A DNA stretch of 64,000 bases from Longicatena caecimuris (GTDB lineage Bacteria; Bacillota_I; Bacilli_A; Erysipelotrichales; Erysipelotrichaceae), in contig NZ_SMBP01000001.1 of assembly GCF_004341945.1 (NCBI RefSeq), positions 24,001 through 88,000 of the forward strand. Direction: 5' to 3'. Below the pieces are notes generated by a model. That model had not been told where the DNA came from and did not search any database. It was given only the letters and a program-made list of their open reading frames with translations. Within the stretch, counting starts at the first letter, position 1. Each line of letters opens with the position of its first letter. Positions 1 to 64,000 of this stretch are shown here, piece by piece. Made by a program: the position numbers and the translations under genes.

Positions 1-105
1 TTTGCTTTGCCATATCTGTTGACAATTATCGCCTTATTGCTATTTGCCCGCAGTTCCGTAGGACCTAAGGCATCTGGTGAGATATATGATTCAGGTAAAC
101 GTTAA
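1..105 (+). CDS. ABC transporter permease, C-terminal fragment
   Basis: The window opens inside a reading frame of 34 codons ending in TAA. The translated end has a hydrophobic stretch (LPYLLTIIALLLFARSS) followed by a short hydrophilic tail containing GPKASGEIYDSGKR. This looks like the last membrane helix and tail of nucleoside/simple-sugar ABC permeases of the YufQ/NupQ type, in which a final helix is followed by a GPKA-like segment. Only the tail is visible, so the family call rests on a short stretch. A strong terminator follows directly, which makes this the last gene of its operon. Confidence 0.5.
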   Translation, partial: FALPYLLTIIALLLFARSSVGPKASGEIYDSGKR

Positions 106-129
106 AAAAGAATGTCAAAATGATCAGAT

Positions 130-167
130 AGAATCGTCGTGTGCTATTGCCGACGGTTCTTTTTTTG
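130..167 (+). terminator. Rho-independent terminator
   Basis: AGAATCGTCG and CGACGGTTCT form a 10-bp stem (one G-U pair) around an 11-nt loop, followed by a run of T. It ends the upstream permease operon. Confidence 0.85.
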
Positions 168-176
168 TATTGTATA

Positions 177-185
177 TGGTATAAT
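177..185 (+). promoter_or_regulatory. Extended -10 promoter for yfmF
   Basis: TGGTATAAT is an extended -10 element (TGnTATAAT). No good -35 hexamer lies 16-18 bp upstream. It sits between the preceding terminator and the yfmF ribosome site. Confidence 0.55.
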
Positions 186-247
186 ATGCCAATAATGATA
201 TAAAAATAATTTGATTGTTCATACTAATAACTACGGAGGTAGAAGAT

Positions 248-1504
248 ATGCAAATAACAAATGGCATTCAGGTACAATTTATTCCAACCACAAAGTTTAA
301 AGATATCGGCATCAGTGTACGCTTTCGCAATACCTTACAAGATGGTAAATCGGCAAAGCGCTCTTTACTGGCACTCATGTTGGTAGACCGCTGTCAGAAA
401 TATGATACAAAATTAAAGATGAGTGAGATGCAGGATGAGCTTTATGGTGCGACTTTAACAGCTCAAACAGCCGGTTTTGGGGCAAGTCAGATCATTGAAC
501 TACGTTCAAAAATCATTAATCCATCTTTTCTAAATGAAGAAAACACCTTGTTAGAAGATACCTTTGCATTTCTCCATGAGGTTATTTTCTCACCATTGCT
601 TAAAGAAGAGGTGTTTCATGAAAACAAAGAAATCTTGTTGGCAAAAATCAAACGAATGCAAGATGATCCATCACAATATGCTATTACATGCGGTTTACGC
701 GAGGCAGGCAAAGGAACACCTTTAGGAATCTCGGCGCTTGGTACTTATGAGCAAGTTGAACAATTGACACTATCCGATATACAACAGATTTATCAAGAGA
801 TGATGAAAGAAGATTTAATCGATATTCTTGTTTGTGGTGACATAGAAGAAGATAGCATTTTAAAGCTGGTAAAAGAAACGCTGCGTTTCACACCGCGTAA
901 TACGCAAATGCAAAGCTGGTATTGTGTTGAAAATGAGCGAAAGAGTGAGACGAAACGATTAACCAAGCATATTTCACAAAGCTACATCATGATGACCTGG
1001 TTTACCCATACCCCGATTACTGATGAAAAATATTATGCATTACGTGTGGCAAATGCTGTGTTTGGACAATATTCAACATCCTTACTTTTTCAAGAAGTTC
1101 GTGAAAAACGCAGCTTGTGTTATTCCATTTTTTCGAACTTAATTAGCTATGACGGTGCTATGGGAGTAACTACAGGGATTGAGAAAGAACATATTGATAA
1201 AACAATGGAATTAATTCAAACACAATTCCACCGTGTTTGTGAGGGAGATTTTAGCGAAGATTTGTTAAATACCAGTAAACGTATGGTCATTAATTCTTTA
1301 AAAGCAAGTGAGGATAGCATGTATTCTTTGATGGCATTCGCTTATCAAAATGCTTTATTACAAAGGGATTATAGTGTATCAGATTTGATGGATATGGTAG
1401 AGAAGGTAACGCGTGAGGAAGTTATGGAAGTCATGAAGCGTTGTGAGTATAAGATGGGAGTCGTAGTGACAAAGGAGGATGACGATGAAGAAAATTGTGA
1501 ATGA
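248..1504 (+). CDS. yfmF: M16-family protein YfmF (EF-P modification-associated)
   Basis: 418 aa, M16 (insulinase-like) family. The zinc-binding HxxEH motif is absent, so this is the non-catalytic partner of the M16 pair with the next gene. B. subtilis homologues of the pair (YmfF/YmfH) are linked to 5-aminopentanol modification of elongation factor P; that role is taken from the family, not visible here. I chose the ATG preceded by GGAGGT at 7-bp spacing; an upstream in-frame start with no ribosome site would add 11 residues. The C-terminal R/Y region (REKRSLCYSIFS) is the usual M16 inactive-domain signature. The stop overlaps the start of yfmH by 20 bp, so the two are probably translationally coupled. 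Confidence 0.85.
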   Translation: MQITNGIQVQFIPTTKFKDIGISVRFRNTLQDGKSAKRSLLALMLVDRCQKYDTKLKMSEMQDELYGATLTAQTAGFGASQIIELRSKIINPSFLNEENTLLEDTFAFLHEVIFSPLLKEEVFHENKEILLAKIKRMQDDPSQYAITCGLREAGKGTPLGISALGTYEQVEQLTLSDIQQIYQEMMKEDLIDILVCGDIEEDSILKLVKETLRFTPRNTQMQSWYCVENERKSETKRLTKHISQSYIMMTWFTHTPITDEKYYALRVANAVFGQYSTSLLFQEVREKRSLCYSIFSNLISYDGAMGVTTGIEKEHIDKTMELIQTQFHRVCEGDFSEDLLNTSKRMVINSLKASEDSMYSLMAFAYQNALLQRDYSVSDLMDMVEKVTREEVMEVMKRCEYKMGVVVTKEDDDEENCE

Positions 1505-2768
1505 GCGTTATCAAGAGACGCGCTTTGAAGAAACTTTAGAAAATGGTCTGCATGTTATCCTTTGGCAAAAAAAAGATTATGTGAAATCCATGTTTATGAT
1601 GGTAACCCCTTTAGGTGCCATGGATATGAAACAGGTTGATGAAAATGGTAAAGAATATCATTTCCCTGCAGGTATTGCTCATTTTCTTGAACATAAGATG
1701 TTCGAAATGAAAGATGGGGATGTCATGGATGCTTTTTCAACAATGGGGGCAAATGTCAATGCTTTTACCTCCTATACAGAAACGGCATATTATTTCACCA
1801 CAAGTAATGCAATCGAGGAACCATTGAAACTATTACTTGATTTTGTGCAAGAACTTGCCATTGATGAAGAAAGTGTAGAGAAAGAGAAGGGCATCATCAT
1901 ACAAGAACTCCATATGTATAAACAAATGAGCGATTCGCGTTTGCTGATGGAAACATATGCATCCTTGTATAAAAATCATCCACTACGCTATGATATTGGC
2001 GGCGATGATGACAGTGTGCAATCCATTACTTTAGAACAGTTAGAAGAATGTTATCGTATTAATTATCATCCTAGCAATATGGTGTTGGTGGGTGTTTGCA
2101 GCGAAGATCCTGAGAATATAATGAAAATTATCCGCGAAAATCAGAGTGGGAAAAAATTCCCTAAAATGGCAGGTATCAAGCGGTTAGAATTTGATGAAAG
2201 TGAAAAGCCAGCACGTGAGACTTATACATTTTCAATGGATGTTACGTTGCCAAAGGTATCCATCGCCTATAAGTTAGATGGTGTAGAGGATGTATCCCAA
2301 CGCATGAAGGAAGAATGGTGTATTCGTATATTACTCGATGCCTATTTCAGTTCGTTGTATCCAGATTTTCAAACATGGTTAGATGATAAGATTTTTAATG
2401 ACTATGTCGGTTGTGAAGTAGACTTAGGAAAAGATTATGGAATGATAATGTTTTACGCCGAAACATTAAAACAAGAAAAATTTAAAGAAATTGTGCAGGA
2501 TACATTAAAGCGTATGGAATCTGGCGATATTGATAAAAAAGTGTTACAGCAATTGAAACGACGTTATTTTGGACAAGCGATACGAAGCTTAAACAGTTTT
2601 GATGATATTGTCATTACATCGGCTCGTTGCTACTTTGACAAGACAGATTTCTTTTCTTCAATGGATATTCTAGATGCTATTGATGAAAAAGATATTAAAG
2701 ATGCAGCAAATAAGCTAAAGCAGGGACATTGCAGTATCGTTACGTTATTGCCAGAAAAAAGCAAGTAA
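1485..2768 (+). CDS. yfmH: M16-family metallopeptidase YfmH (EF-P modification-associated)
   Basis: 427 aa. The inverted zinc motif HxxEH is present as HFLEH at residues 66-70, with the expected distal acidic ligand near Glu141 (IIIQEL), so this member should be the catalytically competent half of the YfmF/YfmH pair. The ATG was chosen because AAAGGAGG lies 6 bp upstream; the ATG two codons earlier touches the ribosome site. It overlaps the end of yfmF and is followed by a strong hairpin terminator, so the two genes form a complete operon. The natural substrate is not known from the sequence. Confidence 0.88.
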   Translation: MKKIVNERYQETRFEETLENGLHVILWQKKDYVKSMFMMVTPLGAMDMKQVDENGKEYHFPAGIAHFLEHKMFEMKDGDVMDAFSTMGANVNAFTSYTETAYYFTTSNAIEEPLKLLLDFVQELAIDEESVEKEKGIIIQELHMYKQMSDSRLLMETYASLYKNHPLRYDIGGDDDSVQSITLEQLEECYRINYHPSNMVLVGVCSEDPENIMKIIRENQSGKKFPKMAGIKRLEFDESEKPARETYTFSMDVTLPKVSIAYKLDGVEDVSQRMKEEWCIRILLDAYFSSLYPDFQTWLDDKIFNDYVGCEVDLGKDYGMIMFYAETLKQEKFKEIVQDTLKRMESGDIDKKVLQQLKRRYFGQAIRSLNSFDDIVITSARCYFDKTDFFSSMDILDAIDEKDIKDAANKLKQGHCSIVTLLPEKSK

Positions 2769-2792
2769 CTTTAACCAAATTTGTAAAATAGA

Positions 2793-2844
2793 GATGAAAT
2801 AGGTTGGAAAGAGTATAAATAATCAGCCTGATTTCATCTTTTTT
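2793..2844 (+). terminator. Terminator after yfmF-yfmH
   Basis: GATGAAAT pairs with ATTTCATC, extended inward by AGGTTG/CAGCCT, and is followed by TTTTTT. Confidence 0.8.
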
Positions 2845-2869
2845 CTTTATTTCATACAAATACGTGAAA

Positions 2870-2898
2870 TTGCACAAAGGAGCATCCTTTGACATAAT
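2870..2898 (+). promoter_or_regulatory. ssb promoter with palindromic spacer
   Basis: TTGCAC and CATAAT are spaced 17 bp apart. The spacer carries the perfect inverted repeat AAAGGA-GCA-TCCTTT, placed where a repressor would block RNA polymerase. The -35 match is modest (3 of 6). Confidence 0.45.
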
Positions 2899-2944
2899 GT
2901 AAGCCATAAAGAGACAACAAATGTTGTGAAAGGAGATTATTTAT

Positions 2945-3271
2945 ATGAATCTAGTGGCTTTTGTGGGAAATATTGTCGAACCTCCAAAGCTTCGTGAATC
3001 AGCGATGGGAAATAAATTCGCCGTGATGGAGATTAATGTACGAAGAGCATTTCCTAACAGTGAAGGGGTGTATGAAGTTGACACTTTGGCAGTTACGTTA
3101 TGGAAAGGAATTGCCCAAACAACTTCCGAGGTTGCTCAAAAGGGTGACACGGTAGCAGTGAAGGGAAGAATACAATCGCATACGTTTGAAGGTAATGATG
3201 GGCAGCAACATCGATCTTATGATATTATTGCTGAATATGTATCATTGATACAAAGAGAGGGGCAAAGCTAA
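2945..3271 (+). CDS. ssb: Single-stranded DNA-binding protein, short (tail-less)
   Basis: 108 aa, essentially a lone OB-fold. The family signatures are visible: an N-terminal start of the form MNxVxFVGNI, the central F-x-V-x-R region and the late strand VAVKGRIQSHTFE followed by SYDIIAEYVS. Housekeeping SSBs of Firmicutes carry a Gly/Gln-rich linker and an acidic tip (DDDIPF) that recruits partners; this protein ends at REGQS and lacks both. It is therefore closer in architecture to SsbB (YwpH, about 113 aa), used in competence in B. subtilis. It stands alone, not between rpsF and rpsR. The ribosome site AAAGGAG is 9 bp upstream. Confidence 0.85.
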   Translation: MNLVAFVGNIVEPPKLRESAMGNKFAVMEINVRRAFPNSEGVYEVDTLAVTLWKGIAQTTSEVAQKGDTVAVKGRIQSHTFEGNDGQQHRSYDIIAEYVSLIQREGQS

Positions 3272-3292
3272 ACAGCTTTTGTCCCGTTTTTT
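3259..3292 (+). terminator. Terminator overlapping the end of ssb
   Basis: The stem formed by GGGGCAAAGCT and AGCTTTTGTCCC is followed by GTTTTTT; its 5' arm lies in the last codons of ssb. Confidence 0.75.
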
Positions 3293-3401
3293 AAGTATTA
3301 TTATAGTATTGCTCTTTTTTAAATTCATAAGAATGTATATCAAACTATGAGCGCATTTTGGCTTGCTATATCAAAAAAGAGTAAAATCCATTTGCATGTC
3401 A

Positions 3402-3429
3402 TTGACTTTTACAAGAGATGGAGCATAAT
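3402..3429 (+). promoter_or_regulatory. Promoter of the 116-aa orphan gene
   Basis: TTGACT and CATAAT are spaced 16 bp apart, about 40 bp before the ATG. Confidence 0.5.
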
Positions 3430-3469
3430 AGAAGTAAGAGATGACTTATGTAAAAAGGAGGTATGGAAA

Positions 3470-3820
3470 ATGAAAAAAGATTTGTTTTATAAAATAACAG
3501 ATTCGCACGAAATACTCTTTACAAAGTCAGAAAATCATCATTCCTTGCCGGCTAAGGCTAAAGTTGAAGTTATTATATCACCTGTCTTAAAGTCTGGCGG
3601 TGTTGAAGTTGCTAACGCGATTGCAAATGCGGCTAGTAGCAGTTTAGGAAATGGCAATGAAAAAGTCAATGTGGCAGTACAAGTATGTTTTGAAGATGAG
3701 ACAAGAGAATTGTTGTTAATGAATGAAACACCATTAATCCGCAATAATCTTGATTATCACGAAGCTGTACGTCATGCCCGCAATCTGCAAGAGGCATTAA
3801 AAAAAGATTTGGTGTGTTAA
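3470..3820 (+). CDS. Hypothetical protein, 116 aa
   Basis: I do not recognise this protein. It has a good start (AAAGGAGG 8 bp before the ATG), its own promoter and its own terminator, so it is probably a real monocistronic gene. It is soluble, with no signal peptide or membrane helix. The central part is rich in Ala, Val, Gly and Asn (VEVANAIANAASSSLGNG), and the C-terminus is a likely amphipathic helix (DYHEAVRHARNLQEALKKD). An in-frame upstream start would add 41 residues but has no ribosome site and would include the promoter. Confidence 0.65.
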   Translation: MKKDLFYKITDSHEILFTKSENHHSLPAKAKVEVIISPVLKSGGVEVANAIANAASSSLGNGNEKVNVAVQVCFEDETRELLLMNETPLIRNNLDYHEAVRHARNLQEALKKDLVC

Positions 3821-3845
3821 CTACCAATACATGAATTGATGTTAG

Positions 3846-3881
3846 GAAAAGTGTAGCATTGATGGCTGCACTTTTCTTTTT
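3846..3881 (+). terminator. Terminator after the orphan gene
   Basis: GAAAAGTG(t)AGC pairs with GCT(g)CACTTTTC and is followed by TTTTT. Confidence 0.8.
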
Positions 3882-3918
3882 AATTGACAACATTAATATC
3901 ATAACATTCTGACAATTA

Positions 3919-3947
3919 TTGACAATTTCTATTACTCTATATAAAAT
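3919..3947 (+). promoter_or_regulatory. gldA promoter
   Basis: A consensus TTGACA is followed after 17 bp by TAAAAT. Two further TGACAA copies lie just upstream. Confidence 0.65.
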
Positions 3948-3981
3948 ATTGATAGATATAGACAATAAGGAGGATTCTATC

Positions 3982-5079
3982 GTGGCAAAAATCTTAATCA
4001 GTCCTAGTAAATATGTGCAAGGACCTAAGGAACTGAAAAAACTGGGAAGCTATACGCAAGGGTATGGGAAAAAGGCTTTGATTCTTATTAGTGATGGCGG
4101 CTATAAACGTATTGGTAAAATGATCGAAGATAGCTTTGCAAAGAGTACTTGTGAATATCATTTTGACTTTTTTCATGGGGAGTGCAGCAAAAATGAAATC
4201 ACTCGTTTATGCAATATCATGAAAGAAACAAAATGTGATTGCATCATTGGAGTAGGTGGAGGAAAAATATTTGATACGGCAAAAGCTGTGGCATATTATG
4301 AGAAAACGCCTGTGCTTATTTGTCCTACCATTGCTTCTACAGATGCACCTTGCAGCGCCTTATCTGTTATTTATACGGATGATGGTGTTTTTGAAGAATA
4401 TCTGTTTTTACCAGCAAATCCAAACATGGTTTTAATGGATACAGATATTATTGTACAATCTCCTGTACGTTTAACGATGGCAGGAATCGGAGATGCCTTA
4501 GCAACTTATTTTGAGGCACGTGCTTGTGAGCAAAGTGATGCAATGAGTTGTGCAGGAGGTAAGACAACACAGGCAGCGATGGCCTTAGCAAGATTGTGCT
4601 TTGATACACTGATGGAAGAGGGTGTTAAGGCAAAAATAGCACTAGAGGCAAAAGCGTGTACACCAGCAGTTGAAAAAATTATCGAAGCAAATACATTATT
4701 ATCTGGAATCGGCTTTGAAAGTGCTGGTTTGGCTGGTGCCCATGCTATTCATAATGGCTTAACAGTATTAGAAGAATGTCATGCAATGTATCATGGGGAA
4801 AAAGTGGCATTTGGTACCATCACACAACTTGTGTTGGAAAATGTTGATGCGCAGGAATTGCAGGAAATCATTGAATTCTGCATCGCATTAGGCTTGCCAG
4901 TCACTTTACAGCAGTTAGGTGTTCACGAAGTCACGAAAGAAAAAATTATGGCCGTGGCAGAAGCTGCTTGTGCTGAAAATGACACATTACACAATATGCC
5001 ATTTGAGGTTACACCAGCAACCGTTTGTGATGCTATTCTGGCAGCGGATGCTTATGGACATTATTTCTTAGGCATTTAA
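3982..5079 (+). CDS. gldA: Glycerol dehydrogenase
   Basis: 365 aa, NAD-dependent, metal-containing polyol dehydrogenase that oxidises glycerol to dihydroxyacetone. The start is GTG with AAGGAGGA 7 bp upstream, giving the family N-terminus xAKILISPSKYVQG. The nucleotide-binding glycine cluster GVGGGKIFDTAKA is at about residues 90-102. Metal ligands line up with the known glycerol dehydrogenase triad as Asp171 (GIGDA), His254 (GAHAIHNG) and His271 (MYHGEK). Length and motifs are complete, so it should be active. It is monocistronic, between its own promoter and terminator; no dihydroxyacetone kinase lies nearby in this window. Confidence 0.93.
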   Translation: MAKILISPSKYVQGPKELKKLGSYTQGYGKKALILISDGGYKRIGKMIEDSFAKSTCEYHFDFFHGECSKNEITRLCNIMKETKCDCIIGVGGGKIFDTAKAVAYYEKTPVLICPTIASTDAPCSALSVIYTDDGVFEEYLFLPANPNMVLMDTDIIVQSPVRLTMAGIGDALATYFEARACEQSDAMSCAGGKTTQAAMALARLCFDTLMEEGVKAKIALEAKACTPAVEKIIEANTLLSGIGFESAGLAGAHAIHNGLTVLEECHAMYHGEKVAFGTITQLVLENVDAQELQEIIEFCIALGLPVTLQQLGVHEVTKEKIMAVAEAACAENDTLHNMPFEVTPATVCDAILAADAYGHYFLGI

Positions 5080-5096
5080 AAAGAGAAGAAAGTTAA

Positions 5097-5139
5097 AACA
5101 TCTGCAATATCTAATAAGATAATAGCAGATGTTTTTTTT
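5097..5139 (+). terminator. gldA terminator
   Basis: AACATCTGC and GCAGATGTT form a 9-bp stem followed by TTTTTT. Confidence 0.85.
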
Positions 5140-5176
5140 GATAGGCTTCATATATAACATAAGACTATTAATAAAT

Positions 5177-5202
5177 AAAAAAACCGGATTGCTCCGGTTT
5201 TT
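5177..5202 (-). terminator. rpsD terminator
   Basis: Read on the minus strand, AAAACCGGA-GCAA-TCCGGTTTT is a 9-bp stem with a T run on its 3' side. Confidence 0.88.
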
Positions 5203-5209
5203 ATGAACA

Positions 5210-5812
5210 TTATCTGTTGTAGAATTCTACTACCAGCAGTTCGTTTACTTCCTGGTTCAGTTCGCTACGTTCAGGTAAGCGCAGGTAAGTACCTTTTTTA
5301 GCATCTTTATCAACGTCTACGAATGCTACTGTATTTAAGCAAGCTTCCAATGCTTCGTTGATGGCTGCTAAGTTCTTAGATTTTTCTTTAACTTCGATCG
5401 TTGTTCCTGGTTTTACGATAAAGCTAGGAATATCAACTTTCTTACCGTTTACTAAAATGTGTCCGTGGTTAACCAGCTGACGAGCAGCGCGACGTGTACG
5501 GGCAAATCCTAAACGATATACTAAGTTATCTAATCTAGATTCTAACAGGTTTAAGAAGTTTTCACCTGTTACACCTTTCATTTTACTAGCTTTAACAAAC
5601 AGATTATGGAACTGACGTTCATTTAATCCATACATGTAGCGGATTTTCTGTTTTTCACGCAACTGTAAACCATAGTTCGTTAATTTTACACGTTTCGTAG
5701 GTCCGTGCTGACCTGGTGCGTATGCACGTTTCTGAAGTTCTTCTCCAGTTTCCAGAATTGAGAAACCCAAACGACGGGATGTTTTCCAAACTGGTCCTTT
5801 TACTCTTGACAT
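5210..5812 (-). CDS. rpsD: 30S ribosomal protein S4
   Basis: 200 aa, a primary 16S rRNA-binding protein of the small subunit. The N-terminus [19 protein letters not shown] matches Firmicutes S4. The S4 RNA-binding fold is visible at about residues 90-150 ([32 protein letters not shown]). The Cys4 zinc ligands of some S4 forms are absent, so this is the zinc-free type. It is transcribed alone, not within the alpha operon, as in B. subtilis. A roughly 180-nt leader precedes it and probably mediates feedback by S4. AGGAGG lies 7 bp before the ATG. Confidence 0.97.
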
Positions 5813-5991
5813 TTCATGTCCTCCTTATTGTTTTATGGCTATAAAACAATAACAGTACAAATCATCATTACCTGGTGTCTTCGCTTACGATATCTTCGCT
5901 CTTAGGCAGCCGAGTTACGTGATATCCCGTATATGTATTACGTCAAAGACGCGCTTGTGTAAGACTTTGCATGCTGCTATCAATTTTACGC
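5813..5991 (-). promoter_or_regulatory. rpsD leader, probable S4-binding autoregulatory RNA
   Basis: The untranslated leader between the promoter and rpsD is about 180 nt. Its 3' part (5825-5852) is a perfect 12-bp hairpin, TTATTGTTTTAT around an AGCC loop, ending directly against the AGGAGG ribosome site. Upstream are further pairing stretches (CAAAG...CTTTG and two GATATC copies). S4 represses its own mRNA through such a leader in B. subtilis; that this RNA works the same way is inference from gene identity, length and structure. Confidence 0.55.
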
Positions 5992-5997
5992 CATTAT

Positions 5998-6026
5998 AGT
6001 GTATCAGAAAGTGGAAATGTTGTCAA
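5998..6026 (-). promoter_or_regulatory. rpsD promoter
   Basis: On the minus strand, TTGACA is followed after 17 bp by TACACT, with TATAAT a few bases further on. Confidence 0.65.
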
Positions 6027-6099
6027 ATGGTTCCTTGCATTATTTACCATAAGAATTCTAGATCTCGATGAATTTTGTTTTCTCATTTTTACAGAATTA

Positions 6100-6108
6100 T
6101 GATACAAT
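6100..6108 (+). promoter_or_regulatory. Extended -10 promoter for ezrA
   Basis: TGATACAAT, about 35 bp before the ezrA ATG; no clear -35. Confidence 0.5.
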
Positions 6109-6141
6109 ATAAGCAATGAATGTGGATGAAAGAGGTGCCTT

Positions 6142-7896
6142 ATGGAGAATTTTATAAATAATATAAAAAATGTCGTATCACTAGATATATTGATTTGGAT
6201 CGTTGCTGCTATCATCGCTATCATCATTTTGACGATTATCATGATGGTCATTCGCCAAAAGAAAGCTAAGAAGCAATTGGATGATTGTGAGATTCGTTAC
6301 AACAACTTAAAAGGCATACCTTTGGCATTTAAATTAAATAAAGCAGTTGCATTATCAAGAGTCAATGAATTGATGGCGGAAGGGGTAGATAGTTGCCGTA
6401 ATGACTTTGATGAAATTCAGGATAAACTGAAAGAAAGCAGTGTGCAGCTGGCCGAAATAGATGATTTGATCTATGTGCATAAGGTAAAGACAGCCTTAAA
6501 TCGCATGGAGGCTTTAGATAAAGAATTGACGCTTTTGGAATCACGTGTAGCGAATGTGAATAAAGCATTGGATGAGGTATTAGAACAGGAAAACGAGCAG
6601 CGTGTACATATTAATAGATTAAAAGATGAATTCCGTTTGATCAAACGAAAGATTTCAGAAAACCGAGCATCTTATGCACAGTCGTATGAATATCTGGAGA
6701 TGGAAATTGCTAACATAGAAAAGATGTTTTCATCGTTTGAAGAATGGATGTTTGCTTCAGAATTCAACAAAGCTGCTGATGAACAAAAAGAAATTCGCGA
6801 GCACATTGCTCATCTAAATGATTTGGTAGACATACTTCCAGGTATGTATGAACGTGCAAAAGGTGTGTTACCTAGAGCAATCGATGAAGTCGGTTATGCA
6901 TATGCACAAGCAAAGAATAAAGGGGTTTATCTGGAACATTTAGAAGTTCATAAAAATCTTGACTTCGTCAGCGATATGCTGAAAGAAAGTTTAAATCGTC
7001 TACGTAATGGGAAACCAGATGGAGTTAATGAAGATCTAAATGATTGTGAAAAACGTATTATTCAATTGCAAGAGCAGATTACCAAAGAAGAAAAAGCATT
7101 TGATGAGGTAGATGAAAACCTGGACATTCTTTTTGATAGTGTAAAAACCATGAATGCAGATGTTGAGGGAATTGAGGAACTCTATAATCGTGTATATGAA
7201 CGATTTGGCTTTGAGAACTGGACCGATCGTTTAAAAGAGGTCAATGCAAAGCTAGCTGTATTAAACGATATGCAAAGAAAACTACAGCTAGTTATCCAGG
7301 AACAGAAAGAGCCATATACCTCTATTCTGATCGCTTATAAAGAATTGGAACAAAGCAGTGCTGTTTTTCATAATGAAGTAAGCGAAATGAAACAAAAATT
7401 AGATACAGCTTGCAGTGATGAAGAACGAGCGAAGAAACAAATGGTAAAACTACAGTTGATTTTGAATGAGATCCGGGTGAAAATGAGCAAACATCGCTTA
7501 CCAAGTGTATCGAAAAAATATGAGGATGATTTGCATCGCGGGGAAGTGATGATCAAGGACATTCATGTGATTTTGGATAATTCGCCGTTAGATGTAAAAC
7601 ATTTGAATGCAGAGTTGCGTAAAGCCATTGATTATATTTATACTTTATATAATAGTGTGAATAATTTAGTTGGCATGGCAGTGATGGTAGAAAATGCCAT
7701 TGTCTTTGGTAATCGTTATCGATCGACATATCCCGATATTGATTCAGAACTGACACGTGCCGATCTGTGTTTCCGTAATGGACAATACACCAAAGCTTTA
7801 AAAATTAGTATTCAATGTATTGAAAAGATGCATCCGGGTGCTTATGAAAAATTAATTGCTAAAAAAGATCCGCATCTATTGAAAGAGGAGGCATAA
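6142..7896 (+). CDS. ezrA: Septation ring formation regulator EzrA
   Basis: 584 aa, close to the usual 560-575. One N-terminal membrane helix (about residues 17-38, an Ile-rich run ending in MVIRQKKAKK) anchors a long cytoplasmic coiled-coil domain made of spectrin-like repeats, visible as continuous charged heptads. EzrA binds FtsZ and prevents extra Z rings while helping septum assembly. The ribosome site AGAGG precedes the ATG. The gene order ezrA / cysteine desulfurase / thiI is the same as in B. subtilis, which supports the call. The next gene starts 1 bp after the stop. Confidence 0.93.
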   Translation: MENFINNIKNVVSLDILIWIVAAIIAIIILTIIMMVIRQKKAKKQLDDCEIRYNNLKGIPLAFKLNKAVALSRVNELMAEGVDSCRNDFDEIQDKLKESSVQLAEIDDLIYVHKVKTALNRMEALDKELTLLESRVANVNKALDEVLEQENEQRVHINRLKDEFRLIKRKISENRASYAQSYEYLEMEIANIEKMFSSFEEWMFASEFNKAADEQKEIREHIAHLNDLVDILPGMYERAKGVLPRAIDEVGYAYAQAKNKGVYLEHLEVHKNLDFVSDMLKESLNRLRNGKPDGVNEDLNDCEKRIIQLQEQITKEEKAFDEVDENLDILFDSVKTMNADVEGIEELYNRVYERFGFENWTDRLKEVNAKLAVLNDMQRKLQLVIQEQKEPYTSILIAYKELEQSSAVFHNEVSEMKQKLDTACSDEERAKKQMVKLQLILNEIRVKMSKHRLPSVSKKYEDDLHRGEVMIKDIHVILDNSPLDVKHLNAELRKAIDYIYTLYNSVNNLVGMAVMVENAIVFGNRYRSTYPDIDSELTRADLCFRNGQYTKALKISIQCIEKMHPGAYEKLIAKKDPHLLKEEA

Positions 7897-7897
7897 G

Positions 7898-9028
7898 ATG
7901 ATCTATTTAGATTATGCATCCACAACGCCAATTCGCAAAGAAGTACGTGAAACATATCAAATGTTATTAGAAAACTATTATGGAAATAGTGATTCATTAC
8001 ATGATGTAGGAAGGGCTACAGCAAAATTAATGGAACAAAGCCGTGCAGCAATTGCACAGCTTTTCCATGTGCAAAAGGATGAAATTCTTTTTACTTCCTG
8101 TGCGAGTGAATCTAACAACTATGCAATGAAAGGGTTTGCTTGGAAAAATGCCCACAGAGGGAAGCATATCATCTCAACCTGTGTAGAACATTCCAGTATC
8201 CATAATGCATTAGAACAGTTAAAAGAAACGTTTGGCTTTGAAGTGACGTATCTTCCTGTTTATGCCGATGGAACGATACATTTGGAAGATCTAAAAAAGG
8301 CATTGCGCAAGGACACCATACTTGTATCGATGATGCTTGTGAACAATGAAACGGGGGCTATCAATCCTATTAAAGAATGTGCAGCATATGTACATGCCTA
8401 TTCGCGTGCCGTTTTTCATATGGATGGTGTACAAGGATTAGGAAAGATACCCATTTCTTTACACGATGTAGATATGGCAACCTTCTCAGCTCATAAAATT
8501 TATGGTTTGAAAGGAAGTGCCATTCTATATAAGAAACGCAATATTGAATTATTGCCGTTACTTAGTGGCGGTCAGCAAGAGCAAGGATTGCGCGCTGGAA
8601 CAAGTAATGCGCCAACAAATATCGTATTTGCCAAAACACTGCGTTTGGCATTAGAGGAACAGGAAAAAGCTTATCAGTATGTACAAGAATTAAACATATA
8701 TTTACGAAGGGAAATTGAAAATATGGAAGATATGATCATCAATAGCCCGGCGGATGCCTCTTGTTTCATATTGAATTTTTCTGATTTGAAGATTGGCAGT
8801 GAGGTAATGTTAAACGCATTAAATGCAAAGGGTTTTTGTGTTTCTGCCCAAAGTACTTGTTCAAGTAAAAGTAAGGCGATTTCCCATGTGCTACTGGCAA
8901 TGGGGTTAGGGGAAGTACGTGCGACGCATGCGATTCGTGTTTCCTTATCACATATGACAACAAAAGATGAAGTGGAAAAGTTTATAAAAGCACTAAAGGA
9001 GATCCATCATGACTATCGAACAAAATAA
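7898..9028 (+). CDS. Cysteine desulfurase (NifS/IscS family, thiI partner)
   Basis: 376 aa, PLP enzyme that removes sulfur from cysteine and carries it as a persulfide. The N-terminus MIYLDYASTTP is typical. The PLP lysine is Lys200 in SAHKIYG, and the persulfide-forming cysteine is Cys321 in STCSSKSK. It overlaps thiI by 20 bp, and its place between ezrA and thiI corresponds to NifZ of B. subtilis, which donates sulfur to ThiI. The most likely job is therefore supply of sulfur for 4-thiouridine in tRNA rather than general Fe-S assembly, though sequence alone cannot exclude the latter. Confidence 0.93.
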   Translation: MIYLDYASTTPIRKEVRETYQMLLENYYGNSDSLHDVGRATAKLMEQSRAAIAQLFHVQKDEILFTSCASESNNYAMKGFAWKNAHRGKHIISTCVEHSSIHNALEQLKETFGFEVTYLPVYADGTIHLEDLKKALRKDTILVSMMLVNNETGAINPIKECAAYVHAYSRAVFHMDGVQGLGKIPISLHDVDMATFSAHKIYGLKGSAILYKKRNIELLPLLSGGQQEQGLRAGTSNAPTNIVFAKTLRLALEEQEKAYQYVQELNIYLRREIENMEDMIINSPADASCFILNFSDLKIGSEVMLNALNAKGFCVSAQSTCSSKSKAISHVLLAMGLGEVRATHAIRVSLSHMTTKDEVEKFIKALKEIHHDYRTK

Positions 9029-10226
9029 ATTGACATATGACCATATTTTGGTCCGCTTTGGTGAGTTATCCACCAAAGGAAAAAATCGCAAAGATTTCAT
9101 TAAGCGATTACTGACGAATGTAAAAAATGCATTACGAGATTTTAATGAATTGACATACGAACGTACGCATGATCGTATGTATATCATGCTAAATGGTGAA
9201 GATCATGAAGCAGTAGCAAAACATTTGCAACAGGTGTTTGGCATTTCATCCTTTTCCTTTGCGGTGAAGGTGGCAAGTGATATTGAAGTCATCAAACAAA
9301 CATGCCTAGTGTTGGCAAAACAAAGTGATGCGCAAACCTTTAAGATTGAGGCTAGGAGAAGTTTTAAACAATTTCCTATGGTATCGGATGAAATAAATCG
9401 AGAAGTAGCTGGGGAAATTTTACGCAATACAGATATAAAGGTAAATGTAAGAGAACCACAGTTACGCATACAGATTGAATTGCATCAAGAGGCAACCTAT
9501 ATCATGACAGGAAAAATCAAAGGTAATGGTGGTTATCCGGTAGGAGTAGGCGGAAAAGCCTTGGTAATGTTAAGTGGTGGTATAGATTCACCAGTGGCTT
9601 GCTACATGACGATGAAACGTGGGGTCGCAATTGAATGTATTCACTATACATCTCCACCGTATACTTCACAGGCTGCACAGGATAAAGTGCTAGAATTAGC
9701 AAGAGCAATAGCTCCATATCAGGGACATATCCGCTTGCATATTATTCCTTTTACGGATTTACAGTTGGCCATTTATAAAAATTGTGATGAATCTTATGCA
9801 ATCACGATCATGCGCAGGATGATGTATCGTATTGCAGAACGTGTGGCCCAAAAGCAAAATTGCCTCGCAATCGTGAATGGAGAGAGCATTGGACAGGTGG
9901 CCAGTCAGACGTTGGAAAGCATGCAAACGATCAATTGTGTTACAGATATGCCGGTGATTCGTCCAGTTGCTTGTTTGGATAAATTAGAAATTATTGATAT
10001 TTCACAAAAAATCGGAACATATGATATATCGATACAGCCATTTGAAGATTGCTGTACGATATTTACACCAAAAAATCCGGTTACCAAACCAACGAAGCAT
10101 CGTGCAGAACGTTTAGAAGGACGATTTGATTTTACGTCTCTTATAGAAGATTGTATTGCTCGCATGGAAAGTGTGGATATATATCCAGGCCGTGACATGA
10201 TAGAAGAAAACGAAAATATTTTTTAG
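9009..10226 (+). CDS. thiI: tRNA 4-thiouridine synthase ThiI
   Basis: 405 aa. It activates U8 of tRNA with ATP and inserts sulfur. An N-terminal ferredoxin-like/THUMP region (about residues 1-165) precedes the PP-loop ATPase domain with the signature SGGIDS at 189-194. The C-terminal rhodanese domain of the enterobacterial enzyme is absent, as usual in Firmicutes, so sulfur must come directly from the overlapping cysteine desulfurase. The Cys pair in FEDCCTIFTP lies in the catalytic domain. Whether this copy also serves thiamin synthesis cannot be judged here. Confidence 0.95.
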   Translation: MTIEQNKLTYDHILVRFGELSTKGKNRKDFIKRLLTNVKNALRDFNELTYERTHDRMYIMLNGEDHEAVAKHLQQVFGISSFSFAVKVASDIEVIKQTCLVLAKQSDAQTFKIEARRSFKQFPMVSDEINREVAGEILRNTDIKVNVREPQLRIQIELHQEATYIMTGKIKGNGGYPVGVGGKALVMLSGGIDSPVACYMTMKRGVAIECIHYTSPPYTSQAAQDKVLELARAIAPYQGHIRLHIIPFTDLQLAIYKNCDESYAITIMRRMMYRIAERVAQKQNCLAIVNGESIGQVASQTLESMQTINCVTDMPVIRPVACLDKLEIIDISQKIGTYDISIQPFEDCCTIFTPKNPVTKPTKHRAERLEGRFDFTSLIEDCIARMESVDIYPGRDMIEENENIF

Positions 10227-10254
10227 TATAAGATGTTTATCCTCACCCATACTA
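10225..10254 (+). promoter_or_regulatory. Sigma-G-like promoter
   Basis: CATACTA fits the sigma-G -10 consensus (CATAnTA) exactly, and AGTATA lies 17 bp upstream (4 of 6 to TGmATA). It directly precedes the SASP-like gene. The same CATACTA -10 occurs before spoVAC in this window. Confidence 0.5.
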
Positions 10255-10273
10255 TTTGTGTGAGGTGATAAAA

Positions 10274-10519
10274 ATGGAAAGAAGAAAACAGTTTCAGAAT
10301 GAGAAACAGGATCAAGATTTGTACCAGTACGAAATGGGTATTGAATTAGGTGCAGATGTTGAAGCTGAAAAACGTAATCATCGTAATGAATACGATCGTG
10401 AACATTCTTCTTCTGATTTCAAAAATGATTTCAACAACAACAATCAGCAGAGAAATCGTAACCAGAATCAGCAGAACAATCGTTTCAACAACAGCAATTC
10501 CAACAACAACCAGCGTTAA
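10274..10519 (+). CDS. Small Asn/Gln-rich protein, candidate spore (SASP-like) protein
   Basis: 81 aa, strongly hydrophilic. The N-terminal half holds a helix-like segment DLYQYEMGIELGAD; the C-terminal half is low complexity (runs of N, Q, R, S). The helix resembles the conserved N-terminal part of alpha/beta-type small acid-soluble spore proteins (KYEIAxELG...GAD), including YExxxE as in the site cut by germination protease GPR. The second conserved SASP helix is missing. Position supports the idea: in B. subtilis sspA lies next to thiI. A sigma-G-like promoter precedes it. GAGGTGA is 5 bp before the chosen ATG. Family membership is inference; it could be another spore or lineage-specific protein. 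Confidence 0.6.
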   Translation: MERRKQFQNEKQDQDLYQYEMGIELGADVEAEKRNHRNEYDREHSSSDFKNDFNNNNQQRNRNQNQQNNRFNNSNSNNNQR

Positions 10520-10555
10520 GTAAACGCGTCATTAAAAAAGTCATTAGACTTCTGA

Positions 10556-10588
10556 ATCATCAGAAAGCTCTGGTGGCTTTTTTTCTTT
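10556..10588 (+). terminator. Terminator
   Basis: CATCAG pairs with CTGGTG (one G-U) or AAAGC with GCTTT, followed by a T run. It separates the SASP-like gene from recJ. Confidence 0.65.
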
Positions 10589-10742
10589 TGTTAACAGAAA
10601 CGCTATTTGAAGAGTAGTATCCTTTACTGTTTCAATGAAATCTCATTGAAGAAGATTGCTTTATCGAATGATTTAGCATAATAGAAAGGATGACATAGGG
10701 GAATTCTTTTTGTGCCTTTTCCATGCGGATTGGTAAGAAATA

Positions 10743-10751
10743 TGCTATGAT
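10743..10751 (+). promoter_or_regulatory. Extended -10 promoter for recJ
   Basis: TGCTATGAT, 17 bp before the recJ ATG, with no clear -35. Confidence 0.5.
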
Positions 10752-10768
10752 ATACCACGGTGATATTA

Positions 10769-12373
10769 ATGAAGATAAATAAGCTATCGACACAACGAAT
10801 GGAAGATATACAGTGTACTTTTGGTTTGCCTTCCTTATGCGCAAAGGTCTTAGCAGCGAAAGATTTAGCCAATGATGAAATAGCAGCATTATTACAGGAG
10901 CCTAAACTTTCTGATCCGTTTTGTGCAAATGGCGTAAAAGAGGTGGCTGATCGTCTGTATCAAGCAAAGCAAAAGAAAGAAAAAGTATTAGTTTGTGGAG
11001 ACTATGATGCAGATGGTATTTGCGCTACCGCTATTATGGTGGATGCTTTACGCTCTTATGGGATTGATTGTGGGTTTTATATTCCAAATCGATTTAGTGA
11101 AGGATATGGCTTGCATGAGAATACCGTGGGGTTGGCTAAGCAAAAGGGTTATACACTTTTGATAACCGTAGATAACGGTGTGAAAGCGAAAACGGCATTA
11201 TCATTTGCACACACGATGGGAATTGATGTGATCGTTACAGATCATCACAGTATGGATGAAGAAGTCACATGTTTGCAACTGGTGCACCCAACATTGATGG
11301 GAGAATCATTTACGACATTAAGTGGTGCAGGTGTGGCTTTGATGCTTTCCAGGGCATTGATTGGTGAAAAAAAAGAACATGTCGTTTTGGCATGTGTGGC
11401 GGCAATTGCGGATGTCATGCCTTTGCATAAGGAAACAAGAGCGATTGTGAAATTAGGTATTTCTTATTTAAAACAGGGTATCTGTCCACCAATCCGTTTT
11501 CTGGCTAAAGAGCGTTATCCTAAGTGGGATGAGATGCTGATAGCTTATCAAATCGTGCCAAAATTAAATGTGACAGGTCGATTGGCGGATATGGTCAATG
11601 TAAATAATACGGTAAAATATTTATTGTCAACATCTATGGAAGAAATTCAACATGTGGCAAAACAAATTAATGACTTGAATGAAAAAAGAAAAGTCATGAG
11701 TGATGATATGCTTTTAAAAGCCAAAACCTTAGTGCATGAGGAATATCGATTTCAATTACTGTTTGATGATTCTTTTCATGAAGGGATGGCTGGACTTGTG
11801 GCCGGAAAATTGGCTGAAGAATTGCAAATGCCAGTTATGGTGGCAGCCCGCAATCAGGATCACTTTAAAGGAAGTATTCGTTCACAAGGTTTGTTGGATC
11901 TGACAACTTTTTTTGATGAATGTAAACCTTCTTTAGTTAGCTATGGGGGACATAAAGCAGCGGCAGGCATAGGCTTTTCTTATGATAAAAAACAAGTGAT
12001 TCAAGATTATGTTAACAGCCGTATGGAACAGGTTGTATTTGATAATGATAGTAGCTATGATGTCATTGCTGTGGAACGAAGCGAAATTACCATTGCAGAA
12101 GTTGAGAGTCTGCAATTATTAGCACCATTTGGAGAAGGTTTTGAAGAACCGTTGTTCTTGTTGGAAAAGCAGAAGGTGCAGGATTGCCGAAGCTTAAGCA
12201 AGGGAGCACATACTAAATGGATCTTAACTGATGATTTAGAAGCAATGCAGTTTCAAAGTCGCGATTGGGAATTCTATAACCCAGGAGCGACCCTGAATTT
12301 TATAGGAAATTTACGTATAAATTCTTTCATGGGACGAAAAAAAGTAAATATTTACGTCTCCAAGGCATATTAG
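10769..12373 (+). CDS. recJ: Single-stranded DNA exonuclease RecJ
   Basis: 534 aa, 5'-3' ssDNA exonuclease of the DHH superfamily used in recombination and repair. Motif I is GDYDADG (residues 77-83), the DHH motif is at 158-160 (VTDHHS), and the DHHA1 motif GGHKAAAGI sits near residue 395. An OB-like C-terminal domain follows. The protein is much shorter than B. subtilis RecJ (about 786 aa), which carries an extra C-terminal domain, and slightly shorter than E. coli RecJ (577). The catalytic set is complete. The start has a weak ribosome site (GGTGA). It is followed by apt and rel, the common Firmicutes order. Confidence 0.92.
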
Positions 12374-12396
12374 CTGATGCAATTTATAAGAGAGTT

Positions 12397-12405
12397 TGCT
12401 ATAAT
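12397..12405 (+). promoter_or_regulatory. Extended -10 promoter for apt
   Basis: TGCTATAAT, 27 bp before the apt ATG. Confidence 0.55.
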
Positions 12406-12432
12406 AAAAGAAACGTGTTAGGAGGCTTACAC

Positions 12433-12948
12433 ATGAATTATAAAGACTATATTGCCGATATTCCTGATTTTCCTCAGGAAGGCATCCTGTTTCGTGATAT
12501 CACACCTTTAATGGCAGATGGTGAAGCATTTCATCAGGCTTGTGATGAAATGATCGCTTTTGCAAGAAAAGTAGGGGCTGAGGTTATTGTTGGACCAGAA
12601 TCACGAGGATTTATCTTTGGCTGCCCGGTTGCTTATGAGCTAGGTATTGGTTTTATTCCTGTTCGCAAGCCGGGGAAACTGCCTAGAGAAACGGTAAGTG
12701 TTTCTTATGATTTGGAATATGGCAGTAATGAATTGCATGTACATAAAGATAGTATCAAAAAAGGTCAAAAAGTCTTGATCATCGATGATTTATTGGCGAC
12801 CGGAGGAACGGTAGATGCAACAATTCAGATCGTTCAGGAATTGGGCGGTGAAGTTGTGGGCTGTGGTTTTCTAATTGAATTAGAAGGCTTACAGGGCAGA
12901 GAACATCTAAAAGATTATGAAGTGTTCTCCTTAATATCTTATAAATAA
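12433..12948 (+). CDS. apt: Adenine phosphoribosyltransferase
   Basis: 171 aa, converts adenine and PRPP to AMP (purine salvage). The N-terminal [16 protein letters not shown] and the PRPP-binding loop [13 protein letters not shown] (about residues 114-126) are both textbook features. The ATG was chosen over an upstream GTG because GGAGG lies 7 bp before it. It sits between recJ and rel as in other Firmicutes, but a terminator lies between apt and rel. Confidence 0.96.
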
Positions 12949-12970
12949 AAAAGGGGAAGTTCCCCTTTTC
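12949..12970 (+). terminator. Terminator between apt and rel
   Basis: AAAAAGGGGA and TCCCCTTTT form a hairpin with a three-base loop directly after the apt stop. No strong promoter is visible between it and rel, so rel may depend on partial read-through. Confidence 0.7.
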
Positions 12971-12989
12971 TTGAATGCGGGTGATTAGT

Positions 12990-15191
12990 ATGGTAAGGAA
13001 GAATGTTGTTACATTTGATGAGATGATGCAAGAAGTTCGTCAATACATCAAAAAAGAAGAAAATATTGATTTAATTACACGCGCTTATTTGTGTGCAGAG
13101 AAAAATCATGCAGGGCAGTATCGTAAAAGCGGGGAACCGTATATCATACATGCCATTCAGGTAGGTTATATATTAGCAATGTTGCGGACTGGTCCTAAGA
13201 CGATAGCCGCAGGCCTTTTGCATGATGTGGTGGAAGATTGTGATGTCTGCTTAGAACAAATTAGCAAGATGTTTGGTGAAGAAGTTGCTTCTTTGGTGGA
13301 ATCGGTCACAAAGATCGGTGCATTGAAGTTTAAAGATGAGAAAGAATATCTTGCCAGCAATCATCGTAAGATTTTTATCGCGATGGCCAAAGATGTGCGT
13401 GTTATTTTGATTAAGCTTTCTGATCGACTACATAATATGCGTACTTTACAATATATGACGCCGCAGAAACAGCAAAAAATTGCGAGTGAGACATTGGAGG
13501 TCTATGCGCCGATTGCCCATCGTTTAGGTATTAGTGATATTAAAAATGAACTCGAAGATCTGTGCTTTCAGTATTTAAATAAAGAAAAATATTATGAAAT
13601 AGCCAAATTGGTGGAAAAACGTAAAACGGAACGAGATGCACAGGTACAAAGCATGATTAGAGAAATCAGTTCTTTACTGGATGAGCATCAGATAAAATAT
13701 CGCATATTCGGACGCAGTAAGCATTTATATAGTATTTATAAAAAGATGATAACGAAAAATAAGCGTTTTGAAGAAATTCTTGATTTATTGGCGATTCGTA
13801 TCATTACAGATACCGATACGGCTTGTTATGAAATCTTAGGATATATTCATGCGAAATACCGTCCGATTCCAGGACGCTTTAAAGACTATATCGCTATGCC
13901 GAAGGTTAATATGTACCAATCCTTGCATACGACCATCGTGGCTGAGGATGGTAATATATTTGAGGTGCAAATTCGAACAGAATCTATGGATGAGGTTGCA
14001 GAACAGGGGATTGCGGCTCATTGGCGTTATAAAGAAAATTTAAATGGCGGACGTGAGGTGCACCAAAAAGAAATTGAAGAGCAATTGCATTGGTTTAAAG
14101 ATTTCAGCGTCATGAGTGATGATGTCAATGATGATGCTATGGAATACATGAATCTATTACAGAAGGATATCTTTGAGGCTAATGTTTATGTGATGACACC
14201 AAAAGGTAAAGTGATCGCTTTGCCAAATGGTTCTACACCAATTGATTTTGCCTATCGTGTTCATACCGAGGTTGGTCATCATACGGTTGGAGCTACGATA
14301 AATGGTGTGTTAATGCCATTGAATACAAAATTAAAAACAGGAGATGTTGTCAGTATCCGTACAAGTAAACAATCTCCTGGTCCTAGTGAAGACTGGATCA
14401 AAATTGTAAAAAGTGCTCATGCACGTAATAAAATACGCTCATTCTTCCAGAAACAGGAAAACGAACGCCGTTCGCTTGATATAAAAAAAGGCGAAGAGAT
14501 GCTGATGGAAGAATTGAAAAAACGCAACTTAGATGTTGCGACATATACAGAACAAAAGAAGATTGAAAATATTGCCGGCTCTCTAAGTTTTAATTCTTAT
14601 AACGATTTGATGTATGCGATTGGTGTTAAACAAGTATCCCTGCCTGCTGTCATTGACCGTTTGGTGAAACATAAGACAAGCGTACCATTAGATAATGAAG
14701 AATTAGCGAAAATGTTCAATCGTCAGGAACGAAAGCGAAAAGTTTCTTCAACCGGTATCCGGGTAGCGGGTATTGATTCCATGAAAATATCACTGGCTGC
14801 CTGCTGTTCTCCTGTTCCTGGTGATGATATCGTAGGATATATAACAAAAGGACAAGGAGTAAAGGTACATCGTACAGATTGTCCCAATATCGTGCATGAG
14901 AAACAACGCTTGATTGATGTGGAATGGGATGAAAACATTGAACAGAAAACATATGAAGTCAAGCTGATCGTGAAGTCAAGTGATCGTAATTTCTTGCTAT
15001 CCGATATTGTGACGGTAGTATCACAATGCAAGGCGGGTTTGCAGCATGTTGATTCTTCAGTTGATGAGGATAAGGTTTCAGCAACGACAAAAATGACGGT
15101 TGTTGTGGAAAATGCTATTCATTTACAGACATTGATGGTGAATCTAAGAAAGGTCAATAGTGTAAAAAGTGTCGAAAGAGTTATTCAATAA
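12990..15191 (+). CDS. rel: Bifunctional (p)ppGpp synthetase/hydrolase Rel
   Basis: 733 aa, full-length long RSH enzyme. The HD hydrolase domain has His/Asp at 79-80 and ED at 82-83 (LLHDVVEDCD), so hydrolase activity should be intact. The synthetase domain (about 230-350) contains YRIFGRSKHLYSIYKKM and the substrate loop IAMPKVNMYQSLHTT. A TGS domain follows (about 400-460, VYVMTPKGKVIALPNGSTPIDFAYR), then a helical/zinc-finger region with CCSPVPGDDIVGYI, and a C-terminal ACT domain. It controls the stringent response. The ATG has GGGTGA 5 bp upstream; an in-frame ATG five codons earlier lacks a ribosome site. Confidence 0.96.
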   Translation: MVRKNVVTFDEMMQEVRQYIKKEENIDLITRAYLCAEKNHAGQYRKSGEPYIIHAIQVGYILAMLRTGPKTIAAGLLHDVVEDCDVCLEQISKMFGEEVASLVESVTKIGALKFKDEKEYLASNHRKIFIAMAKDVRVILIKLSDRLHNMRTLQYMTPQKQQKIASETLEVYAPIAHRLGISDIKNELEDLCFQYLNKEKYYEIAKLVEKRKTERDAQVQSMIREISSLLDEHQIKYRIFGRSKHLYSIYKKMITKNKRFEEILDLLAIRIITDTDTACYEILGYIHAKYRPIPGRFKDYIAMPKVNMYQSLHTTIVAEDGNIFEVQIRTESMDEVAEQGIAAHWRYKENLNGGREVHQKEIEEQLHWFKDFSVMSDDVNDDAMEYMNLLQKDIFEANVYVMTPKGKVIALPNGSTPIDFAYRVHTEVGHHTVGATINGVLMPLNTKLKTGDVVSIRTSKQSPGPSEDWIKIVKSAHARNKIRSFFQKQENERRSLDIKKGEEMLMEELKKRNLDVATYTEQKKIENIAGSLSFNSYNDLMYAIGVKQVSLPAVIDRLVKHKTSVPLDNEELAKMFNRQERKRKVSSTGIRVAGIDSMKISLAACCSPVPGDDIVGYITKGQGVKVHRTDCPNIVHEKQRLIDVEWDENIEQKTYEVKLIVKSSDRNFLLSDIVTVVSQCKAGLQHVDSSVDEDKVSATTKMTVVVENAIHLQTLMVNLRKVNSVKSVERVIQ

Positions 15192-15213
15192 GGTGAGGTG
15201 ACACTCACCTTTT
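15190..15213 (+). terminator. Terminator after rel
   Basis: AAGGTGAG-GTGACA-CTCACCTT is an 8-bp hairpin ending in TTTT, overlapping the rel stop and lying 15 bp before the next ATG. Confidence 0.6.
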
Positions 15214-15227
15214 CCAATGGAGGTTTT

Positions 15228-15773
15228 ATGAAACAAGAAACATTTTTAATAACGAAAGCAACAACAGAGGATATTCCCGCAATCTTAGAAATGTATCGTC
15301 GTCGGGTCTTGTATAATAATGCTCATGGTATTCCACAATGGCGCTTAGCAGATGTCACATGGGAAGCCTTTTCGCAATTATATACGATTGATGATTATTA
15401 TGTTGGTAAATGTAATGGAGAAGTCGTTTGCGGGTTATTCATTGTTGATGTCGATGAATTATATTGGCCGGATGTAGACAAAGGAAAGTATTTATATCTG
15501 CATAAGATCTGTGTTGATCCTGCTCATGCCAAAAAAGGCTATAGCGATGCTATGATTACCTATTTCAAGGATAAGGGACGTAAAGAAGGCTATCCGGAAG
15601 TGCGTTTAGATGTGCGTGAGAAGAAGGTGAAACTAAGAGAGATGTATGAACGCAATGGGTTTCGCCTTGTCACAATTGGACAGTTTGTCCCTGAATTTAC
15701 AACAGCTTTGTATCATTATGTATATGCATGGGAACAAGAAAAACAGCTAAGCAACTATGATATAGAAGAGTAA
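15228..15773 (+). CDS. GNAT-family N-acetyltransferase
   Basis: 181 aa. The GNAT fold is indicated by the acetyl-CoA-binding strand-loop-helix LYLHKICVDPAHAKKGYSDAM (about residues 100-120; the loop corresponds to the R/QxxGxG/A motif, here AKKGYS) and the later strand VRLDVREKKVKLREMYERNGF. The substrate is unknown. The ATG is preceded by GGAGG. It follows rel across a hairpin; in B. subtilis this place is taken by dtd, so the neighbourhood gives no functional hint. Confidence 0.8.
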   Translation: MKQETFLITKATTEDIPAILEMYRRRVLYNNAHGIPQWRLADVTWEAFSQLYTIDDYYVGKCNGEVVCGLFIVDVDELYWPDVDKGKYLYLHKICVDPAHAKKGYSDAMITYFKDKGRKEGYPEVRLDVREKKVKLREMYERNGFRLVTIGQFVPEFTTALYHYVYAWEQEKQLSNYDIEE

Positions 15774-15907
15774 ATGGTTCCTCTTTTTAAAGGGACTATC
15801 TGCTCTTTTTTTATTGGTGTGGGGTATGCGATAAGGCAGAATATAAAGGCTTTAAATAAAAGTCATGTATATCACAAAAGACGAAGAAAAAGCTTAAAAA
15901 GGATGTG

Positions 15908-16477
15908 TTAGTTCTTTCTAAGCTTTCTTTCATAATATAATGTATTCCACATGCGAAAGTATTCATCCATTCTAACTCTAATGCTACTATGCTCACGATA
16001 GGTGTCCATGACATAGTTACGAAAAAACTTATGTACAAAAAAGGCAGCTCTTCGCATATGGGAAGGACTAGTGATAACAATAATGTTTTCCCATTGATTT
16101 TCATCACAAATGCATTTCGCGTATTTTAAGTTTTCATACGTGTTACGTGCCTTGGTTTCTAAGACAAGGGCTTGTTTTGGTATCTTTTGTGTCAAAGCAT
16201 AAGCGGCCATCATTTCTGCCTCGACATAAGTATTCTGCACGCAGGAACCACTGATTAATAAGTGGTGAACGCAATGTTTGTGATATAAATTTATAGCAGT
16301 CTCCATACGCTTTTTTTGGACTGTTGATAAACTGCCATCTGCATTACAAGGATAACCCAATACAATTGCGACATCATAAGAAATGTCTTGTAAGGGATGT
16401 TTGGGTTTTGGAAAATGATGATATAGATAAAGATTTGCAAGCAACACAAAGAGGATGATACAGATGAGTAATATCAT
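15908..16477 (-). CDS. YdcF/SanA/ElyC family protein (DUF218)
   Basis: 189 aa. One N-terminal membrane helix (about residues 2-20) is followed by a DUF218 domain: DVAIVLGYPCNADGSLS, KRMETAINLYHKH, LISGSC, EAEMMAAYAL, TKARNTYENLKYAK and ITSPSHMRRAAFF are all in the conserved order and place. Proteins of this group act in envelope homeostasis in enterobacteria; the biochemical activity is not established. The ATG overlaps the tmcAL stop (ATGA), arguing for coupled translation; an ATG eight codons upstream is possible but has a poorly placed ribosome site. It is the last gene of a two-gene operon. Confidence 0.8.
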   Translation of the reverse strand: MILLICIILFVLLANLYLYHHFPKPKHPLQDISYDVAIVLGYPCNADGSLSTVQKKRMETAINLYHKHCVHHLLISGSCVQNTYVEAEMMAAYALTQKIPKQALVLETKARNTYENLKYAKCICDENQWENIIVITSPSHMRRAAFFVHKFFRNYVMDTYREHSSIRVRMDEYFRMWNTLYYERKLRKN

Positions 16478-17571
16478 TTGATATAAACCAAAGACTGCCA
16501 TTCTTTGGCAATCGCTTCCTTTCTGTTTTTTGGTGTTAACGGATATGTATATGCCTGTGTCGCACGTAACTCAATCTTTCTCCAGTCTTGTGGAATCTGG
16601 TTAAATCGAGAAGCTATGATCAGATCATCTTGTTTGCGTAATTGTGACAAATAGGCTCGGCCAACATCATTCATTGCAAGAATGCGTAGGTGCTGTAAAG
16701 GACTGAGTTTCTGTATTTCCGTTTTCTTGGTCTGGGTTAATATATGAAGTAAGGTCCGTTGAATGCGACTGCGGGTATAACGCTTACTGATGCAAGCATT
16801 TACAAAGCTATCCATATCGCTATAGAGAGCGGCATTTTTCTGTAATAGCTGCTCCATTCCTTCCTCTACCATCAACATTGCTTTAATATCTTCTCGATCC
16901 ATGCTCATAAGTAATGTCTGTAAATAAGGGTAATAATGTGTGAAAGCATATGTTGTATCTAATTTATTTGCCATTACTGTGGCATGATGAACATCCTGAT
17001 GAAGCATGATACCATGACGGATGGCACTGGCACTGGCGATTGTCTTCGTATAGGTTAATTCATGATATGAATTTGTTCTTTGTATCGTATAAGGCTGTAT
17101 AGCACTGCCTTGCAATGCTTTTAAATAACTGATGCCTAAAAGATCATTACTAGCGATTTGGGTACACGAATCAGCAAAGCTTTTTACCATGGCTTGCTTT
17201 TTCTGTACTGGTAAAGCAGCAGCTCGTTCACTTAAATGTTTTAATTTCTCAATGTCATTACATTCACTGCCAAACACCATATGGTTGACATTAGCCAGCG
17301 TAAGCAATCGGATGGCTCCTTGAGCAAAGATATCGGCACTTTGTGTTGCATAAGGATAGGGGAGTTCAATGACAATATCGACACCATGAGCAACAGCACA
17401 AGCAGCACGTTCCCACTTATCAATGATGGCGGGTTCTCCACGTTGCACGAAATTACCAGACATGATGGCAATCAGACAATCGCAATTGCGAATGCTACGC
17501 GCCTGTGTAATGTGATATTGATGCCCGTTATGAAAGGGATTGTATTCTGTGACAATACCGCATACCTGCAT
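16474..17571 (-). CDS. tmcAL: tRNA(Met) cytidine acetate ligase (TmcAL/YlbM)
   Basis: 365 aa. Nucleotidylyltransferase-like enzyme that forms acetyl-AMP and acetylates C34 of elongator tRNA-Met in B. subtilis. The HxGH motif is HNGH at residues 14-17 in GIVTEYNPFHNGH, and the second conserved block SGNFVQRGEPAIIDKW follows near residue 40. The length is a little below the usual 400. AAAGGAG lies 7 bp before the chosen ATG; the in-frame TTG two codons upstream is too close to it. It has its own sigma-A promoter with a palindrome over the -35. In B. subtilis ylbM also lies near ylbN (DUF177) and rpmF, which are about 2 kb away here. Confidence 0.9.
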   Translation of the reverse strand: MQVCGIVTEYNPFHNGHQYHITQARSIRNCDCLIAIMSGNFVQRGEPAIIDKWERAACAVAHGVDIVIELPYPYATQSADIFAQGAIRLLTLANVNHMVFGSECNDIEKLKHLSERAAALPVQKKQAMVKSFADSCTQIASNDLLGISYLKALQGSAIQPYTIQRTNSYHELTYTKTIASASAIRHGIMLHQDVHHATVMANKLDTTYAFTHYYPYLQTLLMSMDREDIKAMLMVEEGMEQLLQKNAALYSDMDSFVNACISKRYTRSRIQRTLLHILTQTKKTEIQKLSPLQHLRILAMNDVGRAYLSQLRKQDDLIIASRFNQIPQDWRKIELRATQAYTYPLTPKNRKEAIAKEWQSLVYIK

Positions 17572-17608
17572 AAGCAAACTCCTTTCTTTTCTATATGGTA
17601 TTTATTCT

Positions 17609-17638
17609 ATCATATTTTTTACGTATTGACATTGTCAA
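17609..17638 (-). promoter_or_regulatory. tmcAL promoter with palindromic -35
   Basis: On the minus strand, consensus TTGACA is followed after 18 bp by TATGAT. The -35 is one arm of the perfect palindrome TTGACA-T-TGTCAA (17626-17638). Confidence 0.7.
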
Positions 17639-17703
17639 TTCTAGGAGATAGTACTCTCTTAGACAATGTGAATACTTTGTCAGCATATTTTTAAGCGATT
17701 CTA

Positions 17704-17712
17704 TGGTACAAT
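17704..17712 (+). promoter_or_regulatory. Extended -10 promoter
   Basis: TGGTACAAT, 33 bp before the alpha/beta hydrolase ATG. Confidence 0.5.
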
Positions 17713-17745
17713 GAAAACAGATAAGGCAAGAAAACGGAGGCATTT

Positions 17746-18675
17746 ATGAAACTAACAAAATTCAGTTTTATCAGTCAATGTGATGGTCTTTGTATTCATG
17801 GTATGTGCATGGTGCCGGATAGAGAAGTTGTTGGTGTGATTCAGCTGGTACATGGTATGGCAGAACATAAGGAACGTTATGAAAATCTCATGCATTATTT
17901 GGCACAATCGGGCTATTTATGTGTCATTCATGATCATCGCGGTCATGGGGAAAGTGTAAAGTCACAAGCAGATTTGGGATATTTCTATGGTGTTGATGCC
18001 ACCTATTTAATAGAAGATATTCATGAAATCAGTATGCGTATAAAAGAGCATTTTCCACATGTGCCATTGTTTTTATTCGGTCACAGTATGGGCTCTTTAG
18101 CCGTTCGTGCATACTGTAAACGTTATGATAGGGATATTGATGGATTGATTGTTTGTGGTTCGCCAAGTGAAAATAAAGCAGCAGCTTTTGGTAAGATACT
18201 TTGTCAGATCATGGAGAAAGTGAAACAAGATCATTATCGTAGTTCTTTCTTACAACGTTTGGCATTTGGGCATCATAATGATGGAATTCAAGATGCTAAA
18301 AGTGAGAACAGCTGGATTTGCAGTGATGCAGATGTGGTAAAGGAATATGATGAAGATCCTTTATGTGGCTTTACGTTTACTTTAAACGGTTTTGAAAATC
18401 TTTTCGCTTTAATGATGACTGTATATGATAAAAAAGGCTGGCAATGCCACCATGCATCAATGCCTATCTATTTCATTGCCGGAAAACAAGATCCTTGTAT
18501 CATTTCTGAAAAGGCATTCCATACAGCTGTAATGTTGATGCGTAAGGTTGGATATGCGAATGTATCTTGGAAATTGTATGAAGGAATGCGTCATGAAATC
18601 TTGAACGAAAGAGATAAAGGAGAAGTGTATCGGGATCTTTTGAAATGGTTGAATAAACATACTACAAACACATAA
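17746..18675 (+). CDS. Alpha/beta hydrolase (monoacylglycerol lipase-like)
   Basis: 309 aa, serine hydrolase of the Hydrolase_4 (lysophospholipase/monoglyceride lipase) type. The oxyanion HG is in LVHGMAEHKERY (about residues 35-46), the typical HDHRGHGES follows, and the nucleophile elbow is GHSMG with Ser114. The acid is probably the Asp in AGKQDPC and the base the His in GMRHEIL near the C-terminus. No signal peptide, so cytoplasmic. The natural ester substrate is unknown. It is monocistronic, with ribosome site GGAGG and its own extended -10 promoter. Confidence 0.88.
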   Translation: MKLTKFSFISQCDGLCIHGMCMVPDREVVGVIQLVHGMAEHKERYENLMHYLAQSGYLCVIHDHRGHGESVKSQADLGYFYGVDATYLIEDIHEISMRIKEHFPHVPLFLFGHSMGSLAVRAYCKRYDRDIDGLIVCGSPSENKAAAFGKILCQIMEKVKQDHYRSSFLQRLAFGHHNDGIQDAKSENSWICSDADVVKEYDEDPLCGFTFTLNGFENLFALMMTVYDKKGWQCHHASMPIYFIAGKQDPCIISEKAFHTAVMLMRKVGYANVSWKLYEGMRHEILNERDKGEVYRDLLKWLNKHTTNT

Positions 18676-18919
18676 GCTGTTCATTTGATAAGCACTTTTT
18701 AATGAAAACAAAGATGAAGTGAGAATAGCATCTATAACATGTTTTTCACTTTAAGGGGATACTGCTGTGAAGGATATAAGAAAATGCAAAACTTTATAAA
18801 AAGCAGATAGAATTAGTAAAAATTAGGTACAAAAAATAAAAATTAAAGAAAAAGTCTTTCTTTCATTTCGTTTTTGTGGTTTAATATATTAGCCTAATCA
18901 TGGGAAAGTGAGAAATATA
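18676..18919. other. Intergenic region, no gene seen
   Basis: About 240 AT-rich bases between the hydrolase and the DUF177 promoter. I see a weak AAGTGA...TCACTT inverted repeat near 18716-18754 and nothing coding. Confidence 0.5.
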
Positions 18920-18948
18920 TTGACTTTATTGTCCAGTTTCCTTATAAT
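18920..18948 (+). promoter_or_regulatory. Promoter of DUF177-rpmF
   Basis: TTGACT, 17 bp, TATAAT: close to the sigma-A consensus. Confidence 0.85.
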
Positions 18949-18977
18949 AGGATAGGTCAGACAACGAGGTGATTCTT

Positions 18978-19487
18978 TTGAAATGGTCTAGAGCTGAGCT
19001 GTTACAGGCGGATAAACAAACAATCGATTTTACGGATACGATTGCTTTCGATCCTGCGGCGTTCGCCAAGATGCACCAAATCAGAGGATTGCAGGATGTT
19101 ACGGTATCAGGAAATATTCATTACGATACAGCCAGTGAACGCGTATTTGCGGATCTGGATATTGAAGGCGTGATGATCGTGCCGTGTTCTATAACCCTTG
19201 AGGATGTAGAATATGATTTCCACACAAAATCTTTGGAAGTGTTCTCTTTTGACAAGACAGAGGATGAAGATGTACACGAAGTAAAAGGTGATGTCGTAGA
19301 ACTATTGCCGGTGATCTTTCAATTGATACTTATGGAAGTTCCTTTGAAGGTCGTAAAAGAAGGAATCAAAGAGTATCCTAAAGGTGACGGTTGGGAAGTT
19401 GTCAAAGAGGAAGACTATACGAAATCTAAAAAGGATGATATAGATCCTCGTTTAGCAAAGTTGAAAGAATTCAAATTGGAAGATTAA
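18978..19487 (+). CDS. YceD/DUF177 family protein (YlbN)
   Basis: 169 aa. The family is found next to rpmF in most bacteria and is linked to 23S rRNA accumulation/ribosome assembly in E. coli and plants; the exact activity is unknown. The start is a TTG with GAGGTGA 5 bp upstream, giving the family N-terminus MKW; a GTG three codons before it lies inside the ribosome site. The central CDxxxxG-like region is degenerate (VMIVPCSITLEDVEYDF) but the block ELLPVIFQLILMEVPLKV near the C-terminus is typical. rpmF begins 15 bp downstream in the same transcript. Confidence 0.88.
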   Translation: MKWSRAELLQADKQTIDFTDTIAFDPAAFAKMHQIRGLQDVTVSGNIHYDTASERVFADLDIEGVMIVPCSITLEDVEYDFHTKSLEVFSFDKTEDEDVHEVKGDVVELLPVIFQLILMEVPLKVVKEGIKEYPKGDGWEVVKEEDYTKSKKDDIDPRLAKLKEFKLED

Positions 19488-19502
19488 GTAGGAGGTGCTA
19501 AC

Positions 19503-19673
19503 ATGGCTGTTCAGCAGAGACGTAATTCAAAAACTAGAAAAGCAAAACGTAGAACTCACTACAAATTGGCTGCGCCAACTTTGGTGAAATGTCCAGCATG
19601 CGGTGAATACAAAATGCCTCACAAAATGTGTTCATGCGGTGAGTACAACGGTAAAACAATCGTAGAAAAATAA
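19503..19673 (+). CDS. rpmF: 50S ribosomal protein L32
   Basis: 56 aa. The reading frame starts [20 protein letters not shown], a typical L32 N-terminus, and has a zinc ribbon of the form CPACG...CSCG at about residues 30-45 (two CxxC/CxC pairs), so this is the zinc-binding form. AGGAGG lies 8 bp before the ATG. Co-transcribed with the DUF177 gene and followed by a terminator. Confidence 0.97.
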
Positions 19674-19681
19674 GAAAACAG

Positions 19682-19700
19682 ACCGGGCAACCGGTTTTTT
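19682..19700 (+). terminator. rpmF terminator
   Basis: ACCGG-GCAA-CCGGT hairpin followed by TTTTT. Confidence 0.85.
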
Positions 19701-19802
19701 CTTTTCTGAAACATATACTGCTTTATCACAGATATAGCAGTAACAATATCCCCTCTTAAAATTATGCTTTTTCAGAATTTCAAAATAAAAAGGGGAAAAG
19801 CG

Positions 19803-19831
19803 TTGAATAATTTCATAGAACGTGGTATATT
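19803..19831 (+). promoter_or_regulatory. rimP-nusA operon promoter
   Basis: TTGAAT, 17 bp, TATATT. Transcription should begin near 19838, just before the leader hairpin. Confidence 0.7.
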
Positions 19832-19849
19832 AACTATAGAACTTCAAAC

Positions 19850-19870
19850 GGAGTGGGTCATGCCCACTCC
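19850..19870 (+). promoter_or_regulatory. rimP leader hairpin
   Basis: GGAGTGGG-TCATG-CCCACTCC is a perfect 8-bp GC-rich hairpin in the short untranslated leader of rimP, followed by a brief T-containing stretch. A hairpin at this place is a recurring feature of the rimP-nusA operon in Firmicutes (rimP-leader motif). A role in autoregulation by NusA or RimP is inference. Confidence 0.55.
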
Positions 19871-19896
19871 TTCATTATGTTGTAAAGGAGAATGTT

Positions 19897-20364
19897 ATGG
19901 ACGGATTGTCAAAAATCAAAGAATTGATCAAACCTCTTCTCGCACAAGAAGATATTGAATTGTACGATGTCTCATGGCAGCAAGAAGGTAAAAATCGCAT
20001 TTTACAGGTTGCAATCATGCGCAAAGATGGCAGTATGGATATTGATACATGTGCAACTATGTCAGAAAAAATATCAGAAAAGCTGGATGAAGTAGATATG
20101 ATTGCCAGTGAATATTTTCTAGAAGTATGTTCTCCGGGTGCTGAACGTGAATTAAAGGATGAAACACAGATTCAAGATGCTCTGGATGAATATGTTTATG
20201 TGAAATTGAAAAATCCCAAAGCAGGCATGGATGCCGTAAAAGGATATTTGCGTGCTTATGAAAATGGTGATATCACGATGGAATATATGGATAAAGCAGT
20301 AAAGAAAAAGATAACAATTGATGGCGATAATATCGCATTAATTCGCTTAAGTGTGAAAATTTAA
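19897..20364 (+). CDS. rimP: Ribosome maturation factor RimP
   Basis: 155 aa, assembles the 30S subunit. Conserved blocks are in order: the N-terminal LIKPLLAQEDIELYDVSW, the strand LQVAIMRKDGSMDIDTC, and YFLEVCSPGAERELKD (the usual VSSPGxxRPL variant). The C-terminal SH3-like domain ends the protein. AAAGGAG precedes the ATG. It is the first gene of the rimP-nusA-rnpM-ylxQ-infB-rbfA operon. Confidence 0.95.
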   Translation: MDGLSKIKELIKPLLAQEDIELYDVSWQQEGKNRILQVAIMRKDGSMDIDTCATMSEKISEKLDEVDMIASEYFLEVCSPGAERELKDETQIQDALDEYVYVKLKNPKAGMDAVKGYLRAYENGDITMEYMDKAVKKKITIDGDNIALIRLSVKI

Positions 20365-20384
20365 GAGAAAGGAAAAAGAAGAAC

Positions 20385-22064
20385 ATGAAGTTAAAAGATT
20401 TTATGGCTGCGATGCAGGCAATCGAAAGTGATCGTAAATTACCTCAGGAAGTTGTCGTAGAAGCGCTACAAGAAGCGTTGGCTAAGGCATTCCGTAAACA
20501 CATTGAAATTCCTGATGCATTAGTACGTGTAGATGTTAATGAAAAAACGGGAAACATCAAGGTATATCAACAGCGTACGATTGTTGAAACGGTAGAAGAT
20601 GATGAATTGGAAATTTCATTAGAAGATGCAAAGAAAATCAATCAAGAGCTAGAACTGGATGGTGTTGTCGAGGAAGAAGTAGACATTACACAGTTAGGCC
20701 GAGCAGCGGTTATCTTAGCTAAAAACGTTATGAAACAGAAAATCCGTGAAGCTGAGAAACTGATTGTGTATGAAGAATATTGTGATAAAGTTGATGAGAT
20801 GGTTGTTGGAACGATTGAGTCTGTCGAGGAAAAATTCTGTATCGTAAATATCGGAAAGACATTGGCATTAATGCCTAAAAATCAGCAGATTCCTAACGAA
20901 CGTTATCATGAAGGTGATCGTATTCGCGTGGTGATCATTGAAGTAAATAAAGAAACCAAAGGTGCACAGGTGTTAGTATCTCGCGGTGATGCAACTTTAG
21001 TAAAACGTCTGTTTGAAAAAGAAGTACCAGAAATTTTCCAGGGTGTGATTGAAATTAAGGCAATCGCGCGTGAGGCAGGAGAACGCACAAAGATGGCTGT
21101 TTATTCTCACAATGAAAACATTGATCCAATTGGTGCTTGTATCGGGCCGCGTGGACAGCGTGTTCAGGTTATCATCAATGAACTTGGCGGTGAGAAAATT
21201 GATATCTTTGAATGGAGTGAAGATGTTACAGAATTAATTAAAAATGCTCTTTCACCTGCGGAAGTATTAGCCGTAATCCCAAGCGAAGAACGTAAAGGTG
21301 GCTTATTGGTTGTCGTACCAGATAATCAGTTATCTTTAGCTATTGGTAAACGTGGTAAAAATGCACGTTTGGCAGTGAAATTGACTGGCAATAAGATTGA
21401 TATTAAAGCAGAGAGCGATGTGGATGCAGCTGGTATTGATTGGAAAGGCATCGCTATGAAACAGCGTGAAGAATTCTTAGCTGCGCAGGCTGCTGCCAAA
21501 GCATTGGCACAGCAAGAACGCTTTGAAGAGGCAGCGAGTGAAGAAGCTATATCACTTGCCGATGCAGGAGTATCCTTCCAGGAAGAAATATTAGAAGAGC
21601 CAGAAGAAATGGTAGATGATGTAGTAGTAGAAGCGAAAGCAAGTATCATCGCACCTGAAGTGGAAAAAGTGGCTGAAAAAGAAGTGGAAGAAGAAGTGGT
21701 TGAAGAAGAAAAAGAAGAGAGCGATCTGGAAAGAGCGGCTCGTATTGCTAAGGAAAAACAGCGTCAAGAAGGCTTAAATATCAAAGAAAAACAAGAATAT
21801 AAATCAAAATTTGAAACATTGGCAGATGTTAGCGCAAAACAGGAAGAAAAACCGGTTAGCAAACCACGTTGGAAAAAGAGTGAAGAAAAGGAAGAACGCC
21901 GTAAACCAACCTTTGATTTGAGTAAAAAGGATTATGAAATGAAGCCTATTTACTCAGAAGAAGAACTAGAAGAAATCGAACGTGCTCAACGTGAAGAAGA
22001 AGAAAATGATTGGATTCATGATGAGATTGACTTCGATGAATATGATAAATATTACGAAGAATAA
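20385..22064 (+). CDS. nusA: Transcription termination/antitermination factor NusA, with long charged C-terminal tail
   Basis: 559 aa. The order is an N-terminal RNA polymerase-binding domain (1-125), S1 domain (about 132-200, VVGTIESVEEKFCIVNIG), KH1 (about 225-285, IGACIGPRGQRVQVIINEL) and KH2 (about 300-350, LAIGKRGKNARLAVKLTG). These core domains match B. subtilis NusA, which is complete at about 371 aa. Here some 200 residues follow: an Ala/Gln-rich stretch, then an acidic Glu-rich region and a mixed-charge segment ending in DEYDKYYEE. This tail is not the AR1/AR2 repeat of E. coli NusA and looks disordered. Operon position is standard. Confidence 0.95.
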   Translation: MKLKDFMAAMQAIESDRKLPQEVVVEALQEALAKAFRKHIEIPDALVRVDVNEKTGNIKVYQQRTIVETVEDDELEISLEDAKKINQELELDGVVEEEVDITQLGRAAVILAKNVMKQKIREAEKLIVYEEYCDKVDEMVVGTIESVEEKFCIVNIGKTLALMPKNQQIPNERYHEGDRIRVVIIEVNKETKGAQVLVSRGDATLVKRLFEKEVPEIFQGVIEIKAIAREAGERTKMAVYSHNENIDPIGACIGPRGQRVQVIINELGGEKIDIFEWSEDVTELIKNALSPAEVLAVIPSEERKGGLLVVVPDNQLSLAIGKRGKNARLAVKLTGNKIDIKAESDVDAAGIDWKGIAMKQREEFLAAQAAAKALAQQERFEEAASEEAISLADAGVSFQEEILEEPEEMVDDVVVEAKASIIAPEVEKVAEKEVEEEVVEEEKEESDLERAARIAKEKQRQEGLNIKEKQEYKSKFETLADVSAKQEEKPVSKPRWKKSEEKEERRKPTFDLSKKDYEMKPIYSEEELEEIERAQREEEENDWIHDEIDFDEYDKYYEE

Positions 22065-22084
22065 AGAAAAAGGAGGGAGCTTTT

Positions 22085-22342
22085 ATGAGAAAAATACCTA
22101 TGCGCAAGTGTGTGGCAACTGGTGAAAGTCTTCCAAAAAAAGAATTGATTCGTATCGTTCGTACCCCTGATGGTAATGTTGAAATTGATGAAACAGGGAA
22201 AAAGAATGGTCGAGGTGCCTATCTAAAGCGCAGTATTGAGGCACTGGAAGTGGCAAAGAAGAAAAAAGCTTTGGCGCGTTCATTAGAATGTGAGATTCCT
22301 CAAGAACTTTATGAGGAATTACAAAAGTTATTTGGTGAATGA
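22085..22342 (+). CDS. rnpM: RNase P modulator RnpM (YlxR)
   Basis: 85 aa, YlxR/DUF448 family. The RNA-binding signature is clear: RKCVATGESLPKKELIRIVRTPDG near the N-terminus (usual form RxCxxC/TGxxxxKxxLxRxV) and KKNGRGAYLKRS. B. subtilis YlxR was shown to bind RNase P RNA. The ribosome site is AGGAGG. Its stop overlaps the next start. Confidence 0.92.
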   Translation: MRKIPMRKCVATGESLPKKELIRIVRTPDGNVEIDETGKKNGRGAYLKRSIEALEVAKKKKALARSLECEIPQELYEELQKLFGE

Positions 22343-22632
22343 AGAAAGCAATTGGAACACTGGGATTGGCTATGCGTGCCCATAAGATAGCTACCGGTGA
22401 AACGATCTTTAAAAAACTGCGCAGCAATCAGGTTTCGCTGCTTATTATGGCAGATGATATGGGAGAAAACGGTAAGAAAAAGCTGACAGATAAATGTGCC
22501 TATTATCATGTGCCCTATGTCTTTATGAATGGGGAAGAATTAAACATGGCTATTGGTGATAAGAATCGCAAATCTGTTGCAATATTAGATGAAGGTTTTG
22601 CACAAAAACTTCATGCTTGCTTGAAAGGCTAG
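22339..22632 (+). CDS. ylxQ: L7Ae-family ribosomal protein YlxQ
   Basis: 97 aa, K-turn RNA-binding L7Ae/L30e/S12e/Gadd45 fold. [15 protein letters not shown], the central [20 protein letters not shown] and the strand [31 protein letters not shown] are all typical. The ATG overlaps the rnpM stop (ATGA). It binds kink-turn RNA in related proteins; the target is unknown here. Confidence 0.92.
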
Positions 22633-22640
22633 GTGATTAT

Positions 22641-24491
22641 ATGGCAAGACAACAACACAAAAAAGGGAATGGAAACCGTAAGAACAATGGAAATCGCAAA
22701 AAAGAGTTTACACCACGGAAAGAACGTGTGGAAGTAAAAGAGATTACGTACAGTTCTGCACTGACGGTTCAGGAATTAGCAGAAAAATTAAATCGCAATG
22801 CAAGTGAAATCATCAAGCTTCTCTTTATGATGGGAACGATGGTAACCATCAACTCGACTTTGGATGATGAAACGATTGAACTTGTCTGCATGGAATTTAA
22901 TGTAGAATGTCACAAGGAAATCATCATCGAAGAGAGTGATTTTGAAGAGATGATGAATGTTGAAGAAGAGGATGAAGAAAACTTAGTATCCCGTCCTCCT
23001 GTTGTTACGATCATGGGACATGTTGACCATGGAAAAACAACCTTGTTGGATACGATTCGTAAAACACACGTAACAGAAGGTGAATTTGGTGGCATCACGC
23101 AGCACATTGGTGCATACCAAGTATCAGTGAAAGGTAAAAAAGTTACTTTCTTAGATACACCGGGCCATGAAGCTTTCACGGCCATGCGTGCACGTGGTGC
23201 GAAAGTAACCGATTTGGTTATCATCGTCGTTGCTGCTGATGATGGCGTTATGCCACAGACCAAAGAAGCGGTGGATCATGCCAAAGCGGCTGGTGTTCCG
23301 GTTATTGTGGCTGTGAATAAGATTGATAAACCAAATGCTAATAAAGATCGTATCATGAATGAAATGAGTGACTTAGGATTACTTCCTGAAGCATGGGGCG
23401 GAGATACCATTTTTGCGGAAGTATCAGCAAAATTTGGCGATGGTGTTTCTGATTTGTTGGAGACCATTCTTGTTGTATCAGAAGTAGAAAATTTCCGCGC
23501 GAATCCAAATAAGATGGCAACCGGAACTGTTATCGAGGCGAAGTTGGATAAAGGACGCGGACCGGTAACAACCTTGCTTGTACAAAATGGTACATTGCAT
23601 ACCGGTGATGCTGTCGTTGTTGGTACTGCTTTTGGACGCGTACGTAAGATGACAGATGATCGTGGCCGCGAAATTAAAGAAGCATTGCCATCTACACCAG
23701 TTGAGATTATTGGTTTAAATGATGTGCCAATTGCAGGGGATATCTTTAAAGCATTTGATTCAGAAAAGAAAGCACGTCAAATTGCGGAAACACGTTTAAC
23801 AAAACGTATTGATCAAGAACGTAACTCTTCAAGTGCGATGTCATTAGATGATCTAGCACGTCAGATTGAAGAAGGTGAAGTACAGGATATTAATGTCATC
23901 GTTAAAGCGGATGTACAGGGTTCTGCCGAAGCAGTAAAGGCAAGTATGGAAAAAATTGAAGTTTCCGGTGTGAAGGTGAATGTCATCCGTAGCACGGCAG
24001 GTGCCATTACTGAAAGTGATATCATGTTGGCAAGTGCATCAAATGCGGTGATTTATGGATTTAATGTACGCCCTAATGCAATGGTGCGTAAAAAAGCTGA
24101 AGAAGAAGGCGTAGATATCCGTTTGCATAACATTATTTATAAGGCTTTAGAAGAAATGGAAAGTGCAATGAAAGGAATGTTGGCACCGGTTTATGAAGAA
24201 GTTGTCATTGGTCAGGCAGAAGTTCGTCAGACTTACAAGGTTAGTAAGGTGGGAACGATTGCCGGATGTATGGTGACGGATGGACATATCACGAAAGATT
24301 GCAGTGTGCGTTTGATTCGTGAAGGTGTTGTAATTTATACCGGTAAGTTAGGTTCTCTGCGTCGGTTCCAGAATGATGTGAAAGAAGTTCAAAATGGTTT
24401 TGAATGTGGTATGACTATTGAAAACTTTAATGACATCAAAGAAGGAGATTTGATTGAGGCGTATGAAGACCAACAGGTTGAGCCAGAATAA
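22641..24491 (+). CDS. infB: Translation initiation factor IF-2
   Basis: 616 aa, GTPase that brings fMet-tRNA to the 30S P site. A short basic N-terminus (runs of K, N, R) is followed by the IF2_N domain (about residues 45-95), then the G domain with G1 GHVDHGKTT (about 129), G3 DTPGHEAF and G4 NKID, and the beta-barrel and C-terminal tRNA-binding domains. It is shorter than many IF-2s because the N-terminal region is reduced. The ATG has AGGTGA 4-5 bp upstream; in-frame starts inside ylxQ lack a ribosome site. Confidence 0.97.
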
Positions 24492-24505
24492 CATCAGGTG
24501 ATAGA

Positions 24506-24850
24506 ATGAAAGTAAAAGCAGAAAAAATTGCCGGAATCATTCAGAAAGAAGTCAGTGAGATCATTCAGTTTGAGCTAAAAGATCCTAAGATTGGCTTTAT
24601 TACGATTACAGATGTCACGGTAACAAATGACCTCTCAATTGCTAAAATCTATGTATCCTTTCTAGGTCAAAAGGCCAGAGAAGAAGCAGGGATGAAGGCG
24701 TTAAATCGCAGTAAAGGATTTATTCGCAGTGCTTTAGCAAAACGTTTAACGATGCGTAAAGTACCAGAGCTTCATTTTCTAATCGATGATGCATTAGAAA
24801 GAGGCAATAAGATTGAGAAAATTATTAGTAAGATTAATGAACATTCATAA
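24506..24850 (+). CDS. rbfA: Ribosome-binding factor A
   Basis: 114 aa, single KH-like domain used in late 30S maturation and cold adaptation. The N-terminus with the basic helix and IIQKEVSEIIQFELKDPKIGFITIT, the strand IAKIYVSFLG, and the C-terminal VPELHFLIDDALERGNKIEKII match the family. It is the last gene of the nusA-infB operon, followed by a strong terminator. Confidence 0.96.
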   Translation: MKVKAEKIAGIIQKEVSEIIQFELKDPKIGFITITDVTVTNDLSIAKIYVSFLGQKAREEAGMKALNRSKGFIRSALAKRLTMRKVPELHFLIDDALERGNKIEKIISKINEHS

Positions 24851-24852
24851 GC

Positions 24853-24883
24853 AAGATGCAGTCAATTGTGGCTGCATCTTTTT
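24853..24883 (+). terminator. Terminator of the nusA-infB-rbfA operon
   Basis: AGATGCAG pairs with CTGCATCT and is followed by TTTT. Confidence 0.85.
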
Positions 24884-24902
24884 GTGCGTCAGGCAGTCGC
24901 TT

Positions 24903-24940
24903 AATTCAACCATGTGCAGTCATGGTTGAATTTTCTTTCT
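24903..24940 (+). terminator. Second hairpin, terminator-like
   Basis: AATTCAACCATG-TGCAGT-CATGGTTGAATT is a perfect 12-bp inverted repeat followed by a pyrimidine-rich stretch. It may back up the rbfA terminator or be an element end. Confidence 0.55.
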
Positions 24941-24987
24941 TATTAAGGGATTGTATTTATCAACAGGAAAAGAATAAAACCAGATGA

Positions 24988-25092
24988 GAAAAATATATCG
25001 AGAAATTGAAAGAAGAAGGTATCAAATACTATACACAAAAGAGAATAAAGAAAATCGCAAATTCAGGAGTGAATTTACGATATAGTGGATAA
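24988..25092 (+). pseudogene. Short coding relic before the intron domain V
   Basis: An open stretch of 34 codons without a start has coding-like content (KLKEEGIKYYTQKRIKKIAN, then SGVNLRYSG) and ends 20 bp before a group II intron domain V-like sequence. It is where the end of an intron-encoded protein would lie. The match to maturase C-termini (KxRKIANTRKGYW-like) is weak, so the identity is a guess. Confidence 0.3.
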
Positions 25093-25111
25093 CCTAAATA
25101 GGCATATTGGT

Positions 25112-25178
25112 AAGCCATATGCCTTCGTAGGGCACGTACGGTTTGATAAGGGGCGATAGTTTAATGACTATCGCCTAC
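25112..25178 (+). mobile_element. Group II intron 3' relic (domains V and VI)
   Basis: The 33 nt at 25112-25144 can fold as domain V: AAGCC pairs with GGTTT (one G-U) at the base, the catalytic AGC triad is at 25113-25115, and the second strand carries the typical CACGTACGG. Directly after it, GGCGATAG...CTATCGCC (25152-25175) makes a domain VI-like hairpin with A residues in its loop and CTAC at the end. No complete maturase gene precedes it (the nearest gene is rbfA at 24850), so this is a truncated remnant. Basis: seen in sequence plus knowledge of intron RNA structure. Confidence 0.6.
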
Positions 25179-25245
25179 TTGCTTTTACAAAAGGCATGCA
25201 AGAAGAGACTGTAGGAGAAAACTAGTTCACTATCAGAAGTTACCA
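25179..25245. other. Intergenic, nothing further seen
   Basis: Short AT-rich stretch between the intron relic and the promoter of the next gene. Confidence 0.4.
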
Positions 25246-25254
25246 TGATACAAT
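25246..25254 (+). promoter_or_regulatory. Extended -10 promoter
   Basis: TGATACAAT, 37 bp before the PPOX-DUF3781 ATG. Confidence 0.5.
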
Positions 25255-25291
25255 AGGCTAAAGAAAGGTTTAATTTTATAGGGGAATGGAA

Positions 25292-26035
25292 ATGAGACGT
25301 AAAGATAGAGAAGTTACTGACGAGAAAAAAATTATGGAGATCATCTCTCAGTGTTATTGTTGTAGATTAGGTTTTATAGATAAGGGTGCCGTCTACATCG
25401 TGCCATTAAATTTTGGATTTGAAAAGAAAGCAACAGATTATGTTTTTTATTTTCATAGTGCTATGGAAGGCAGAAAGATTGAGTGTATGAAAACAGGAAA
25501 TCCTGTTGGATTTGAACTTGATACAAATTATCAGTTACAAGAAGCAAAAAATCCTTGTGCATATTCAGCAGCTTTTCAAAGTATTATTGGGACAGGAAAG
25601 ATTGTTATCTTAACAGATGCAAAAGAGAAAGCATATGCTTTATCGCAAATCATGTATCACAATACTGGCAAAATAGATTGGCAGTTCTCACCTAAGATGC
25701 TTGCTAAGCTGGCCGTATTTAAATTGCTGGTAACAGAGTTGAGTTGTAAAGAACACAAAGCGATTTCTATGCATAACGATAATTTGAATGAAGATAAAAG
25801 GATATTGCTCGATCATATTGATGAGATTCATACGACAGAGAAGGGAAGCAAGCGTATCAAAACCAACTTAAAATTAGACGTATCAAATGTTGTAGCGTAT
25901 TGCAAAGATAAACTCTTGGATAAAAACTGTCAGATTTATCGCATAGGAAAAAACTGGTATGGTGAGATTGATGGGATCAAAATAACAATTAATGCCTATC
26001 GTTATACGATTATTACCGCACATGCTATCAAATGA
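25292..26035 (+). CDS. PPOX-class flavoprotein (Nim-like) fused to DUF3781
   Basis: 247 aa. Residues 1-150 form a split-barrel flavin-binding domain of the pyridoxamine 5'-phosphate oxidase-like class: MRRKDREVTDEKKIMEIISQ, then CRLGFIDKGAVYIVPLNFGF and YFHSAMEGRKIECMK, as in Nim-type nitroimidazole reductases. From about residue 160 a second domain begins, DEIHTTEKGSKRIKTNL...GKNWYGEIDGIKITINAYRYTIITAHAIK, which I recognise as DUF3781, usually a stand-alone small protein. The fusion suggests the two act together. The chosen ATG has AGGGGA 7 bp upstream; one two codons earlier is too close. Substrate unknown. Confidence 0.82.
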   Translation: MRRKDREVTDEKKIMEIISQCYCCRLGFIDKGAVYIVPLNFGFEKKATDYVFYFHSAMEGRKIECMKTGNPVGFELDTNYQLQEAKNPCAYSAAFQSIIGTGKIVILTDAKEKAYALSQIMYHNTGKIDWQFSPKMLAKLAVFKLLVTELSCKEHKAISMHNDNLNEDKRILLDHIDEIHTTEKGSKRIKTNLKLDVSNVVAYCKDKLLDKNCQIYRIGKNWYGEIDGIKITINAYRYTIITAHAIK

Positions 26036-26198
26036 TTTAAAAAATTCGAACACTAATTGAAGATATCATACTCAAATAGCGTGTAAAATTGCTATTCTAC
26101 CATATTTATAACTTGTTGATGTTCATTATCATGATCATCCTTGCTTATTCGTATATGAAAGGATAGTTATCATATGTTATAAACTTATATAAGTGATT

Positions 26199-26234
26199 AA
26201 AAAAGGAATGTGTAACATAAGCTGTTCACATTCC
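26199..26234 (-). terminator. Terminator of the B12 cassette
   Basis: On the minus strand GGAATGTG pairs with CACATTCC across a 14-nt loop, followed by TTTTTT. Confidence 0.8.
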
Positions 26235-26247
26235 AAAAGTTTTTATA

Positions 26248-26670
26248 TTACATGCCTTGAAAATTAAAAGTGAAATCATCACCGTCTTTAATCTTTAAGG
26301 CACTGGCAGCATCGCATTGGCCGGAAGCTTGGCAAGATTCATTATTGCTCGATTCATATAGCCACCATGGACCTTTTTGCCAATCCTTCGTTTTAACACC
26401 TAGGATGGAAACAATCTTTTTCCCATACGCACTGTCTTCCATTTCTACCTTTAGCTCATTGGCTTTTTCTAAAAAGTCAGCTAAGGTAGTTACGTGATCT
26501 TTGACACTAACTTTTTTATTAAATATTTCTTCGCCTTCTTTATTTACAACGATGTGTAAAGTAATTGTTTCTTGTGAAGCTGATTTCGCTGTTTCGCTTG
26601 TTTCTTTATTCGTACATCCGCTGATAAACAGGATACAGCAGATGGCGAGTAGTTTACATAATTTTCCCAT
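26248..26670 (-). CDS. Lipoprotein with transcobalamin-like DUF4430 domain
   Basis: 140 aa. The N-terminus is a lipoprotein signal with lipobox LFISGC (Cys19), so it should be anchored on the outer face of the membrane. A Ser/Thr/Glu linker is followed by one DUF4430 domain (about residues 36-140: TLHIVVNKEGEEIF, TTLADFLEKANEL, WWLYESS, ALKIKDGDDFTFNF). DUF4430 corresponds to the C-terminal domain of vertebrate transcobalamin/intrinsic factor. With a B12 riboswitch upstream and an ECF S component next to it, it is a good candidate surface B12 (or corrinoid) binding protein; binding itself is inference. AGGAG is 8 bp before the ATG, which overlaps the S component gene by 17 bp. Confidence 0.85.
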   Translation of the reverse strand: MGKLCKLLAICCILFISGCTNKETSETAKSASQETITLHIVVNKEGEEIFNKKVSVKDHVTTLADFLEKANELKVEMEDSAYGKKIVSILGVKTKDWQKGPWWLYESSNNESCQASGQCDAASALKIKDGDDFTFNFQGM

Positions 26671-27166
26671 AAGAAGTACTCCTTGTAATTTTTTTTAAAA
26701 TGGTATATATAGGCTGATAACAGATCATGCAACAAAAAGCGGATAGACATCCTTGAATACATGATATTTTCAGCCCTGCTAAGATATAAAGGATTGTGAT
26801 TTTTTTGGATATAAGAAGAAATGGTATCTGGACAAGCTGACCGGTTAGAAAAGATAAACAACCGCATAAGAAACATAGTAACCAAAAGTGTTTTTGTAAA
26901 AAAGGTTTACTTATGCCAATAAACAGACTGTAAAGAGGATAGATCAGACAATACATCATGCTCCAAGGGGTAACGCCTTGGATAGATAAATTCACGATGC
27001 TAAATACGATGGCACCTAACACAGCTTGTTTCGTTTCAAAACACATTGCAAAAAGGACAATGGTAAAGGTGATGCATTCCAGATACAGAACAAATGAAAA
27101 TGATGTAAATACAACCGATTCTATTGCGGCCATAACCGCAATGTAGCATAATTCTTTAGCTTTCAT
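26654..27166 (-). CDS. ECF transporter S component (cobalamin-related, CblT-like)
   Basis: 170 aa membrane protein with five to six predicted helices, starting MKAKELCYIAVMAAIESVVF, the usual beginning of ECF substrate-specificity subunits (small hydrophobic helix with an Ala-x-x-x-Ala-like face). No ATPase or T component lies nearby, so it would share a global ECF module encoded elsewhere (group II). The B12 riboswitch, the PduO-like gene before it and the DUF4430 lipoprotein after it point to cobalamin or a precursor as substrate. The chosen ATG overlaps the upstream stop by 11 bp; the start is uncertain because no strong ribosome site is visible, and an ATG 17 codons upstream is possible. 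Confidence 0.75.
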   Translation of the reverse strand: MKAKELCYIAVMAAIESVVFTSFSFVLYLECITFTIVLFAMCFETKQAVLGAIVFSIVNLSIQGVTPWSMMYCLIYPLYSLFIGISKPFLQKHFWLLCFLCGCLSFLTGQLVQIPFLLISKKITILYILAGLKISCIQGCLSAFCCMICYQPIYTILKKITRSTSYGKIM

Positions 27167-27650
27167 AGGACTTGCTGATAAAGACTTGTTCCGCAATGCC
27201 TTCTGCTTTGTTTTCATACAGACACATCATAAAAAAGGTATTTGCCAATAAATTCATAAAGTCAAGCAAATGGTGATTTATGGTATGCCCTTCTTTTTGC
27301 AATTTCGTCAGGATACGTATAATGGCTTTCGTTTTTGCACGCAAAACATGTAAATATGTTGTACCAAGGCTGCCTACTGGTAAAACAAAATGTTCTATCC
27401 TGACAAAGTAAAACTCATACATTGCATGAAGACGCATGACCTCCTGCTTTTGTATGGCACATTTACCTCGGATAGAACCATTGGCATGATAGATGAGTGT
27501 AACAAGTTCTTGTATATCTTTTCTCTTGATGTGTTTGACATGATGCGCACATACGGCCGTCATACTGGCAAGCTCATCTGTTGCAATTTCATAATCACAT
27601 AAGCTGCCATCTTCACTTAAAAAGCTATATGCACAATATTCCATACGCAT
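27156..27650 (-). CDS. PduO-like cob(I)alamin adenosyltransferase homologue
   Basis: 164 aa. The C-terminal half resembles the four-helix bundle of PduO-type ATP:corrinoid adenosyltransferases: FVLPVGSLGTTYLHVLRAKTKAIIRI corresponds to the usual FxLPGGSxxAAxLHxARxxxRRAER block, followed by a helix FMNLLANTFFMMCLY like the NRLSDLLFxxAR helix. The N-terminal TGDxGxT ATP motif of PduO is not present, so catalytic ability is doubtful; it may be a divergent adenosyltransferase or a corrinoid-binding relative. It is the first gene after the B12 riboswitch, with GAGGGTGA 6 bp before the ATG and that site inside a hairpin. Confidence 0.6.
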   Translation of the reverse strand: MRMEYCAYSFLSEDGSLCDYEIATDELASMTAVCAHHVKHIKRKDIQELVTLIYHANGSIRGKCAIQKQEVMRLHAMYEFYFVRIEHFVLPVGSLGTTYLHVLRAKTKAIIRILTKLQKEGHTINHHLLDFMNLLANTFFMMCLYENKAEGIAEQVFISKSYES

Positions 27651-27654
27651 TCTT

Positions 27655-27685
27655 TTTCACCCTCTCTTTCTTGTGGAGTGTGAAA
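27655..27685 (-). promoter_or_regulatory. Hairpin sequestering the ribosome site of the B12 cassette
   Basis: On the minus strand TTTCACACTC pairs with GAGGGTGAAA (one A-G mismatch). The 3' arm is the ribosome binding site itself. It lies between the riboswitch and the first ATG, which suggests control of translation. Confidence 0.6.
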
Positions 27686-27738
27686 CAGAAAAAAGGAAAA
27701 ATGATTTGCTTTTTTCTGATCACCCAGCAGATGCATTC

Positions 27739-27890
27739 ATTACAGGCAAGTCTTTCGGCTTAACTTCTTCCTACTTTCCACCTTCTCATGCATAAGCACA
27801 ATGGTATCTTGGATTTCGTCCATATCACGACTGCTGGGGCAGCGAAAGATTTTCACTTTCTTCCTTATTGAGTATGTCTACACCTGTAAT
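27739..27890 (-). promoter_or_regulatory. Cobalamin (B12) riboswitch
   Basis: Read on the minus strand, the element begins TTACAGGTG and closes with TTGCCTGTAA (stem P1). The core GTGAAAATC...GCTGCCCC-AGCAGTCGTGA corresponds to the invariant GGTGAAAATCCGG-GCTGCCCCCGCAACTGTGA block. The B12 box is AAGCCGAAAGACTTGCC. Length (about 150 nt) and order of blocks fit. It controls the three-gene PduO-like/ECF-S/DUF4430 operon and implies lower expression when adenosylcobalamin is plentiful. Confidence 0.93.
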
Positions 27891-27914
27891 ATTCATTTTC
27901 AATTGTTCTATCTA

Positions 27915-27944
27915 ATTATAGCTTTTTTTTCTATATTATGTCTA
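27915..27944 (-). promoter_or_regulatory. Promoter of the B12 cassette
   Basis: On the minus strand TAGACA, 18 bp, TATAAT; transcription would start about 20 nt before the riboswitch. Confidence 0.7.
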
Positions 27945-27954
27945 GCCAGAAGTG

Positions 27955-27963
27955 TGATATAAT
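27955..27963 (+). promoter_or_regulatory. Extended -10 promoter
   Basis: TGATATAAT, 36 bp before the phosphodiesterase ATG, divergent from the B12 cassette promoter. Confidence 0.6.
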
Positions 27964-27999
27964 GTATAAATAAATTAAAAAACACTATGAGGTGATGCA

Positions 28000-29115
28000 A
28001 TGAAAATGGATTGGAAGAAGGATAATCTTGTACATATAGCAAATTCGCTACGTGCCTATTATCATTTGCCGCTGTTTCATAAAAGCGATGAGCAATTAGA
28101 TCAATGGTTACAGGAAAGAAAACCCGAGCAAATCATTGTATTATTGATCGATGGCTTAGGAAAGTATCAGATAGAGCAACTTGCTAAAGCAAAAGGTTTT
28201 CTTAAACAACATTGTAAACGATATGTAGAAACTGTGTTTCCACCGACAACTGCGGCGGCGACAACTTCTTTTTTAAGTGGAAAATACCCATGTGAACATG
28301 GATGGCTTGGTTGGCAACAGTATTTTGAAGAAATTGATGAGCATTTGGTCATGTTTTTGAATCGTTCTTATTATCAGAAAAAGCCTTATTGGCAGCCTCA
28401 TTATACATATGAGCATGTAGCGGTGAATTCGCTTGTGCAAGACTGCTTAGCAAATGAGATTTGGGCAACAGAAATCTATCCGGCTTTTCGCAAAGGAGGA
28501 GTACACAGTTTCAAGGAGATGTGTCAGCGTATCGTCAAAGAGAGTCAATCACAGCGTGCTTCGTGTGTCTATGCGTATTGGGATGAATTTGACGATTGCA
28601 TGCATCACTATGGGGTACATGCAGCCGAAAGCAAAGCGATGCTAGAAAACTATGATGAGCTCATGGCACACTATTTCCCATCATTATCCGCTAAAAGTGC
28701 TCTTTTGATTATCGCTGATCATGGACAGATAGACGTTACATGTCGTTGTATGGTTCAAGACGAGCAATTGATGAGATGTTTACGACGATTACCGTCATTA
28801 GAAGGAAGAGCTCTCAGCTTTTCTATTCAAGATGGCAAGCATCAGATGTTTAAAGAACACTTTCAGGAAAAGTATGGAAATAGCTTTATATTACTTAGCA
28901 AAGCAGAAGTGCTACAGGACCATATCTTTGGCGAAGGAAACAACCATCCGCTCTTTACGTCTTTTATAGGTGATTATCTTGCTATCGCAATCGGTGATGA
29001 ACAACTGATTTATGATGATAGCTATGCGGTAAAGGGAAGTCATGCTGGTTATACAAAAGAGGAAAGAATGATTCCGATTATTTGTTTTCAAAAGGAAGAT
29101 GAAGCAAAGAAATAG
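28000..29115 (+). CDS. Alkaline phosphatase superfamily phosphodiesterase
   Basis: 371 aa, type I phosphodiesterase/nucleotide pyrophosphatase fold. Metal-site segments are visible: VLLIDGLGKYQ (first Asp, about residue 50), VFPPTTAAATTSFLSGKYP (nucleophile Thr, about residue 84), YWDEFDDCMHHYG (Asp/His), LIIADHGQ (Asp-His) and SHAGYTKEERMIPII near the C-terminus (third His). No signal peptide, so it is cytoplasmic. The substrate is unknown; relatives split nucleotide or phospholipid-derived diesters. AGGTGAT precedes the ATG. Confidence 0.82.
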   Translation: MKMDWKKDNLVHIANSLRAYYHLPLFHKSDEQLDQWLQERKPEQIIVLLIDGLGKYQIEQLAKAKGFLKQHCKRYVETVFPPTTAAATTSFLSGKYPCEHGWLGWQQYFEEIDEHLVMFLNRSYYQKKPYWQPHYTYEHVAVNSLVQDCLANEIWATEIYPAFRKGGVHSFKEMCQRIVKESQSQRASCVYAYWDEFDDCMHHYGVHAAESKAMLENYDELMAHYFPSLSAKSALLIIADHGQIDVTCRCMVQDEQLMRCLRRLPSLEGRALSFSIQDGKHQMFKEHFQEKYGNSFILLSKAEVLQDHIFGEGNNHPLFTSFIGDYLAIAIGDEQLIYDDSYAVKGSHAGYTKEERMIPIICFQKEDEAKK

Positions 29116-29120
29116 CATAG

Positions 29121-29165
29121 AAAAACAGCTGCATTAGGACACGGCGTCTTTAGGCAGCTGTTTGT
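29121..29165. terminator. Bidirectional terminator
   Basis: AAACAGCTGC and GCAGCTGTTT form a 10-bp stem between convergent genes. The T run is longer on the minus strand, serving the chromate transporter genes. Confidence 0.8.
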
Positions 29166-29168
29166 AAT

Positions 29169-29738
29169 TTATAGTTGTAAAACGATACCAGCTAAGGCAC
29201 ATCCGCAAAGCAAGGCAATGGGATGAAGCTTAGGGAATTTACGGGACAAGCACAATACCACAAGGAACATGATAAGTGGTACATATTGAATTGTGTCTAG
29301 GAACGTTTGGAAATGAAATTCCTCATTTTTAAACATGGTTGTCATAAAGATTCCTAAGCCGGCAGATGCAATCATGGCAGTGACTGCCGGTCGTAAACCA
29401 TAAAATGCATGTTGAATGATAGCACTATCTTTAAATTTCTTTAAAAAGTGTGCAATGATACAAATAATGATAATACTAGGTGCTACTAAAGCAAGCGTAG
29501 TTAAAATACCACCAAGTATGCTGTCAGTTACATGATATCCAACATAGGTTGCCATATTGACGCCCATTGCACCAGGTGTTGCTTCAGATACAGCAATCAT
29601 ATTTGCAAGCATTTCGCTGGTAAACCAATGATATTTGCCTATGAGTTCAAATAGAAAAGGAACCGTTGCCAGGCCTCCGCCTACAGCGAATAGACCGGTT
29701 TTGAAAAACTCAATTAACAACGCAAGATAAACACTCAT
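29169..29738 (-). CDS. Chromate transporter family protein, second half
   Basis: 189 aa, single-domain CHR family membrane protein with about five to six helices. The signature FFKTGLFAVGGGLATVPFL (form F..GxxxFGGGxAxxP) is at the N-terminus, and EATPGAMGVNMATYVG (the P-G-P/N-T-like motif) at about 50-66. Two short homologous proteins encoded side by side act together in place of the long ChrA. Whether the physiological anion is chromate or another is unknown. It overlaps the preceding gene by 4 bp. Confidence 0.88.
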   Translation of the reverse strand: MSVYLALLIEFFKTGLFAVGGGLATVPFLFELIGKYHWFTSEMLANMIAVSEATPGAMGVNMATYVGYHVTDSILGGILTTLALVAPSIIIICIIAHFLKKFKDSAIIQHAFYGLRPAVTAMIASAGLGIFMTTMFKNEEFHFQTFLDTIQYVPLIMFLVVLCLSRKFPKLHPIALLCGCALAGIVLQL

Positions 29739-30298
29739 GAGGATTTTACCTCCTTTTTGGCTTTATATAGCTGAATGCCAATACCGAGACAAGCAGCTGT
29801 AATGATGATTACAATAGTTGGTATCAACTGCAAAAATGCTAGTAATAAAGCCAGACAAAAAATCAAAGTACTTGTGAAATCTTTAACTCCGGACTTAAAC
29901 AATTTGATAACGGCATTTAAAACCAATACACAAACAGCAACACGAATACCTCCAAGTGCATGCTGTACAATTGCTAAATCGGAAAAGTTCTGCAACAGCG
30001 AAGCAATTAATAAGATGATTACAATCGAAGGGAATATCACACCCAAAGTTGCAAAGATACCGCCGATAATGCCTTTTTTGTAATAGCCGATAAAGGTAGC
30101 GGTATTTACGGCAATGATGCCGGGTGTACATTGTCCTACGGCATAATAATCCATAATCTCTTCTTCTGTAGCCCAATGCTTTTTTTCAACAACTTCACGT
30201 TGAATAAGCGGTAGCATTGCATAGCCACCTCCAAACGTAAAGGCCCCAATTTTAGCAAAGGAGTAAAACAACTCCCAATATTCTTTCATATCGTTCAC
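29735..30298 (-). CDS. Chromate transporter family protein, first half
   Basis: 187 aa, the upstream partner of the CHR pair: FAKIGAFTFGGGYAMLPLI at the N-terminus and GQCTPGIIAVNTATFIGY at about 50-68. The hydrophobic C-terminal half gives the remaining helices. A consensus promoter lies directly upstream, and several ATACGAA heptamers surround it, which hints at a dedicated regulator. Stop and start of the pair overlap as ATGA. Confidence 0.88.
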   Translation of the reverse strand: MNDMKEYWELFYSFAKIGAFTFGGGYAMLPLIQREVVEKKHWATEEEIMDYYAVGQCTPGIIAVNTATFIGYYKKGIIGGIFATLGVIFPSIVIILLIASLLQNFSDLAIVQHALGGIRVAVCVLVLNAVIKLFKSGVKDFTSTLIFCLALLLAFLQLIPTIVIIITAACLGIGIQLYKAKKEVKSS

Positions 30299-30307
30299 CT
30301 CAAATTC

Positions 30308-30390
30308 ATACGAATTTCATTATACGAAATCAAAGCTCATTTGACAACTCATTCTGCATAAGAAAATACGAAATTGAAATAAAATACGAA
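30308..30390. repeat. Four ATACGAA direct repeats
   Basis: ATACGAA occurs at 30308, 30322, 30366 and 30384, two of them overlapping the chromate-transporter start region/-10. Possible regulator binding sites; AT-richness makes chance occurrence possible. Confidence 0.4.
30319..30347 (-). promoter_or_regulatory. Promoter of the chromate transporter genes
   Basis: On the minus strand TTGTCA, 17 bp, TATAAT. Confidence 0.75.
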
Positions 30391-30458
30391 AGGTTAACGC
30401 AAGGAGCAGAAATCATGAATGAAAAACGTAAAAATCACTACGACACGTTGAAGAAAAC

Positions 30459-30467
30459 TGCTATAAT
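30459..30467 (+). promoter_or_regulatory. Extended -10 promoter for ggt
   Basis: TGCTATAAT, 28 bp before the ATG. Confidence 0.6.
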
Positions 30468-30495
30468 GATGAAGAAGAAAAGGGGTTGAAGTTTT

Positions 30496-32103
30496 ATGTT
30501 TGATGTACATCATCAGGTGTATGCATCCAATCGCTATCCGGTAATAGCGAAGAATGGGATGGTTTGTACAGGTCACAATTTAGCAAGTGCTGCTGGCTTA
30601 GAAATGTTGCGTAGAGGCGGGAATGCAATAGATGCAGCTATTGCGACAGCGGCTGCATTAACAGTCGTAGAACCAACAGCGAATGGATTAGGCTCAGATG
30701 CCTTTGCTATCGTATGGTTTAAAAATAAAATGTATGGTTTAAATTCTTCCGGCCGCTCACCACAAGGAATCACCATTGAAAAAGTGAAAGATCTGCATGG
30801 AAATATTTCACGCATGCCTACGGATGGATGGACACCAGTAACCGTACCTGGGGCAGTCAAAGCCTGGACAGAATTGCATGAGCGTTTTGGCGTTTTACCA
30901 TTTAAAGAAGTATTAGAACCAGCTATTCGTTATGCAAGAGATGGGTTCCCCTTAACGCCAGAAATTTCTCGCATGTGGAAACAGGCATGTGAACGATTCA
31001 AAAGTCATAGAAATGAAGATGCTTTTCAAGAATGGTTTGCCACTTTTCATAAAGAAGGAGTATCACTAGAGCCTGGATCCATCATGGTGTTAAAACATCA
31101 TGCGAGAAGTCTGCAAATGATTGCCGATTCAAAAGGGAAAGCCTTCTATGAAGGAGAATTAGCAAAAGCGATCGATGCTGACAGCAAAAAACATCATGGT
31201 TTTTTACGATATGAAGATTTAGCAGCACATGAGGTTCTTTGGCAAGAACCGTTGCATGTACATTATCATGATCATGATATATGGGAATTACCACCAAACG
31301 GTCAAGGTATCGTAGCCTTACATGCACTGAATACGTTAAAAGAATTTCATTTTGAAAAACGTGATGAGAAAATGTTCCATCATCAATTTGAAGCAATGAA
31401 AATGGCATTTGCCGATGGCATGGCGACGATCAGTGATCCTGTGGCTGCACATCCCGATGTCTTAAGAATGATTGATGCATCATTTGGTAAGATGAGGGCA
31501 AGTCAGATACAGGAGCAGGCGTTAATGCCGCAAGTAGCTATGCCTTATAAAAGTGGTACTGTCTATTTATGTACGGCTGATTGTGAGGGGAATATGGTGT
31601 CTTTCATCCAATCCAATTACATGGGCTTTGGCAGTGGAATCGTTGTCAAAGATACTGGTATCGCTTTACAAAATCGTGGCGCTGATTTTTCTTTATGTGA
31701 AACCGATGTCAATGTATTGCGGCCACAAAAACGAAGTTATCATACGATTATTCCCGGCTTTATTACACGAAATGGAAAAGCCTTAGGTCCATTTGGCGTT
31801 ATGGGGGGCTATATGCAGCCGCAAGGACATGTACAAGTAGCAATGAATCTGATTGATTTTCATTTAAATCCACAAATGGCATTGGATGCGCCTCGTTGGC
31901 AATGGATCAAGGATAAAACTTTCCGGGTTGAAAAAAGCTTTGATGCTACGATCATTGACGCTCTGCGCAAACGTGGACACCAAATTTGTGTGGAAGAAGA
32001 GGTGTCAAGTTTTGGACGTGGACAAATGATTATGCGCATGGAGAATGGTGTGTATGTCGGTGGCTGTGAATCACGTACTGATAGCAATATTGCCTGCTAT
32101 TAA
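30496..32103 (+). CDS. Gamma-glutamyltransferase family protein
   Basis: 535 aa, Ntn-hydrolase that moves gamma-glutamyl groups or hydrolyses related amides. The large-subunit start GMVCTGHNLASAAGLEMLRRGGNAIDAAIA is typical. The autocleavage/nucleophile Thr is about Thr355 in SGTVYLCTADCEGN, and the later FGVMGGYMQPQGH corresponds to the conserved GGS/GG oxyanion region. No signal peptide is visible, unlike secreted GGT, so it resembles the cytoplasmic YwrD-type proteins. Substrate preference (glutathione or another compound) is unknown. Confidence 0.88.
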   Translation: MFDVHHQVYASNRYPVIAKNGMVCTGHNLASAAGLEMLRRGGNAIDAAIATAAALTVVEPTANGLGSDAFAIVWFKNKMYGLNSSGRSPQGITIEKVKDLHGNISRMPTDGWTPVTVPGAVKAWTELHERFGVLPFKEVLEPAIRYARDGFPLTPEISRMWKQACERFKSHRNEDAFQEWFATFHKEGVSLEPGSIMVLKHHARSLQMIADSKGKAFYEGELAKAIDADSKKHHGFLRYEDLAAHEVLWQEPLHVHYHDHDIWELPPNGQGIVALHALNTLKEFHFEKRDEKMFHHQFEAMKMAFADGMATISDPVAAHPDVLRMIDASFGKMRASQIQEQALMPQVAMPYKSGTVYLCTADCEGNMVSFIQSNYMGFGSGIVVKDTGIALQNRGADFSLCETDVNVLRPQKRSYHTIIPGFITRNGKALGPFGVMGGYMQPQGHVQVAMNLIDFHLNPQMALDAPRWQWIKDKTFRVEKSFDATIIDALRKRGHQICVEEEVSSFGRGQMIMRMENGVYVGGCESRTDSNIACY

Positions 32104-32127
32104 AAAAGTATCGTACGATACTTTTTT
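32102..32127. terminator. Bidirectional terminator
   Basis: AAAAAAGTATCG-TA-CGATACTTTTTT is fully palindromic between ggt and the convergent response regulator gene and overlaps both stops. Confidence 0.75.
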
Positions 32128-32743
32128 ATTTTAGATGCTGATAGAAGAAAATAGCCAGTTGTGTACGATCACGCAATCCTAATTTATCTAAAAGGTTACT
32201 TAAATAATTACGCACCGTACCTTCACTAAGAAACAAGGTCTCAGCAATTTCTTTATTATTCAATCCATTAGCTACTAAAGAAATAAACTGTTGCTCACGA
32301 TCATTTAGATCATATTGCTCTTTTGCTGTATCTCTATTATTTAGTAAATCAGGTAATTTTTCAATAATTTCAGTATTAAAGACGTTTTGGTTAGCATAAA
32401 CGGCTTCTAAAGCAGATACGATGCTATCAAAATTTTGTTTCAGAATATAGCCTTTCACACCTAGCTTTAAAGCTTTTACGATATATTCATCATCACTAAA
32501 GGTCGTCAGAAATAAAATACGCGCTTGTGGGAATTCTTTTAAAATAGCTTCACTAGCTTCTACGCCATTCATCTTTTCCATTCGGATATCCATTAACAAT
32601 ACATCGCTTTGATATTGTCGGTATAACGCTATTGCTTCCTCACCGCTATTCCCAATAGCATCTACTTGTATGTTTTTAGCTTCTAAAATAGTTTTTAATG
32701 AACTGCATACCAGTGCATCATCATCAACAATTAATATTCTCAT
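32126..32743 (-). CDS. NarL/LuxR-type response regulator (LnrK-like)
   Basis: 205 aa. The receiver domain starts MRILIVDDDA, the phosphorylated Asp is Asp52 (LLMDIRM), with Thr and Lys partners in FLTTFSD and GYILKQNF. A LuxR-type HTH follows at about 140-200 (LNDREQQFISLVANGLNNKEIAETLFLSEGTVRNYLSNLLDKLG). It overlaps the kinase gene by 20 bp. Divergent placement from an ABC-2 transporter resembles B. subtilis lnrJK/lnrLMN, so it most likely controls that exporter. Confidence 0.92.
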   Translation of the reverse strand: MRILIVDDDALVCSSLKTILEAKNIQVDAIGNSGEEAIALYRQYQSDVLLMDIRMEKMNGVEASEAILKEFPQARILFLTTFSDDEYIVKALKLGVKGYILKQNFDSIVSALEAVYANQNVFNTEIIEKLPDLLNNRDTAKEQYDLNDREQQFISLVANGLNNKEIAETLFLSEGTVRNYLSNLLDKLGLRDRTQLAIFFYQHLK

Positions 32744-33821
32744 GCGTTATTTCCTCCTTTGGCAAAGTAATAAAAAGACAAAATCCTTGTTCTGTTTGAA
32801 TGTTTAAAAAGCCATGCATGGTTTCCACGCGTTCGCGGATGTTTTTTAAACCAATCCCCGTATCTTGTTTTTTGATAGAAGTCCCATTGTCGGTTAAGAT
32901 AAGCTGATAAAACGTAGGTTGTTCTCGAAGAGTAACGGTAAAGACAGTTGCGTTGGAATGTTTCATGGTATTGTTCATACATTCTTTTACGATAGCTAAG
33001 ATATGATAAATCATTTCTTGTGACATGGAATGTGTTACATCATATACGAAGTTTCCCTTACAAAAGGTGAAATTTTGTATCAGTGTTTGTAGTGCCGCTT
33101 GAAGATCCAATGCATCATCATGGAGATTATGAACGCTGCTTCGTATACTGTCCATGCCGGTAGATATGGTTGAGCGAAGATTTGTTAATGGTTCTTGCAA
33201 CTCTTCTTGCGTAAAGATGGCTTGGATAGCGCCAATTTGTAACAAGGCACTGCTGAGAAGATGCCCCACATTGTCATGTATTTCACGAGCAATGCGATTG
33301 CGCTCATTTAAGGTGGCAATGCGTACTTCTTGTTCTTGTTGAATTAACAAATTTTTGTTTTTCTCACTTAAGATCATCGCTAGTTCACGTGATGTATCAC
33401 GCTGTTTTTTATAATCCTGTTCCAATTGCTGCTGCGAAAGTGTTTGTTGTTTTAATAACAAAGAAAATAGCATGGCTAATAACCATAATAAATCAAATCC
33501 AAGATAATGAAAATTCAAATGAAAGATCATGGGTAACAAATAGAGCGATACGCATGGAATGTTTAATTCTTTTTGTTTCCATAGCGGAGCATTATAAAAT
33601 AAAAGTGGGAGCGTATAAAAAAAAGCTCTATTCCATACAGTTAAAATCAAATAGCATAAACGTAATAAAGATGTCCATCTTTTATCTGAATATAAATAAG
33701 AGGTTGCCGCTAAAATGATAGCACAAAGAAGTGCTGTGGTTGTAGAAACATCAATCTCTTCAAATATGAGAAATAAAACAGATATAAAGAGTAGCAATAG
33801 ATCGTTTAATAAGATATTCAT
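32724..33821 (-). CDS. Sensor histidine kinase, HisKA_3 type (LnrJ-like)
   Basis: 365 aa. About five membrane helices fill residues 4-124, without a large extracellular domain, so the signal is probably sensed in the membrane. A coiled linker leads to the H box ERNRIAREIHDNVGHLL with His182. The ATP-binding domain has the N box IVKECMNNTMKHSNA and G boxes LTDNGTS and GIGLKNIRERVE. The short sensor with membrane-only input is typical of intramembrane-sensing kinases tied to drug exporters. Confidence 0.9.
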   Translation of the reverse strand: MNILLNDLLLLFISVLFLIFEEIDVSTTTALLCAIILAATSYLYSDKRWTSLLRLCYLILTVWNRAFFYTLPLLFYNAPLWKQKELNIPCVSLYLLPMIFHLNFHYLGFDLLWLLAMLFSLLLKQQTLSQQQLEQDYKKQRDTSRELAMILSEKNKNLLIQQEQEVRIATLNERNRIAREIHDNVGHLLSSALLQIGAIQAIFTQEELQEPLTNLRSTISTGMDSIRSSVHNLHDDALDLQAALQTLIQNFTFCKGNFVYDVTHSMSQEMIYHILAIVKECMNNTMKHSNATVFTVTLREQPTFYQLILTDNGTSIKKQDTGIGLKNIRERVETMHGFLNIQTEQGFCLFITLPKEEITHENINC

Positions 33822-33843
33822 GATGATCCTCCGATATACTATG

Positions 33844-33852
33844 ATTTTAGCA
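33844..33852 (-). promoter_or_regulatory. Extended -10 promoter for the two-component system
   Basis: On the minus strand TGCTAAAAT lies about 25 bp before the kinase ATG. Confidence 0.45.
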
Positions 33853-33972
33853 TGCTTTTTTATTAGTTACAAATGAAAATATGACATCTGTCATATGCGG
33901 TTGTGAAGATATACACTGTTTTTGCGCATGAAACTTTCGTATACTGTAGCTATGCAAAGGGAGGAATCACAT

Positions 33973-34905
33973 ATGATCATAGAAGTAAGAAACCTAGTAA
34001 AACGTTATAAGGATGTTATTGCGTTAGATCATTTTAATATGCAAGTAGAAGAAGGTGAAATTTTAGGGTTATTAGGCCCAAATGGCAGTGGTAAGACAAC
34101 AGCTATTAACTGCATGCTATCTTTGTTGAGTTTTGATAAAGGTGAGATTAAAATTTTTGATAAAGAAATGACACCGGATGCTTATGATAGTAAAAAAGAT
34201 ATTGGTATCATTCCGCAAAATGTAGCAGTTTTTCATGAATTAAATGTCCAGGATAATGTTGATTATTTCTGTGGACTATATATACGTGATAAAGCAAAAC
34301 GCAAAAAATTAGTTGATGAAGCGATTGCTTTTGTGGCGTTAGATGAATATCGTAAGTTTAAACCAGGAAAATTAAGTGGAGGATTATTACGGCGTTTGAA
34401 TATTGCTTGTGGTATTGCACATAAGCCAAAGCTGATCTTTATGGATGAGCCGACCGTAGCCGTAGATCCTCAAAGTCGTAATGCTATCTTAGAAGGAATA
34501 CGCCGCTTAAACAACGAAGGAGCGACAATCGTTTATACTTCTCATTATATGGAAGAGGTAGAAGAACTATGTAATCGTATCATCATTATGGATAAAGGCA
34601 AAATGATTGCCAGTGGCAGTAAGGAAGAATTAAAGGCGAATATCATGTTGAAAGAAAAAGTAGAAGTGGAACAGGTGACCATATCGCTAAGACAGATAGA
34701 AGAGATAAAGGGTATAGCAAATGTATACGATGTTTCTTATCATTCTCATACACTGCAGGTGAAATTTATGGAGGGTAAGCGGAATATGCTGAATCTGATG
34801 GATTATTTTGCTCAAGAGGATATCAGCTATGGAAAAGTTTATTCGCAAACACCAACGCTAAATGATGTTTTCCTGGAAATCACAGGCAAACAGTTGCGTG
34901 ATTAG
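33973..34905 (+). CDS. ABC transporter ATP-binding protein (LnrL-like)
   Basis: 310 aa. Walker A GPNGSGKTT (about residues 39-47), signature LSGGLLRRL (about 137; the usual GQ is replaced by GL), Walker B LIFMDEPTVAVDPQ and the switch His in TSHYMEE are in place. A 90-residue C-terminal extension is common in ABC-2 exporters of the DrrA/LnrL type. The ATG with GGAGG 8 bp upstream was chosen over starts that lack a ribosome site. The two downstream permease genes follow within 11 bp. Confidence 0.92.
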   Translation: MIIEVRNLVKRYKDVIALDHFNMQVEEGEILGLLGPNGSGKTTAINCMLSLLSFDKGEIKIFDKEMTPDAYDSKKDIGIIPQNVAVFHELNVQDNVDYFCGLYIRDKAKRKKLVDEAIAFVALDEYRKFKPGKLSGGLLRRLNIACGIAHKPKLIFMDEPTVAVDPQSRNAILEGIRRLNNEGATIVYTSHYMEEVEELCNRIIIMDKGKMIASGSKEELKANIMLKEKVEVEQVTISLRQIEEIKGIANVYDVSYHSHTLQVKFMEGKRNMLNLMDYFAQEDISYGKVYSQTPTLNDVFLEITGKQLRD

Positions 34906-34916
34906 GAGGGAAGCTT

Positions 34917-36053
34917 ATGTTGCATATCTTAAAATACCGGGCAAAGTGTATGTTCATGAATCGGCCTTTGATGTTTTGGACATTGCTTTTTCCACTTATC
35001 TTGACAACGCTATTTGGAGCGGTGTTGCGTCATGCATATGACCTAACAACATTTGAAACAATTTCCATTGCGATGATTGATAATACTGCTTATCAAAAGA
35101 ATACCACCTTGCAAAAGACACTCAAATCCTTACGAATGGAAGATACACCAATGTTTAAGGTGCAGGAAGTCTCAACAAAAAAAGGAAAACAATTACTGCA
35201 AAAGGGCGATGTAGACGCGATGATCACGATTGGTGATGAAACAACCATCTTAGTTAAAGAAACCGGAATCAAACAGACGATGACACAAAATTTCTTTGAT
35301 GAATATACCCAAAATGAACATATGGCCATGCAGCTGTTAGCAGCCGGCAGTACCCCAGAACAACTTATGCAGACGTTTACCAATACGCATGATTTTATCA
35401 AAACAAACAATGAGGAAAATACGAATCTATCCTGTATCTTCTTTTATACTTTATTAGCGATGAATGCATTATTTGGAGGCTATTGGGCAATTAATTCCAT
35501 GTATTCCTTGCAGGCAAATCAAAGCACTACGGCTGCTCGTATAGCAATAGCACCAACACATAAAGGATTAAATTTGTTTATTGATCTCTTTTTAAACATT
35601 GTCTTTCAAATGACCATTCTAAGCATCGTTTTCTTCTATATGTATACGATCTTACAAGTGGATTTTGGTAACCAATTAGGTTTTGTTGTCTTGGCCATCT
35701 TTATGGGTGTTCTTGCCGGCAATGGTTTAGGACTGTTAATTGGAATTTTATTACCTCAAAAAGATATAGGAACCAAAACCGGTGTTTTGACCTCTATTAC
35801 TATGTTGGGAAGTTTTCTGGCAGGTATGATGATGGTTCAGATGAAATATCTGGTTCAGGTACATGCTCCTATCTTGGCATATATTAATCCTGTTAACATG
35901 GTTACGGATGCCTTATATTCGTTATATTATTATGGAGTAGGTGAACGCTATTATCTGAATCTGTTTTCTTTATTGATATTCTCTCTGTTATGTTATCTCA
36001 TCTGTTATCGTTCTTTGCGTAAAACACGCTATCAGAGTTTGGGGGTGCAGTAA
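34917..36053 (+). CDS. ABC-2 type transporter permease (LnrM-like)
   Basis: 378 aa. One N-terminal helix (about 20-38), a large extracellular region (about 45-165), then five helices; this 1+5 plan is the ABC-2 membrane family of antibiotic exporters. The motif NGLGLLIGILLPQKDIGTKTG and the C-terminal PVNMVTDALYSLYYYG are typical. The protein starts with ATG after AGGAGG and ends one base before the next ATG. Confidence 0.88.
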   Translation: MLHILKYRAKCMFMNRPLMFWTLLFPLILTTLFGAVLRHAYDLTTFETISIAMIDNTAYQKNTTLQKTLKSLRMEDTPMFKVQEVSTKKGKQLLQKGDVDAMITIGDETTILVKETGIKQTMTQNFFDEYTQNEHMAMQLLAAGSTPEQLMQTFTNTHDFIKTNNEENTNLSCIFFYTLLAMNALFGGYWAINSMYSLQANQSTTAARIAIAPTHKGLNLFIDLFLNIVFQMTILSIVFFYMYTILQVDFGNQLGFVVLAIFMGVLAGNGLGLLIGILLPQKDIGTKTGVLTSITMLGSFLAGMMMVQMKYLVQVHAPILAYINPVNMVTDALYSLYYYGVGERYYLNLFSLLIFSLLCYLICYRSLRKTRYQSLGVQ

Positions 36054-37259
36054 ATGAATATCGTGAAATTATACTTCAAAATCGTTTATGATAAAAAAAC
36101 AAGCATTTTGACGTATCTGGTTATCTTTACGGTTGTTTTTGGTTTGTTTACAGCCTATATGCAAACGAATAATAGTATGCCAGACGCTTATGAGAGTGTG
36201 AAAACGAACATTGCCTTCATTGATCATGATCAATCTGCTGAAAGTGCCCTACTAAAGGAGTATCTGCATGAGAAGACAGAAATAAAGCAGGTAGGCAGCA
36301 GCACTTCTGAAATACAAGATGCTTTGTTTTATGATGAGGTAGATACGGTTGTGCAGGTGCCCAAGGGATTTGGTCATGCTTTTCGCAAAGGGAAAGAGAA
36401 TTTGCTAGATGTTGCACAACGGCCTGACAGTGCGCAGGGAATGATGTTAAAACAACAGATGAATGCTTATTTGCAACGGGTGTACACATATCAAGCACAG
36501 TTTCCGAATGAAACCTTAACACAAATAAAACAACGCGCAGATGCAGATTTAAAAGTCAAAAGTAAAATGCAACTATCGAGTGGTGAACGCATAAATATGA
36601 ATGTGGTCACAAGAGGCATGTACTTTAATTATATGTCTTATGTGTTATTGGCTATCATATTAATGGTTGTTGGTTTAACCATGCATAGTGTATATCGTTC
36701 AGAAATCTTGAAACGAAACAGTGTATCACCTACTTCCAGTTTGCATATGAATTCCTTTTTAGTGTTATCGAATATTTTGTTTGGTATTATAATATGGCTT
36801 ATCATGATCGTTGTTATCTTTATCTTTAATGGAGATGTCATGATGAATACTAGTGGTATGTTATTGTTACTGAACTCATTACTATTTGCTATTATGACGG
36901 TAACATTAGCATTTATGTTTTCAGCGCTCACATGTACCGTGCGCTATGTGGAAGATGTGATGAATGGCATTAGCAATGTTGTATCGTTAGGGTTCAGTTT
37001 CCTAGGAGGAGCTTTTGTGCCCCAGCATTTGATTCCTAGTGGCATTCTCACGTTTGCGAAGCTATTACCTTCGTATTGGTATGTGAACTTAAATGATGCT
37101 TTAACTTCGCAAATGCAGGTGGATACAGGGACATGGACGAAAGTGTGGCAGACATATGGTGTCTTATCATTATTTGCTGTTACTTTCTTCCTAATTGGTC
37201 TTGTCATCATGCGTAAACATCGATCACAAGATGAGTTTGTTGATAATAATAAAGCATAA
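36054..37259 (+). CDS. ABC-2 type transporter permease (LnrN-like)
   Basis: 401 aa, the second permease, with the same 1+5 helix plan: helix at about 20-36, extracellular part to about 190, then five helices. LGGAFVPQHLIPSGILTFAKLLPSYWYVNLNDAL near residue 325-355 is the conserved ABC-2 block. Together with the ATPase and the other permease it should make a heterodimeric exporter, by analogy with linearmycin/lipid-drug export in B. subtilis; the actual cargo is not visible in the sequence. Confidence 0.88.
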   Translation: MNIVKLYFKIVYDKKTSILTYLVIFTVVFGLFTAYMQTNNSMPDAYESVKTNIAFIDHDQSAESALLKEYLHEKTEIKQVGSSTSEIQDALFYDEVDTVVQVPKGFGHAFRKGKENLLDVAQRPDSAQGMMLKQQMNAYLQRVYTYQAQFPNETLTQIKQRADADLKVKSKMQLSSGERINMNVVTRGMYFNYMSYVLLAIILMVVGLTMHSVYRSEILKRNSVSPTSSLHMNSFLVLSNILFGIIIWLIMIVVIFIFNGDVMMNTSGMLLLLNSLLFAIMTVTLAFMFSALTCTVRYVEDVMNGISNVVSLGFSFLGGAFVPQHLIPSGILTFAKLLPSYWYVNLNDALTSQMQVDTGTWTKVWQTYGVLSLFAVTFFLIGLVIMRKHRSQDEFVDNNKA

Positions 37260-37264
37260 ATGAG

Positions 37265-37297
37265 AAAACAGCCGTTGTAACAAGACACGGCTGTTTT
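37265..37297 (+). terminator. Terminator of the ABC-2 exporter operon
   Basis: AAAACAGCCG and CGGCTGTTTT form a 10-bp stem. Confidence 0.7.
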
Positions 37298-37391
37298 CCA
37301 TTCATCGTAAATCATATTATTTAAGAATCTAGATAAAGAAGAGCGATGAGAAGTATTTGAAATCAAGAGTAAAAACAAGAAACCTTTCAGT

Positions 37392-39758
37392 TTATTTACC
37401 TATATTGATGATGCGTTGTTTTAATTTGAAGTAATGGGAGAAGCGAAAGAAGAAATCCATAACAAATGGGATTGCGGCAATACCGCCGATTGTACAAAGG
37501 AATGGCAGATAGTCTAAGCGAACCAAGGAGAATAGGCTAGGGAAGAAGACAATGCCAAGGATAAAGAAGATGGACATTGAGGTAAAGATGATAAAACGTT
37601 TTCGTGTAAATGGAATACAGACACGATATAATACGATAATGCCATTTGCTCCCGTTAACAACACACACATCGTTGACATCTCATCTGGTGTAAGCGGCAT
37701 GAGTAAAGATAGGATATTAACATAAATGATACTTAAGACAACACATAAAGCTCCTGGCAATGCGCGTCCTAAGACATTCAATAAAAAGTTACCTTTCACT
37801 TTGGCATGATTGGCTTCTAAAGCTAAGAAGAAAGAAGGGATCCCAATCGTCAAAGAAGAAATTAAGGTCAGTTGAATTGGTTCAAATGGATAACGTTGGA
37901 TAAAGAACAGTGTCAGAATACTGAGGATGGTTGAAAAGGTCGTTTTTACTAGAAATAAGGATGCTGCACGTTGTATATTGTTAATGACACGTCTTCCTTC
38001 ATCAACGATCACGGGCATATTAGCAAAATTATTATCAAGCAGAACAAGGTTGGCTATGTTTTTTGCTGCCTCACTACCTTGTGCTACGGAAATGCTACAG
38101 TCAGCTTCTTTTAACGCCATAACATCATTCACACCATCACCAATCATGGCAGTAACATGTCCTTGCTCTTTTAAAGCTTTGATCATCAGCTTTTTCTGCA
38201 TCGGACTAACGCGTCCAAAAACCGTGTATGTTTTTACCGCATCAAATATCTCCTCATCCGACAAGGTAGATACATCAATATATTTATCATAGTTTTTTAA
38301 ATGTGCCTTATGAGCAATTTCGTGAACAGTGCGCGGATCATCACCGCTGATAATCTTTACATCAACACCTTGTGAAAGAAAATAATCCAAAGTTTTTGGT
38401 GCTTCTTCACGAATCGGATCACTCAAGATAAGCAGTGCTATAATCGTATTATTTTTATCAATACGTTCTTCTTCAATGGCAACATCACTATGTGCCAACA
38501 CTAAGACACGATTACCTAAACTTGCCTGTTCGGCTATTTCTTTTTGTAATGCAGCGTTTTGGTTTCCATTGACAAATTCATAGGCACCTAACACATATGT
38601 GCCATTTTCTTTAAATGTGACAGCACTCAGCTTACGTGCACTGGAAAAAGATAATTTTTCAATACATGTAAAGGTGTTACTTTTCCCTTTGATATATTTG
38701 CGAATTGCCATAGCAGTTGAATTGTCATCGTCTAAAACTTCCATCATATTTGCTAAAATATCTTCCGCAGCATAGGGATGCTTCGCATAGGGAATGATAG
38801 ATTCTACGCGCATGTTACCCTCTGTAATGGTGCCAGTTTTGTCTAAACATAAGGTATCAACGCGAGCCAGTGTTTCTATGCAATACAATTCTTGTACTAA
38901 GGTCTTACGTTTTGCTAGATTTATAGAGCCAACAGCTAGGGCAACACTTGTCAAAAGTACTAAACCTTCTGGAATCATTCCTAATAATGCTGCCACAGTA
39001 GAAACAACGGCATCTGCAAACGGAGTTTTTGTGATAAACAATTGTTTGCTAAACAATAATATACCGATGGGGATAATGGCGATACCAATCGTTTTGATGA
39101 TAAAGTTAATTGAATCACGAAGCTGCGATTTATGCTTTTTAAATGTCTTAGCATCTGCCATGATGGTTTGCGCATAATTGTCTTTGCCTACATGGTGTAT
39201 TTGTACCTTTGCATTTCCACTAACGACAAAGCTTCCTGAATATAAGGAATCTCCAACATTCTTAAGGATAATATCTGATTCTCCGGTCACTAAGGATTCA
39301 TTTACCTCTAATTTGCCTTCACGAATGATAGCATCCGCACACACTTGTGATCCAGTATGTAAATAGGTAATATCATCAAGCACCAGATCGTCCATATGCA
39401 ATTCCTTCAATTCACCATCACGTAAAACACGAATATACGGTTGTGTGATTAAAGAAAGTTTATCCAAAACACGCTTGGCACGAATTTCTTGTAGAATCCC
39501 AATGACTAAATTAGAGAGAACTACACCGAGAAATAACAAATTTTTATAAGAACCGATGAAAATGATCATTCCGGCAAGTATCGCATTGATGAGATTGAAG
39601 AGGGTAAACAGGTTATCCTTAAAGATTTCCTGATAACTTTTAGTGATACGATCATTTTGTACATTTACATACCCTGCTGCAACACGTTTAGCAACTTGCT
39701 CATGAGAAAGACCATGTTGTAAATCGACGGTTTCTTCTGCATGCTTTACTTCTGTCAT
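37392..39758 (-). CDS. Cation-transporting P-type ATPase (CtpE-like)
   Basis: 788 aa. The actuator motif TGES is at 158-161, the phosphorylated Asp is Asp306 in DKTGT, MIPEGL (261-266) is the fourth-helix motif and GDGVNDVMALKEAD the hinge near residue 550. Eight to ten membrane helices are present. There is no N-terminal metal-binding domain and no CPC, so it is not a heavy-metal P1B pump. The PEGL motif and overall shape resemble the CtpE-type calcium pumps of Actinobacteria/Firmicutes; Ca2+ as the substrate is inference. Monocistronic. Confidence 0.85.
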   Translation of the reverse strand: MTEVKHAEETVDLQHGLSHEQVAKRVAAGYVNVQNDRITKSYQEIFKDNLFTLFNLINAILAGMIIFIGSYKNLLFLGVVLSNLVIGILQEIRAKRVLDKLSLITQPYIRVLRDGELKELHMDDLVLDDITYLHTGSQVCADAIIREGKLEVNESLVTGESDIILKNVGDSLYSGSFVVSGNAKVQIHHVGKDNYAQTIMADAKTFKKHKSQLRDSINFIIKTIGIAIIPIGILLFSKQLFITKTPFADAVVSTVAALLGMIPEGLVLLTSVALAVGSINLAKRKTLVQELYCIETLARVDTLCLDKTGTITEGNMRVESIIPYAKHPYAAEDILANMMEVLDDDNSTAMAIRKYIKGKSNTFTCIEKLSFSSARKLSAVTFKENGTYVLGAYEFVNGNQNAALQKEIAEQASLGNRVLVLAHSDVAIEEERIDKNNTIIALLILSDPIREEAPKTLDYFLSQGVDVKIISGDDPRTVHEIAHKAHLKNYDKYIDVSTLSDEEIFDAVKTYTVFGRVSPMQKKLMIKALKEQGHVTAMIGDGVNDVMALKEADCSISVAQGSEAAKNIANLVLLDNNFANMPVIVDEGRRVINNIQRAASLFLVKTTFSTILSILTLFFIQRYPFEPIQLTLISSLTIGIPSFFLALEANHAKVKGNFLLNVLGRALPGALCVVLSIIYVNILSLLMPLTPDEMSTMCVLLTGANGIIVLYRVCIPFTRKRFIIFTSMSIFFILGIVFFPSLFSLVRLDYLPFLCTIGGIAAIPFVMDFFFRFSHYFKLKQRIINIGK

Positions 39759-39779
39759 GCAATCACCTCGCTTATCATT

Positions 39780-39788
39780 ATTATAACA
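39780..39788 (-). promoter_or_regulatory. Extended -10 promoter for the P-type ATPase
   Basis: On the minus strand TGTTATAAT, about 22 bp before the ATG. Confidence 0.55.
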
Positions 39789-39924
39789 AACTTCTTTTTA
39801 AAATACTCTTACGCTTTCGTAATTTTACCCGAACTTTTCATTAAGAAATCTAAAGAATAGCAAAATAAGACCATTCATATCAGTTTGTACATGCTTTTAA
39901 GACTTGTTGGGAAGGGGAAAAGCA

Positions 39925-39933
39925 TGCTATACT
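39925..39933 (+). promoter_or_regulatory. Extended -10 promoter for the ABC-F gene
   Basis: TGCTATACT, about 50 bp before the ATG. Confidence 0.45.
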
Positions 39934-39981
39934 AATCAAGCAAAAGATGTTATAGAAAGTAATGAATAATGGAGGAATGGT

Positions 39982-41535
39982 ATGAGTATTGTGAATGTAT
40001 CCCATGTATCTCATAGCTTTGGCGGGCGACAAATTTTAGAGGATGTATCATTTCGTTTGTTGAATGGAGAACATGTTGGATTAATTGGGGCAAATGGCGA
40101 AGGAAAATCAACCTTTTTGAATATCTTAACAGGCAAGCTAGTTCCTGAAGAGGGAACAGTAGAATGGTGCAATCGTATTACCGTAGGCTATTTGGATCAA
40201 CATACGGTTTTAACAAAAGGGAAGAGCATACAGAATGTTTTACAGGATGCCTTTGCACATTTGTTTGATTTAGAGCAGGAAATGATGAACCTGTATGAAA
40301 AAATGAGCGATTGCAGCGATACAGAAATGGAAGCATATATGCAAGAAGTCGGTGAACTACAGGATATTTTAGAACATAGCGGTTTTTATATGATAGATAC
40401 GAAGATTAATGAGGTTGCTCAAGGTCTGGGGTTAATGGATATCGGCTTAGAAAAAGATGTATCCATGTTATCTGGTGGTCAACGTTCTAAAGTCTTATTA
40501 TGCAAATTATTGCTAGAAAATCCGATGATTCTAATTTTAGATGAACCAACCAATTATTTGGATGAAAATCACATACAATGGTTAACCAATTTTCTTTGCA
40601 ATTATGAAAATGCCTTTATTTTAGTTTCTCATGATATACCATTCTTGAATCAGGTTGTCAATATTATCTATCATGTCGAAAATTGCGTTTTAACACGATA
40701 TGTGGGGGATTATGACTATTTCCTTGAACAACATGCCTTAAAAAAACGGCAATTAGAAGCTGCTTATCGCAAGCAGCAAAAAGAAATTGAAGATCTTGAA
40801 GATTTCATTGCACGCAATAAAGCCAGAGTAGCAACTAGAAATATGGCACATTCGCGCCAGAAGAAATTAGATAAGATGGATATTATCACAAAGCCAAAAG
40901 AAAAGGTAAAACCGGTATTTGGTTTTCAACCATCACGTACCACTGGACGAATCGTTTTTGAAACAAATGCGTTGGTTATCGGTTATGGGGAACCATTATG
41001 TCGTCCGTTGCATCTAAACTTTGAACGTAATAAAAAAATCGCAATCAAGGGAGTCAATGGATTAGGCAAAACGACATTGTTAAAAACTTTATTAGGGTTA
41101 CTACCGCCAGTATCAGGGAATGTAGAAGTAGATCCATTTGCGGAAATTGGCTTTTTTGAGCAGGAAGAAGTCGCTACAGGTATCAGTGCATTGGACTATT
41201 TTTGGCAAGAATATCCGGCATATACAAATGGAGAAGTACGTGCTGCTTTAGCTAAATGTGGTTTAACGACAGATCATATCGAATCTGGTATGTGTGTGTT
41301 AAGCGGTGGTGAACAAGCAAAGGTACGTCTGTGTATATTGATGAATCGTCCTTGTAATGTTTTGGTACTTGATGAGCCGACCAATCATTTGGATGTTGAT
41401 GCAAAGGAAGAATTAAAACGTGCGTTAAAGGAATATCATCAAAGTGTTTTATTAGTTTCTCATGATCCAGATTTTTACGAAGATCTGGTAGATGAAGTTT
41501 GGAATTTGGAAGATTGGACAACGAAAATATTATAG
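39982..41535 (+). CDS. ABC-F family ATPase
   Basis: 517 aa, two ABC domains and no membrane segment. Walker A sites are GANGEGKST (about residue 37) and GVNGLGKTT (about 355); signatures are LSGGQRSK and LSGGEQAK; Walker B sites are LILDEPTNYLD and LVLDEPTNHLD. The linker between the domains is the basic, helical P-site tRNA-interaction region (about 245-310, with KKRQLEAAYRKQQKEIEDLEDFI). ABC-F proteins act on the ribosome in translation or antibiotic protection. The length is close to YkpA/YbiT types; resistance versus housekeeping role cannot be decided here. Confidence 0.9.
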   Translation: MSIVNVSHVSHSFGGRQILEDVSFRLLNGEHVGLIGANGEGKSTFLNILTGKLVPEEGTVEWCNRITVGYLDQHTVLTKGKSIQNVLQDAFAHLFDLEQEMMNLYEKMSDCSDTEMEAYMQEVGELQDILEHSGFYMIDTKINEVAQGLGLMDIGLEKDVSMLSGGQRSKVLLCKLLLENPMILILDEPTNYLDENHIQWLTNFLCNYENAFILVSHDIPFLNQVVNIIYHVENCVLTRYVGDYDYFLEQHALKKRQLEAAYRKQQKEIEDLEDFIARNKARVATRNMAHSRQKKLDKMDIITKPKEKVKPVFGFQPSRTTGRIVFETNALVIGYGEPLCRPLHLNFERNKKIAIKGVNGLGKTTLLKTLLGLLPPVSGNVEVDPFAEIGFFEQEEVATGISALDYFWQEYPAYTNGEVRAALAKCGLTTDHIESGMCVLSGGEQAKVRLCILMNRPCNVLVLDEPTNHLDVDAKEELKRALKEYHQSVLLVSHDPDFYEDLVDEVWNLEDWTTKIL

Positions 41536-41605
41536 ATCATGGAAGTGACTTATTTGATGATGCAGCTTTAGATGGAAGCATGAAAATATATGAAAGAGGG
41601 ATAAC

Positions 41606-42472
41606 ATGAGTGTTGATGTATGTTTGAAACAAAAAGGATTTTTCAAAAAGGCAATTTCATTATCAGATATTACGAATGGACAGTTTGCTTATGGTACTTC
41701 GGAAAGTTGGATATTAGTTCCTGATAAAATATCAAATGATATGATCTTATATGATCCAAAGCATATTGCCAGAGGTATTTCTCTTGTTTGGGATGAAAAG
41801 GATAGCGCTTGCCTAAGATTAAGTCTGTTGCTACCTACTTCGCGCGAAGAAGTGGATATGTTTTATGATATCATTGCGCGTATTGCAAAGCTTTGGAAAT
41901 TAAAAAAATATGAGCAGGATGGTGTTGAACAGAAAATTAGTGATCTTGCTGATATGAGAGAAAATATTAAGATTTTTTCCAATGAGTGCCTGCGTGATTT
42001 TTTAGCTAAGCATACGGATGGCTGTTTCTTTAGCGCCTTACATCCAATATATTATGATGAACAAGATTTGGAAGAGATGCAAATCAATTTTGCTGCTTTT
42101 CTGCATCATCGCCAAAGCAGAGATTTATATTATGCTAGACCACATATTTATCAGAAAACAGATGGCGGCTATTTGGGTGTTTATACATTAACAAACGATG
42201 TAGATTCCATTCTTCCTTTAGAACCGATTGTTCCCTTTCATATGCGTGATGCAGAAACCAATGAGGAATTAGAAGTACATGAATGGTATTTATCCATGTA
42301 TCATTATGAAGAAGAACGTTTTATGGGACAGCTTCCTTATGAAACAGCTGTTAAAGTACTTCAATTAGAAGAACAGGAACGCTATGATGCCAAGACGAGA
42401 GTGTTGTATGGCAAATCAGCTGAAGAAATGCAATCCCTTATTGATGCCTATGGTATTGCTATGAAAAGATAG
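41606..42472 (+). CDS. Hypothetical protein, 288 aa (possibly DUF4299)
   Basis: Soluble, acidic protein without a recognised catalytic motif. It starts MSVDVCLKQKGFFKKAIS and has a mid-region LRLSLLLPTSREEVDMFYDIIARIAKLW. The size and N-terminal pattern recall DUF4299 proteins, but I am not certain. Its C-terminal half is rich in Tyr, Glu and His. The gene follows the ABC-F gene by 70 bp with AAGAGGG before the ATG and is closed by a terminator, so it may be the second gene of that operon. Confidence 0.6.
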   Translation: MSVDVCLKQKGFFKKAISLSDITNGQFAYGTSESWILVPDKISNDMILYDPKHIARGISLVWDEKDSACLRLSLLLPTSREEVDMFYDIIARIAKLWKLKKYEQDGVEQKISDLADMRENIKIFSNECLRDFLAKHTDGCFFSALHPIYYDEQDLEEMQINFAAFLHHRQSRDLYYARPHIYQKTDGGYLGVYTLTNDVDSILPLEPIVPFHMRDAETNEELEVHEWYLSMYHYEEERFMGQLPYETAVKVLQLEEQERYDAKTRVLYGKSAEEMQSLIDAYGIAMKR

Positions 42473-42480
42473 TTACATTT

Positions 42481-42522
42481 AAAAAGTGGTATTTGAGAAG
42501 TTTGTACAAATATCACTTTTTT
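42481..42522 (+). terminator. Terminator
   Basis: AAAAAGTGGTATTTG pairs with CAAATATCACTTTTT (one mismatch) around an 11-nt loop, ending in T's. Confidence 0.8.
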
Positions 42523-42612
42523 GACTTAAAAGTTTCGGAATGCTCAACATCATTTTCTTGTACTATCTCATGGGAAAAAGTAAAAGGTATGAGGTTTTAT
42601 GAGAAAGTTATT

Positions 42613-42645
42613 AAAAAAAACGAAACCGTGAAAAGGCTCGTTTTA
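42613..42645 (-). terminator. plsY terminator
   Basis: On the minus strand AAAACGAGCC pairs imperfectly with GGTTTCGTTTT and ends in a run of T; its 5' arm overlaps the plsY stop. Confidence 0.65.
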
Positions 42646-43254
42646 CAACCATGATATCTTATTTTCTGTTCCGTTGGCTATTTTTTTAATATTAGAGCGA
42701 TGACGATAAATCACCAAAATCGTCAATAACCAGCTGGCAATGATAATTTCAATACTACTATCAAATTGCCTATATGTAATGTAAAGACTACTGATAAGTG
42801 CAGCCACCATGCTAGACAACGATACCATTTTACTTAGATATAAAACAACAAGGAAAAAGAGAAAAGGAATGATGACATACCAAGCACTTTGAAAGGTAAA
42901 GATAGAAGTGCTTAATAAAAAGCCAAACATGGTTGCCACTGCCTTGCCACCACGAAATCCTGCAAAAATAGGATAACAATGTCCAAATGCAGCAGCAAAA
43001 CCGGCCCAAATACTAGCTTCGCGATCGAAGTATGATACAATGCCAACCGCAACGACAACTTTTAGGACATCGCAAGCAATGACAGAGATGCCTGCTTTTT
43101 TACCAAGTACACGTCCTGCATTGGTACCACCTAAATTCCCACTACCATAGTTTCTTACATCTGTTTTATAAAAGAGTTTCCCAATAATCAAAGCAAATGG
43201 CAGGGAACCAAGCAAATATCCTAATAAAATATATAAGATCCAATACATATTCAT
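42643..43254 (-). CDS. plsY: Glycerol-3-phosphate acyltransferase PlsY
   Basis: 203 aa, integral membrane enzyme that moves the acyl group of acyl-phosphate to glycerol-3-phosphate, the first step of phospholipid synthesis. The three conserved blocks are present: LLGYLLGSLPFALIIGK (motif 1), GSGNLGGTNAGRVLGKKAG (motif 2, phosphate-binding glycines) and FAGFRGGKAVATMFG (motif 3). Five helices are visible. Divergent from parE, an arrangement shared by many Firmicutes. Confidence 0.95.
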   Translation of the reverse strand: MNMYWILYILLGYLLGSLPFALIIGKLFYKTDVRNYGSGNLGGTNAGRVLGKKAGISVIACDVLKVVVAVGIVSYFDREASIWAGFAAAFGHCYPIFAGFRGGKAVATMFGFLLSTSIFTFQSAWYVIIPFLFFLVVLYLSKMVSLSSMVAALISSLYITYRQFDSSIEIIIASWLLTILVIYRHRSNIKKIANGTENKISWL

Positions 43255-43333
43255 AATGTCACCTCAATAACTTTCTATATGCGTTTATTTTATCATCATT
43301 TACGTTATGAGAAAAGAAAAAGCCGAAAATTAA

Positions 43334-43363
43334 ACGACACTTTTTAAAAAATTCGTATATAAT
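43334..43363 (+). promoter_or_regulatory. parE-parC promoter
   Basis: ACGACA, 18 bp, TATAAT, about 107 bp before the parE ATG. Confidence 0.5.
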
Positions 43364-43469
43364 TAGAATGTTGTTTAGTAAATACCATGAGTTTTGTTTG
43401 CGTTCAGTATGAGAATTTGATAAACTAAACAAGGTAAATTTAAGAAATAAGAGAGGAAGAGGTGATTGT

Positions 43470-45404
43470 ATGGCAGAGAAGACATATGATGGAAGCAGCA
43501 TACAGATTCTGGATGGACTTGATGCCGTACGGAAACGTCCCGGTATGTACATAGGCTCTACGGATGGTAGAGGCTTGCATCATTTGGTTTGGGAAATTGT
43601 CGATAACTCCATTGATGAAGCATTAAACGGCTTTGGAGAAACTATAAAGATAACGATTGAAAAAGATGGTGTGATCTGTGTGGAAGATGAAGGTCGCGGT
43701 ATGCCGGTAGATATGCATGTGAGCGGAGTACCTACCTTACAGGTCATCCATACTGTCTTGCACGCCGGTGGTAAATTTAGCTCACAGGGTGGCTATAAGA
43801 CAAGTGGTGGTTTACATGGTGTAGGTGCCAGTGTAGTAAATGCATTATGTTCTTGGATGGAAGTCAGTGTTTATCGTGATGGCAAGATCTATCAGATGCG
43901 TTTTGAAGATGGCGGCAAGAAAATCGGAAAGCTAGAAGTAATTGGGAAAACGAATAAAACTGGCAGTAAAACACGTTTTATGCCAGATAAGAAAATTTTC
44001 TCGACAACGCGTTTCTCTTTTTCACAGATTGCCGAACGTGCACAAGAAGATGCGTTCCTTTTAGAAGGTCTACGTTTAGTGGTGAGAGATGAACGTGAAG
44101 GAAAAGAACGTGAAGAAGTCTATCATTATGAAGAAGGTCTGGTCGCTTTCATGGAATATTTACATGAAGATAAACAAACCTTCCATAAACCAGTTGCCTT
44201 TAGCGGAGAGGTGAATGGGATTAAGGTAGATTGTGCATTTCAATATACGGATGAATATCAGGAAAATATCTTTTCTTTTGTTAATATCGTGCGTACGAAG
44301 GATGGCGGTACCCATGAAACTGGGGCACGAAATGCCTTTACAAAAGTATTCAACGATTATGCAAGAAGAAATGGCTTATTAAAAGAAAAAGAAAAGAATT
44401 TTGAAGGCAGCGATGTTCGTGAGGGATTAACGATTATTTTATCTTTAGGCATACCGGAAAATCTGTTGCAGTTTGAGGGACAGACCAAAGGTAAATTAGG
44501 AACACCGGAGGCGAAAAATGCGGTAGATTCCATTGTCAGTGAGAAATTAAACTTTTTCTTAGAAGAAAATAAAGAACTAGCAACAACCTTGATCAAAAAA
44601 ATGCAGCGTGCCAGCACAGCACGTGAAGCTGCTCGTAAGGCACGTGAGGATGCCCGTAAGGGAAAATCCAAAGGGAAGAGTGAAAAGATCCTTTCCGGTA
44701 AATTGGCCAGCGCACAATCCAAGGATGCTCGCAAAAAGGAATTATATCTGGTCGAAGGTGATTCTGCCGGAGGCAGTGCGAAGCAGGGAAGAGATTCCAA
44801 ATATCAGGCAATCTTACCTTTACGAGGTAAGGTATTAAATACAGAAAAAGCAAGTATTACCAATATTGAAAAGAATGAAGAGTTAAATACGATCATTCAT
44901 GCCTTAGGTGCCGGTGTGGGGGCAAATTTCCATGCGGAAGATTCCAATTATCATAAAGTTATCATCATGACCGATGCCGATGATGATGGTGCACATATTC
45001 AAATTTTGTTACTGACCTTCTTTTATCGCTATATGCGTGAATTGATTGAAAAAGGAATGGTATACATTGCCATGCCACCTTTATACAAATTACAAAAGGG
45101 AAAAGAAATGCGTTATGCATGGACAGATGAAGAATTAGATCAGCTGCGTAAGAACTTTCCCAAAGGCTATACATTACAGCGTTACAAAGGTCTTGGTGAG
45201 ATGAATGCCGATCAGCTTTGGGATACGACCATGTGTCCGGAAACTAGAACGCTGATTCAGGTAAGCATTGAAGATGCGGTCGTAGCTGAAAAGCGCGTTT
45301 CCGTATTAATGGGAGATAAAGCAAATCTACGCCGTGACTGGATTGAGGAAAATGTTTCCTTTACCCTGGAAGATGATTATCAAGTGGAGGTGCATAACCG
45401 ATGA
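43470..45404 (+). CDS. parE: DNA topoisomerase IV subunit B
   Basis: 644 aa. GHKL ATPase domain (about 1-220) with EIVDNSIDEA, DEGRGMPV and the glycine-rich GGLHGVGASVVNAL; transducer with the QTK-like loop QTKGKLG; TOPRIM with EGDSAGGSA and the metal DxDxD (TDADDDGAHI). SGKLASAQSK before the TOPRIM motif and pairing with an adjacent parC favour ParE over GyrB. With ParC it forms the enzyme that separates linked daughter chromosomes. AGAGGTGA precedes the ATG; the stop overlaps parC (ATGA). Confidence 0.94.
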   Translation: MAEKTYDGSSIQILDGLDAVRKRPGMYIGSTDGRGLHHLVWEIVDNSIDEALNGFGETIKITIEKDGVICVEDEGRGMPVDMHVSGVPTLQVIHTVLHAGGKFSSQGGYKTSGGLHGVGASVVNALCSWMEVSVYRDGKIYQMRFEDGGKKIGKLEVIGKTNKTGSKTRFMPDKKIFSTTRFSFSQIAERAQEDAFLLEGLRLVVRDEREGKEREEVYHYEEGLVAFMEYLHEDKQTFHKPVAFSGEVNGIKVDCAFQYTDEYQENIFSFVNIVRTKDGGTHETGARNAFTKVFNDYARRNGLLKEKEKNFEGSDVREGLTIILSLGIPENLLQFEGQTKGKLGTPEAKNAVDSIVSEKLNFFLEENKELATTLIKKMQRASTAREAARKAREDARKGKSKGKSEKILSGKLASAQSKDARKKELYLVEGDSAGGSAKQGRDSKYQAILPLRGKVLNTEKASITNIEKNEELNTIIHALGAGVGANFHAEDSNYHKVIIMTDADDDGAHIQILLLTFFYRYMRELIEKGMVYIAMPPLYKLQKGKEMRYAWTDEELDQLRKNFPKGYTLQRYKGLGEMNADQLWDTTMCPETRTLIQVSIEDAVVAEKRVSVLMGDKANLRRDWIEENVSFTLEDDYQVEVHNR

Positions 45405-47896
45405 AGAAAAAAACAGTAGAAGAAGCTGTTGATCATGCGAATGTTCTGACATCTCCTTTAGAAGAAATTATGGGGGATCGCTTTGGTCGCTATTCAAAAT
45501 ATATTATTCAGGAACGTGCTCTGCCAGATGCACGTGATGGCTTAAAACCTGTACAACGCAGGATTCTTTATGCTATGTTTGTGGACGGCAATACATGGGA
45601 TAAGGCCTATCGAAAAAGTGCGAAGACCGTTGGTTTGGTTATTGGTAATTACCATCCTCATGGGGATTCTTCGGTATATGATGCGATGGTGCGCATGTCA
45701 CAAGATTGGAAAATACGTACACCCCAGATTGATATGCAGGGGAACAATGGATCTATTGATGATGATCCGGCAGCGGCTATGCGTTATACCGAAGCGCGTT
45801 TAGGTAAGATCAGTGAATATCTGCTGCAAGATATTGATAAGGATACTGTTAGCTGGGCTCCTAATTTTGATGATACAGCAATGGAACCTACCGTATTGCC
45901 TGCTCGCTATCCCAACCTTTTAGTAAATGGGATTACTGGTATCGCAGCCGGTTATGCGACCAATATTCCACCTCATAACTTAGGAGAGTGTATTGATGCC
46001 AGCATATATCGCATTCAGCATCCAGATTGCACATTGGATGATTTGATGGAATTTGTACAAGGCCCTGATTTTCCTACCGGAGGTATCGTGCAGGGATTAG
46101 ATGGTATCAAAGATGCCTTTACAAGTGGTAAAGGACGTATCATGGTGCGCAGTAAGGTATCAATAGAGCAAACAAAGACGGTACAGCAGATTGTTGTGCA
46201 TGAAATTCCTTATGAAGTTGTCAAAAGCAACATGGTGAAAAAGATTGATGACATTCGATTGAATAAAAAAATTGATGGTATCTTAGATGTTCGTGATGAA
46301 AGTGATCGTAATGGATTACGAGTCGTCATTGATTTGAAAAAGGATGCCGATGCCCAGCTTATTTTGAATTATTTATATAAGAATACCGACCTTCAGGTAT
46401 CGTATAACTATAATGTGATTGCCATAAAGGATAAACGTCCGGTTCAAATGGGCTTGGCAGCGATGCTAGATGCTTTTATTGCCCATCGCCGTGAAGTTAT
46501 TTTACGGCGCAGTGCCTTTGATCTGGATAAAAAAGAAAAACGCTGTCATATCTTAGAGGGCTTAATCAAAGCAGTATCTATTTTAGATGAAATTATCGCC
46601 TTGATTCGCTCTAGTAAAGATAAAGCAGATTCCAAAGTAAAGATCATTGAAGCATTTGGTTTTAGTGAACCACAAGCGGAAGCAATTGTCACAATGCGCC
46701 TTTATCGCTTATCAAATACCGATATCACGCAGTTGCGTGAAGAATTTGCTAATTTGCAAGCGGAAATTAAAGAACTGCACGAAATTCTGGAAGATCCGAA
46801 AAAATTAAAGAAAGTGATGGTTGCGGAATTAAAAGAAGTGAAAAAAGCTTTCCCTACGCCACGTTTAACAAAAATCGAACATGAAATCGAGGAAATCGTC
46901 ATTGATAAGGTTGCTATGATTCCTCAAGAACAAGTCATGTTCACAATTTCTCGCGATGGTTATGTGAAACGCGTGTCAATGCGCAGTTATGGTGCAGCAA
47001 ATGATGCAATGACGGGCATTAAGGAAGGCGATCATTTGATTGGTTATGGAGAAGTGAATACGTTAGATAACATCCTCTTCTTTACCTCAAAGGGTACATA
47101 TGGATATGTGCCGGTCTATGAAGTTGATGATGCGAAATGGAAAGAAATTGGTTCGCATATCAATTCAAAGATTAAAATAACATCGGATGAAAAAATAACA
47201 GATGCTTTCATTGTCAAAGATTTTAAAACAAATGCGTATATGCTTTCCATTACCCGCCATGGCTTGGTCAAGAAAACCGCAATTTGTGAATATGAGGTAT
47301 CACGCAACAATAAAACCATGAGCAATATGAAGCTGTTGGAAGATGATGAAGTCGTACAGACATATGTAGCATATGAAGAAGATGAGATTTTGATTGCTTC
47401 CAAAAAAGGTTATATCACACGCTATCCAATCTCTTTGATACCGGCAACTTCACCACGTTCAAAGGGTGTAAAAGCGATGAATTTGGTTGAGGATGAAATT
47501 GCGAGTGCCCTGATTTATAACAATGATAATCGCCAGCTGGTTGTCTTTAGTGATGATTGTGCATGCAAACGTATGAAGCTGACAGATATCGATGTAACAG
47601 GGCGACCTACCAAAGGCAGTATGCTATGTAAAAAAGTAAAATCCAAACCATATCACATTGCTTATATCAGTCTACATGACTTAAATGATGAAATTGTGAT
47701 TGCAAATAGTGAGATCCATAAGGTGGTTTCAAAGGACATTCCACTTATGGCAAAGGATGCAACGTTCTCTGCTATGTTAAAGGGAATTACGGATTTCTAT
47801 TTGTTAAAAGAACTTCCTAAAGTAGAACTTCGTGAACTACCTAAACAGGAAGAAGTGGAAGAAGAAGATTTTGAAGCTTTATCACTGTTTGAATAA
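45401..47896 (+). CDS. parC: DNA topoisomerase IV subunit A
   Basis: 831 aa. The breakage-reunion domain has catalytic Tyr129 (AMRYTEARLG). The quinolone-determining region reads HPHGDSSVYDAM, with Ser91 and Asp94 at the positions of S. aureus Ser80 and Glu84, so the serine is of the sensitive type. The C-terminal domain is a beta-pinwheel without the GyrA box (QRRGGKG), consistent with ParC. It begins inside the parE stop, so the two subunits are coupled. An acidic tail (EEVEEEDFEALSLFE) closes the protein. Confidence 0.94.
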   Translation: MKKKTVEEAVDHANVLTSPLEEIMGDRFGRYSKYIIQERALPDARDGLKPVQRRILYAMFVDGNTWDKAYRKSAKTVGLVIGNYHPHGDSSVYDAMVRMSQDWKIRTPQIDMQGNNGSIDDDPAAAMRYTEARLGKISEYLLQDIDKDTVSWAPNFDDTAMEPTVLPARYPNLLVNGITGIAAGYATNIPPHNLGECIDASIYRIQHPDCTLDDLMEFVQGPDFPTGGIVQGLDGIKDAFTSGKGRIMVRSKVSIEQTKTVQQIVVHEIPYEVVKSNMVKKIDDIRLNKKIDGILDVRDESDRNGLRVVIDLKKDADAQLILNYLYKNTDLQVSYNYNVIAIKDKRPVQMGLAAMLDAFIAHRREVILRRSAFDLDKKEKRCHILEGLIKAVSILDEIIALIRSSKDKADSKVKIIEAFGFSEPQAEAIVTMRLYRLSNTDITQLREEFANLQAEIKELHEILEDPKKLKKVMVAELKEVKKAFPTPRLTKIEHEIEEIVIDKVAMIPQEQVMFTISRDGYVKRVSMRSYGAANDAMTGIKEGDHLIGYGEVNTLDNILFFTSKGTYGYVPVYEVDDAKWKEIGSHINSKIKITSDEKITDAFIVKDFKTNAYMLSITRHGLVKKTAICEYEVSRNNKTMSNMKLLEDDEVVQTYVAYEEDEILIASKKGYITRYPISLIPATSPRSKGVKAMNLVEDEIASALIYNNDNRQLVVFSDDCACKRMKLTDIDVTGRPTKGSMLCKKVKSKPYHIAYISLHDLNDEIVIANSEIHKVVSKDIPLMAKDATFSAMLKGITDFYLLKELPKVELRELPKQEEVEEEDFEALSLFE

Positions 47897-47940
47897 AGCA
47901 TAAAAAAACGATTGGATATGTAAATACGAAGATTAGCAAA

Positions 47941-47980
47941 AATAGAACTCAAAGGGATAACACCGGAGTTCTATTTTTTT
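47941..47980 (+). terminator. parE-parC terminator
   Basis: AATAGAACTC and GAGTTCTATT form a 10-bp stem followed by TTTTT. Confidence 0.85.
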
Positions 47981-48134
47981 GCGTGAAAATTACGATAGTG
48001 ATAATGAAATAATGAATCTTAAAGAAACCTGTGATATCCAAAGATACATCGTATTTCTAATGATCCCTGCAATTCACAAAGAACTTTTAATTTTGCAGAA
48101 TAGGCAATTCCATACCATCATCACAGGGTGAATA

Positions 48135-48143
48135 TGGTATAAT
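48135..48143 (+). promoter_or_regulatory. Extended -10 promoter for the MutS-like/topB operon
   Basis: TGGTATAAT, 27 bp before the ATG. Confidence 0.6.
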
Positions 48144-48169
48144 GATACCTATGAGAGAGGAGTTTTATC

Positions 48170-49969
48170 ATGGACGCCGCATATATTCAAACAAAAATAA
48201 AACAATTAACAGAACAATTCACACGGATGCAACAGCAATCGCATCAATTTTCGATTATAAGATTGCTGGAAGTAGCATTGTTTGTATTCTGCTTTTATAA
48301 GGGGTATCAAGATACAGGATGGCTATGGTATGGAGGCTGTGGCCTTGTTTTATGTATGTTTTTTCTAACTGTTTATAAACATACGGAAATAAAAAGCACG
48401 ATGGAAGATACGCAGCTGCTAAAGGAAGCATATGAAGATATCGTAAAACGAAAAGGGAATGATTGGAAAAACTTCTTGGATGAGGGCAGTGATTTTCTTA
48501 CTGAAAAAACCACACAGGCATACGATTTAGATATCTTTGGCAAGGCTAGCTTATTTCAGTATCTTAGCGTTGCGAAAACCGAAGAAGGCAGAGCTGCTTT
48601 AGCTGCTGCATTCAGCTGGCAATTCGTTGCTAAAGAAACGATTTTAAAACGCCAAGAAGCGGTGAAGGAGTGCGTGCAACAGGAAGCATTCACAATGGAA
48701 ATGGTTCAGTTGTTAAAGTTATTTGAAAAGCATGGGCGAAAACGAAAAAAACGCCTGTTAGATAAATTTTACGCGGATTTACAAAAAGCAAGCAAACCAC
48801 AATCGCTCTTAGCTCATTTGTTATCTTATGGTTTGCCTTGTATCACTTTATTAGGATTGATCGGAATGGCTTTTTTAGGTAAAAGTTATCTACTGTTTAG
48901 TGTTGGTTTTACACTATCGTTATGTGTATCACTTTTGGCTACGCTATCGCATGGCGAACAACTGGCAACAGTTGGAAAGATGCAAGAGCTGATGAAGGAT
49001 TATGAACGTATGATCAAAAGAATGCAGGAAACAAGCTTTCATAGTGCGTATCTTTTAGAATTGCAGCAACGTTTACAAGATGCCAAGCAAGGCATGAACC
49101 ACCTGAATATCTTATTAGGGTTTGTCCAGGCACGTAATAATTTTATTATGAATATTTTATTGAACGGTTGTTTCTTGTTAGATTTTCACTGTGCCAGAGC
49201 TTATCACAACTGGCGGCAGAAATATGGCATTCATGTAGAAACATGGCTAAAAGCGATTGGTCAGATGGAAATGCTGGTATCCCTTGCGCAATTGTCTTAT
49301 GCCAAAGATACGGTGACATTTCCTACACTGCTTGTACAAGAACAGCCATCCTTTACTATGGAGGGCATGCACCATCCGTTATTACAAGAGCAGGAAGCAG
49401 TCAAAAATAACTTTGCTGCGAAAGATGGTTCTTATGTAATTACGGGTAGTAATATGTCAGGAAAGACGACGTTTTTACGAACGATTGGGATGAACATGAT
49501 CTTATTACATGCCGGGGCTATGGTATGTGCAAAAACTTGTAGCTCTGCTATCGTACATGTATATACAAGTATGCGAGTACAAGATGATGTTAGTGAAGGG
49601 ATTTCGACCTTTTATGCAGAAATCTTGCGCATTAAGGAAATGATGGATGCCAGCAAGACAAAAGAGCCTATGCTGGTGTTAATTGATGAAATCTTTAAAG
49701 GCACCAATAGCGCAGATCGTATTCAGTGTGCTATTCAAGCGATCAAACGATTGCATCAGCCTTGGATCATCACCATGGTGTCTACACATGATTTTGAATT
49801 ATGTGACTTAGAAAACAATAATCAAATACAGGCAAAGAATTATCATTTCTCAGAGTATTATGAAAAGGATCGTATCTGTTTTGATTATACTTTGAAACAA
49901 GGACGCTGTCAGACAACAAATGCAAAGCAATTAATGAAGCTGGCAGGCTTTTGGGAGGATGAGCAATGA
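48170..49969 (+). CDS. Membrane-anchored MutS-like ATPase
   Basis: 599 aa. Two N-terminal membrane helices (about 30-46 and 51-69) and a second hydrophobic pair (about 222-262) precede a MutS domain V ATPase: Walker A TGSNMSGKTTFLR (424 on), the MutS-type DDVSEGISTFYAEI, Walker B MLVLIDEIFKGTNSADR (about 500) and STHDFELC. The mismatch-binding domain I (with its Phe-x-Glu) is absent, and the helical lever region is interrupted by membrane segments, so classical mismatch repair is unlikely. It overlaps topB (ATGA). Function unknown; perhaps a DNA-structure sensor at the membrane. Confidence 0.85.
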   Translation: MDAAYIQTKIKQLTEQFTRMQQQSHQFSIIRLLEVALFVFCFYKGYQDTGWLWYGGCGLVLCMFFLTVYKHTEIKSTMEDTQLLKEAYEDIVKRKGNDWKNFLDEGSDFLTEKTTQAYDLDIFGKASLFQYLSVAKTEEGRAALAAAFSWQFVAKETILKRQEAVKECVQQEAFTMEMVQLLKLFEKHGRKRKKRLLDKFYADLQKASKPQSLLAHLLSYGLPCITLLGLIGMAFLGKSYLLFSVGFTLSLCVSLLATLSHGEQLATVGKMQELMKDYERMIKRMQETSFHSAYLLELQQRLQDAKQGMNHLNILLGFVQARNNFIMNILLNGCFLLDFHCARAYHNWRQKYGIHVETWLKAIGQMEMLVSLAQLSYAKDTVTFPTLLVQEQPSFTMEGMHHPLLQEQEAVKNNFAAKDGSYVITGSNMSGKTTFLRTIGMNMILLHAGAMVCAKTCSSAIVHVYTSMRVQDDVSEGISTFYAEILRIKEMMDASKTKEPMLVLIDEIFKGTNSADRIQCAIQAIKRLHQPWIITMVSTHDFELCDLENNNQIQAKNYHFSEYYEKDRICFDYTLKQGRCQTTNAKQLMKLAGFWEDEQ

Positions 49970-52134
49970 AAACACTGGTATTAGCAGAAAAACCATCGGT
50001 TGGTAAAGAATTGGGGCGTGTCTTAGGTTGTACGATGGCCAAAGATGGCTATATGGAAAATAAACAATATGTGGTCACCTGGGCTTTTGGGCATCTGGTG
50101 GAGTTAGCAGATCCTAGTGAATATGATAAACGTTATGAAACTTGGGATATGCAAGATCTGCCAATGTTACCGGAGAAGATGAAACTTAAGGTTATTTCAC
50201 AAACGGCTCGTCAATACCGATTGGTGAAGACATTGTTGCAACGTAAGGATGTGACACAGATCATCATTGCGACTGATGCGGGTAGAGAAGGCGAATTGGT
50301 TGCTCGTTGGATCATAGATAAGGCCAATTGTCATAAGCCGATGCAACGTTTATGGATATCTTCGCAGACGGATAAAGCAATCAAAGAAGGTTTTGCCCAT
50401 CTGCGTCCTGCAAAGGAATTTGAGCCCTTATATAAAAGTGCGGTATGTCGGGCAGAGGCTGATTGGCTGGTTGGGTTAAATGTTACCAGAGCATTGACCT
50501 GCAAATACAATGCACAGCTGTCTGCCGGACGTGTCCAGACACCAACACTAGCGATGATTGTTGCGCGTGAAGAAGAAATTCGCCACTTTCAGCCGAAGGA
50601 ATTTGCAACCATCAAAGTAGAACTGGATGGCTTTGTCATGGAATATCGAAAGCAAGGGCAGGCGGCCTTATTTGATTTGGCATTGGCCGAGCAATTGCAA
50701 CATTCCTTAGCCCATGGGAATATCACCATTGATAAAGTAGAATGCAGCAGCAAGAAGGAATTGCCGCCACAGCTTTATGATCTGACGGAATTGCAACGTG
50801 ATGCTAATAAACGTTTTGGTTTTAGTGCAAAATATACGTTAAATCTCATGCAAAGCTTATATGAAACGCATAAAGTATTAACCTATCCACGGAGTGATTC
50901 TCGTTATTTATCCGCAGATATCGTTCCTACATTAAAAGAGCGTTTGCAAGCGATTGCCATTGATGCCTATGAGCCATTTGCGCATATGATCTTAAAAAAG
51001 GGAATCAAGGTAAACAAGCGTATTGTGGATGATAGCAAGGTGAGTGATCATCATGCCATCATTCCAACAGAAGAATATGTTGAGCTGCAGCGTTTGAGTC
51101 ATGATGAACGTTGTATCTATGATTTGGTTATTCGCCGCTTTTTAGCGGTTTTATCCGATGTGTGCCTATATGAAAAGACACGCATTGAAGGATCTTGCAA
51201 TAAACATCATTTCTTTGCGAGCGGGAAGATCATGAAGCAGGCAGGCTGGCGCAGTTTATATCAGCGTAATGATGTTTTCGATGAGGAAGAGGAAGAAGAA
51301 ATACAAAGTCTGCCAATCGTAAAACAAGGGCAGAACTATGCGATACGCCAAGTCATCAAACAGAAATCATTTACAAAACCACCGCTTCGTTATACTGAAG
51401 CAAGTTTGCTGTCAGCAATGGAACATCCTGCAAAATTTATTCACAATGCAAAATGGAAACAAGTGTTAGAAGATGCCAATGGTATCGGTACGGTAGCTAC
51501 TCGTGCGGATATCATTGAAAAGCTCTTTCATGTAAATTATATTGAAAAAAGAGGGAATACCATTTATCCTTTAAGCAAGGGTATCCAATTGATCAACCTT
51601 GTTCCAGAACAATTGCGTTCGCCTTTGTTAACGGCACAATGGGAGGATAAGCTGACAAAGATCAGTCAACAGCAATTAAAGCCACAGCAGTTCATGAAAG
51701 AGATGAGAAGCTATGCGGCAAGTTTGGTAGAAGCGGTGAAACAAAGCGAAGCCAGTTATCGCCACGATAATATGACACAGAAAAAGTGTCCGGAATGTGG
51801 CAATTATTTGTTGGAAGTAAATGGGAAGCGTGGAAAACGCTTGGTTTGCAGCAATCCTGCATGCAAGTATAAACAAAATCTTACCTTAAACAGCAATGCC
51901 CGTTGTCCTAACTGTCATAAGAAATTGACGGTAGTCGGAGAAAAAGAAAAACGCTTATATACGTGTACTTGTGGTTTCCGTGAGAAATTTGATCGTTTTA
52001 ATGAACAGTTGAAACAAAAAAACAATAAAGCAGGGAAGCAGGAGCTGAAAGCGTATATGCGTAAACAGGAACAGGCAGTGAAACAAGAAAAAAGTGCGTT
52101 TCAATTAGCTTGGGAAGCGGCATTAAAAAAATAG
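49966..52134 (+). CDS. topB: DNA topoisomerase III
   Basis: 722 aa, type IA topoisomerase. The TOPRIM domain starts MKTLVLAEKPSVGKELGRVLG and contains IIATDAGREGELVARWI. The nucleophilic Tyr is about Tyr307 in LTYPRSDSRYL. SAGRVQTPTLAMIV is the other classical block. Two C-terminal zinc ribbons are visible (CPECG...CSNPAC and CPNCHKK...CTC). It relaxes and decatenates DNA, mostly by resolving recombination and replication intermediates. Translation is coupled to the MutS-like gene. Confidence 0.95.
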   Translation: MKTLVLAEKPSVGKELGRVLGCTMAKDGYMENKQYVVTWAFGHLVELADPSEYDKRYETWDMQDLPMLPEKMKLKVISQTARQYRLVKTLLQRKDVTQIIIATDAGREGELVARWIIDKANCHKPMQRLWISSQTDKAIKEGFAHLRPAKEFEPLYKSAVCRAEADWLVGLNVTRALTCKYNAQLSAGRVQTPTLAMIVAREEEIRHFQPKEFATIKVELDGFVMEYRKQGQAALFDLALAEQLQHSLAHGNITIDKVECSSKKELPPQLYDLTELQRDANKRFGFSAKYTLNLMQSLYETHKVLTYPRSDSRYLSADIVPTLKERLQAIAIDAYEPFAHMILKKGIKVNKRIVDDSKVSDHHAIIPTEEYVELQRLSHDERCIYDLVIRRFLAVLSDVCLYEKTRIEGSCNKHHFFASGKIMKQAGWRSLYQRNDVFDEEEEEEIQSLPIVKQGQNYAIRQVIKQKSFTKPPLRYTEASLLSAMEHPAKFIHNAKWKQVLEDANGIGTVATRADIIEKLFHVNYIEKRGNTIYPLSKGIQLINLVPEQLRSPLLTAQWEDKLTKISQQQLKPQQFMKEMRSYAASLVEAVKQSEASYRHDNMTQKKCPECGNYLLEVNGKRGKRLVCSNPACKYKQNLTLNSNARCPNCHKKLTVVGEKEKRLYTCTCGFREKFDRFNEQLKQKNNKAGKQELKAYMRKQEQAVKQEKSAFQLAWEAALKK

Positions 52135-52155
52135 ATTGGATAGGAGGAATAGCAT

Positions 52156-52524
52156 ATGTTTGAAGTGGAAGATCCAGTATTTGATATCGTACCTGCCATC
52201 ATCGGGATTATATTTGTTATTGTCATTGGTATTTTTGTGGTGGCAATTGTTCGTGGTATTGCACAATGGCAGCGTAATAATCATGCAGAACAAGAATCGC
52301 ATCGAGCATGTATTGTCACAAAACGCATAGATGTAGATCATTATGGCAATGGTGATAATGTTTCATCAAGTACAACAACTTACTACGTCACTTTTGAATT
52401 AGAAAATGGCGAGCGTAGAGAATTTCGCGTGTCTGGTAAATTGTATGGACAACTTGCGGAAAAAGATCAAGGTGAATTACAATTTCAGGGTACGCGCTTC
52501 TTAAGTTTTCAGCGTAATGTTTGA
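52156..52524 (+). CDS. DUF2500 family membrane protein
   Basis: 122 aa. One N-terminal membrane helix (about 12-34) precedes a small beta domain: CIVTKRIDVDHYGNGDNVSSSTTTYYVTFELENGERREFRVSG, GELQFQGTRFLSFQR. The SSSTTTYYVTFE pattern and the final FQGTRxLxF are diagnostic of DUF2500. No function is known. It follows topB by 21 bp with AGGAGG before the ATG, and is the last gene of the operon. Confidence 0.85.
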   Translation: MFEVEDPVFDIVPAIIGIIFVIVIGIFVVAIVRGIAQWQRNNHAEQESHRACIVTKRIDVDHYGNGDNVSSSTTTYYVTFELENGERREFRVSGKLYGQLAEKDQGELQFQGTRFLSFQRNV

Positions 52525-52566
52525 TGAAGGTGAGCGTAATCACTTGCCTCTTTCAAATATCCAAAA

Positions 52567-52613
52567 AGAAGATTGCACAACTATGTTTATAATAGTATGC
52601 AATCTTCTTTTTT
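52567..52613. terminator. Bidirectional terminator
   Basis: AGAAGATTGCA and TGCAATCTTCT form an 11-bp stem with T's on the plus side; it separates the topB operon from the convergent NUDIX gene. Confidence 0.75.
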
Positions 52614-52648
52614 AGCTATAAGGATGCTTTTTTTGAAACTTAGTATAG

Positions 52649-53173
52649 TTAGGAAAAATGTATAGCGGCAAATTGTACAGCAACAATGGTTTTTCCATCT
52701 TCAATCTCTCCGGTTTCAACCATATCCAAAGCTTCTTTTATTGGTATCCATAAAACTTCAATATCTTCATCTTCATCCATAGGTGCGGGATTTTCCACCT
52801 GTGTTAACTGATCTGTCCAATACAGATATATTTTTTCATTACAAAATCCAGGAGTAGAATACAAGGTACATAGTTGATGCAATAAAGGGCTAGTAAGCCC
52901 GCTTTCTTCTTCCAATTCCCGCAAGCCACAAGTATAAGGATCTTCACCTTTTTCTAATTTACCAGCAGGTACTTCTAAGGTGTGTTTACCAATTGCGTAA
53001 CGATATTGTTTTACAAAAAGGATCTTATCCTCTTTGATGGCTAAAACACCAACACCACCATGATGATGGATGATGTCGCGTTCATAGACACATCCTTTTA
53101 TTTCTACTTCATCTTTTGTAACGGTAAAGATAGTACCTTCATAAAGGGTTTTCGAAGATCGTTTTTTTTGCAT
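52649..53173 (-). CDS. NUDIX hydrolase (ADP-ribose pyrophosphatase-like)
   Basis: 174 aa. The NUDIX box is GKLEKGEDPYTCGLRELEEE followed by SGL (about residues 80-102), with all catalytic Glu residues. The preceding VKQYRYAIGKHTLEVPAG is the classical start of ADP-ribose pyrophosphatases (YqkG/NudF type), which remove ADP-ribose. The ATG was chosen because GGAG lies 8 bp upstream; the in-frame TTG four codons earlier overlaps that site. A palindrome at the transcription start may be an operator. Confidence 0.9.
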   Translation of the reverse strand: MQKKRSSKTLYEGTIFTVTKDEVEIKGCVYERDIIHHHGGVGVLAIKEDKILFVKQYRYAIGKHTLEVPAGKLEKGEDPYTCGLRELEEESGLTSPLLHQLCTLYSTPGFCNEKIYLYWTDQLTQVENPAPMDEDEDIEVLWIPIKEALDMVETGEIEDGKTIVAVQFAAIHFS

Positions 53174-53187
53174 GATTTTCTCCAATC

Positions 53188-53213
53188 TCTCACACGAATG
53201 TGAGACTATTATA
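53188..53213 (-). promoter_or_regulatory. NUDIX promoter -10 with adjoining palindrome
   Basis: On the minus strand a TATAAT (-10) is followed at once by TCTCACA-TTCG-TGTGAGA, a 7-bp inverted repeat spanning the expected start site. It could be a repressor operator or, as RNA, a UUCG hairpin in front of the ribosome site. Confidence 0.5.
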
Positions 53214-53291
53214 ATATGTAAAAAGTTGCTTTCTTATCTTTTCTCAACTACATTATACCTTTTCTTCACAAAGAAACCCATAAGAAATAGC

Positions 53292-53315
53292 AAAAAAGGA
53301 AACCAAAGCATTTCC
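53292..53315 (-). terminator. Terminator of the GGDEF gene or leader side
   Basis: On the minus strand GGAAA...TTTCC is followed by TTTTTT just past the GGDEF stop. Confidence 0.6.
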
Positions 53316-53319
53316 TTAT

Positions 53320-54156
53320 TTAATCCACCTGGACACAATTTTTACTATGTTTCGCTTTATAAAGCTGAATATCGGCAGCCTCTATGGCATCCATTGCCTC
53401 TTGTATTGCGGATATTCCACCAATGCTAACCGATAACTTAATGCTAGGATAATCTTGTAGACGAATATTTTCTACTGCCTTGCGAATACTTTCTAACTTT
53501 TGAATGAATCCTGTTTTATTCATATGTTGAAACAAAATCAAAAATTCATCTCCACCATATCGTATCAAAGAGTCATCTTCTACTAATAGGGAGGATATGG
53601 TCGTCACAATATTGCATAGGGAATCGTCACCGGCTTTATGTCCATACGTATCGTTAATATTTTTAAAATCATCAACATCTAGCATGGCTATGGAAAACTC
53701 TTTCGATAGCCCACTTAACTGTTCTTCATAATAGCGTCGATTGTATACACCAGTTAAAGGATCCGTATACAGTTTACGGTTATAACGATTAATGGTTTCT
53801 ACAAATTCATTGTTTCCATACGCAGAGAACAAAGCCTCATCCGTTATAAGCGTAACCATTTCTAACACATAGGCTATCTTATCAATTTCCGTATACATAG
53901 CTATTACATGATACACTTCATTATCAATAAATTCAAATTTTGTCATACGTCCACGATGGATAAAAGCTTTCGCTGAAATACAATTTTCACAGCGACGTTT
54001 CTTCTTCCAGACATTGTAACAATGGTATGGATGGCCTATAAATTGCCCATCTTCAGCAAAGGTATATTCCTGCATCATGCGCACATCGACAAAACGTACG
54101 ATGTCAAATACTAAATTTAATTGAGTCACTAAAGCTCTTGCTTCATCCATTGTCAT
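53320..54156 (-). CDS. Diguanylate cyclase (GGDEF) with Cys-containing N-terminal domain
   Basis: 278 aa. The C-terminal GGDEF domain (about 125-278) has RYGGDEFLIL at about 200, DPLTGVYNRRYYEE at its start, and DVDDFKNINDTYGH; active-site residues are complete, so it should make cyclic di-GMP. The N-terminal 110 residues look like a PAS fold and carry Cys46, Cys56 and Cys59 (C-x9-C-x2-C in a basic setting), which could bind a metal or sense redox state. No membrane helix. No inhibitory RxxD site was identified with certainty. Confidence 0.88.
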   Translation of the reverse strand: MTMDEARALVTQLNLVFDIVRFVDVRMMQEYTFAEDGQFIGHPYHCYNVWKKKRRCENCISAKAFIHRGRMTKFEFIDNEVYHVIAMYTEIDKIAYVLEMVTLITDEALFSAYGNNEFVETINRYNRKLYTDPLTGVYNRRYYEEQLSGLSKEFSIAMLDVDDFKNINDTYGHKAGDDSLCNIVTTISSLLVEDDSLIRYGGDEFLILFQHMNKTGFIQKLESIRKAVENIRLQDYPSIKLSVSIGGISAIQEAMDAIEAADIQLYKAKHSKNCVQVD

Positions 54157-54283
54157 ATAATCACCATTTTTATATACGATACATCATAAAGAAATTATGA
54201 GCATACCACTTTGTAATATTATAGCATTTTCTTTATATGGTGTCATAGTTTTTTTACCGTTTTATAAAAAAATATATAACAAA

Positions 54284-55009
54284 TCAGCTTTTACTAAGAG
54301 GCACATTTTTCTGAATGCTGATGGCTAATTGTTGTGCTAACTTTTGTTGCCCATCTTCGCTGCATACATAGGCTGCATCGTTTTGATCAGTAAGAAAACC
54401 ATATTCAATCAGCATGGCAGGTACTGTATTGTTATCAATGACATACAGGGGAGAAGAAGCTGTTGTTTTAATGCCGCGATCATTAGTATAGGCCAATGAA
54501 GTAAGCGATGATTCTAAACGTGAAGCGATTTGTAAGATACGTTCGTTGTTGCCCTTTACATAAATTTCAAAGCCATTTGCTCCATCATTATTTTCACTTG
54601 CATTCATATGGATAGATATGTAATAGTCGGCATCTGCTTCTTGGGCAATCGCTACACGTGTAGCTAAATCATCTTTATTGTTGTTAGACCAACTTACTTC
54701 ATCACTTGTACGTGTATAAACGACATGATAGCCATAGGAAGATAATAATGCTCCCGTTTTTAAAGCAATCGCTAAAGTAATATCTTTTTCATAAGTACCA
54801 TCGTTAGCAATACATCCTGTATCATAACCACCATGGCCACTATCTAATACGATCGTTGTCTTTATATCTTCTTTTGCATGTATCGTTTCTTCATATTGTT
54901 CTATTCCCATGATCTCCATAACAAGATGTATATCCCCTAGGGAATATAGTGTTAAACATACTACACCTGTTATTGCCAAGGCAAATAGTGAAACAATTCT
55001 TTTTTTCAT
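54284..55009 (-). CDS. cwlD: N-acetylmuramoyl-L-alanine amidase (CwlD-like)
   Basis: 241 aa, Amidase_3 zinc enzyme that removes the stem peptide from muramic acid. An N-terminal signal/anchor helix (about 5-24) precedes the catalytic domain with zinc ligands His59 (VLDSGHGG), Glu near residue 74 (TYEKDITLAI) and the His in YISIHMNASEN, and the catalytic Glu in MLIEYGFLTD. The length equals B. subtilis CwlD (237 aa), the enzyme that starts muramic lactam formation in spore cortex. Location divergent from the spoVA genes supports a sporulation role. Confidence 0.8.
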   Translation of the reverse strand: MKKRIVSLFALAITGVVCLTLYSLGDIHLVMEIMGIEQYEETIHAKEDIKTTIVLDSGHGGYDTGCIANDGTYEKDITLAIALKTGALLSSYGYHVVYTRTSDEVSWSNNNKDDLATRVAIAQEADADYYISIHMNASENNDGANGFEIYVKGNNERILQIASRLESSLTSLAYTNDRGIKTTASSPLYVIDNNTVPAMLIEYGFLTDQNDAAYVCSEDGQQKLAQQLAISIQKNVPLSKS

Positions 55010-55158
55010 ATCATAGCTCCTCCTTATGGTAAATAAGTCTTTGCCCTTTCATTATGATGGTAAAGATTGATTGGAAAATGGTCATATCGTGAAGATTGAC
55101 TGAAGTGTTCTTGAAATGTTTAGAATGAGAATTCTTCATGGTTTCCGAATGTGCTTTA

Positions 55159-55188
55159 TACATAATGCAAGAAACGTTGTGCATACTA
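55159..55188 (+). promoter_or_regulatory. Sigma-G-like promoter of the spoVA genes
   Basis: TACATA (5 of 6 to TGmATA), 17 bp, CATACTA (exact fit to CATAnTA), 22 bp before the spoVAC ATG. spoVA is sigma-G controlled in B. subtilis. Confidence 0.6.
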
Positions 55189-55209
55189 GCGTTATAAAGG
55201 AGGATGCAT

Positions 55210-55650
55210 ATGAATCAGAAAAAAATAAAAGATACGGCGAAAAAACATGCGCCAAAATCACATTATGTGAAAAACGAAGTGATTGCTTTTCTCAGCGGTG
55301 GAGCTTTGGCAATCGCTGCTCAATTCGTTATGATGGCATATCAAACACTATTGGGCGTTGATGAAAAAACAGCTATTTCGATGACCGTAGTAACGGTAAT
55401 CTTAATTACTGCGATTTTAACTGGTTTGGGTATTTATGATAAATTTGCCCAGGTTTGTGGAGCAGGTTTATTTATTCCTATTTCCGGGTTTGCGAATTCT
55501 TTAACTGCTTGTGCTTTAGAAGGAAAAAGTGAAGGACTAATTTATGGTATTGGATCCAATATGTTTAAGCTTGCCGGTTCTGTATTAACATATGGCATTG
55601 CCTCAGCCTTTGTATTTGGGATGATTCGTTTTATCTTATTTGGAGGATAA
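55210..55650 (+). CDS. spoVAC: Stage V sporulation protein AC
   Basis: 146 aa with four membrane helices, part of the channel that moves dipicolinic acid into and out of the spore; SpoVAC is thought to be mechanosensitive. The block VIAFLSGGALAIAAQFVMMAY and the loop AGLFIPISGFANSLTACALEGKSEGLIYGIGSNMFKLAGSV are typical. The ATG with AAAGGAGG 6 bp upstream was chosen. The stop is immediately followed by spoVAD. Confidence 0.95.
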   Translation: MNQKKIKDTAKKHAPKSHYVKNEVIAFLSGGALAIAAQFVMMAYQTLLGVDEKTAISMTVVTVILITAILTGLGIYDKFAQVCGAGLFIPISGFANSLTACALEGKSEGLIYGIGSNMFKLAGSVLTYGIASAFVFGMIRFILFGG

Positions 55651-55652
55651 TG

Positions 55653-56645
55653 ATGGCAATTATTCAATTTCATGATGTCTATGTGACATCACGCTCTGCC
55701 GTAGGTGGCCCTGTTGAGGCAAAAGGTCCATTAGCAGAGCAGTTTGATAAATGTTATGAAGATACCTACTGTGGTGAAGATTGCTTTGAAAAAGCAGAAC
55801 GTCGTTTATTATATGACGCAAGTGATATTGCTTTACGAAAAGCGCAGCTCCAAGTTTCTGATTTGGATGTGCTGGTAGGTGGCGATTTATTGAATCAGTT
55901 AATGAGCTCGCATTATTTTGCGAAAGATCTTCAAGTACCTTTTATTGGTATGTATGCAGCATGTGCTACAAGTTCATTGGTCATTGGCACTGCGGCCATG
56001 TGGATAGAACATCATATGGCATCTCATGCAATGGCTTTTACCAGCTCACATACAGCTGCAGCAGAACGTCAATTTCGCTTTCCTAATGAATATGGCATAC
56101 AGAAAAAAGATACGACAACGACAACTGTCTGTGGCGCCGGTGCTATTGTCTTAGGCACAAAGCCATCGAACATCAAAGTCACTGCTTTTGTTCCTGGTAA
56201 GATTGTTGATTGGAATCACACCGATGCGAATGATATGGGATTAGCGATGGCTCCAGCTGCTTATGATACGTTGACGACGTATTTAAAAGAGAGTAAGCAA
56301 AAGATTACCGATTTTGATCGCATTGTGACCGGTGATTTATCGCAAGTTGGCTTTGCGTTTCTAACGGACTTATTAACGCAGGAACAATATGAAATAGAAA
56401 ATCGGTTATCTGATTGTGGATTGATGATCTATGATAATAGTAAACAGGATGTGTTTTGTGGTGGTAGTGGTTGCGCATGTAGCATGTGTGTATCTATGAG
56501 TGATTTGTTAAATCGTTTGGAACAAGGGGAATATCATCGTATCATGGTCTTAGCAACGGGTGCTTTATTATCACCCGTCGCTGTACAACAAAAAGGAACG
56601 ATTCCCTGTATTGCTCATGGCATCGTTTACGAAAGGAGTGAATGA
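55653..56645 (+). CDS. spoVAD: Stage V sporulation protein AD
   Basis: 330 aa, thiolase/ketosynthase-like fold that binds dipicolinic acid on the inner side of the channel. VYVTSRSAVGGPVEAKGPLAEQFDK, GGDLLNQLMSSHYFAKDLQVPFIGMYAACATSS and GGSGCACS match the family. The ATG with GGAGGA 5 bp upstream is preferred to the one a codon earlier. It is followed by spoVAE. Confidence 0.95.
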   Translation: MAIIQFHDVYVTSRSAVGGPVEAKGPLAEQFDKCYEDTYCGEDCFEKAERRLLYDASDIALRKAQLQVSDLDVLVGGDLLNQLMSSHYFAKDLQVPFIGMYAACATSSLVIGTAAMWIEHHMASHAMAFTSSHTAAAERQFRFPNEYGIQKKDTTTTTVCGAGAIVLGTKPSNIKVTAFVPGKIVDWNHTDANDMGLAMAPAAYDTLTTYLKESKQKITDFDRIVTGDLSQVGFAFLTDLLTQEQYEIENRLSDCGLMIYDNSKQDVFCGGSGCACSMCVSMSDLLNRLEQGEYHRIMVLATGALLSPVAVQQKGTIPCIAHGIVYERSE

Positions 56646-56646
56646 T

Positions 56647-56997
56647 ATGGTTTTTGTCTATGCCTTTTTAGTCTGTGGCGGTATTTCATTAGCAGGACAA
56701 CTTTTATATGATCATACCAAATTAACGGCCGGACATATCACTTCTTTATTTGTGGCTATCGGAGCAGCTTTGGACACCTTTGGTATTTATGATTGGCTGT
56801 TAAAGGTTGCTGGTATGGGGGCAAGTCTTCCTATTACTAGTTTTGGACATAGTTTGATTCATGGGGCATTAGCACAGGCCCAAAAAGAAGGACTGCTCGG
56901 TATTTTACTTGGCATGTTTGATTTAACTGCTGCCGGTATCACGAGTGGTATTTTGTTTGCTTTCTTTGTAGCCATTTTGTGCAAACCAAAATCATGA
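56647..56997 (+). CDS. spoVAE: Stage V sporulation protein AE
   Basis: 116 aa, three to four membrane helices (SpoVAEb type). FVYAFLVCGGISLAGQLLYDHTKLTAGHITSLFVAIGAALDTFGIYDWLLKVAGMGASLPITSFGHSLIHG is the family pattern (quoted in parts: GGISLAGQLLYDHTKL and ITSFGHSLIHGA). AAGGAG lies upstream of the ATG. The stop overlaps spoVAF. Confidence 0.93.
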   Translation: MVFVYAFLVCGGISLAGQLLYDHTKLTAGHITSLFVAIGAALDTFGIYDWLLKVAGMGASLPITSFGHSLIHGALAQAQKEGLLGILLGMFDLTAAGITSGILFAFFVAILCKPKS

Positions 56998-58358
56998 AGG
57001 AACAGCTACAAGCACGCCTACAACAGTTAACGATAGAGTTGTCTGATTCCTTTGATGTTGTAAAACGGCATTTGCAGATTGAAGGACATGATGCGATCTT
57101 GCTTTTTCTTTCTTCTTTATCGGATAGTCAACTGATTTCCAATCTGGTAGAAGGCTTGACGATAACGGCAACTAACCATGTGGAACTGACCTTTTATCCT
57201 GGCTCGGTGGAAAAGGTGAAGGACCCCAAAAAAGCAGTAATTAACATGCTTAGTGGGCAATGCTTAGTATTGTTGGATAGTTCTCAATATTATTTTTGCA
57301 TTGAAACAAGACATTATCCATCGCGTAGCAATGCAGAACCAAGTGTTGAAAGAAGCGTGCGCGGAGCACATGATGGTTTTGTTGAAAATGTCATTTTAAA
57401 TGTCGGCCTAATACGTCGGCGCATCCGTGATCCTCGCCTTAGTGTCATTATGCATAAAGAAGGAGTAAAAACACGCACAGATGTTGCTTATGTGTATATC
57501 AAACATCTAGTAGATCCAGATGTGCTCAGCGATTTTGAAACACGAATGAAACAATTGAGTGAAACAGAAATTTTAAGTGAGCGTAATTTGGTTGAACAGT
57601 TATATGGAAAAACTTTAAATCCATATCCACATGTTCGCTATACAGAACGTCCGGATATCTGTGCTATTCACTTATTGCAAGGATATTTGGTTGCCTTGGT
57701 GGATAATGCGCCGACAGCCGTTATTTTACCTACCACCTTTTTTGAACAAACGAAACAAATTGAAGAGTATACACAAACGACTATTGTCGCATCTTTTACA
57801 CGTATCCTACGCCTGATTGGCATTCTGTTTTCCTTATACTTGTTGCCATTATGGATAGCCCTTGTCATAGATCAAAATCCAACCATGCTGCACTTACCTA
57901 TGAAAAATGTACACTTATTTACATTTGGCTTTCAAATTATTTTGGCAGATATTGTGGTGGAATGGATACGGCAATCGCTCATCCATACACCGACGATCTT
58001 ATCGAGCATCATGAGCTTTATCGCTGTTTTTGTATTAGGGGATATGGCAATAGAGCTAGGTGCCTATACCAAAGAAATTCTAATTATGGTGGCGTTGTGT
58101 AACATTGGCAATCTGTTAACTCCATCTTATGAGTTATCATTGGCTAATAAAGTATTTCGTATTTTTATTGGCGCATTAGCTTTATTCTTTGGACAAACTG
58201 GCTTCTGTTTCGGGGTATTTCTACATATTGTCGTTTTAATGTCTACGAAAACGATTAAATTTCCTTATTTATATCCATTGATACCATTCTCATATAAAGA
58301 ATGTAGTCGTATCTTATTTGGTTCTCCGATTCGCGTAAATAAAGCGAGAAAAAAATAA
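56994..58358 (+). CDS. spoVAF: Stage V sporulation protein AF / GerA-type germination protein
   Basis: 454 aa. A soluble N-terminal half (about 1-250) with the GerA-family block RSNAEPSVERSVRGAHDGFVENVILNVGLIRRRIRD leads to five membrane helices (about 265-440). SpoVAF resembles germinant receptor A subunits and works with the SpoVA channel during germination. The gene overlaps spoVAE by ATGA. spoVAA and spoVAB, which begin the B. subtilis operon, are absent here. Confidence 0.9.
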   Translation: MKEQLQARLQQLTIELSDSFDVVKRHLQIEGHDAILLFLSSLSDSQLISNLVEGLTITATNHVELTFYPGSVEKVKDPKKAVINMLSGQCLVLLDSSQYYFCIETRHYPSRSNAEPSVERSVRGAHDGFVENVILNVGLIRRRIRDPRLSVIMHKEGVKTRTDVAYVYIKHLVDPDVLSDFETRMKQLSETEILSERNLVEQLYGKTLNPYPHVRYTERPDICAIHLLQGYLVALVDNAPTAVILPTTFFEQTKQIEEYTQTTIVASFTRILRLIGILFSLYLLPLWIALVIDQNPTMLHLPMKNVHLFTFGFQIILADIVVEWIRQSLIHTPTILSSIMSFIAVFVLGDMAIELGAYTKEILIMVALCNIGNLLTPSYELSLANKVFRIFIGALALFFGQTGFCFGVFLHIVVLMSTKTIKFPYLYPLIPFSYKECSRILFGSPIRVNKARKK

Positions 58359-58361
58359 ATA

Positions 58362-58370
58362 TGATATACT
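58362..58370 (+). promoter_or_regulatory. Extended -10 promoter
   Basis: TGATATACT, 18 bp before the GNAT ATG; short leader. Confidence 0.4.
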
Positions 58371-58388
58371 TAATTTGAGGTGAGCATG

Positions 58389-58817
58389 ATGGAAATACGG
58401 GAAGTAATGTCAGGGGATGAAACGCCTGTATATGAATTGCTTTGTGAATTAGAAAATAAAGAGTTGAATAAGGCTTTATTTATGAAAGGATTTGCGATGC
58501 AACGCAAGGACAGAAGTATGAAGGCATGGGTCTTAACAAATGATGAAGAAATTATTGGTTATGTATCTTTACGGATACTCTATCATTTACATCATTGTGC
58601 CAACATCGCTATGATAGAAGAACTCATCGTCAAAAAAGATAAACAACGGCAGGGGTATGGCAGTACATTGTTTGCACAGGCGCTTGCGTTCGCAAAACAG
58701 CAGTCTTGTATACAGTTAGAACTTTCTAGCAAACAATCGCGCAAGTATGCACATCATTTTTATAAGCAACAGGGGATGGATTGCGATCATCTTAAATTCA
58801 GTGTTAATATCAGTTGA
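58389..58817 (+). CDS. GNAT-family N-acetyltransferase
   Basis: 142 aa. The acetyl-CoA site is the segment MIEELIVKKDKQRQGYGSTLFAQALAFAK, with the RQGYG form of the R/QxxGxG/A loop (about residues 85-90). The N-terminal helix-turn MEIREVMSGDETPVYELLCELENKE is family-like. Substrate unknown. The ATG with GAGGTGA 5 bp upstream was chosen over two closer starts. It ends with its own terminator. Confidence 0.83.
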   Translation: MEIREVMSGDETPVYELLCELENKELNKALFMKGFAMQRKDRSMKAWVLTNDEEIIGYVSLRILYHLHHCANIAMIEELIVKKDKQRQGYGSTLFAQALAFAKQQSCIQLELSSKQSRKYAHHFYKQQGMDCDHLKFSVNIS

Positions 58818-58844
58818 AAAAATGATGCGATATACATGAAAGTG

Positions 58845-58874
58845 GCTGAAATCGTTAAGTGATTTCAGCTTTTT
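58845..58874 (+). terminator. Terminator
   Basis: GCTGAAATC-GTTAAGT-GATTTCAGC followed by TTTTT. Confidence 0.88.
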
Positions 58875-59125
58875 AATCGCTATTACAAATTTTTATGGAA
58901 GGTGTAATGTGTAGGATGAAATGCTATTTTGATATATTTCCATAACCCAATTAAGACAGAAAGGGTTGCTTATCCATGATCTAATTGCTTAATTGCTAAG
59001 GATAATGGCGTTAAAAAAGAATATATTTTCATATTCATATGAAAAGTGATTTTTCACTTGCCATTCGACATAATGCTGGTAATCTTAAGCATATAAAAAT
59101 AATTCTACTCATTCCGCTTTTTTTT
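58875..59125. other. Intergenic region, no gene seen
   Basis: About 250 AT-rich bases; no ribosome site with a convincing reading frame and no clear structured element. Confidence 0.5.
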
Positions 59126-59134
59126 TGATATAAT
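59126..59134 (+). promoter_or_regulatory. Extended -10 promoter for scpA-scpB
   Basis: TGATATAAT after a T-rich stretch, 18 bp before the scpA ATG. Confidence 0.55.
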
Positions 59135-59152
59135 TAAGCGCGAGGTGATTTC

Positions 59153-59890
59153 ATGGCATTTACGATCATGATCGATCAGTTTGAAGGTCCTTTGGACTTA
59201 ATGCTGCATCTGATCAAAGATAATAAATTGGATTTGTTTGATTTGGATATGAATATCTTAACAGATCAATATCTGCAATATTTAAATGCGATGGAATCCA
59301 TGCATCTGGAAGTTGCCAGCGAGTATTTAGCTGAGTTAGCAGGACTTTTGGAGTATAAGAGTAAGAAACTATTGCCAAGGGAAAAAGTAGTGATTGAGGA
59401 AGAATATGAAGAGGATCAACGCGAAAAGCTAGTAAAACGTCTATTGGAATATCAGCGTTACAAAGAGGTAAGTGCTCAGTTTGAACAGAAATATGAAGAA
59501 CGTCAGTTGATGATGAGCAAGCCGATAAGTGAAGAAACCAATAAATGGGTACATACGGTTACGGAAGCAGAAATTGATGGTAATCCTTATGATTTGATTA
59601 AGGCTATGAATCGTGTTTTAAGACGTATGGCATTATCACATCCTTTGGAAACCAGAATGACGGTGAAAGAGTTATCGCTGGATGAACGCGTCGTCCAAAT
59701 TAAAAAACGGCTCCGTGATTTTGTTGGTAAAATGAGCTTTGAAGATTTATGTAGTGATTGTGACAGTTTGCATATGGTTATTGTGACCTTTTTATCAGTT
59801 TTGGATTTAATTAAACATAAAGAAATCACATTTACACTTGATGCGCAAGATGTAATTTGGATTATCAAAGGAGAAGTTGTATATGCATGA
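59153..59890 (+). CDS. scpA: Segregation and condensation protein A
   Basis: 245 aa kleisin subunit of the bacterial SMC condensin. The N-terminal IDQFEGPLDLMLHLIKDNKLDLFDLDMNILTDQYLQY and the LAELAGLLEYKSKKLLP block are diagnostic; the C-terminal winged helix binds the SMC head. It bridges SMC heads and recruits ScpB. GAGGTGATTTC precedes the ATG. Overlaps scpB by 8 bp. Confidence 0.95.
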   Translation: MAFTIMIDQFEGPLDLMLHLIKDNKLDLFDLDMNILTDQYLQYLNAMESMHLEVASEYLAELAGLLEYKSKKLLPREKVVIEEEYEEDQREKLVKRLLEYQRYKEVSAQFEQKYEERQLMMSKPISEETNKWVHTVTEAEIDGNPYDLIKAMNRVLRRMALSHPLETRMTVKELSLDERVVQIKKRLRDFVGKMSFEDLCSDCDSLHMVIVTFLSVLDLIKHKEITFTLDAQDVIWIIKGEVVYA

Positions 59891-60428
59891 GCATTTGAAA
59901 CCAATATTGGAAGGATTGTTGTTTCTGAGTGGAGATGAAGGCATAACGATGGAACAACTCTTAGATTGTCTAGAAGAAGTCAGTAAGGAAGAATTAGAAG
60001 AAACATTAGACACGATGATGAAAGCATATCTTGAGAACACACATGGTATAGAATTGGTACGCTTTGGTGGTGTATATAAATTTGTTTCAAAAGAGTCTAT
60101 TCATCCATATGCGCAACGGCTATTTTCATCTACGAAAATGTCCACTTTATCTAGCGCGGCGTTAGAAACCTTGGCGATCGTGGCCTATAAGCAACCGATT
60201 ACACGTGTTGAAATTGAAGAAATTCGTGGTGTCAATTGTGATATGATGGTACGTAAGTTGTTGGCGCGTAATCTGATTAAAGAATGTGGCCGAACAGATG
60301 CACCAGGTAGACCATTTCTCTATGAGGTAACAGAAGAATTTATGGATACCTTTAAGTTAGAAAGTTTAAAAGAATTGCCGGATCTTCCGGAATTCAAAGA
60401 AGAAAGAGATGAGGAATTGTTTGAATAA
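59883..60428 (+). CDS. scpB: Segregation and condensation protein B
   Basis: 181 aa, two winged-helix domains, dimer that binds the ScpA linker. LKPILEGLLFLSGDEGITMEQL at the start, ALETLAIVAYKQPITRVEIEEIRGVNCDMMVRKLLARNLI in the second domain and GRPFLYEVTEEFMDTFKL near the end are typical. The ATG has GGAGAAG upstream. The frame after the stop stays open for 69 codons (see the intergenic entry). Confidence 0.95.
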   Translation: MHEHLKPILEGLLFLSGDEGITMEQLLDCLEEVSKEELEETLDTMMKAYLENTHGIELVRFGGVYKFVSKESIHPYAQRLFSSTKMSTLSSAALETLAIVAYKQPITRVEIEEIRGVNCDMMVRKLLARNLIKECGRTDAPGRPFLYEVTEEFMDTFKLESLKELPDLPEFKEERDEELFE

Positions 60429-61117
60429 TTTCTCTTTTTTACTGATTTTACCAATAAGCTTCCTATTTTTCCAGAAGGATTTACAGATAAAACACCTAAG
60501 TATATAGTAAAGACGTACCAAGAAAGGTATGAAAAAAGCTTATCACAGGAAGGGTTCATGAAACTGATGAGAGATATGTCGCACATAATAAAAAAACGAT
60601 CATATACAAGATCAGCGCGTAGTGGCATCCTGTAAGAGCCAAGGGAAGCCGGTAAACGACAAAACTGATGATACTTAGAACTATGGATAAGGACATATGC
60701 GAAATAAGGAAGTCAGGAAATAAGGTAGTCGCAGATAACACAGGCTGTTGAAAATAAAGCTGAATGAGTGTGTAAAGAATGAGAAAATGGAAAACTCAAA
60801 AGGCTTTGTAAGTAAACAAACAAAGTACCTTGGAGTGTCATATCAAAGGAAATCGAAGAGAAACGATGGGATATGGCATAATAGAGAAAGGAGGAGCATG
60901 CGTGGCTCCTCTTTTCATGTGGTGATTAAGAAGGGTAAGATGAATGATTTTATACATTTATGCTGTCGATTTATAATTATCATCTAAAAAAGTCAAGTTT
61001 ATATTTGTGGATTAGGTATGCTGACAGCATTCTTTATAGGGTAGTTATAGCAATGATTTTTATGACTATACGACGCTTTTTCGTTTTATGTTTAGCGAAT
61101 TCTATTATCTAAGAAGA
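60429..61117. other. Intergenic region with possible decayed coding DNA
   Basis: About 690 bases without a convincing gene. Directly after the scpB stop the same frame stays open to 60635 but has no start with a ribosome site. On the minus strand a hydrophobic 61-codon frame (60556-60741) overlaps it. Neither shows a recognisable family. A start-to-stop frame at 60748-60987 has very basic, low-quality composition and is probably chance. Confidence 0.5.
60891..60915 (+). terminator. Hairpin with T run
   Basis: GAGGAGC-ATGCGTG-GCTCCTC followed by TTTTC. It could end read-through from scpB or a short RNA; CATAAT stands just upstream. Confidence 0.5.
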
Positions 61118-61146
61118 GCATGAAAAGCATCTGGTTAACATATACT
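61118..61146 (+). promoter_or_regulatory. Possible sigma-E-like promoter of dacB-spmA-spmB
   Basis: CATATACT (6 of 8 to CATACAnT-like sigma-E -10) with GCATGAA 14 bp upstream. The B. subtilis dacB operon is sigma-E dependent. The match is partial. Confidence 0.3.
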
Positions 61147-61162
61147 TCAACAGGTGATGAGA

Positions 61163-62152
61163 ATGAAAAAACTGCTCTGCTTTTTCTTGTGTCTGATAAT
61201 CAACTTAGAAACTGTGCATGGGCAATCTTATTGTGTGATGAGTGATGCAGATAATACAGTCATAGAGGAAAAGGATATGCACAAGGTGCAAAGTGTTGCT
61301 AGCATATCGAAGGTGATGACAGCGATACTTGCATTAGAAAAAGGTGATTTAAATGCAACATGGAAAACCGGGAAGGAATTAAAACAGGCATATGGTTCCA
61401 TGATTTATTTAAAGGAAGGACAACAGGTATCGCTGCGCTCGTTATTATATGGATTAATGCTTAGGAGTGGTAATGATGCAGCCTTAGAAATCGCTTTGCA
61501 TATTGGTAAGACACAAAAAAAATTTGTCCAGATGATGAATGAAAAAGCAAAAGAAATCGGTATGCTAGATACACATTTCGCAAATCCCAGTGGTTTAGAT
61601 GAAGAAGATGGTGGCAATTTGTCCAGTGCATATGACATGGCATTGCTGATGTCTTATGCTATGAAAAACCCTGCCTTTCGTGAAATAAGCGGAACCAAGT
61701 ATTATACGAGTGAATGGAACTATCGCTGGCGCAATAAAAATAAACTCTTATTTGAATATCCTTTTGCTATCGCCGGGAAAACAGGATTTACGAAGAAAGC
61801 TGGAAGGACTTTGATCAGCGCAGCGAAGCATGAAAATGTTGAAAATGTCATCGTTACGCTTGGTATGGGAGATGACTTTACTTTTCATGAGCAAAAGCAC
61901 ACCAAAGTTTTCGATGAGATTAAGGTAATTCCTATCCTGGCCAAAGGAAAATATGTCATAGATCATAAACAAATCTGCATACCTGAGGATATCGCTGTTA
62001 CCATTACTCAAAAGGAACAAGCAAAGCTTATGGTGAGCTCGCATTTTGAAGATAAAGAATTCATTATAGAAATACGTAATGGGAACAATCAGCAAGTCTA
62101 TAATTTTCCCTATAAAAAAGTAAGACATAAGAAGGGTGGGCTTTTCTCATGA
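61163..62152 (+). CDS. dacB: D-alanyl-D-alanine carboxypeptidase (DacB-like, S11 family)
   Basis: 329 aa, serine peptidase that trims pentapeptide side chains. A signal peptide (about 1-20, ending VHG) is followed by SxxK as SISK at 47-50, SGN near 102 and KTG as GKTGF near 207, the complete S11 set. The protein is shorter than many carboxypeptidases (about 380-440), lacking the long C-terminal domain with amphipathic anchor. The location before spmA-spmB matches B. subtilis dacB, which sets cortex cross-linking. The ATG has AGGTGA 6 bp upstream; its stop overlaps spmA. Confidence 0.9.
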   Translation: MKKLLCFFLCLIINLETVHGQSYCVMSDADNTVIEEKDMHKVQSVASISKVMTAILALEKGDLNATWKTGKELKQAYGSMIYLKEGQQVSLRSLLYGLMLRSGNDAALEIALHIGKTQKKFVQMMNEKAKEIGMLDTHFANPSGLDEEDGGNLSSAYDMALLMSYAMKNPAFREISGTKYYTSEWNYRWRNKNKLLFEYPFAIAGKTGFTKKAGRTLISAAKHENVENVIVTLGMGDDFTFHEQKHTKVFDEIKVIPILAKGKYVIDHKQICIPEDIAVTITQKEQAKLMVSSHFEDKEFIIEIRNGNNQQVYNFPYKKVRHKKGGLFS

Positions 62153-62721
62153 ATGTCATATGGTTGTTGATTATCTGCATCACTGTTCTTTATTGCCTTT
62201 GCAATGGACGGGTGGATGTAATTAATGCGGTGTTTGTCAGCGTTGGAAAAGAAACATTTGATTTTGTTGTACCATTGTTATGTGTGACAGCATTTTGGAA
62301 TGGTATGTTATATATTGCCAGAGATGCTAAAATTTTAGCGGCTTTAGAAAAATTGGCACATCCGATTTTAAAACGCTTATTTCCTGATTTAAAGAATGAT
62401 GCCGAAACATTGGGATATGTTGCCAGCAATGTAATCGTGAATATGGTAGGCTTAGGTTCAGCAGCTACACCAATGGGTTTAAAAGCGATGCAAGGTATGC
62501 AACAACATAACCCCCATAAAGAAGAAGCCAGCCGTTCGATGGTAACGTTTCTGGTTTTAAATACAGCGGGTGTTACTTTATTAAGTACGACCATCATCGC
62601 CATGCGCTCCTCTTTCCATTCTTTAGATGTTACGGGATTTATGCCGTTCGCCATTCTTTCAACTTGCTTTGCCTCATTTGTAGGGCTATGCGTGGATAGG
62701 TGGTGGAATTATCGTGATTAA
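62149..62721 (+). CDS. spmA: Spore maturation protein A
   Basis: 190 aa membrane protein of the nucleoside-recognition (Gate) family with about five helices. GLCLWNGMLYIARDA-type signatures are visible as FWNGMLYIARDAKILAALEKLAHPILKRLFPDL, and MVGLGSAATPMGLKAMQ is the conserved core. SpmA with SpmB is needed for spore core dehydration. ATGA overlap with dacB; overlaps spmB by 8 bp. Confidence 0.94.
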   Translation: MNVIWLLIICITVLYCLCNGRVDVINAVFVSVGKETFDFVVPLLCVTAFWNGMLYIARDAKILAALEKLAHPILKRLFPDLKNDAETLGYVASNVIVNMVGLGSAATPMGLKAMQGMQQHNPHKEEASRSMVTFLVLNTAGVTLLSTTIIAMRSSFHSLDVTGFMPFAILSTCFASFVGLCVDRWWNYRD

Positions 62722-63226
62722 CACTTCTTATATTCTTCCATTACTAGTTCTTTTCATCTGTGTAATCGCTTTGTTGCGTCGTGTAAATGCGTATCATTCA
62801 TTTATTGAAGGTGTAAAAGATGGTATTTTTTTGTTTAGTGATATTTATCCTGCATTATTAGCAATGATGTGTGCTATTACTTTATTGCGAGAAAGTGGCT
62901 TAATGGAAGTTATTTGTAATGGGATTGCTACCTATATTGAAGGAATTCCTAAAGAGATATGGCCGATGGTCTTTTTTCGCCCGATTTCTGGTAATGCCTC
63001 TTTAGCAGTGCTTGTCGATATTTTTAAAACTTGTGGAGTTGATTCTTTACAAGGAATCATGGCGAGTATTATCCAAGGTTCTACAGATACAACATTTTAT
63101 GTCATCACTTTATACTTTTCCAGTGTCGGCATTAAAAAAACAAAGAATGCATTGCCCATTGGGCTGCTTGCGGATGTTGCCGGCATTGCGATGGCGATTT
63201 TTTTAACAGTATGGTTTTTTGGCTGA
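62714..63226 (+). CDS. spmB: Spore maturation protein B
   Basis: 170 aa, the second Gate-family partner of SpmA, with about four helices. FIEGVKDGIFLFSDIYPALLAMMCAITLLRESG, FFRPISGNASLAVLVDIFK and IQGSTDTTFYVITLYFSSVGIKKTK are characteristic. Together the pair acts in spore dehydration. It ends the dacB-spmA-spmB operon. Confidence 0.94.
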   Translation: MINTSYILPLLVLFICVIALLRRVNAYHSFIEGVKDGIFLFSDIYPALLAMMCAITLLRESGLMEVICNGIATYIEGIPKEIWPMVFFRPISGNASLAVLVDIFKTCGVDSLQGIMASIIQGSTDTTFYVITLYFSSVGIKKTKNALPIGLLADVAGIAMAIFLTVWFFG

Positions 63227-63311
63227 GGCGGCGTGAAACGCTGTCTTTTCAAAGTGACAGATAACAAAATCTTTGTTAAAATACATAGGAAGGCGGTTAG
63301 GAAGTGAGCAT

Positions 63312-64000
63312 ATGGAGAAAGATTCGATTTTCACATATTTGACATGGCGTAAAGATCTGACGATGAGGCAAGATGCTTTTCGTAATTTAGATGCATTAGC
63401 TTTTTGTTGTTTATCGTATGTTCGCTTTGATGCGTTGTTAAATGAGACAAGCGCTCCACTGTCTTTACGGCAGGTAAATGAGGCCTATCAAAAATTACAC
63501 ATTGACTTACAACAAGCAAGGGTAGAAAATGATAAACGTATATTATCTGAGATGGCAGAAAGCAGATGATATGGAGAGGTTAAAATCTTTCGCTATGTAT
63601 CACGCTTTGATGAACAGCAACAAAAACAATTTTGTGCGATGAGCTTTTTATTGGAAACAGGAGATATATGCATTGCTTTTCGTGGTACAGACAGCACATT
63701 GGTGGGCTGGAAAGAAGATTTTAATATGAGTTTTTTACCTGTGATACCTTCGCAGCACGATGCTTTGGAATACGTGGAGCAGATTAGCGAGCATTATAAG
63801 GGACGCTTATATATCTGCGGACATTCAAAAGGAGGCAATCTTGCTGTTTATGCCAGTGCCTTTGCCAATGAAGCACTGCAAGATCGTATTGCAGGGGTAT
63901 ACAATATGGATGGTCCTGGATTTGATAAGACAATCATAAAGCAGGCGTCTTTTCAACGCATTTTACCACGCATTTATACATATGTCCCACAATCGAGCGT
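63312..64000 (+). pseudogene. DUF2974 (alpha/beta hydrolase-like) gene with in-frame TGA
   Basis: The first part starts at an ATG with AGGAAG upstream and reads IFTYLTWRKDLTMRQDAF...NLDALAFCCLSYVRF, then stops at TGA (63567-63569). In the same frame, without shift, the homologous protein continues: YGEVKIFRYVSRFDEQQQKQF, IAFRGTDSTLVGWKEDFN, the nucleophile elbow GHSKGG and NMDGPGF, open to the window edge. These blocks are the DUF2974 family in the right order. The stop sits where related proteins carry a coding residue, probably Arg (CGA to TGA), so this is a nonsense-disrupted gene rather than two genes. The end lies outside the window. Confidence 0.78.

Follow-up and report, generated by a model that had tools for sequence, protein, structure and literature searches.

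A predicted SASP-like forespore protein downstream of thiI in GPR-encoding Erysipelotrichaceae

What do the spore formers of the Erysipelotrichaceae keep at the place where related bacteria keep the gene for a SASP, a type of protein that usually protects spore DNA? A review holds that alpha/beta SASPs seem to be present in every endospore former (PMC7985256), whereas a 2024 survey of 2650 genomes reports the Erysipelotrichales to be without essentially all SASPs, though some of them make spores (PMC10868615). The locus described here lies in a 64-kb stretch of Longicatena caecimuris DNA (the window; 64,000 nucleotides), for which an earlier, sequence-only reading had proposed a reduced or novel spore protein on the basis of three hints: a SASP-like helix, a position next to thiI, and a sigma-G-like promoter element. 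All three have held as far as sequence analysis goes, and they suggest a remodelled SASP rather than a standard one. A literature search of incomplete coverage found no paper describing this protein family.

The open reading frame noted after thiI is indeed present; it starts with ATG, 47 nt separate it from the thiI stop codon, and its 81-aa translation is MERRKQFQNEKQDQDLYQYEMGIELGADVEAEKRNHRNEYDREHSSSDFKNDFNNNNQQRNRNQNQQNNRFNNSNSNNNQR. The surrounding genes run in the order rpsD, ezrA, iscS, thiI, the 81-aa gene and recJ, where EzrA and ThiI were identified by Pfam matches and rpsD, iscS and recJ were named by reading. Because a terminator-like hairpin follows it, the 81-aa gene looks like a single-gene unit. 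The features of the locus are collected in Table 1.

Table 1. Features at the thiI locus, in window positions (the arrow in the GPR-like site marks the presumed scissile bond).
Feature	Position	Strand	Evidence
thiI, upstream neighbour; anchors the conserved iscS-thiI-SASP order	9009..10226	+	PF02568/PF22025/PF02926 matches; order common to orthologous and SASP loci
-35 element GTATA, overlapping the thiI stop codon	10226..10230	+	sigma-G-type promoter; pattern conserved in orthologous loci
-10 element CATACTA, same sigma-G-type promoter	10248..10254	+	conserved in orthologous loci
Ribosome-binding site (RBS) GAGGTG	10262..10267	+	conserved within the protein family
Derived SASP-like forespore protein (predicted), 81 aa	10274..10519	+	ORF call, family profile searches
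Conserved core helix, residues 15-33 (DLYQYEMGIELGADVEAEK)	10316..10372	+	family alignments, hhalign to alpha/beta SASP helix 1, AlphaFold2 helix
GPR-like site YE↓MGIE, residues 19-24	10328..10345	+	pairs with YE↓IANE in canonical SASPs
Asn/Gln/Arg/Ser-rich tail, predicted disordered, replacing SASP linker and helix 2	10406..10516	+	59% N+Q; low-pLDDT region that lacks secondary structure in the model
Intrinsic-terminator-like hairpin and T run	10557..10584	+	2 such in region vs shuffle mean 0.2

Profile searches gave no Pfam or NCBIfam match for the 81-aa protein and likewise nothing useful for the divergent members of its family, and no curated SASP model matches the protein or its relatives. 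The proposed likeness to alpha/beta SASPs did not carry over to the profile PF00269, which has no match in the 81-aa protein and none genome-wide at E≤0.001. In the Erysipelotrichaceae only one sequence exceeds the PF00269 cut-off, a SASP of clostridial type encoded on a 3.4-kb contig of a metagenome bin that is 83% complete (G027), and it was set aside as probable contamination. The gamma SASP profile PF04259 is absent from the whole order, the 81-aa protein and its relatives included; by profile test, the family thus belongs to neither PF00269 nor PF04259. Spore photoproduct lyase (TIGR04070), looked for as an indirect sign of DNA binding of the SASP type, was above the cut-off in no genome of the Erysipelotrichaceae or of f2, a sister family in the order that is probably Coprobacillaceae. 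A search for a phage origin of the 81-aa gene gave no match. Elsewhere in the class, three genomes of another family, f21 (G380, G404 and G427), have weak, partial PF00269 matches, some of them two per ORF, which are possibly other remodelled SASPs.

In the sister family f2, 33 sampled genomes encode canonical SASPs, and the SASP gene lies directly after iscS-thiI in nearly all of the loci fetched. Elsewhere in the class, too, most of the fetched SASP loci adjoin thiI, those of genomes of ~1 Mb among them. Since the SASPs of the sister family and most of those in the class sit there, we regard the place after thiI as the ancestral SASP position, which bears out its use as a hint. The Erysipelotrichaceae hold a protein of the 81-aa type at the place where their relatives keep a canonical SASP.

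A first search of 116 Erysipelotrichaceae genomes found relatives in 19, among them Amedibacillus dolichus, Merdibacter massiliensis, Longicatena sp., Traorella massiliensis and Dielma fastidiosa, and directly downstream of thiI in all but a few. GPR, the germination protease by which SASPs are digested, was found in 32 sampled genomes of the family, and the first profile matched relatives in 22 of these. In the remaining GPR-positive genomes the DNA after thiI encodes diverged versions (FDMEMANELGARY, FQYEMGLEF, YKYELAYELGADY, FEYEMGVQY) with a similar promoter and RBS; eight genomes that the first profile had not matched have a member after thiI. The widened profile finds a member in 31 of the 32 at E≤1e-3, several of these members having been rows of that profile itself. 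The missing one is G193, an 86%-complete genome in which no thiI was found. In G020 an inserted gene separates thiI from the member, which starts 1.5 kb further downstream and retains CATAATA and the RBS. Orthologues after thiI in related genomes, which the sequence-only reading had looked to for support, are thus found in nearly all GPR-positive Erysipelotrichaceae, and orthologues in non-sporulating relatives, which it had named as evidence against a spore protein, did not turn up: at E≤1e-3 the widened profile matches no member in the GPR-negative genomes, nor in those of f2. Two GPR-negative genomes that were inspected have an unrelated gene directly after thiI, and among 247 genomes of the class there is no family match outside the Erysipelotrichaceae.

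This is a real conserved gene family and not an isolated ORF. A chance or non-coding reading frame, for which the low-complexity tail and the lack of a database family could be cited, is refuted by the conservation of core, start, RBS and promoter across many genera, and we give it practically no credence. The co-occurrence with GPR is strong (Fisher p < 1e-26, even when the number of GPR-negative genomes, assumed to be ~118, is set conservatively at 80), a value that is overstated since related genomes are not independent. As GPR is a marker of sporulation in general, the co-occurrence argues for a role in spores and not for cleavage of the family by GPR. The source genome itself encodes GPR beside a SpoIIP-like gene (named by reading), as well as SpoVAC and SpoVAD, and is therefore a plausible spore former. 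The protease also differs between the two families: Erysipelotrichaceae GPRs are shorter, many of them ~280-310 aa (G000:C1:245946-246572, L121, and others), and their profile match breaks between ~240 and ~300, while f2 GPRs match to ~338. In the Erysipelotrichaceae, protease and substrate may have changed in concert.

The promoter proposed earlier held up. CATACTA, taken to be a sigma-G -10 element, is present and conserved across genera, but on its own it is close to chance, since 7.4 copies would be expected in the window and 9 are present, and the -35 element GTATA, at 17-nt spacing, had been missed. The resulting layout, GTATA-N17-CATACTA, is like that of the B. subtilis sigma-G consensus. 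Genome-wide, the exact -35/-10 pattern has 11 matches versus 24 for a reversed control, and this lack of enrichment makes it uninformative alone; it is conservation across the family, not CATACTA by itself, that gives weight to the promoter. Exact CATACTA occurs in 15 of 29 orthologous loci at a nearly constant distance to the start codon, and at most one mismatch is seen in 24 of the 29 (500 rounds of shuffling gave a mean of 1.05 and at most 5), while 26 of the 29 have a perfect G[TCA]AT[AG] -35 element 17-18 nt from the -10. The sigma-G-type promoter of the family is conserved across genera, and, judged by promoter sequence, the 81-aa gene would share with alpha/beta SASP genes a sigma-G-dependent forespore promoter.

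CATACTA was also correctly read ahead of spoVAC, where it lies at 55182-55188, 15 nt before the ORF (55204; SpoVAC by Pfam). This ORF opens a row of genes (window 55204-58358) in which spoVAC and spoVAD are followed by spoVAE- and spoVAF/gerA-like genes, the latter two named by reading. Another exact GTATA-N17-CATACTA stands just before a 56-aa ORF, ARKKYRPGMNCEKTGKYACYDANGNEMYRDIDVEKDRRFPPSQEEGCYYEEQ (G000:C12:5700-5728, L122), which is a candidate second forespore gene. At the 81-aa gene itself a dyad, CCTCAC..GTGAGG (window 10226-10270), spans the -10 element, its right arm lying at the RBS, and a similar dyad, CTGACAC..GTGTCAG, lies upstream of f2 SASPs (L025, L029, L038). Its occurrence is patchy, with a mean longest stem of 3.57 versus a shuffle mean of 2.02 (sd 0.38), and it is perhaps an operator or a translational element.

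The remaining hint, a SASP-like helix with a YExxxE site of the type cut by GPR, found statistical support in a profile comparison. In the main clade of the family the core [DN]L[YF]Q[YF]EMGx[ED]LGA[DE]xE is nearly invariant, in contrast to length and tail, which vary freely; the core reads YEMGIELGAD in the 81-aa protein and EMANELG in divergent members, and it aligns with helix 1 of SASPs. When the family profile is compared with 87 canonical SASPs by hhalign, dlyQyEMGxELGAd is paired with dQmKyEIAnEFGVnL at a probability of 49% and a P value of 1.7e-4, and the score of 27.2 is above that of all 300 column shuffles (maximum 15.5) and of the reversed profile (12.4). In this register, YE↓MGIELG pairs with YE↓IANEFG of the canonical SASPs, in which EIA is the sequence cleaved by GPR (PMC8452069). 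The scissile motif would be E↓M-G in the 81-aa protein (E↓MGIELG) and E↓MANELG in divergent members, against E↓I-A in canonical SASPs and a general pattern of E↓(I/F)A.E(F/L)G; the L082 and L090 members come nearest to the canonical site, with EMANELG versus EIANEFG. For the clade of the 81-aa protein an alternative register, EFGVNLGAD against EMGIELGAD, is possible. The AlphaFold2 model has a single helix at residues 6-45 followed by disorder, and a Foldseek search with this model of low confidence (mean pLDDT 64.5) gave no match.

The homology to SASPs spans ~20 residues and comes from one statistical comparison, and with single sequences a SASP HMM scores weakly above shuffles (median 3.7 vs -1.2 bits). 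Because these single-sequence scores are weak, we rest the case for descent from a SASP on profile, locus and promoter together. It might be argued instead that the SASP was lost and that its sigma-G promoter and its place passed to a small forespore gene of unrelated origin, the likeness to helix 1 having arisen by convergence through recognition by GPR. The likeness is confined to the very helix that holds the protease site, where convergence could yield a match, and no standard HMM recognises the protein; however, the match reaches beyond the pentapeptide, and gene position, promoter type and single-gene layout are the same as those of a canonical SASP gene. We therefore find such a non-homologous replacement unlikely.

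The Asn/Gln/Arg/Ser-rich tail described in place of a second SASP helix was confirmed, with 59% N+Q across the last 37 residues of the 81-aa protein. The canonical linker and helix 2 (NGSVGGEITKRLV), whose residues are invariant among the SASPs of the sister family, are absent from the alignments of every family member. The tails themselves differ widely: some members (L005, L007, L009, L011, L088) have short, ordinary tails that are not Asn/Gln-rich, and in G052 (L067 1495-1870) two consecutive ORFs look like a split protein, the first coding for the helix and the second, which begins at a start of its own, for an Asn/Gln-rich stretch with the GPR-like NEFAND. The 218-aa protein of L083, from one genus, has a tandem-repeat tail with one TEFGQE and three SEFSQE, one per repeat; the shuffle expectation for GPR-like sites in this tail is 0.0045, with the three repeat copies counting as one event. 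Several such sites are found only in L083 and L084, one extra site occurs in L086, and the 81-aa protein has a single one. These extra sites lend support to GPR digestion as part of the function, directly for these lineages only. They also bear on the idea that the family serves sporulation in a way unlinked to GPR or DNA, for instance as a structural protein of the core or of the coat interface, and merely shares the promoter. Sigma-G does drive many non-SASP genes, but sites have multiplied in one genus, GPR is retained in genomes without a recognised alpha/beta or gamma SASP substrate, and the co-occurrence with GPR is near-perfect, although this last point is not decisive as GPR marks sporulation generally. 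We judge such an unlinked protein to be quite improbable.

We thus consider the 81-aa protein to be, probably, a SASP-derived, sigma-G-driven and GPR-cut spore protein that is not a standard member of its group. The gene would be a remodelled descendant of an alpha/beta SASP gene, kept at the ancestral place after thiI, in which helix 1 and the GPR site were retained, the glycine-rich linker and helix 2 were lost, and a variable tail, often Asn/Gln/Arg-rich, was gained. Promoter and gene co-occurrence suggest that sigma-G RNA polymerase makes the protein in the forespore, from where it would be stored in the spore core; site and co-occurrence further suggest that GPR may cut YE↓MGIE at Glu20-Met21 during germination, so that the amino acids could be reused. 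By analogy with the gamma-type SASPs, which are regarded as amino-acid reserves (PMC8452069), we tentatively propose that the main role is that of a GPR-degradable protein of the spore core and an amino-acid reserve, a proposal to which we give slightly less than even weight. Since several members are without the Asn/Gln-rich tail, a reserve would not account for every protein of the family.

The main rival concerns function and is compatible with descent from a SASP: the family might still protect DNA, with helix 1 self-associating, the basic N-terminus and the Arg-containing tail coating the spore DNA through a mode of binding other than the canonical one, and GPR releasing it at germination. 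We regard this as the main rival because the 20-residue core is conserved far beyond what a protease site alone needs; in addition, the protein replaces the only SASP at its locus across a family of predicted spore formers, and the net charge of the tail is +3 to +7 in many members. On the other hand, that charge is -3 to 0 in several, the pI of the family ranges from 4.9 to 9.9 versus a median of 9.5 for canonical SASPs, the conserved helix is acidic, and canonical minor-groove binding of DNA is unlikely since helix 2 is missing. DNA protection of this kind is possible in our view, if somewhat doubtful. Returning to the remodelled SASP, a broader proposal would be that Erysipelotrichaceae spore formers lack any canonical alpha/beta SASP, that their sole descendant of it combines helix 1 with a tail resembling the gamma type but no longer has the canonical half that binds DNA, and that their spore DNA may be guarded by a new mode of binding or by something else entirely; we see the chances of this as evenly balanced.

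The conflict in the literature would be partly resolved in this way. Both statements would need amending, since the sister family has ordinary SASPs and the Erysipelotrichaceae have a remodelled one missed by standard models (cf. PMC7985256, PMC10868615). As a natural experiment, the family could also show what each half of a SASP contributes, protection of DNA or the provision of a protein reserve released by GPR. As nearly all GPR-positive Erysipelotrichaceae genomes carry a member, it may in addition serve as a marker for sporulation-capable gut species.

Two known types invite comparison. With the alpha/beta type (SspA/B/C/D, PF00269; structure 2Z3X) the family shares the locus after thiI, a sigma-G-type promoter, a single small gene, occurrence with gpr, and, going by the profile alignment, a likely helix 1 with the GPR-site-like YE↓MGIE. 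It differs in having no PF00269 match and no N-terminal KLVVPGA, in the absence from every member of the NGSV linker and the helix-2 GGEITKRLV that are invariant in the sister family, and in a tail that varies in both length and composition. Gamma-type SASPs (SspE, PF04259) have been reported from Bacillus/Bacillales only (PMC7985256, PMC3533761). The family resembles them in part, through Asn/Gln-rich disordered sequence with GPR-like sites, but it has no PF04259 match, and the 81-aa protein has one site only, a long conserved helix, and the gene position of an alpha/beta SASP. SspE is built of repeats, an architecture that the L083 protein, with its one SEFSQE per repeat, resembles.
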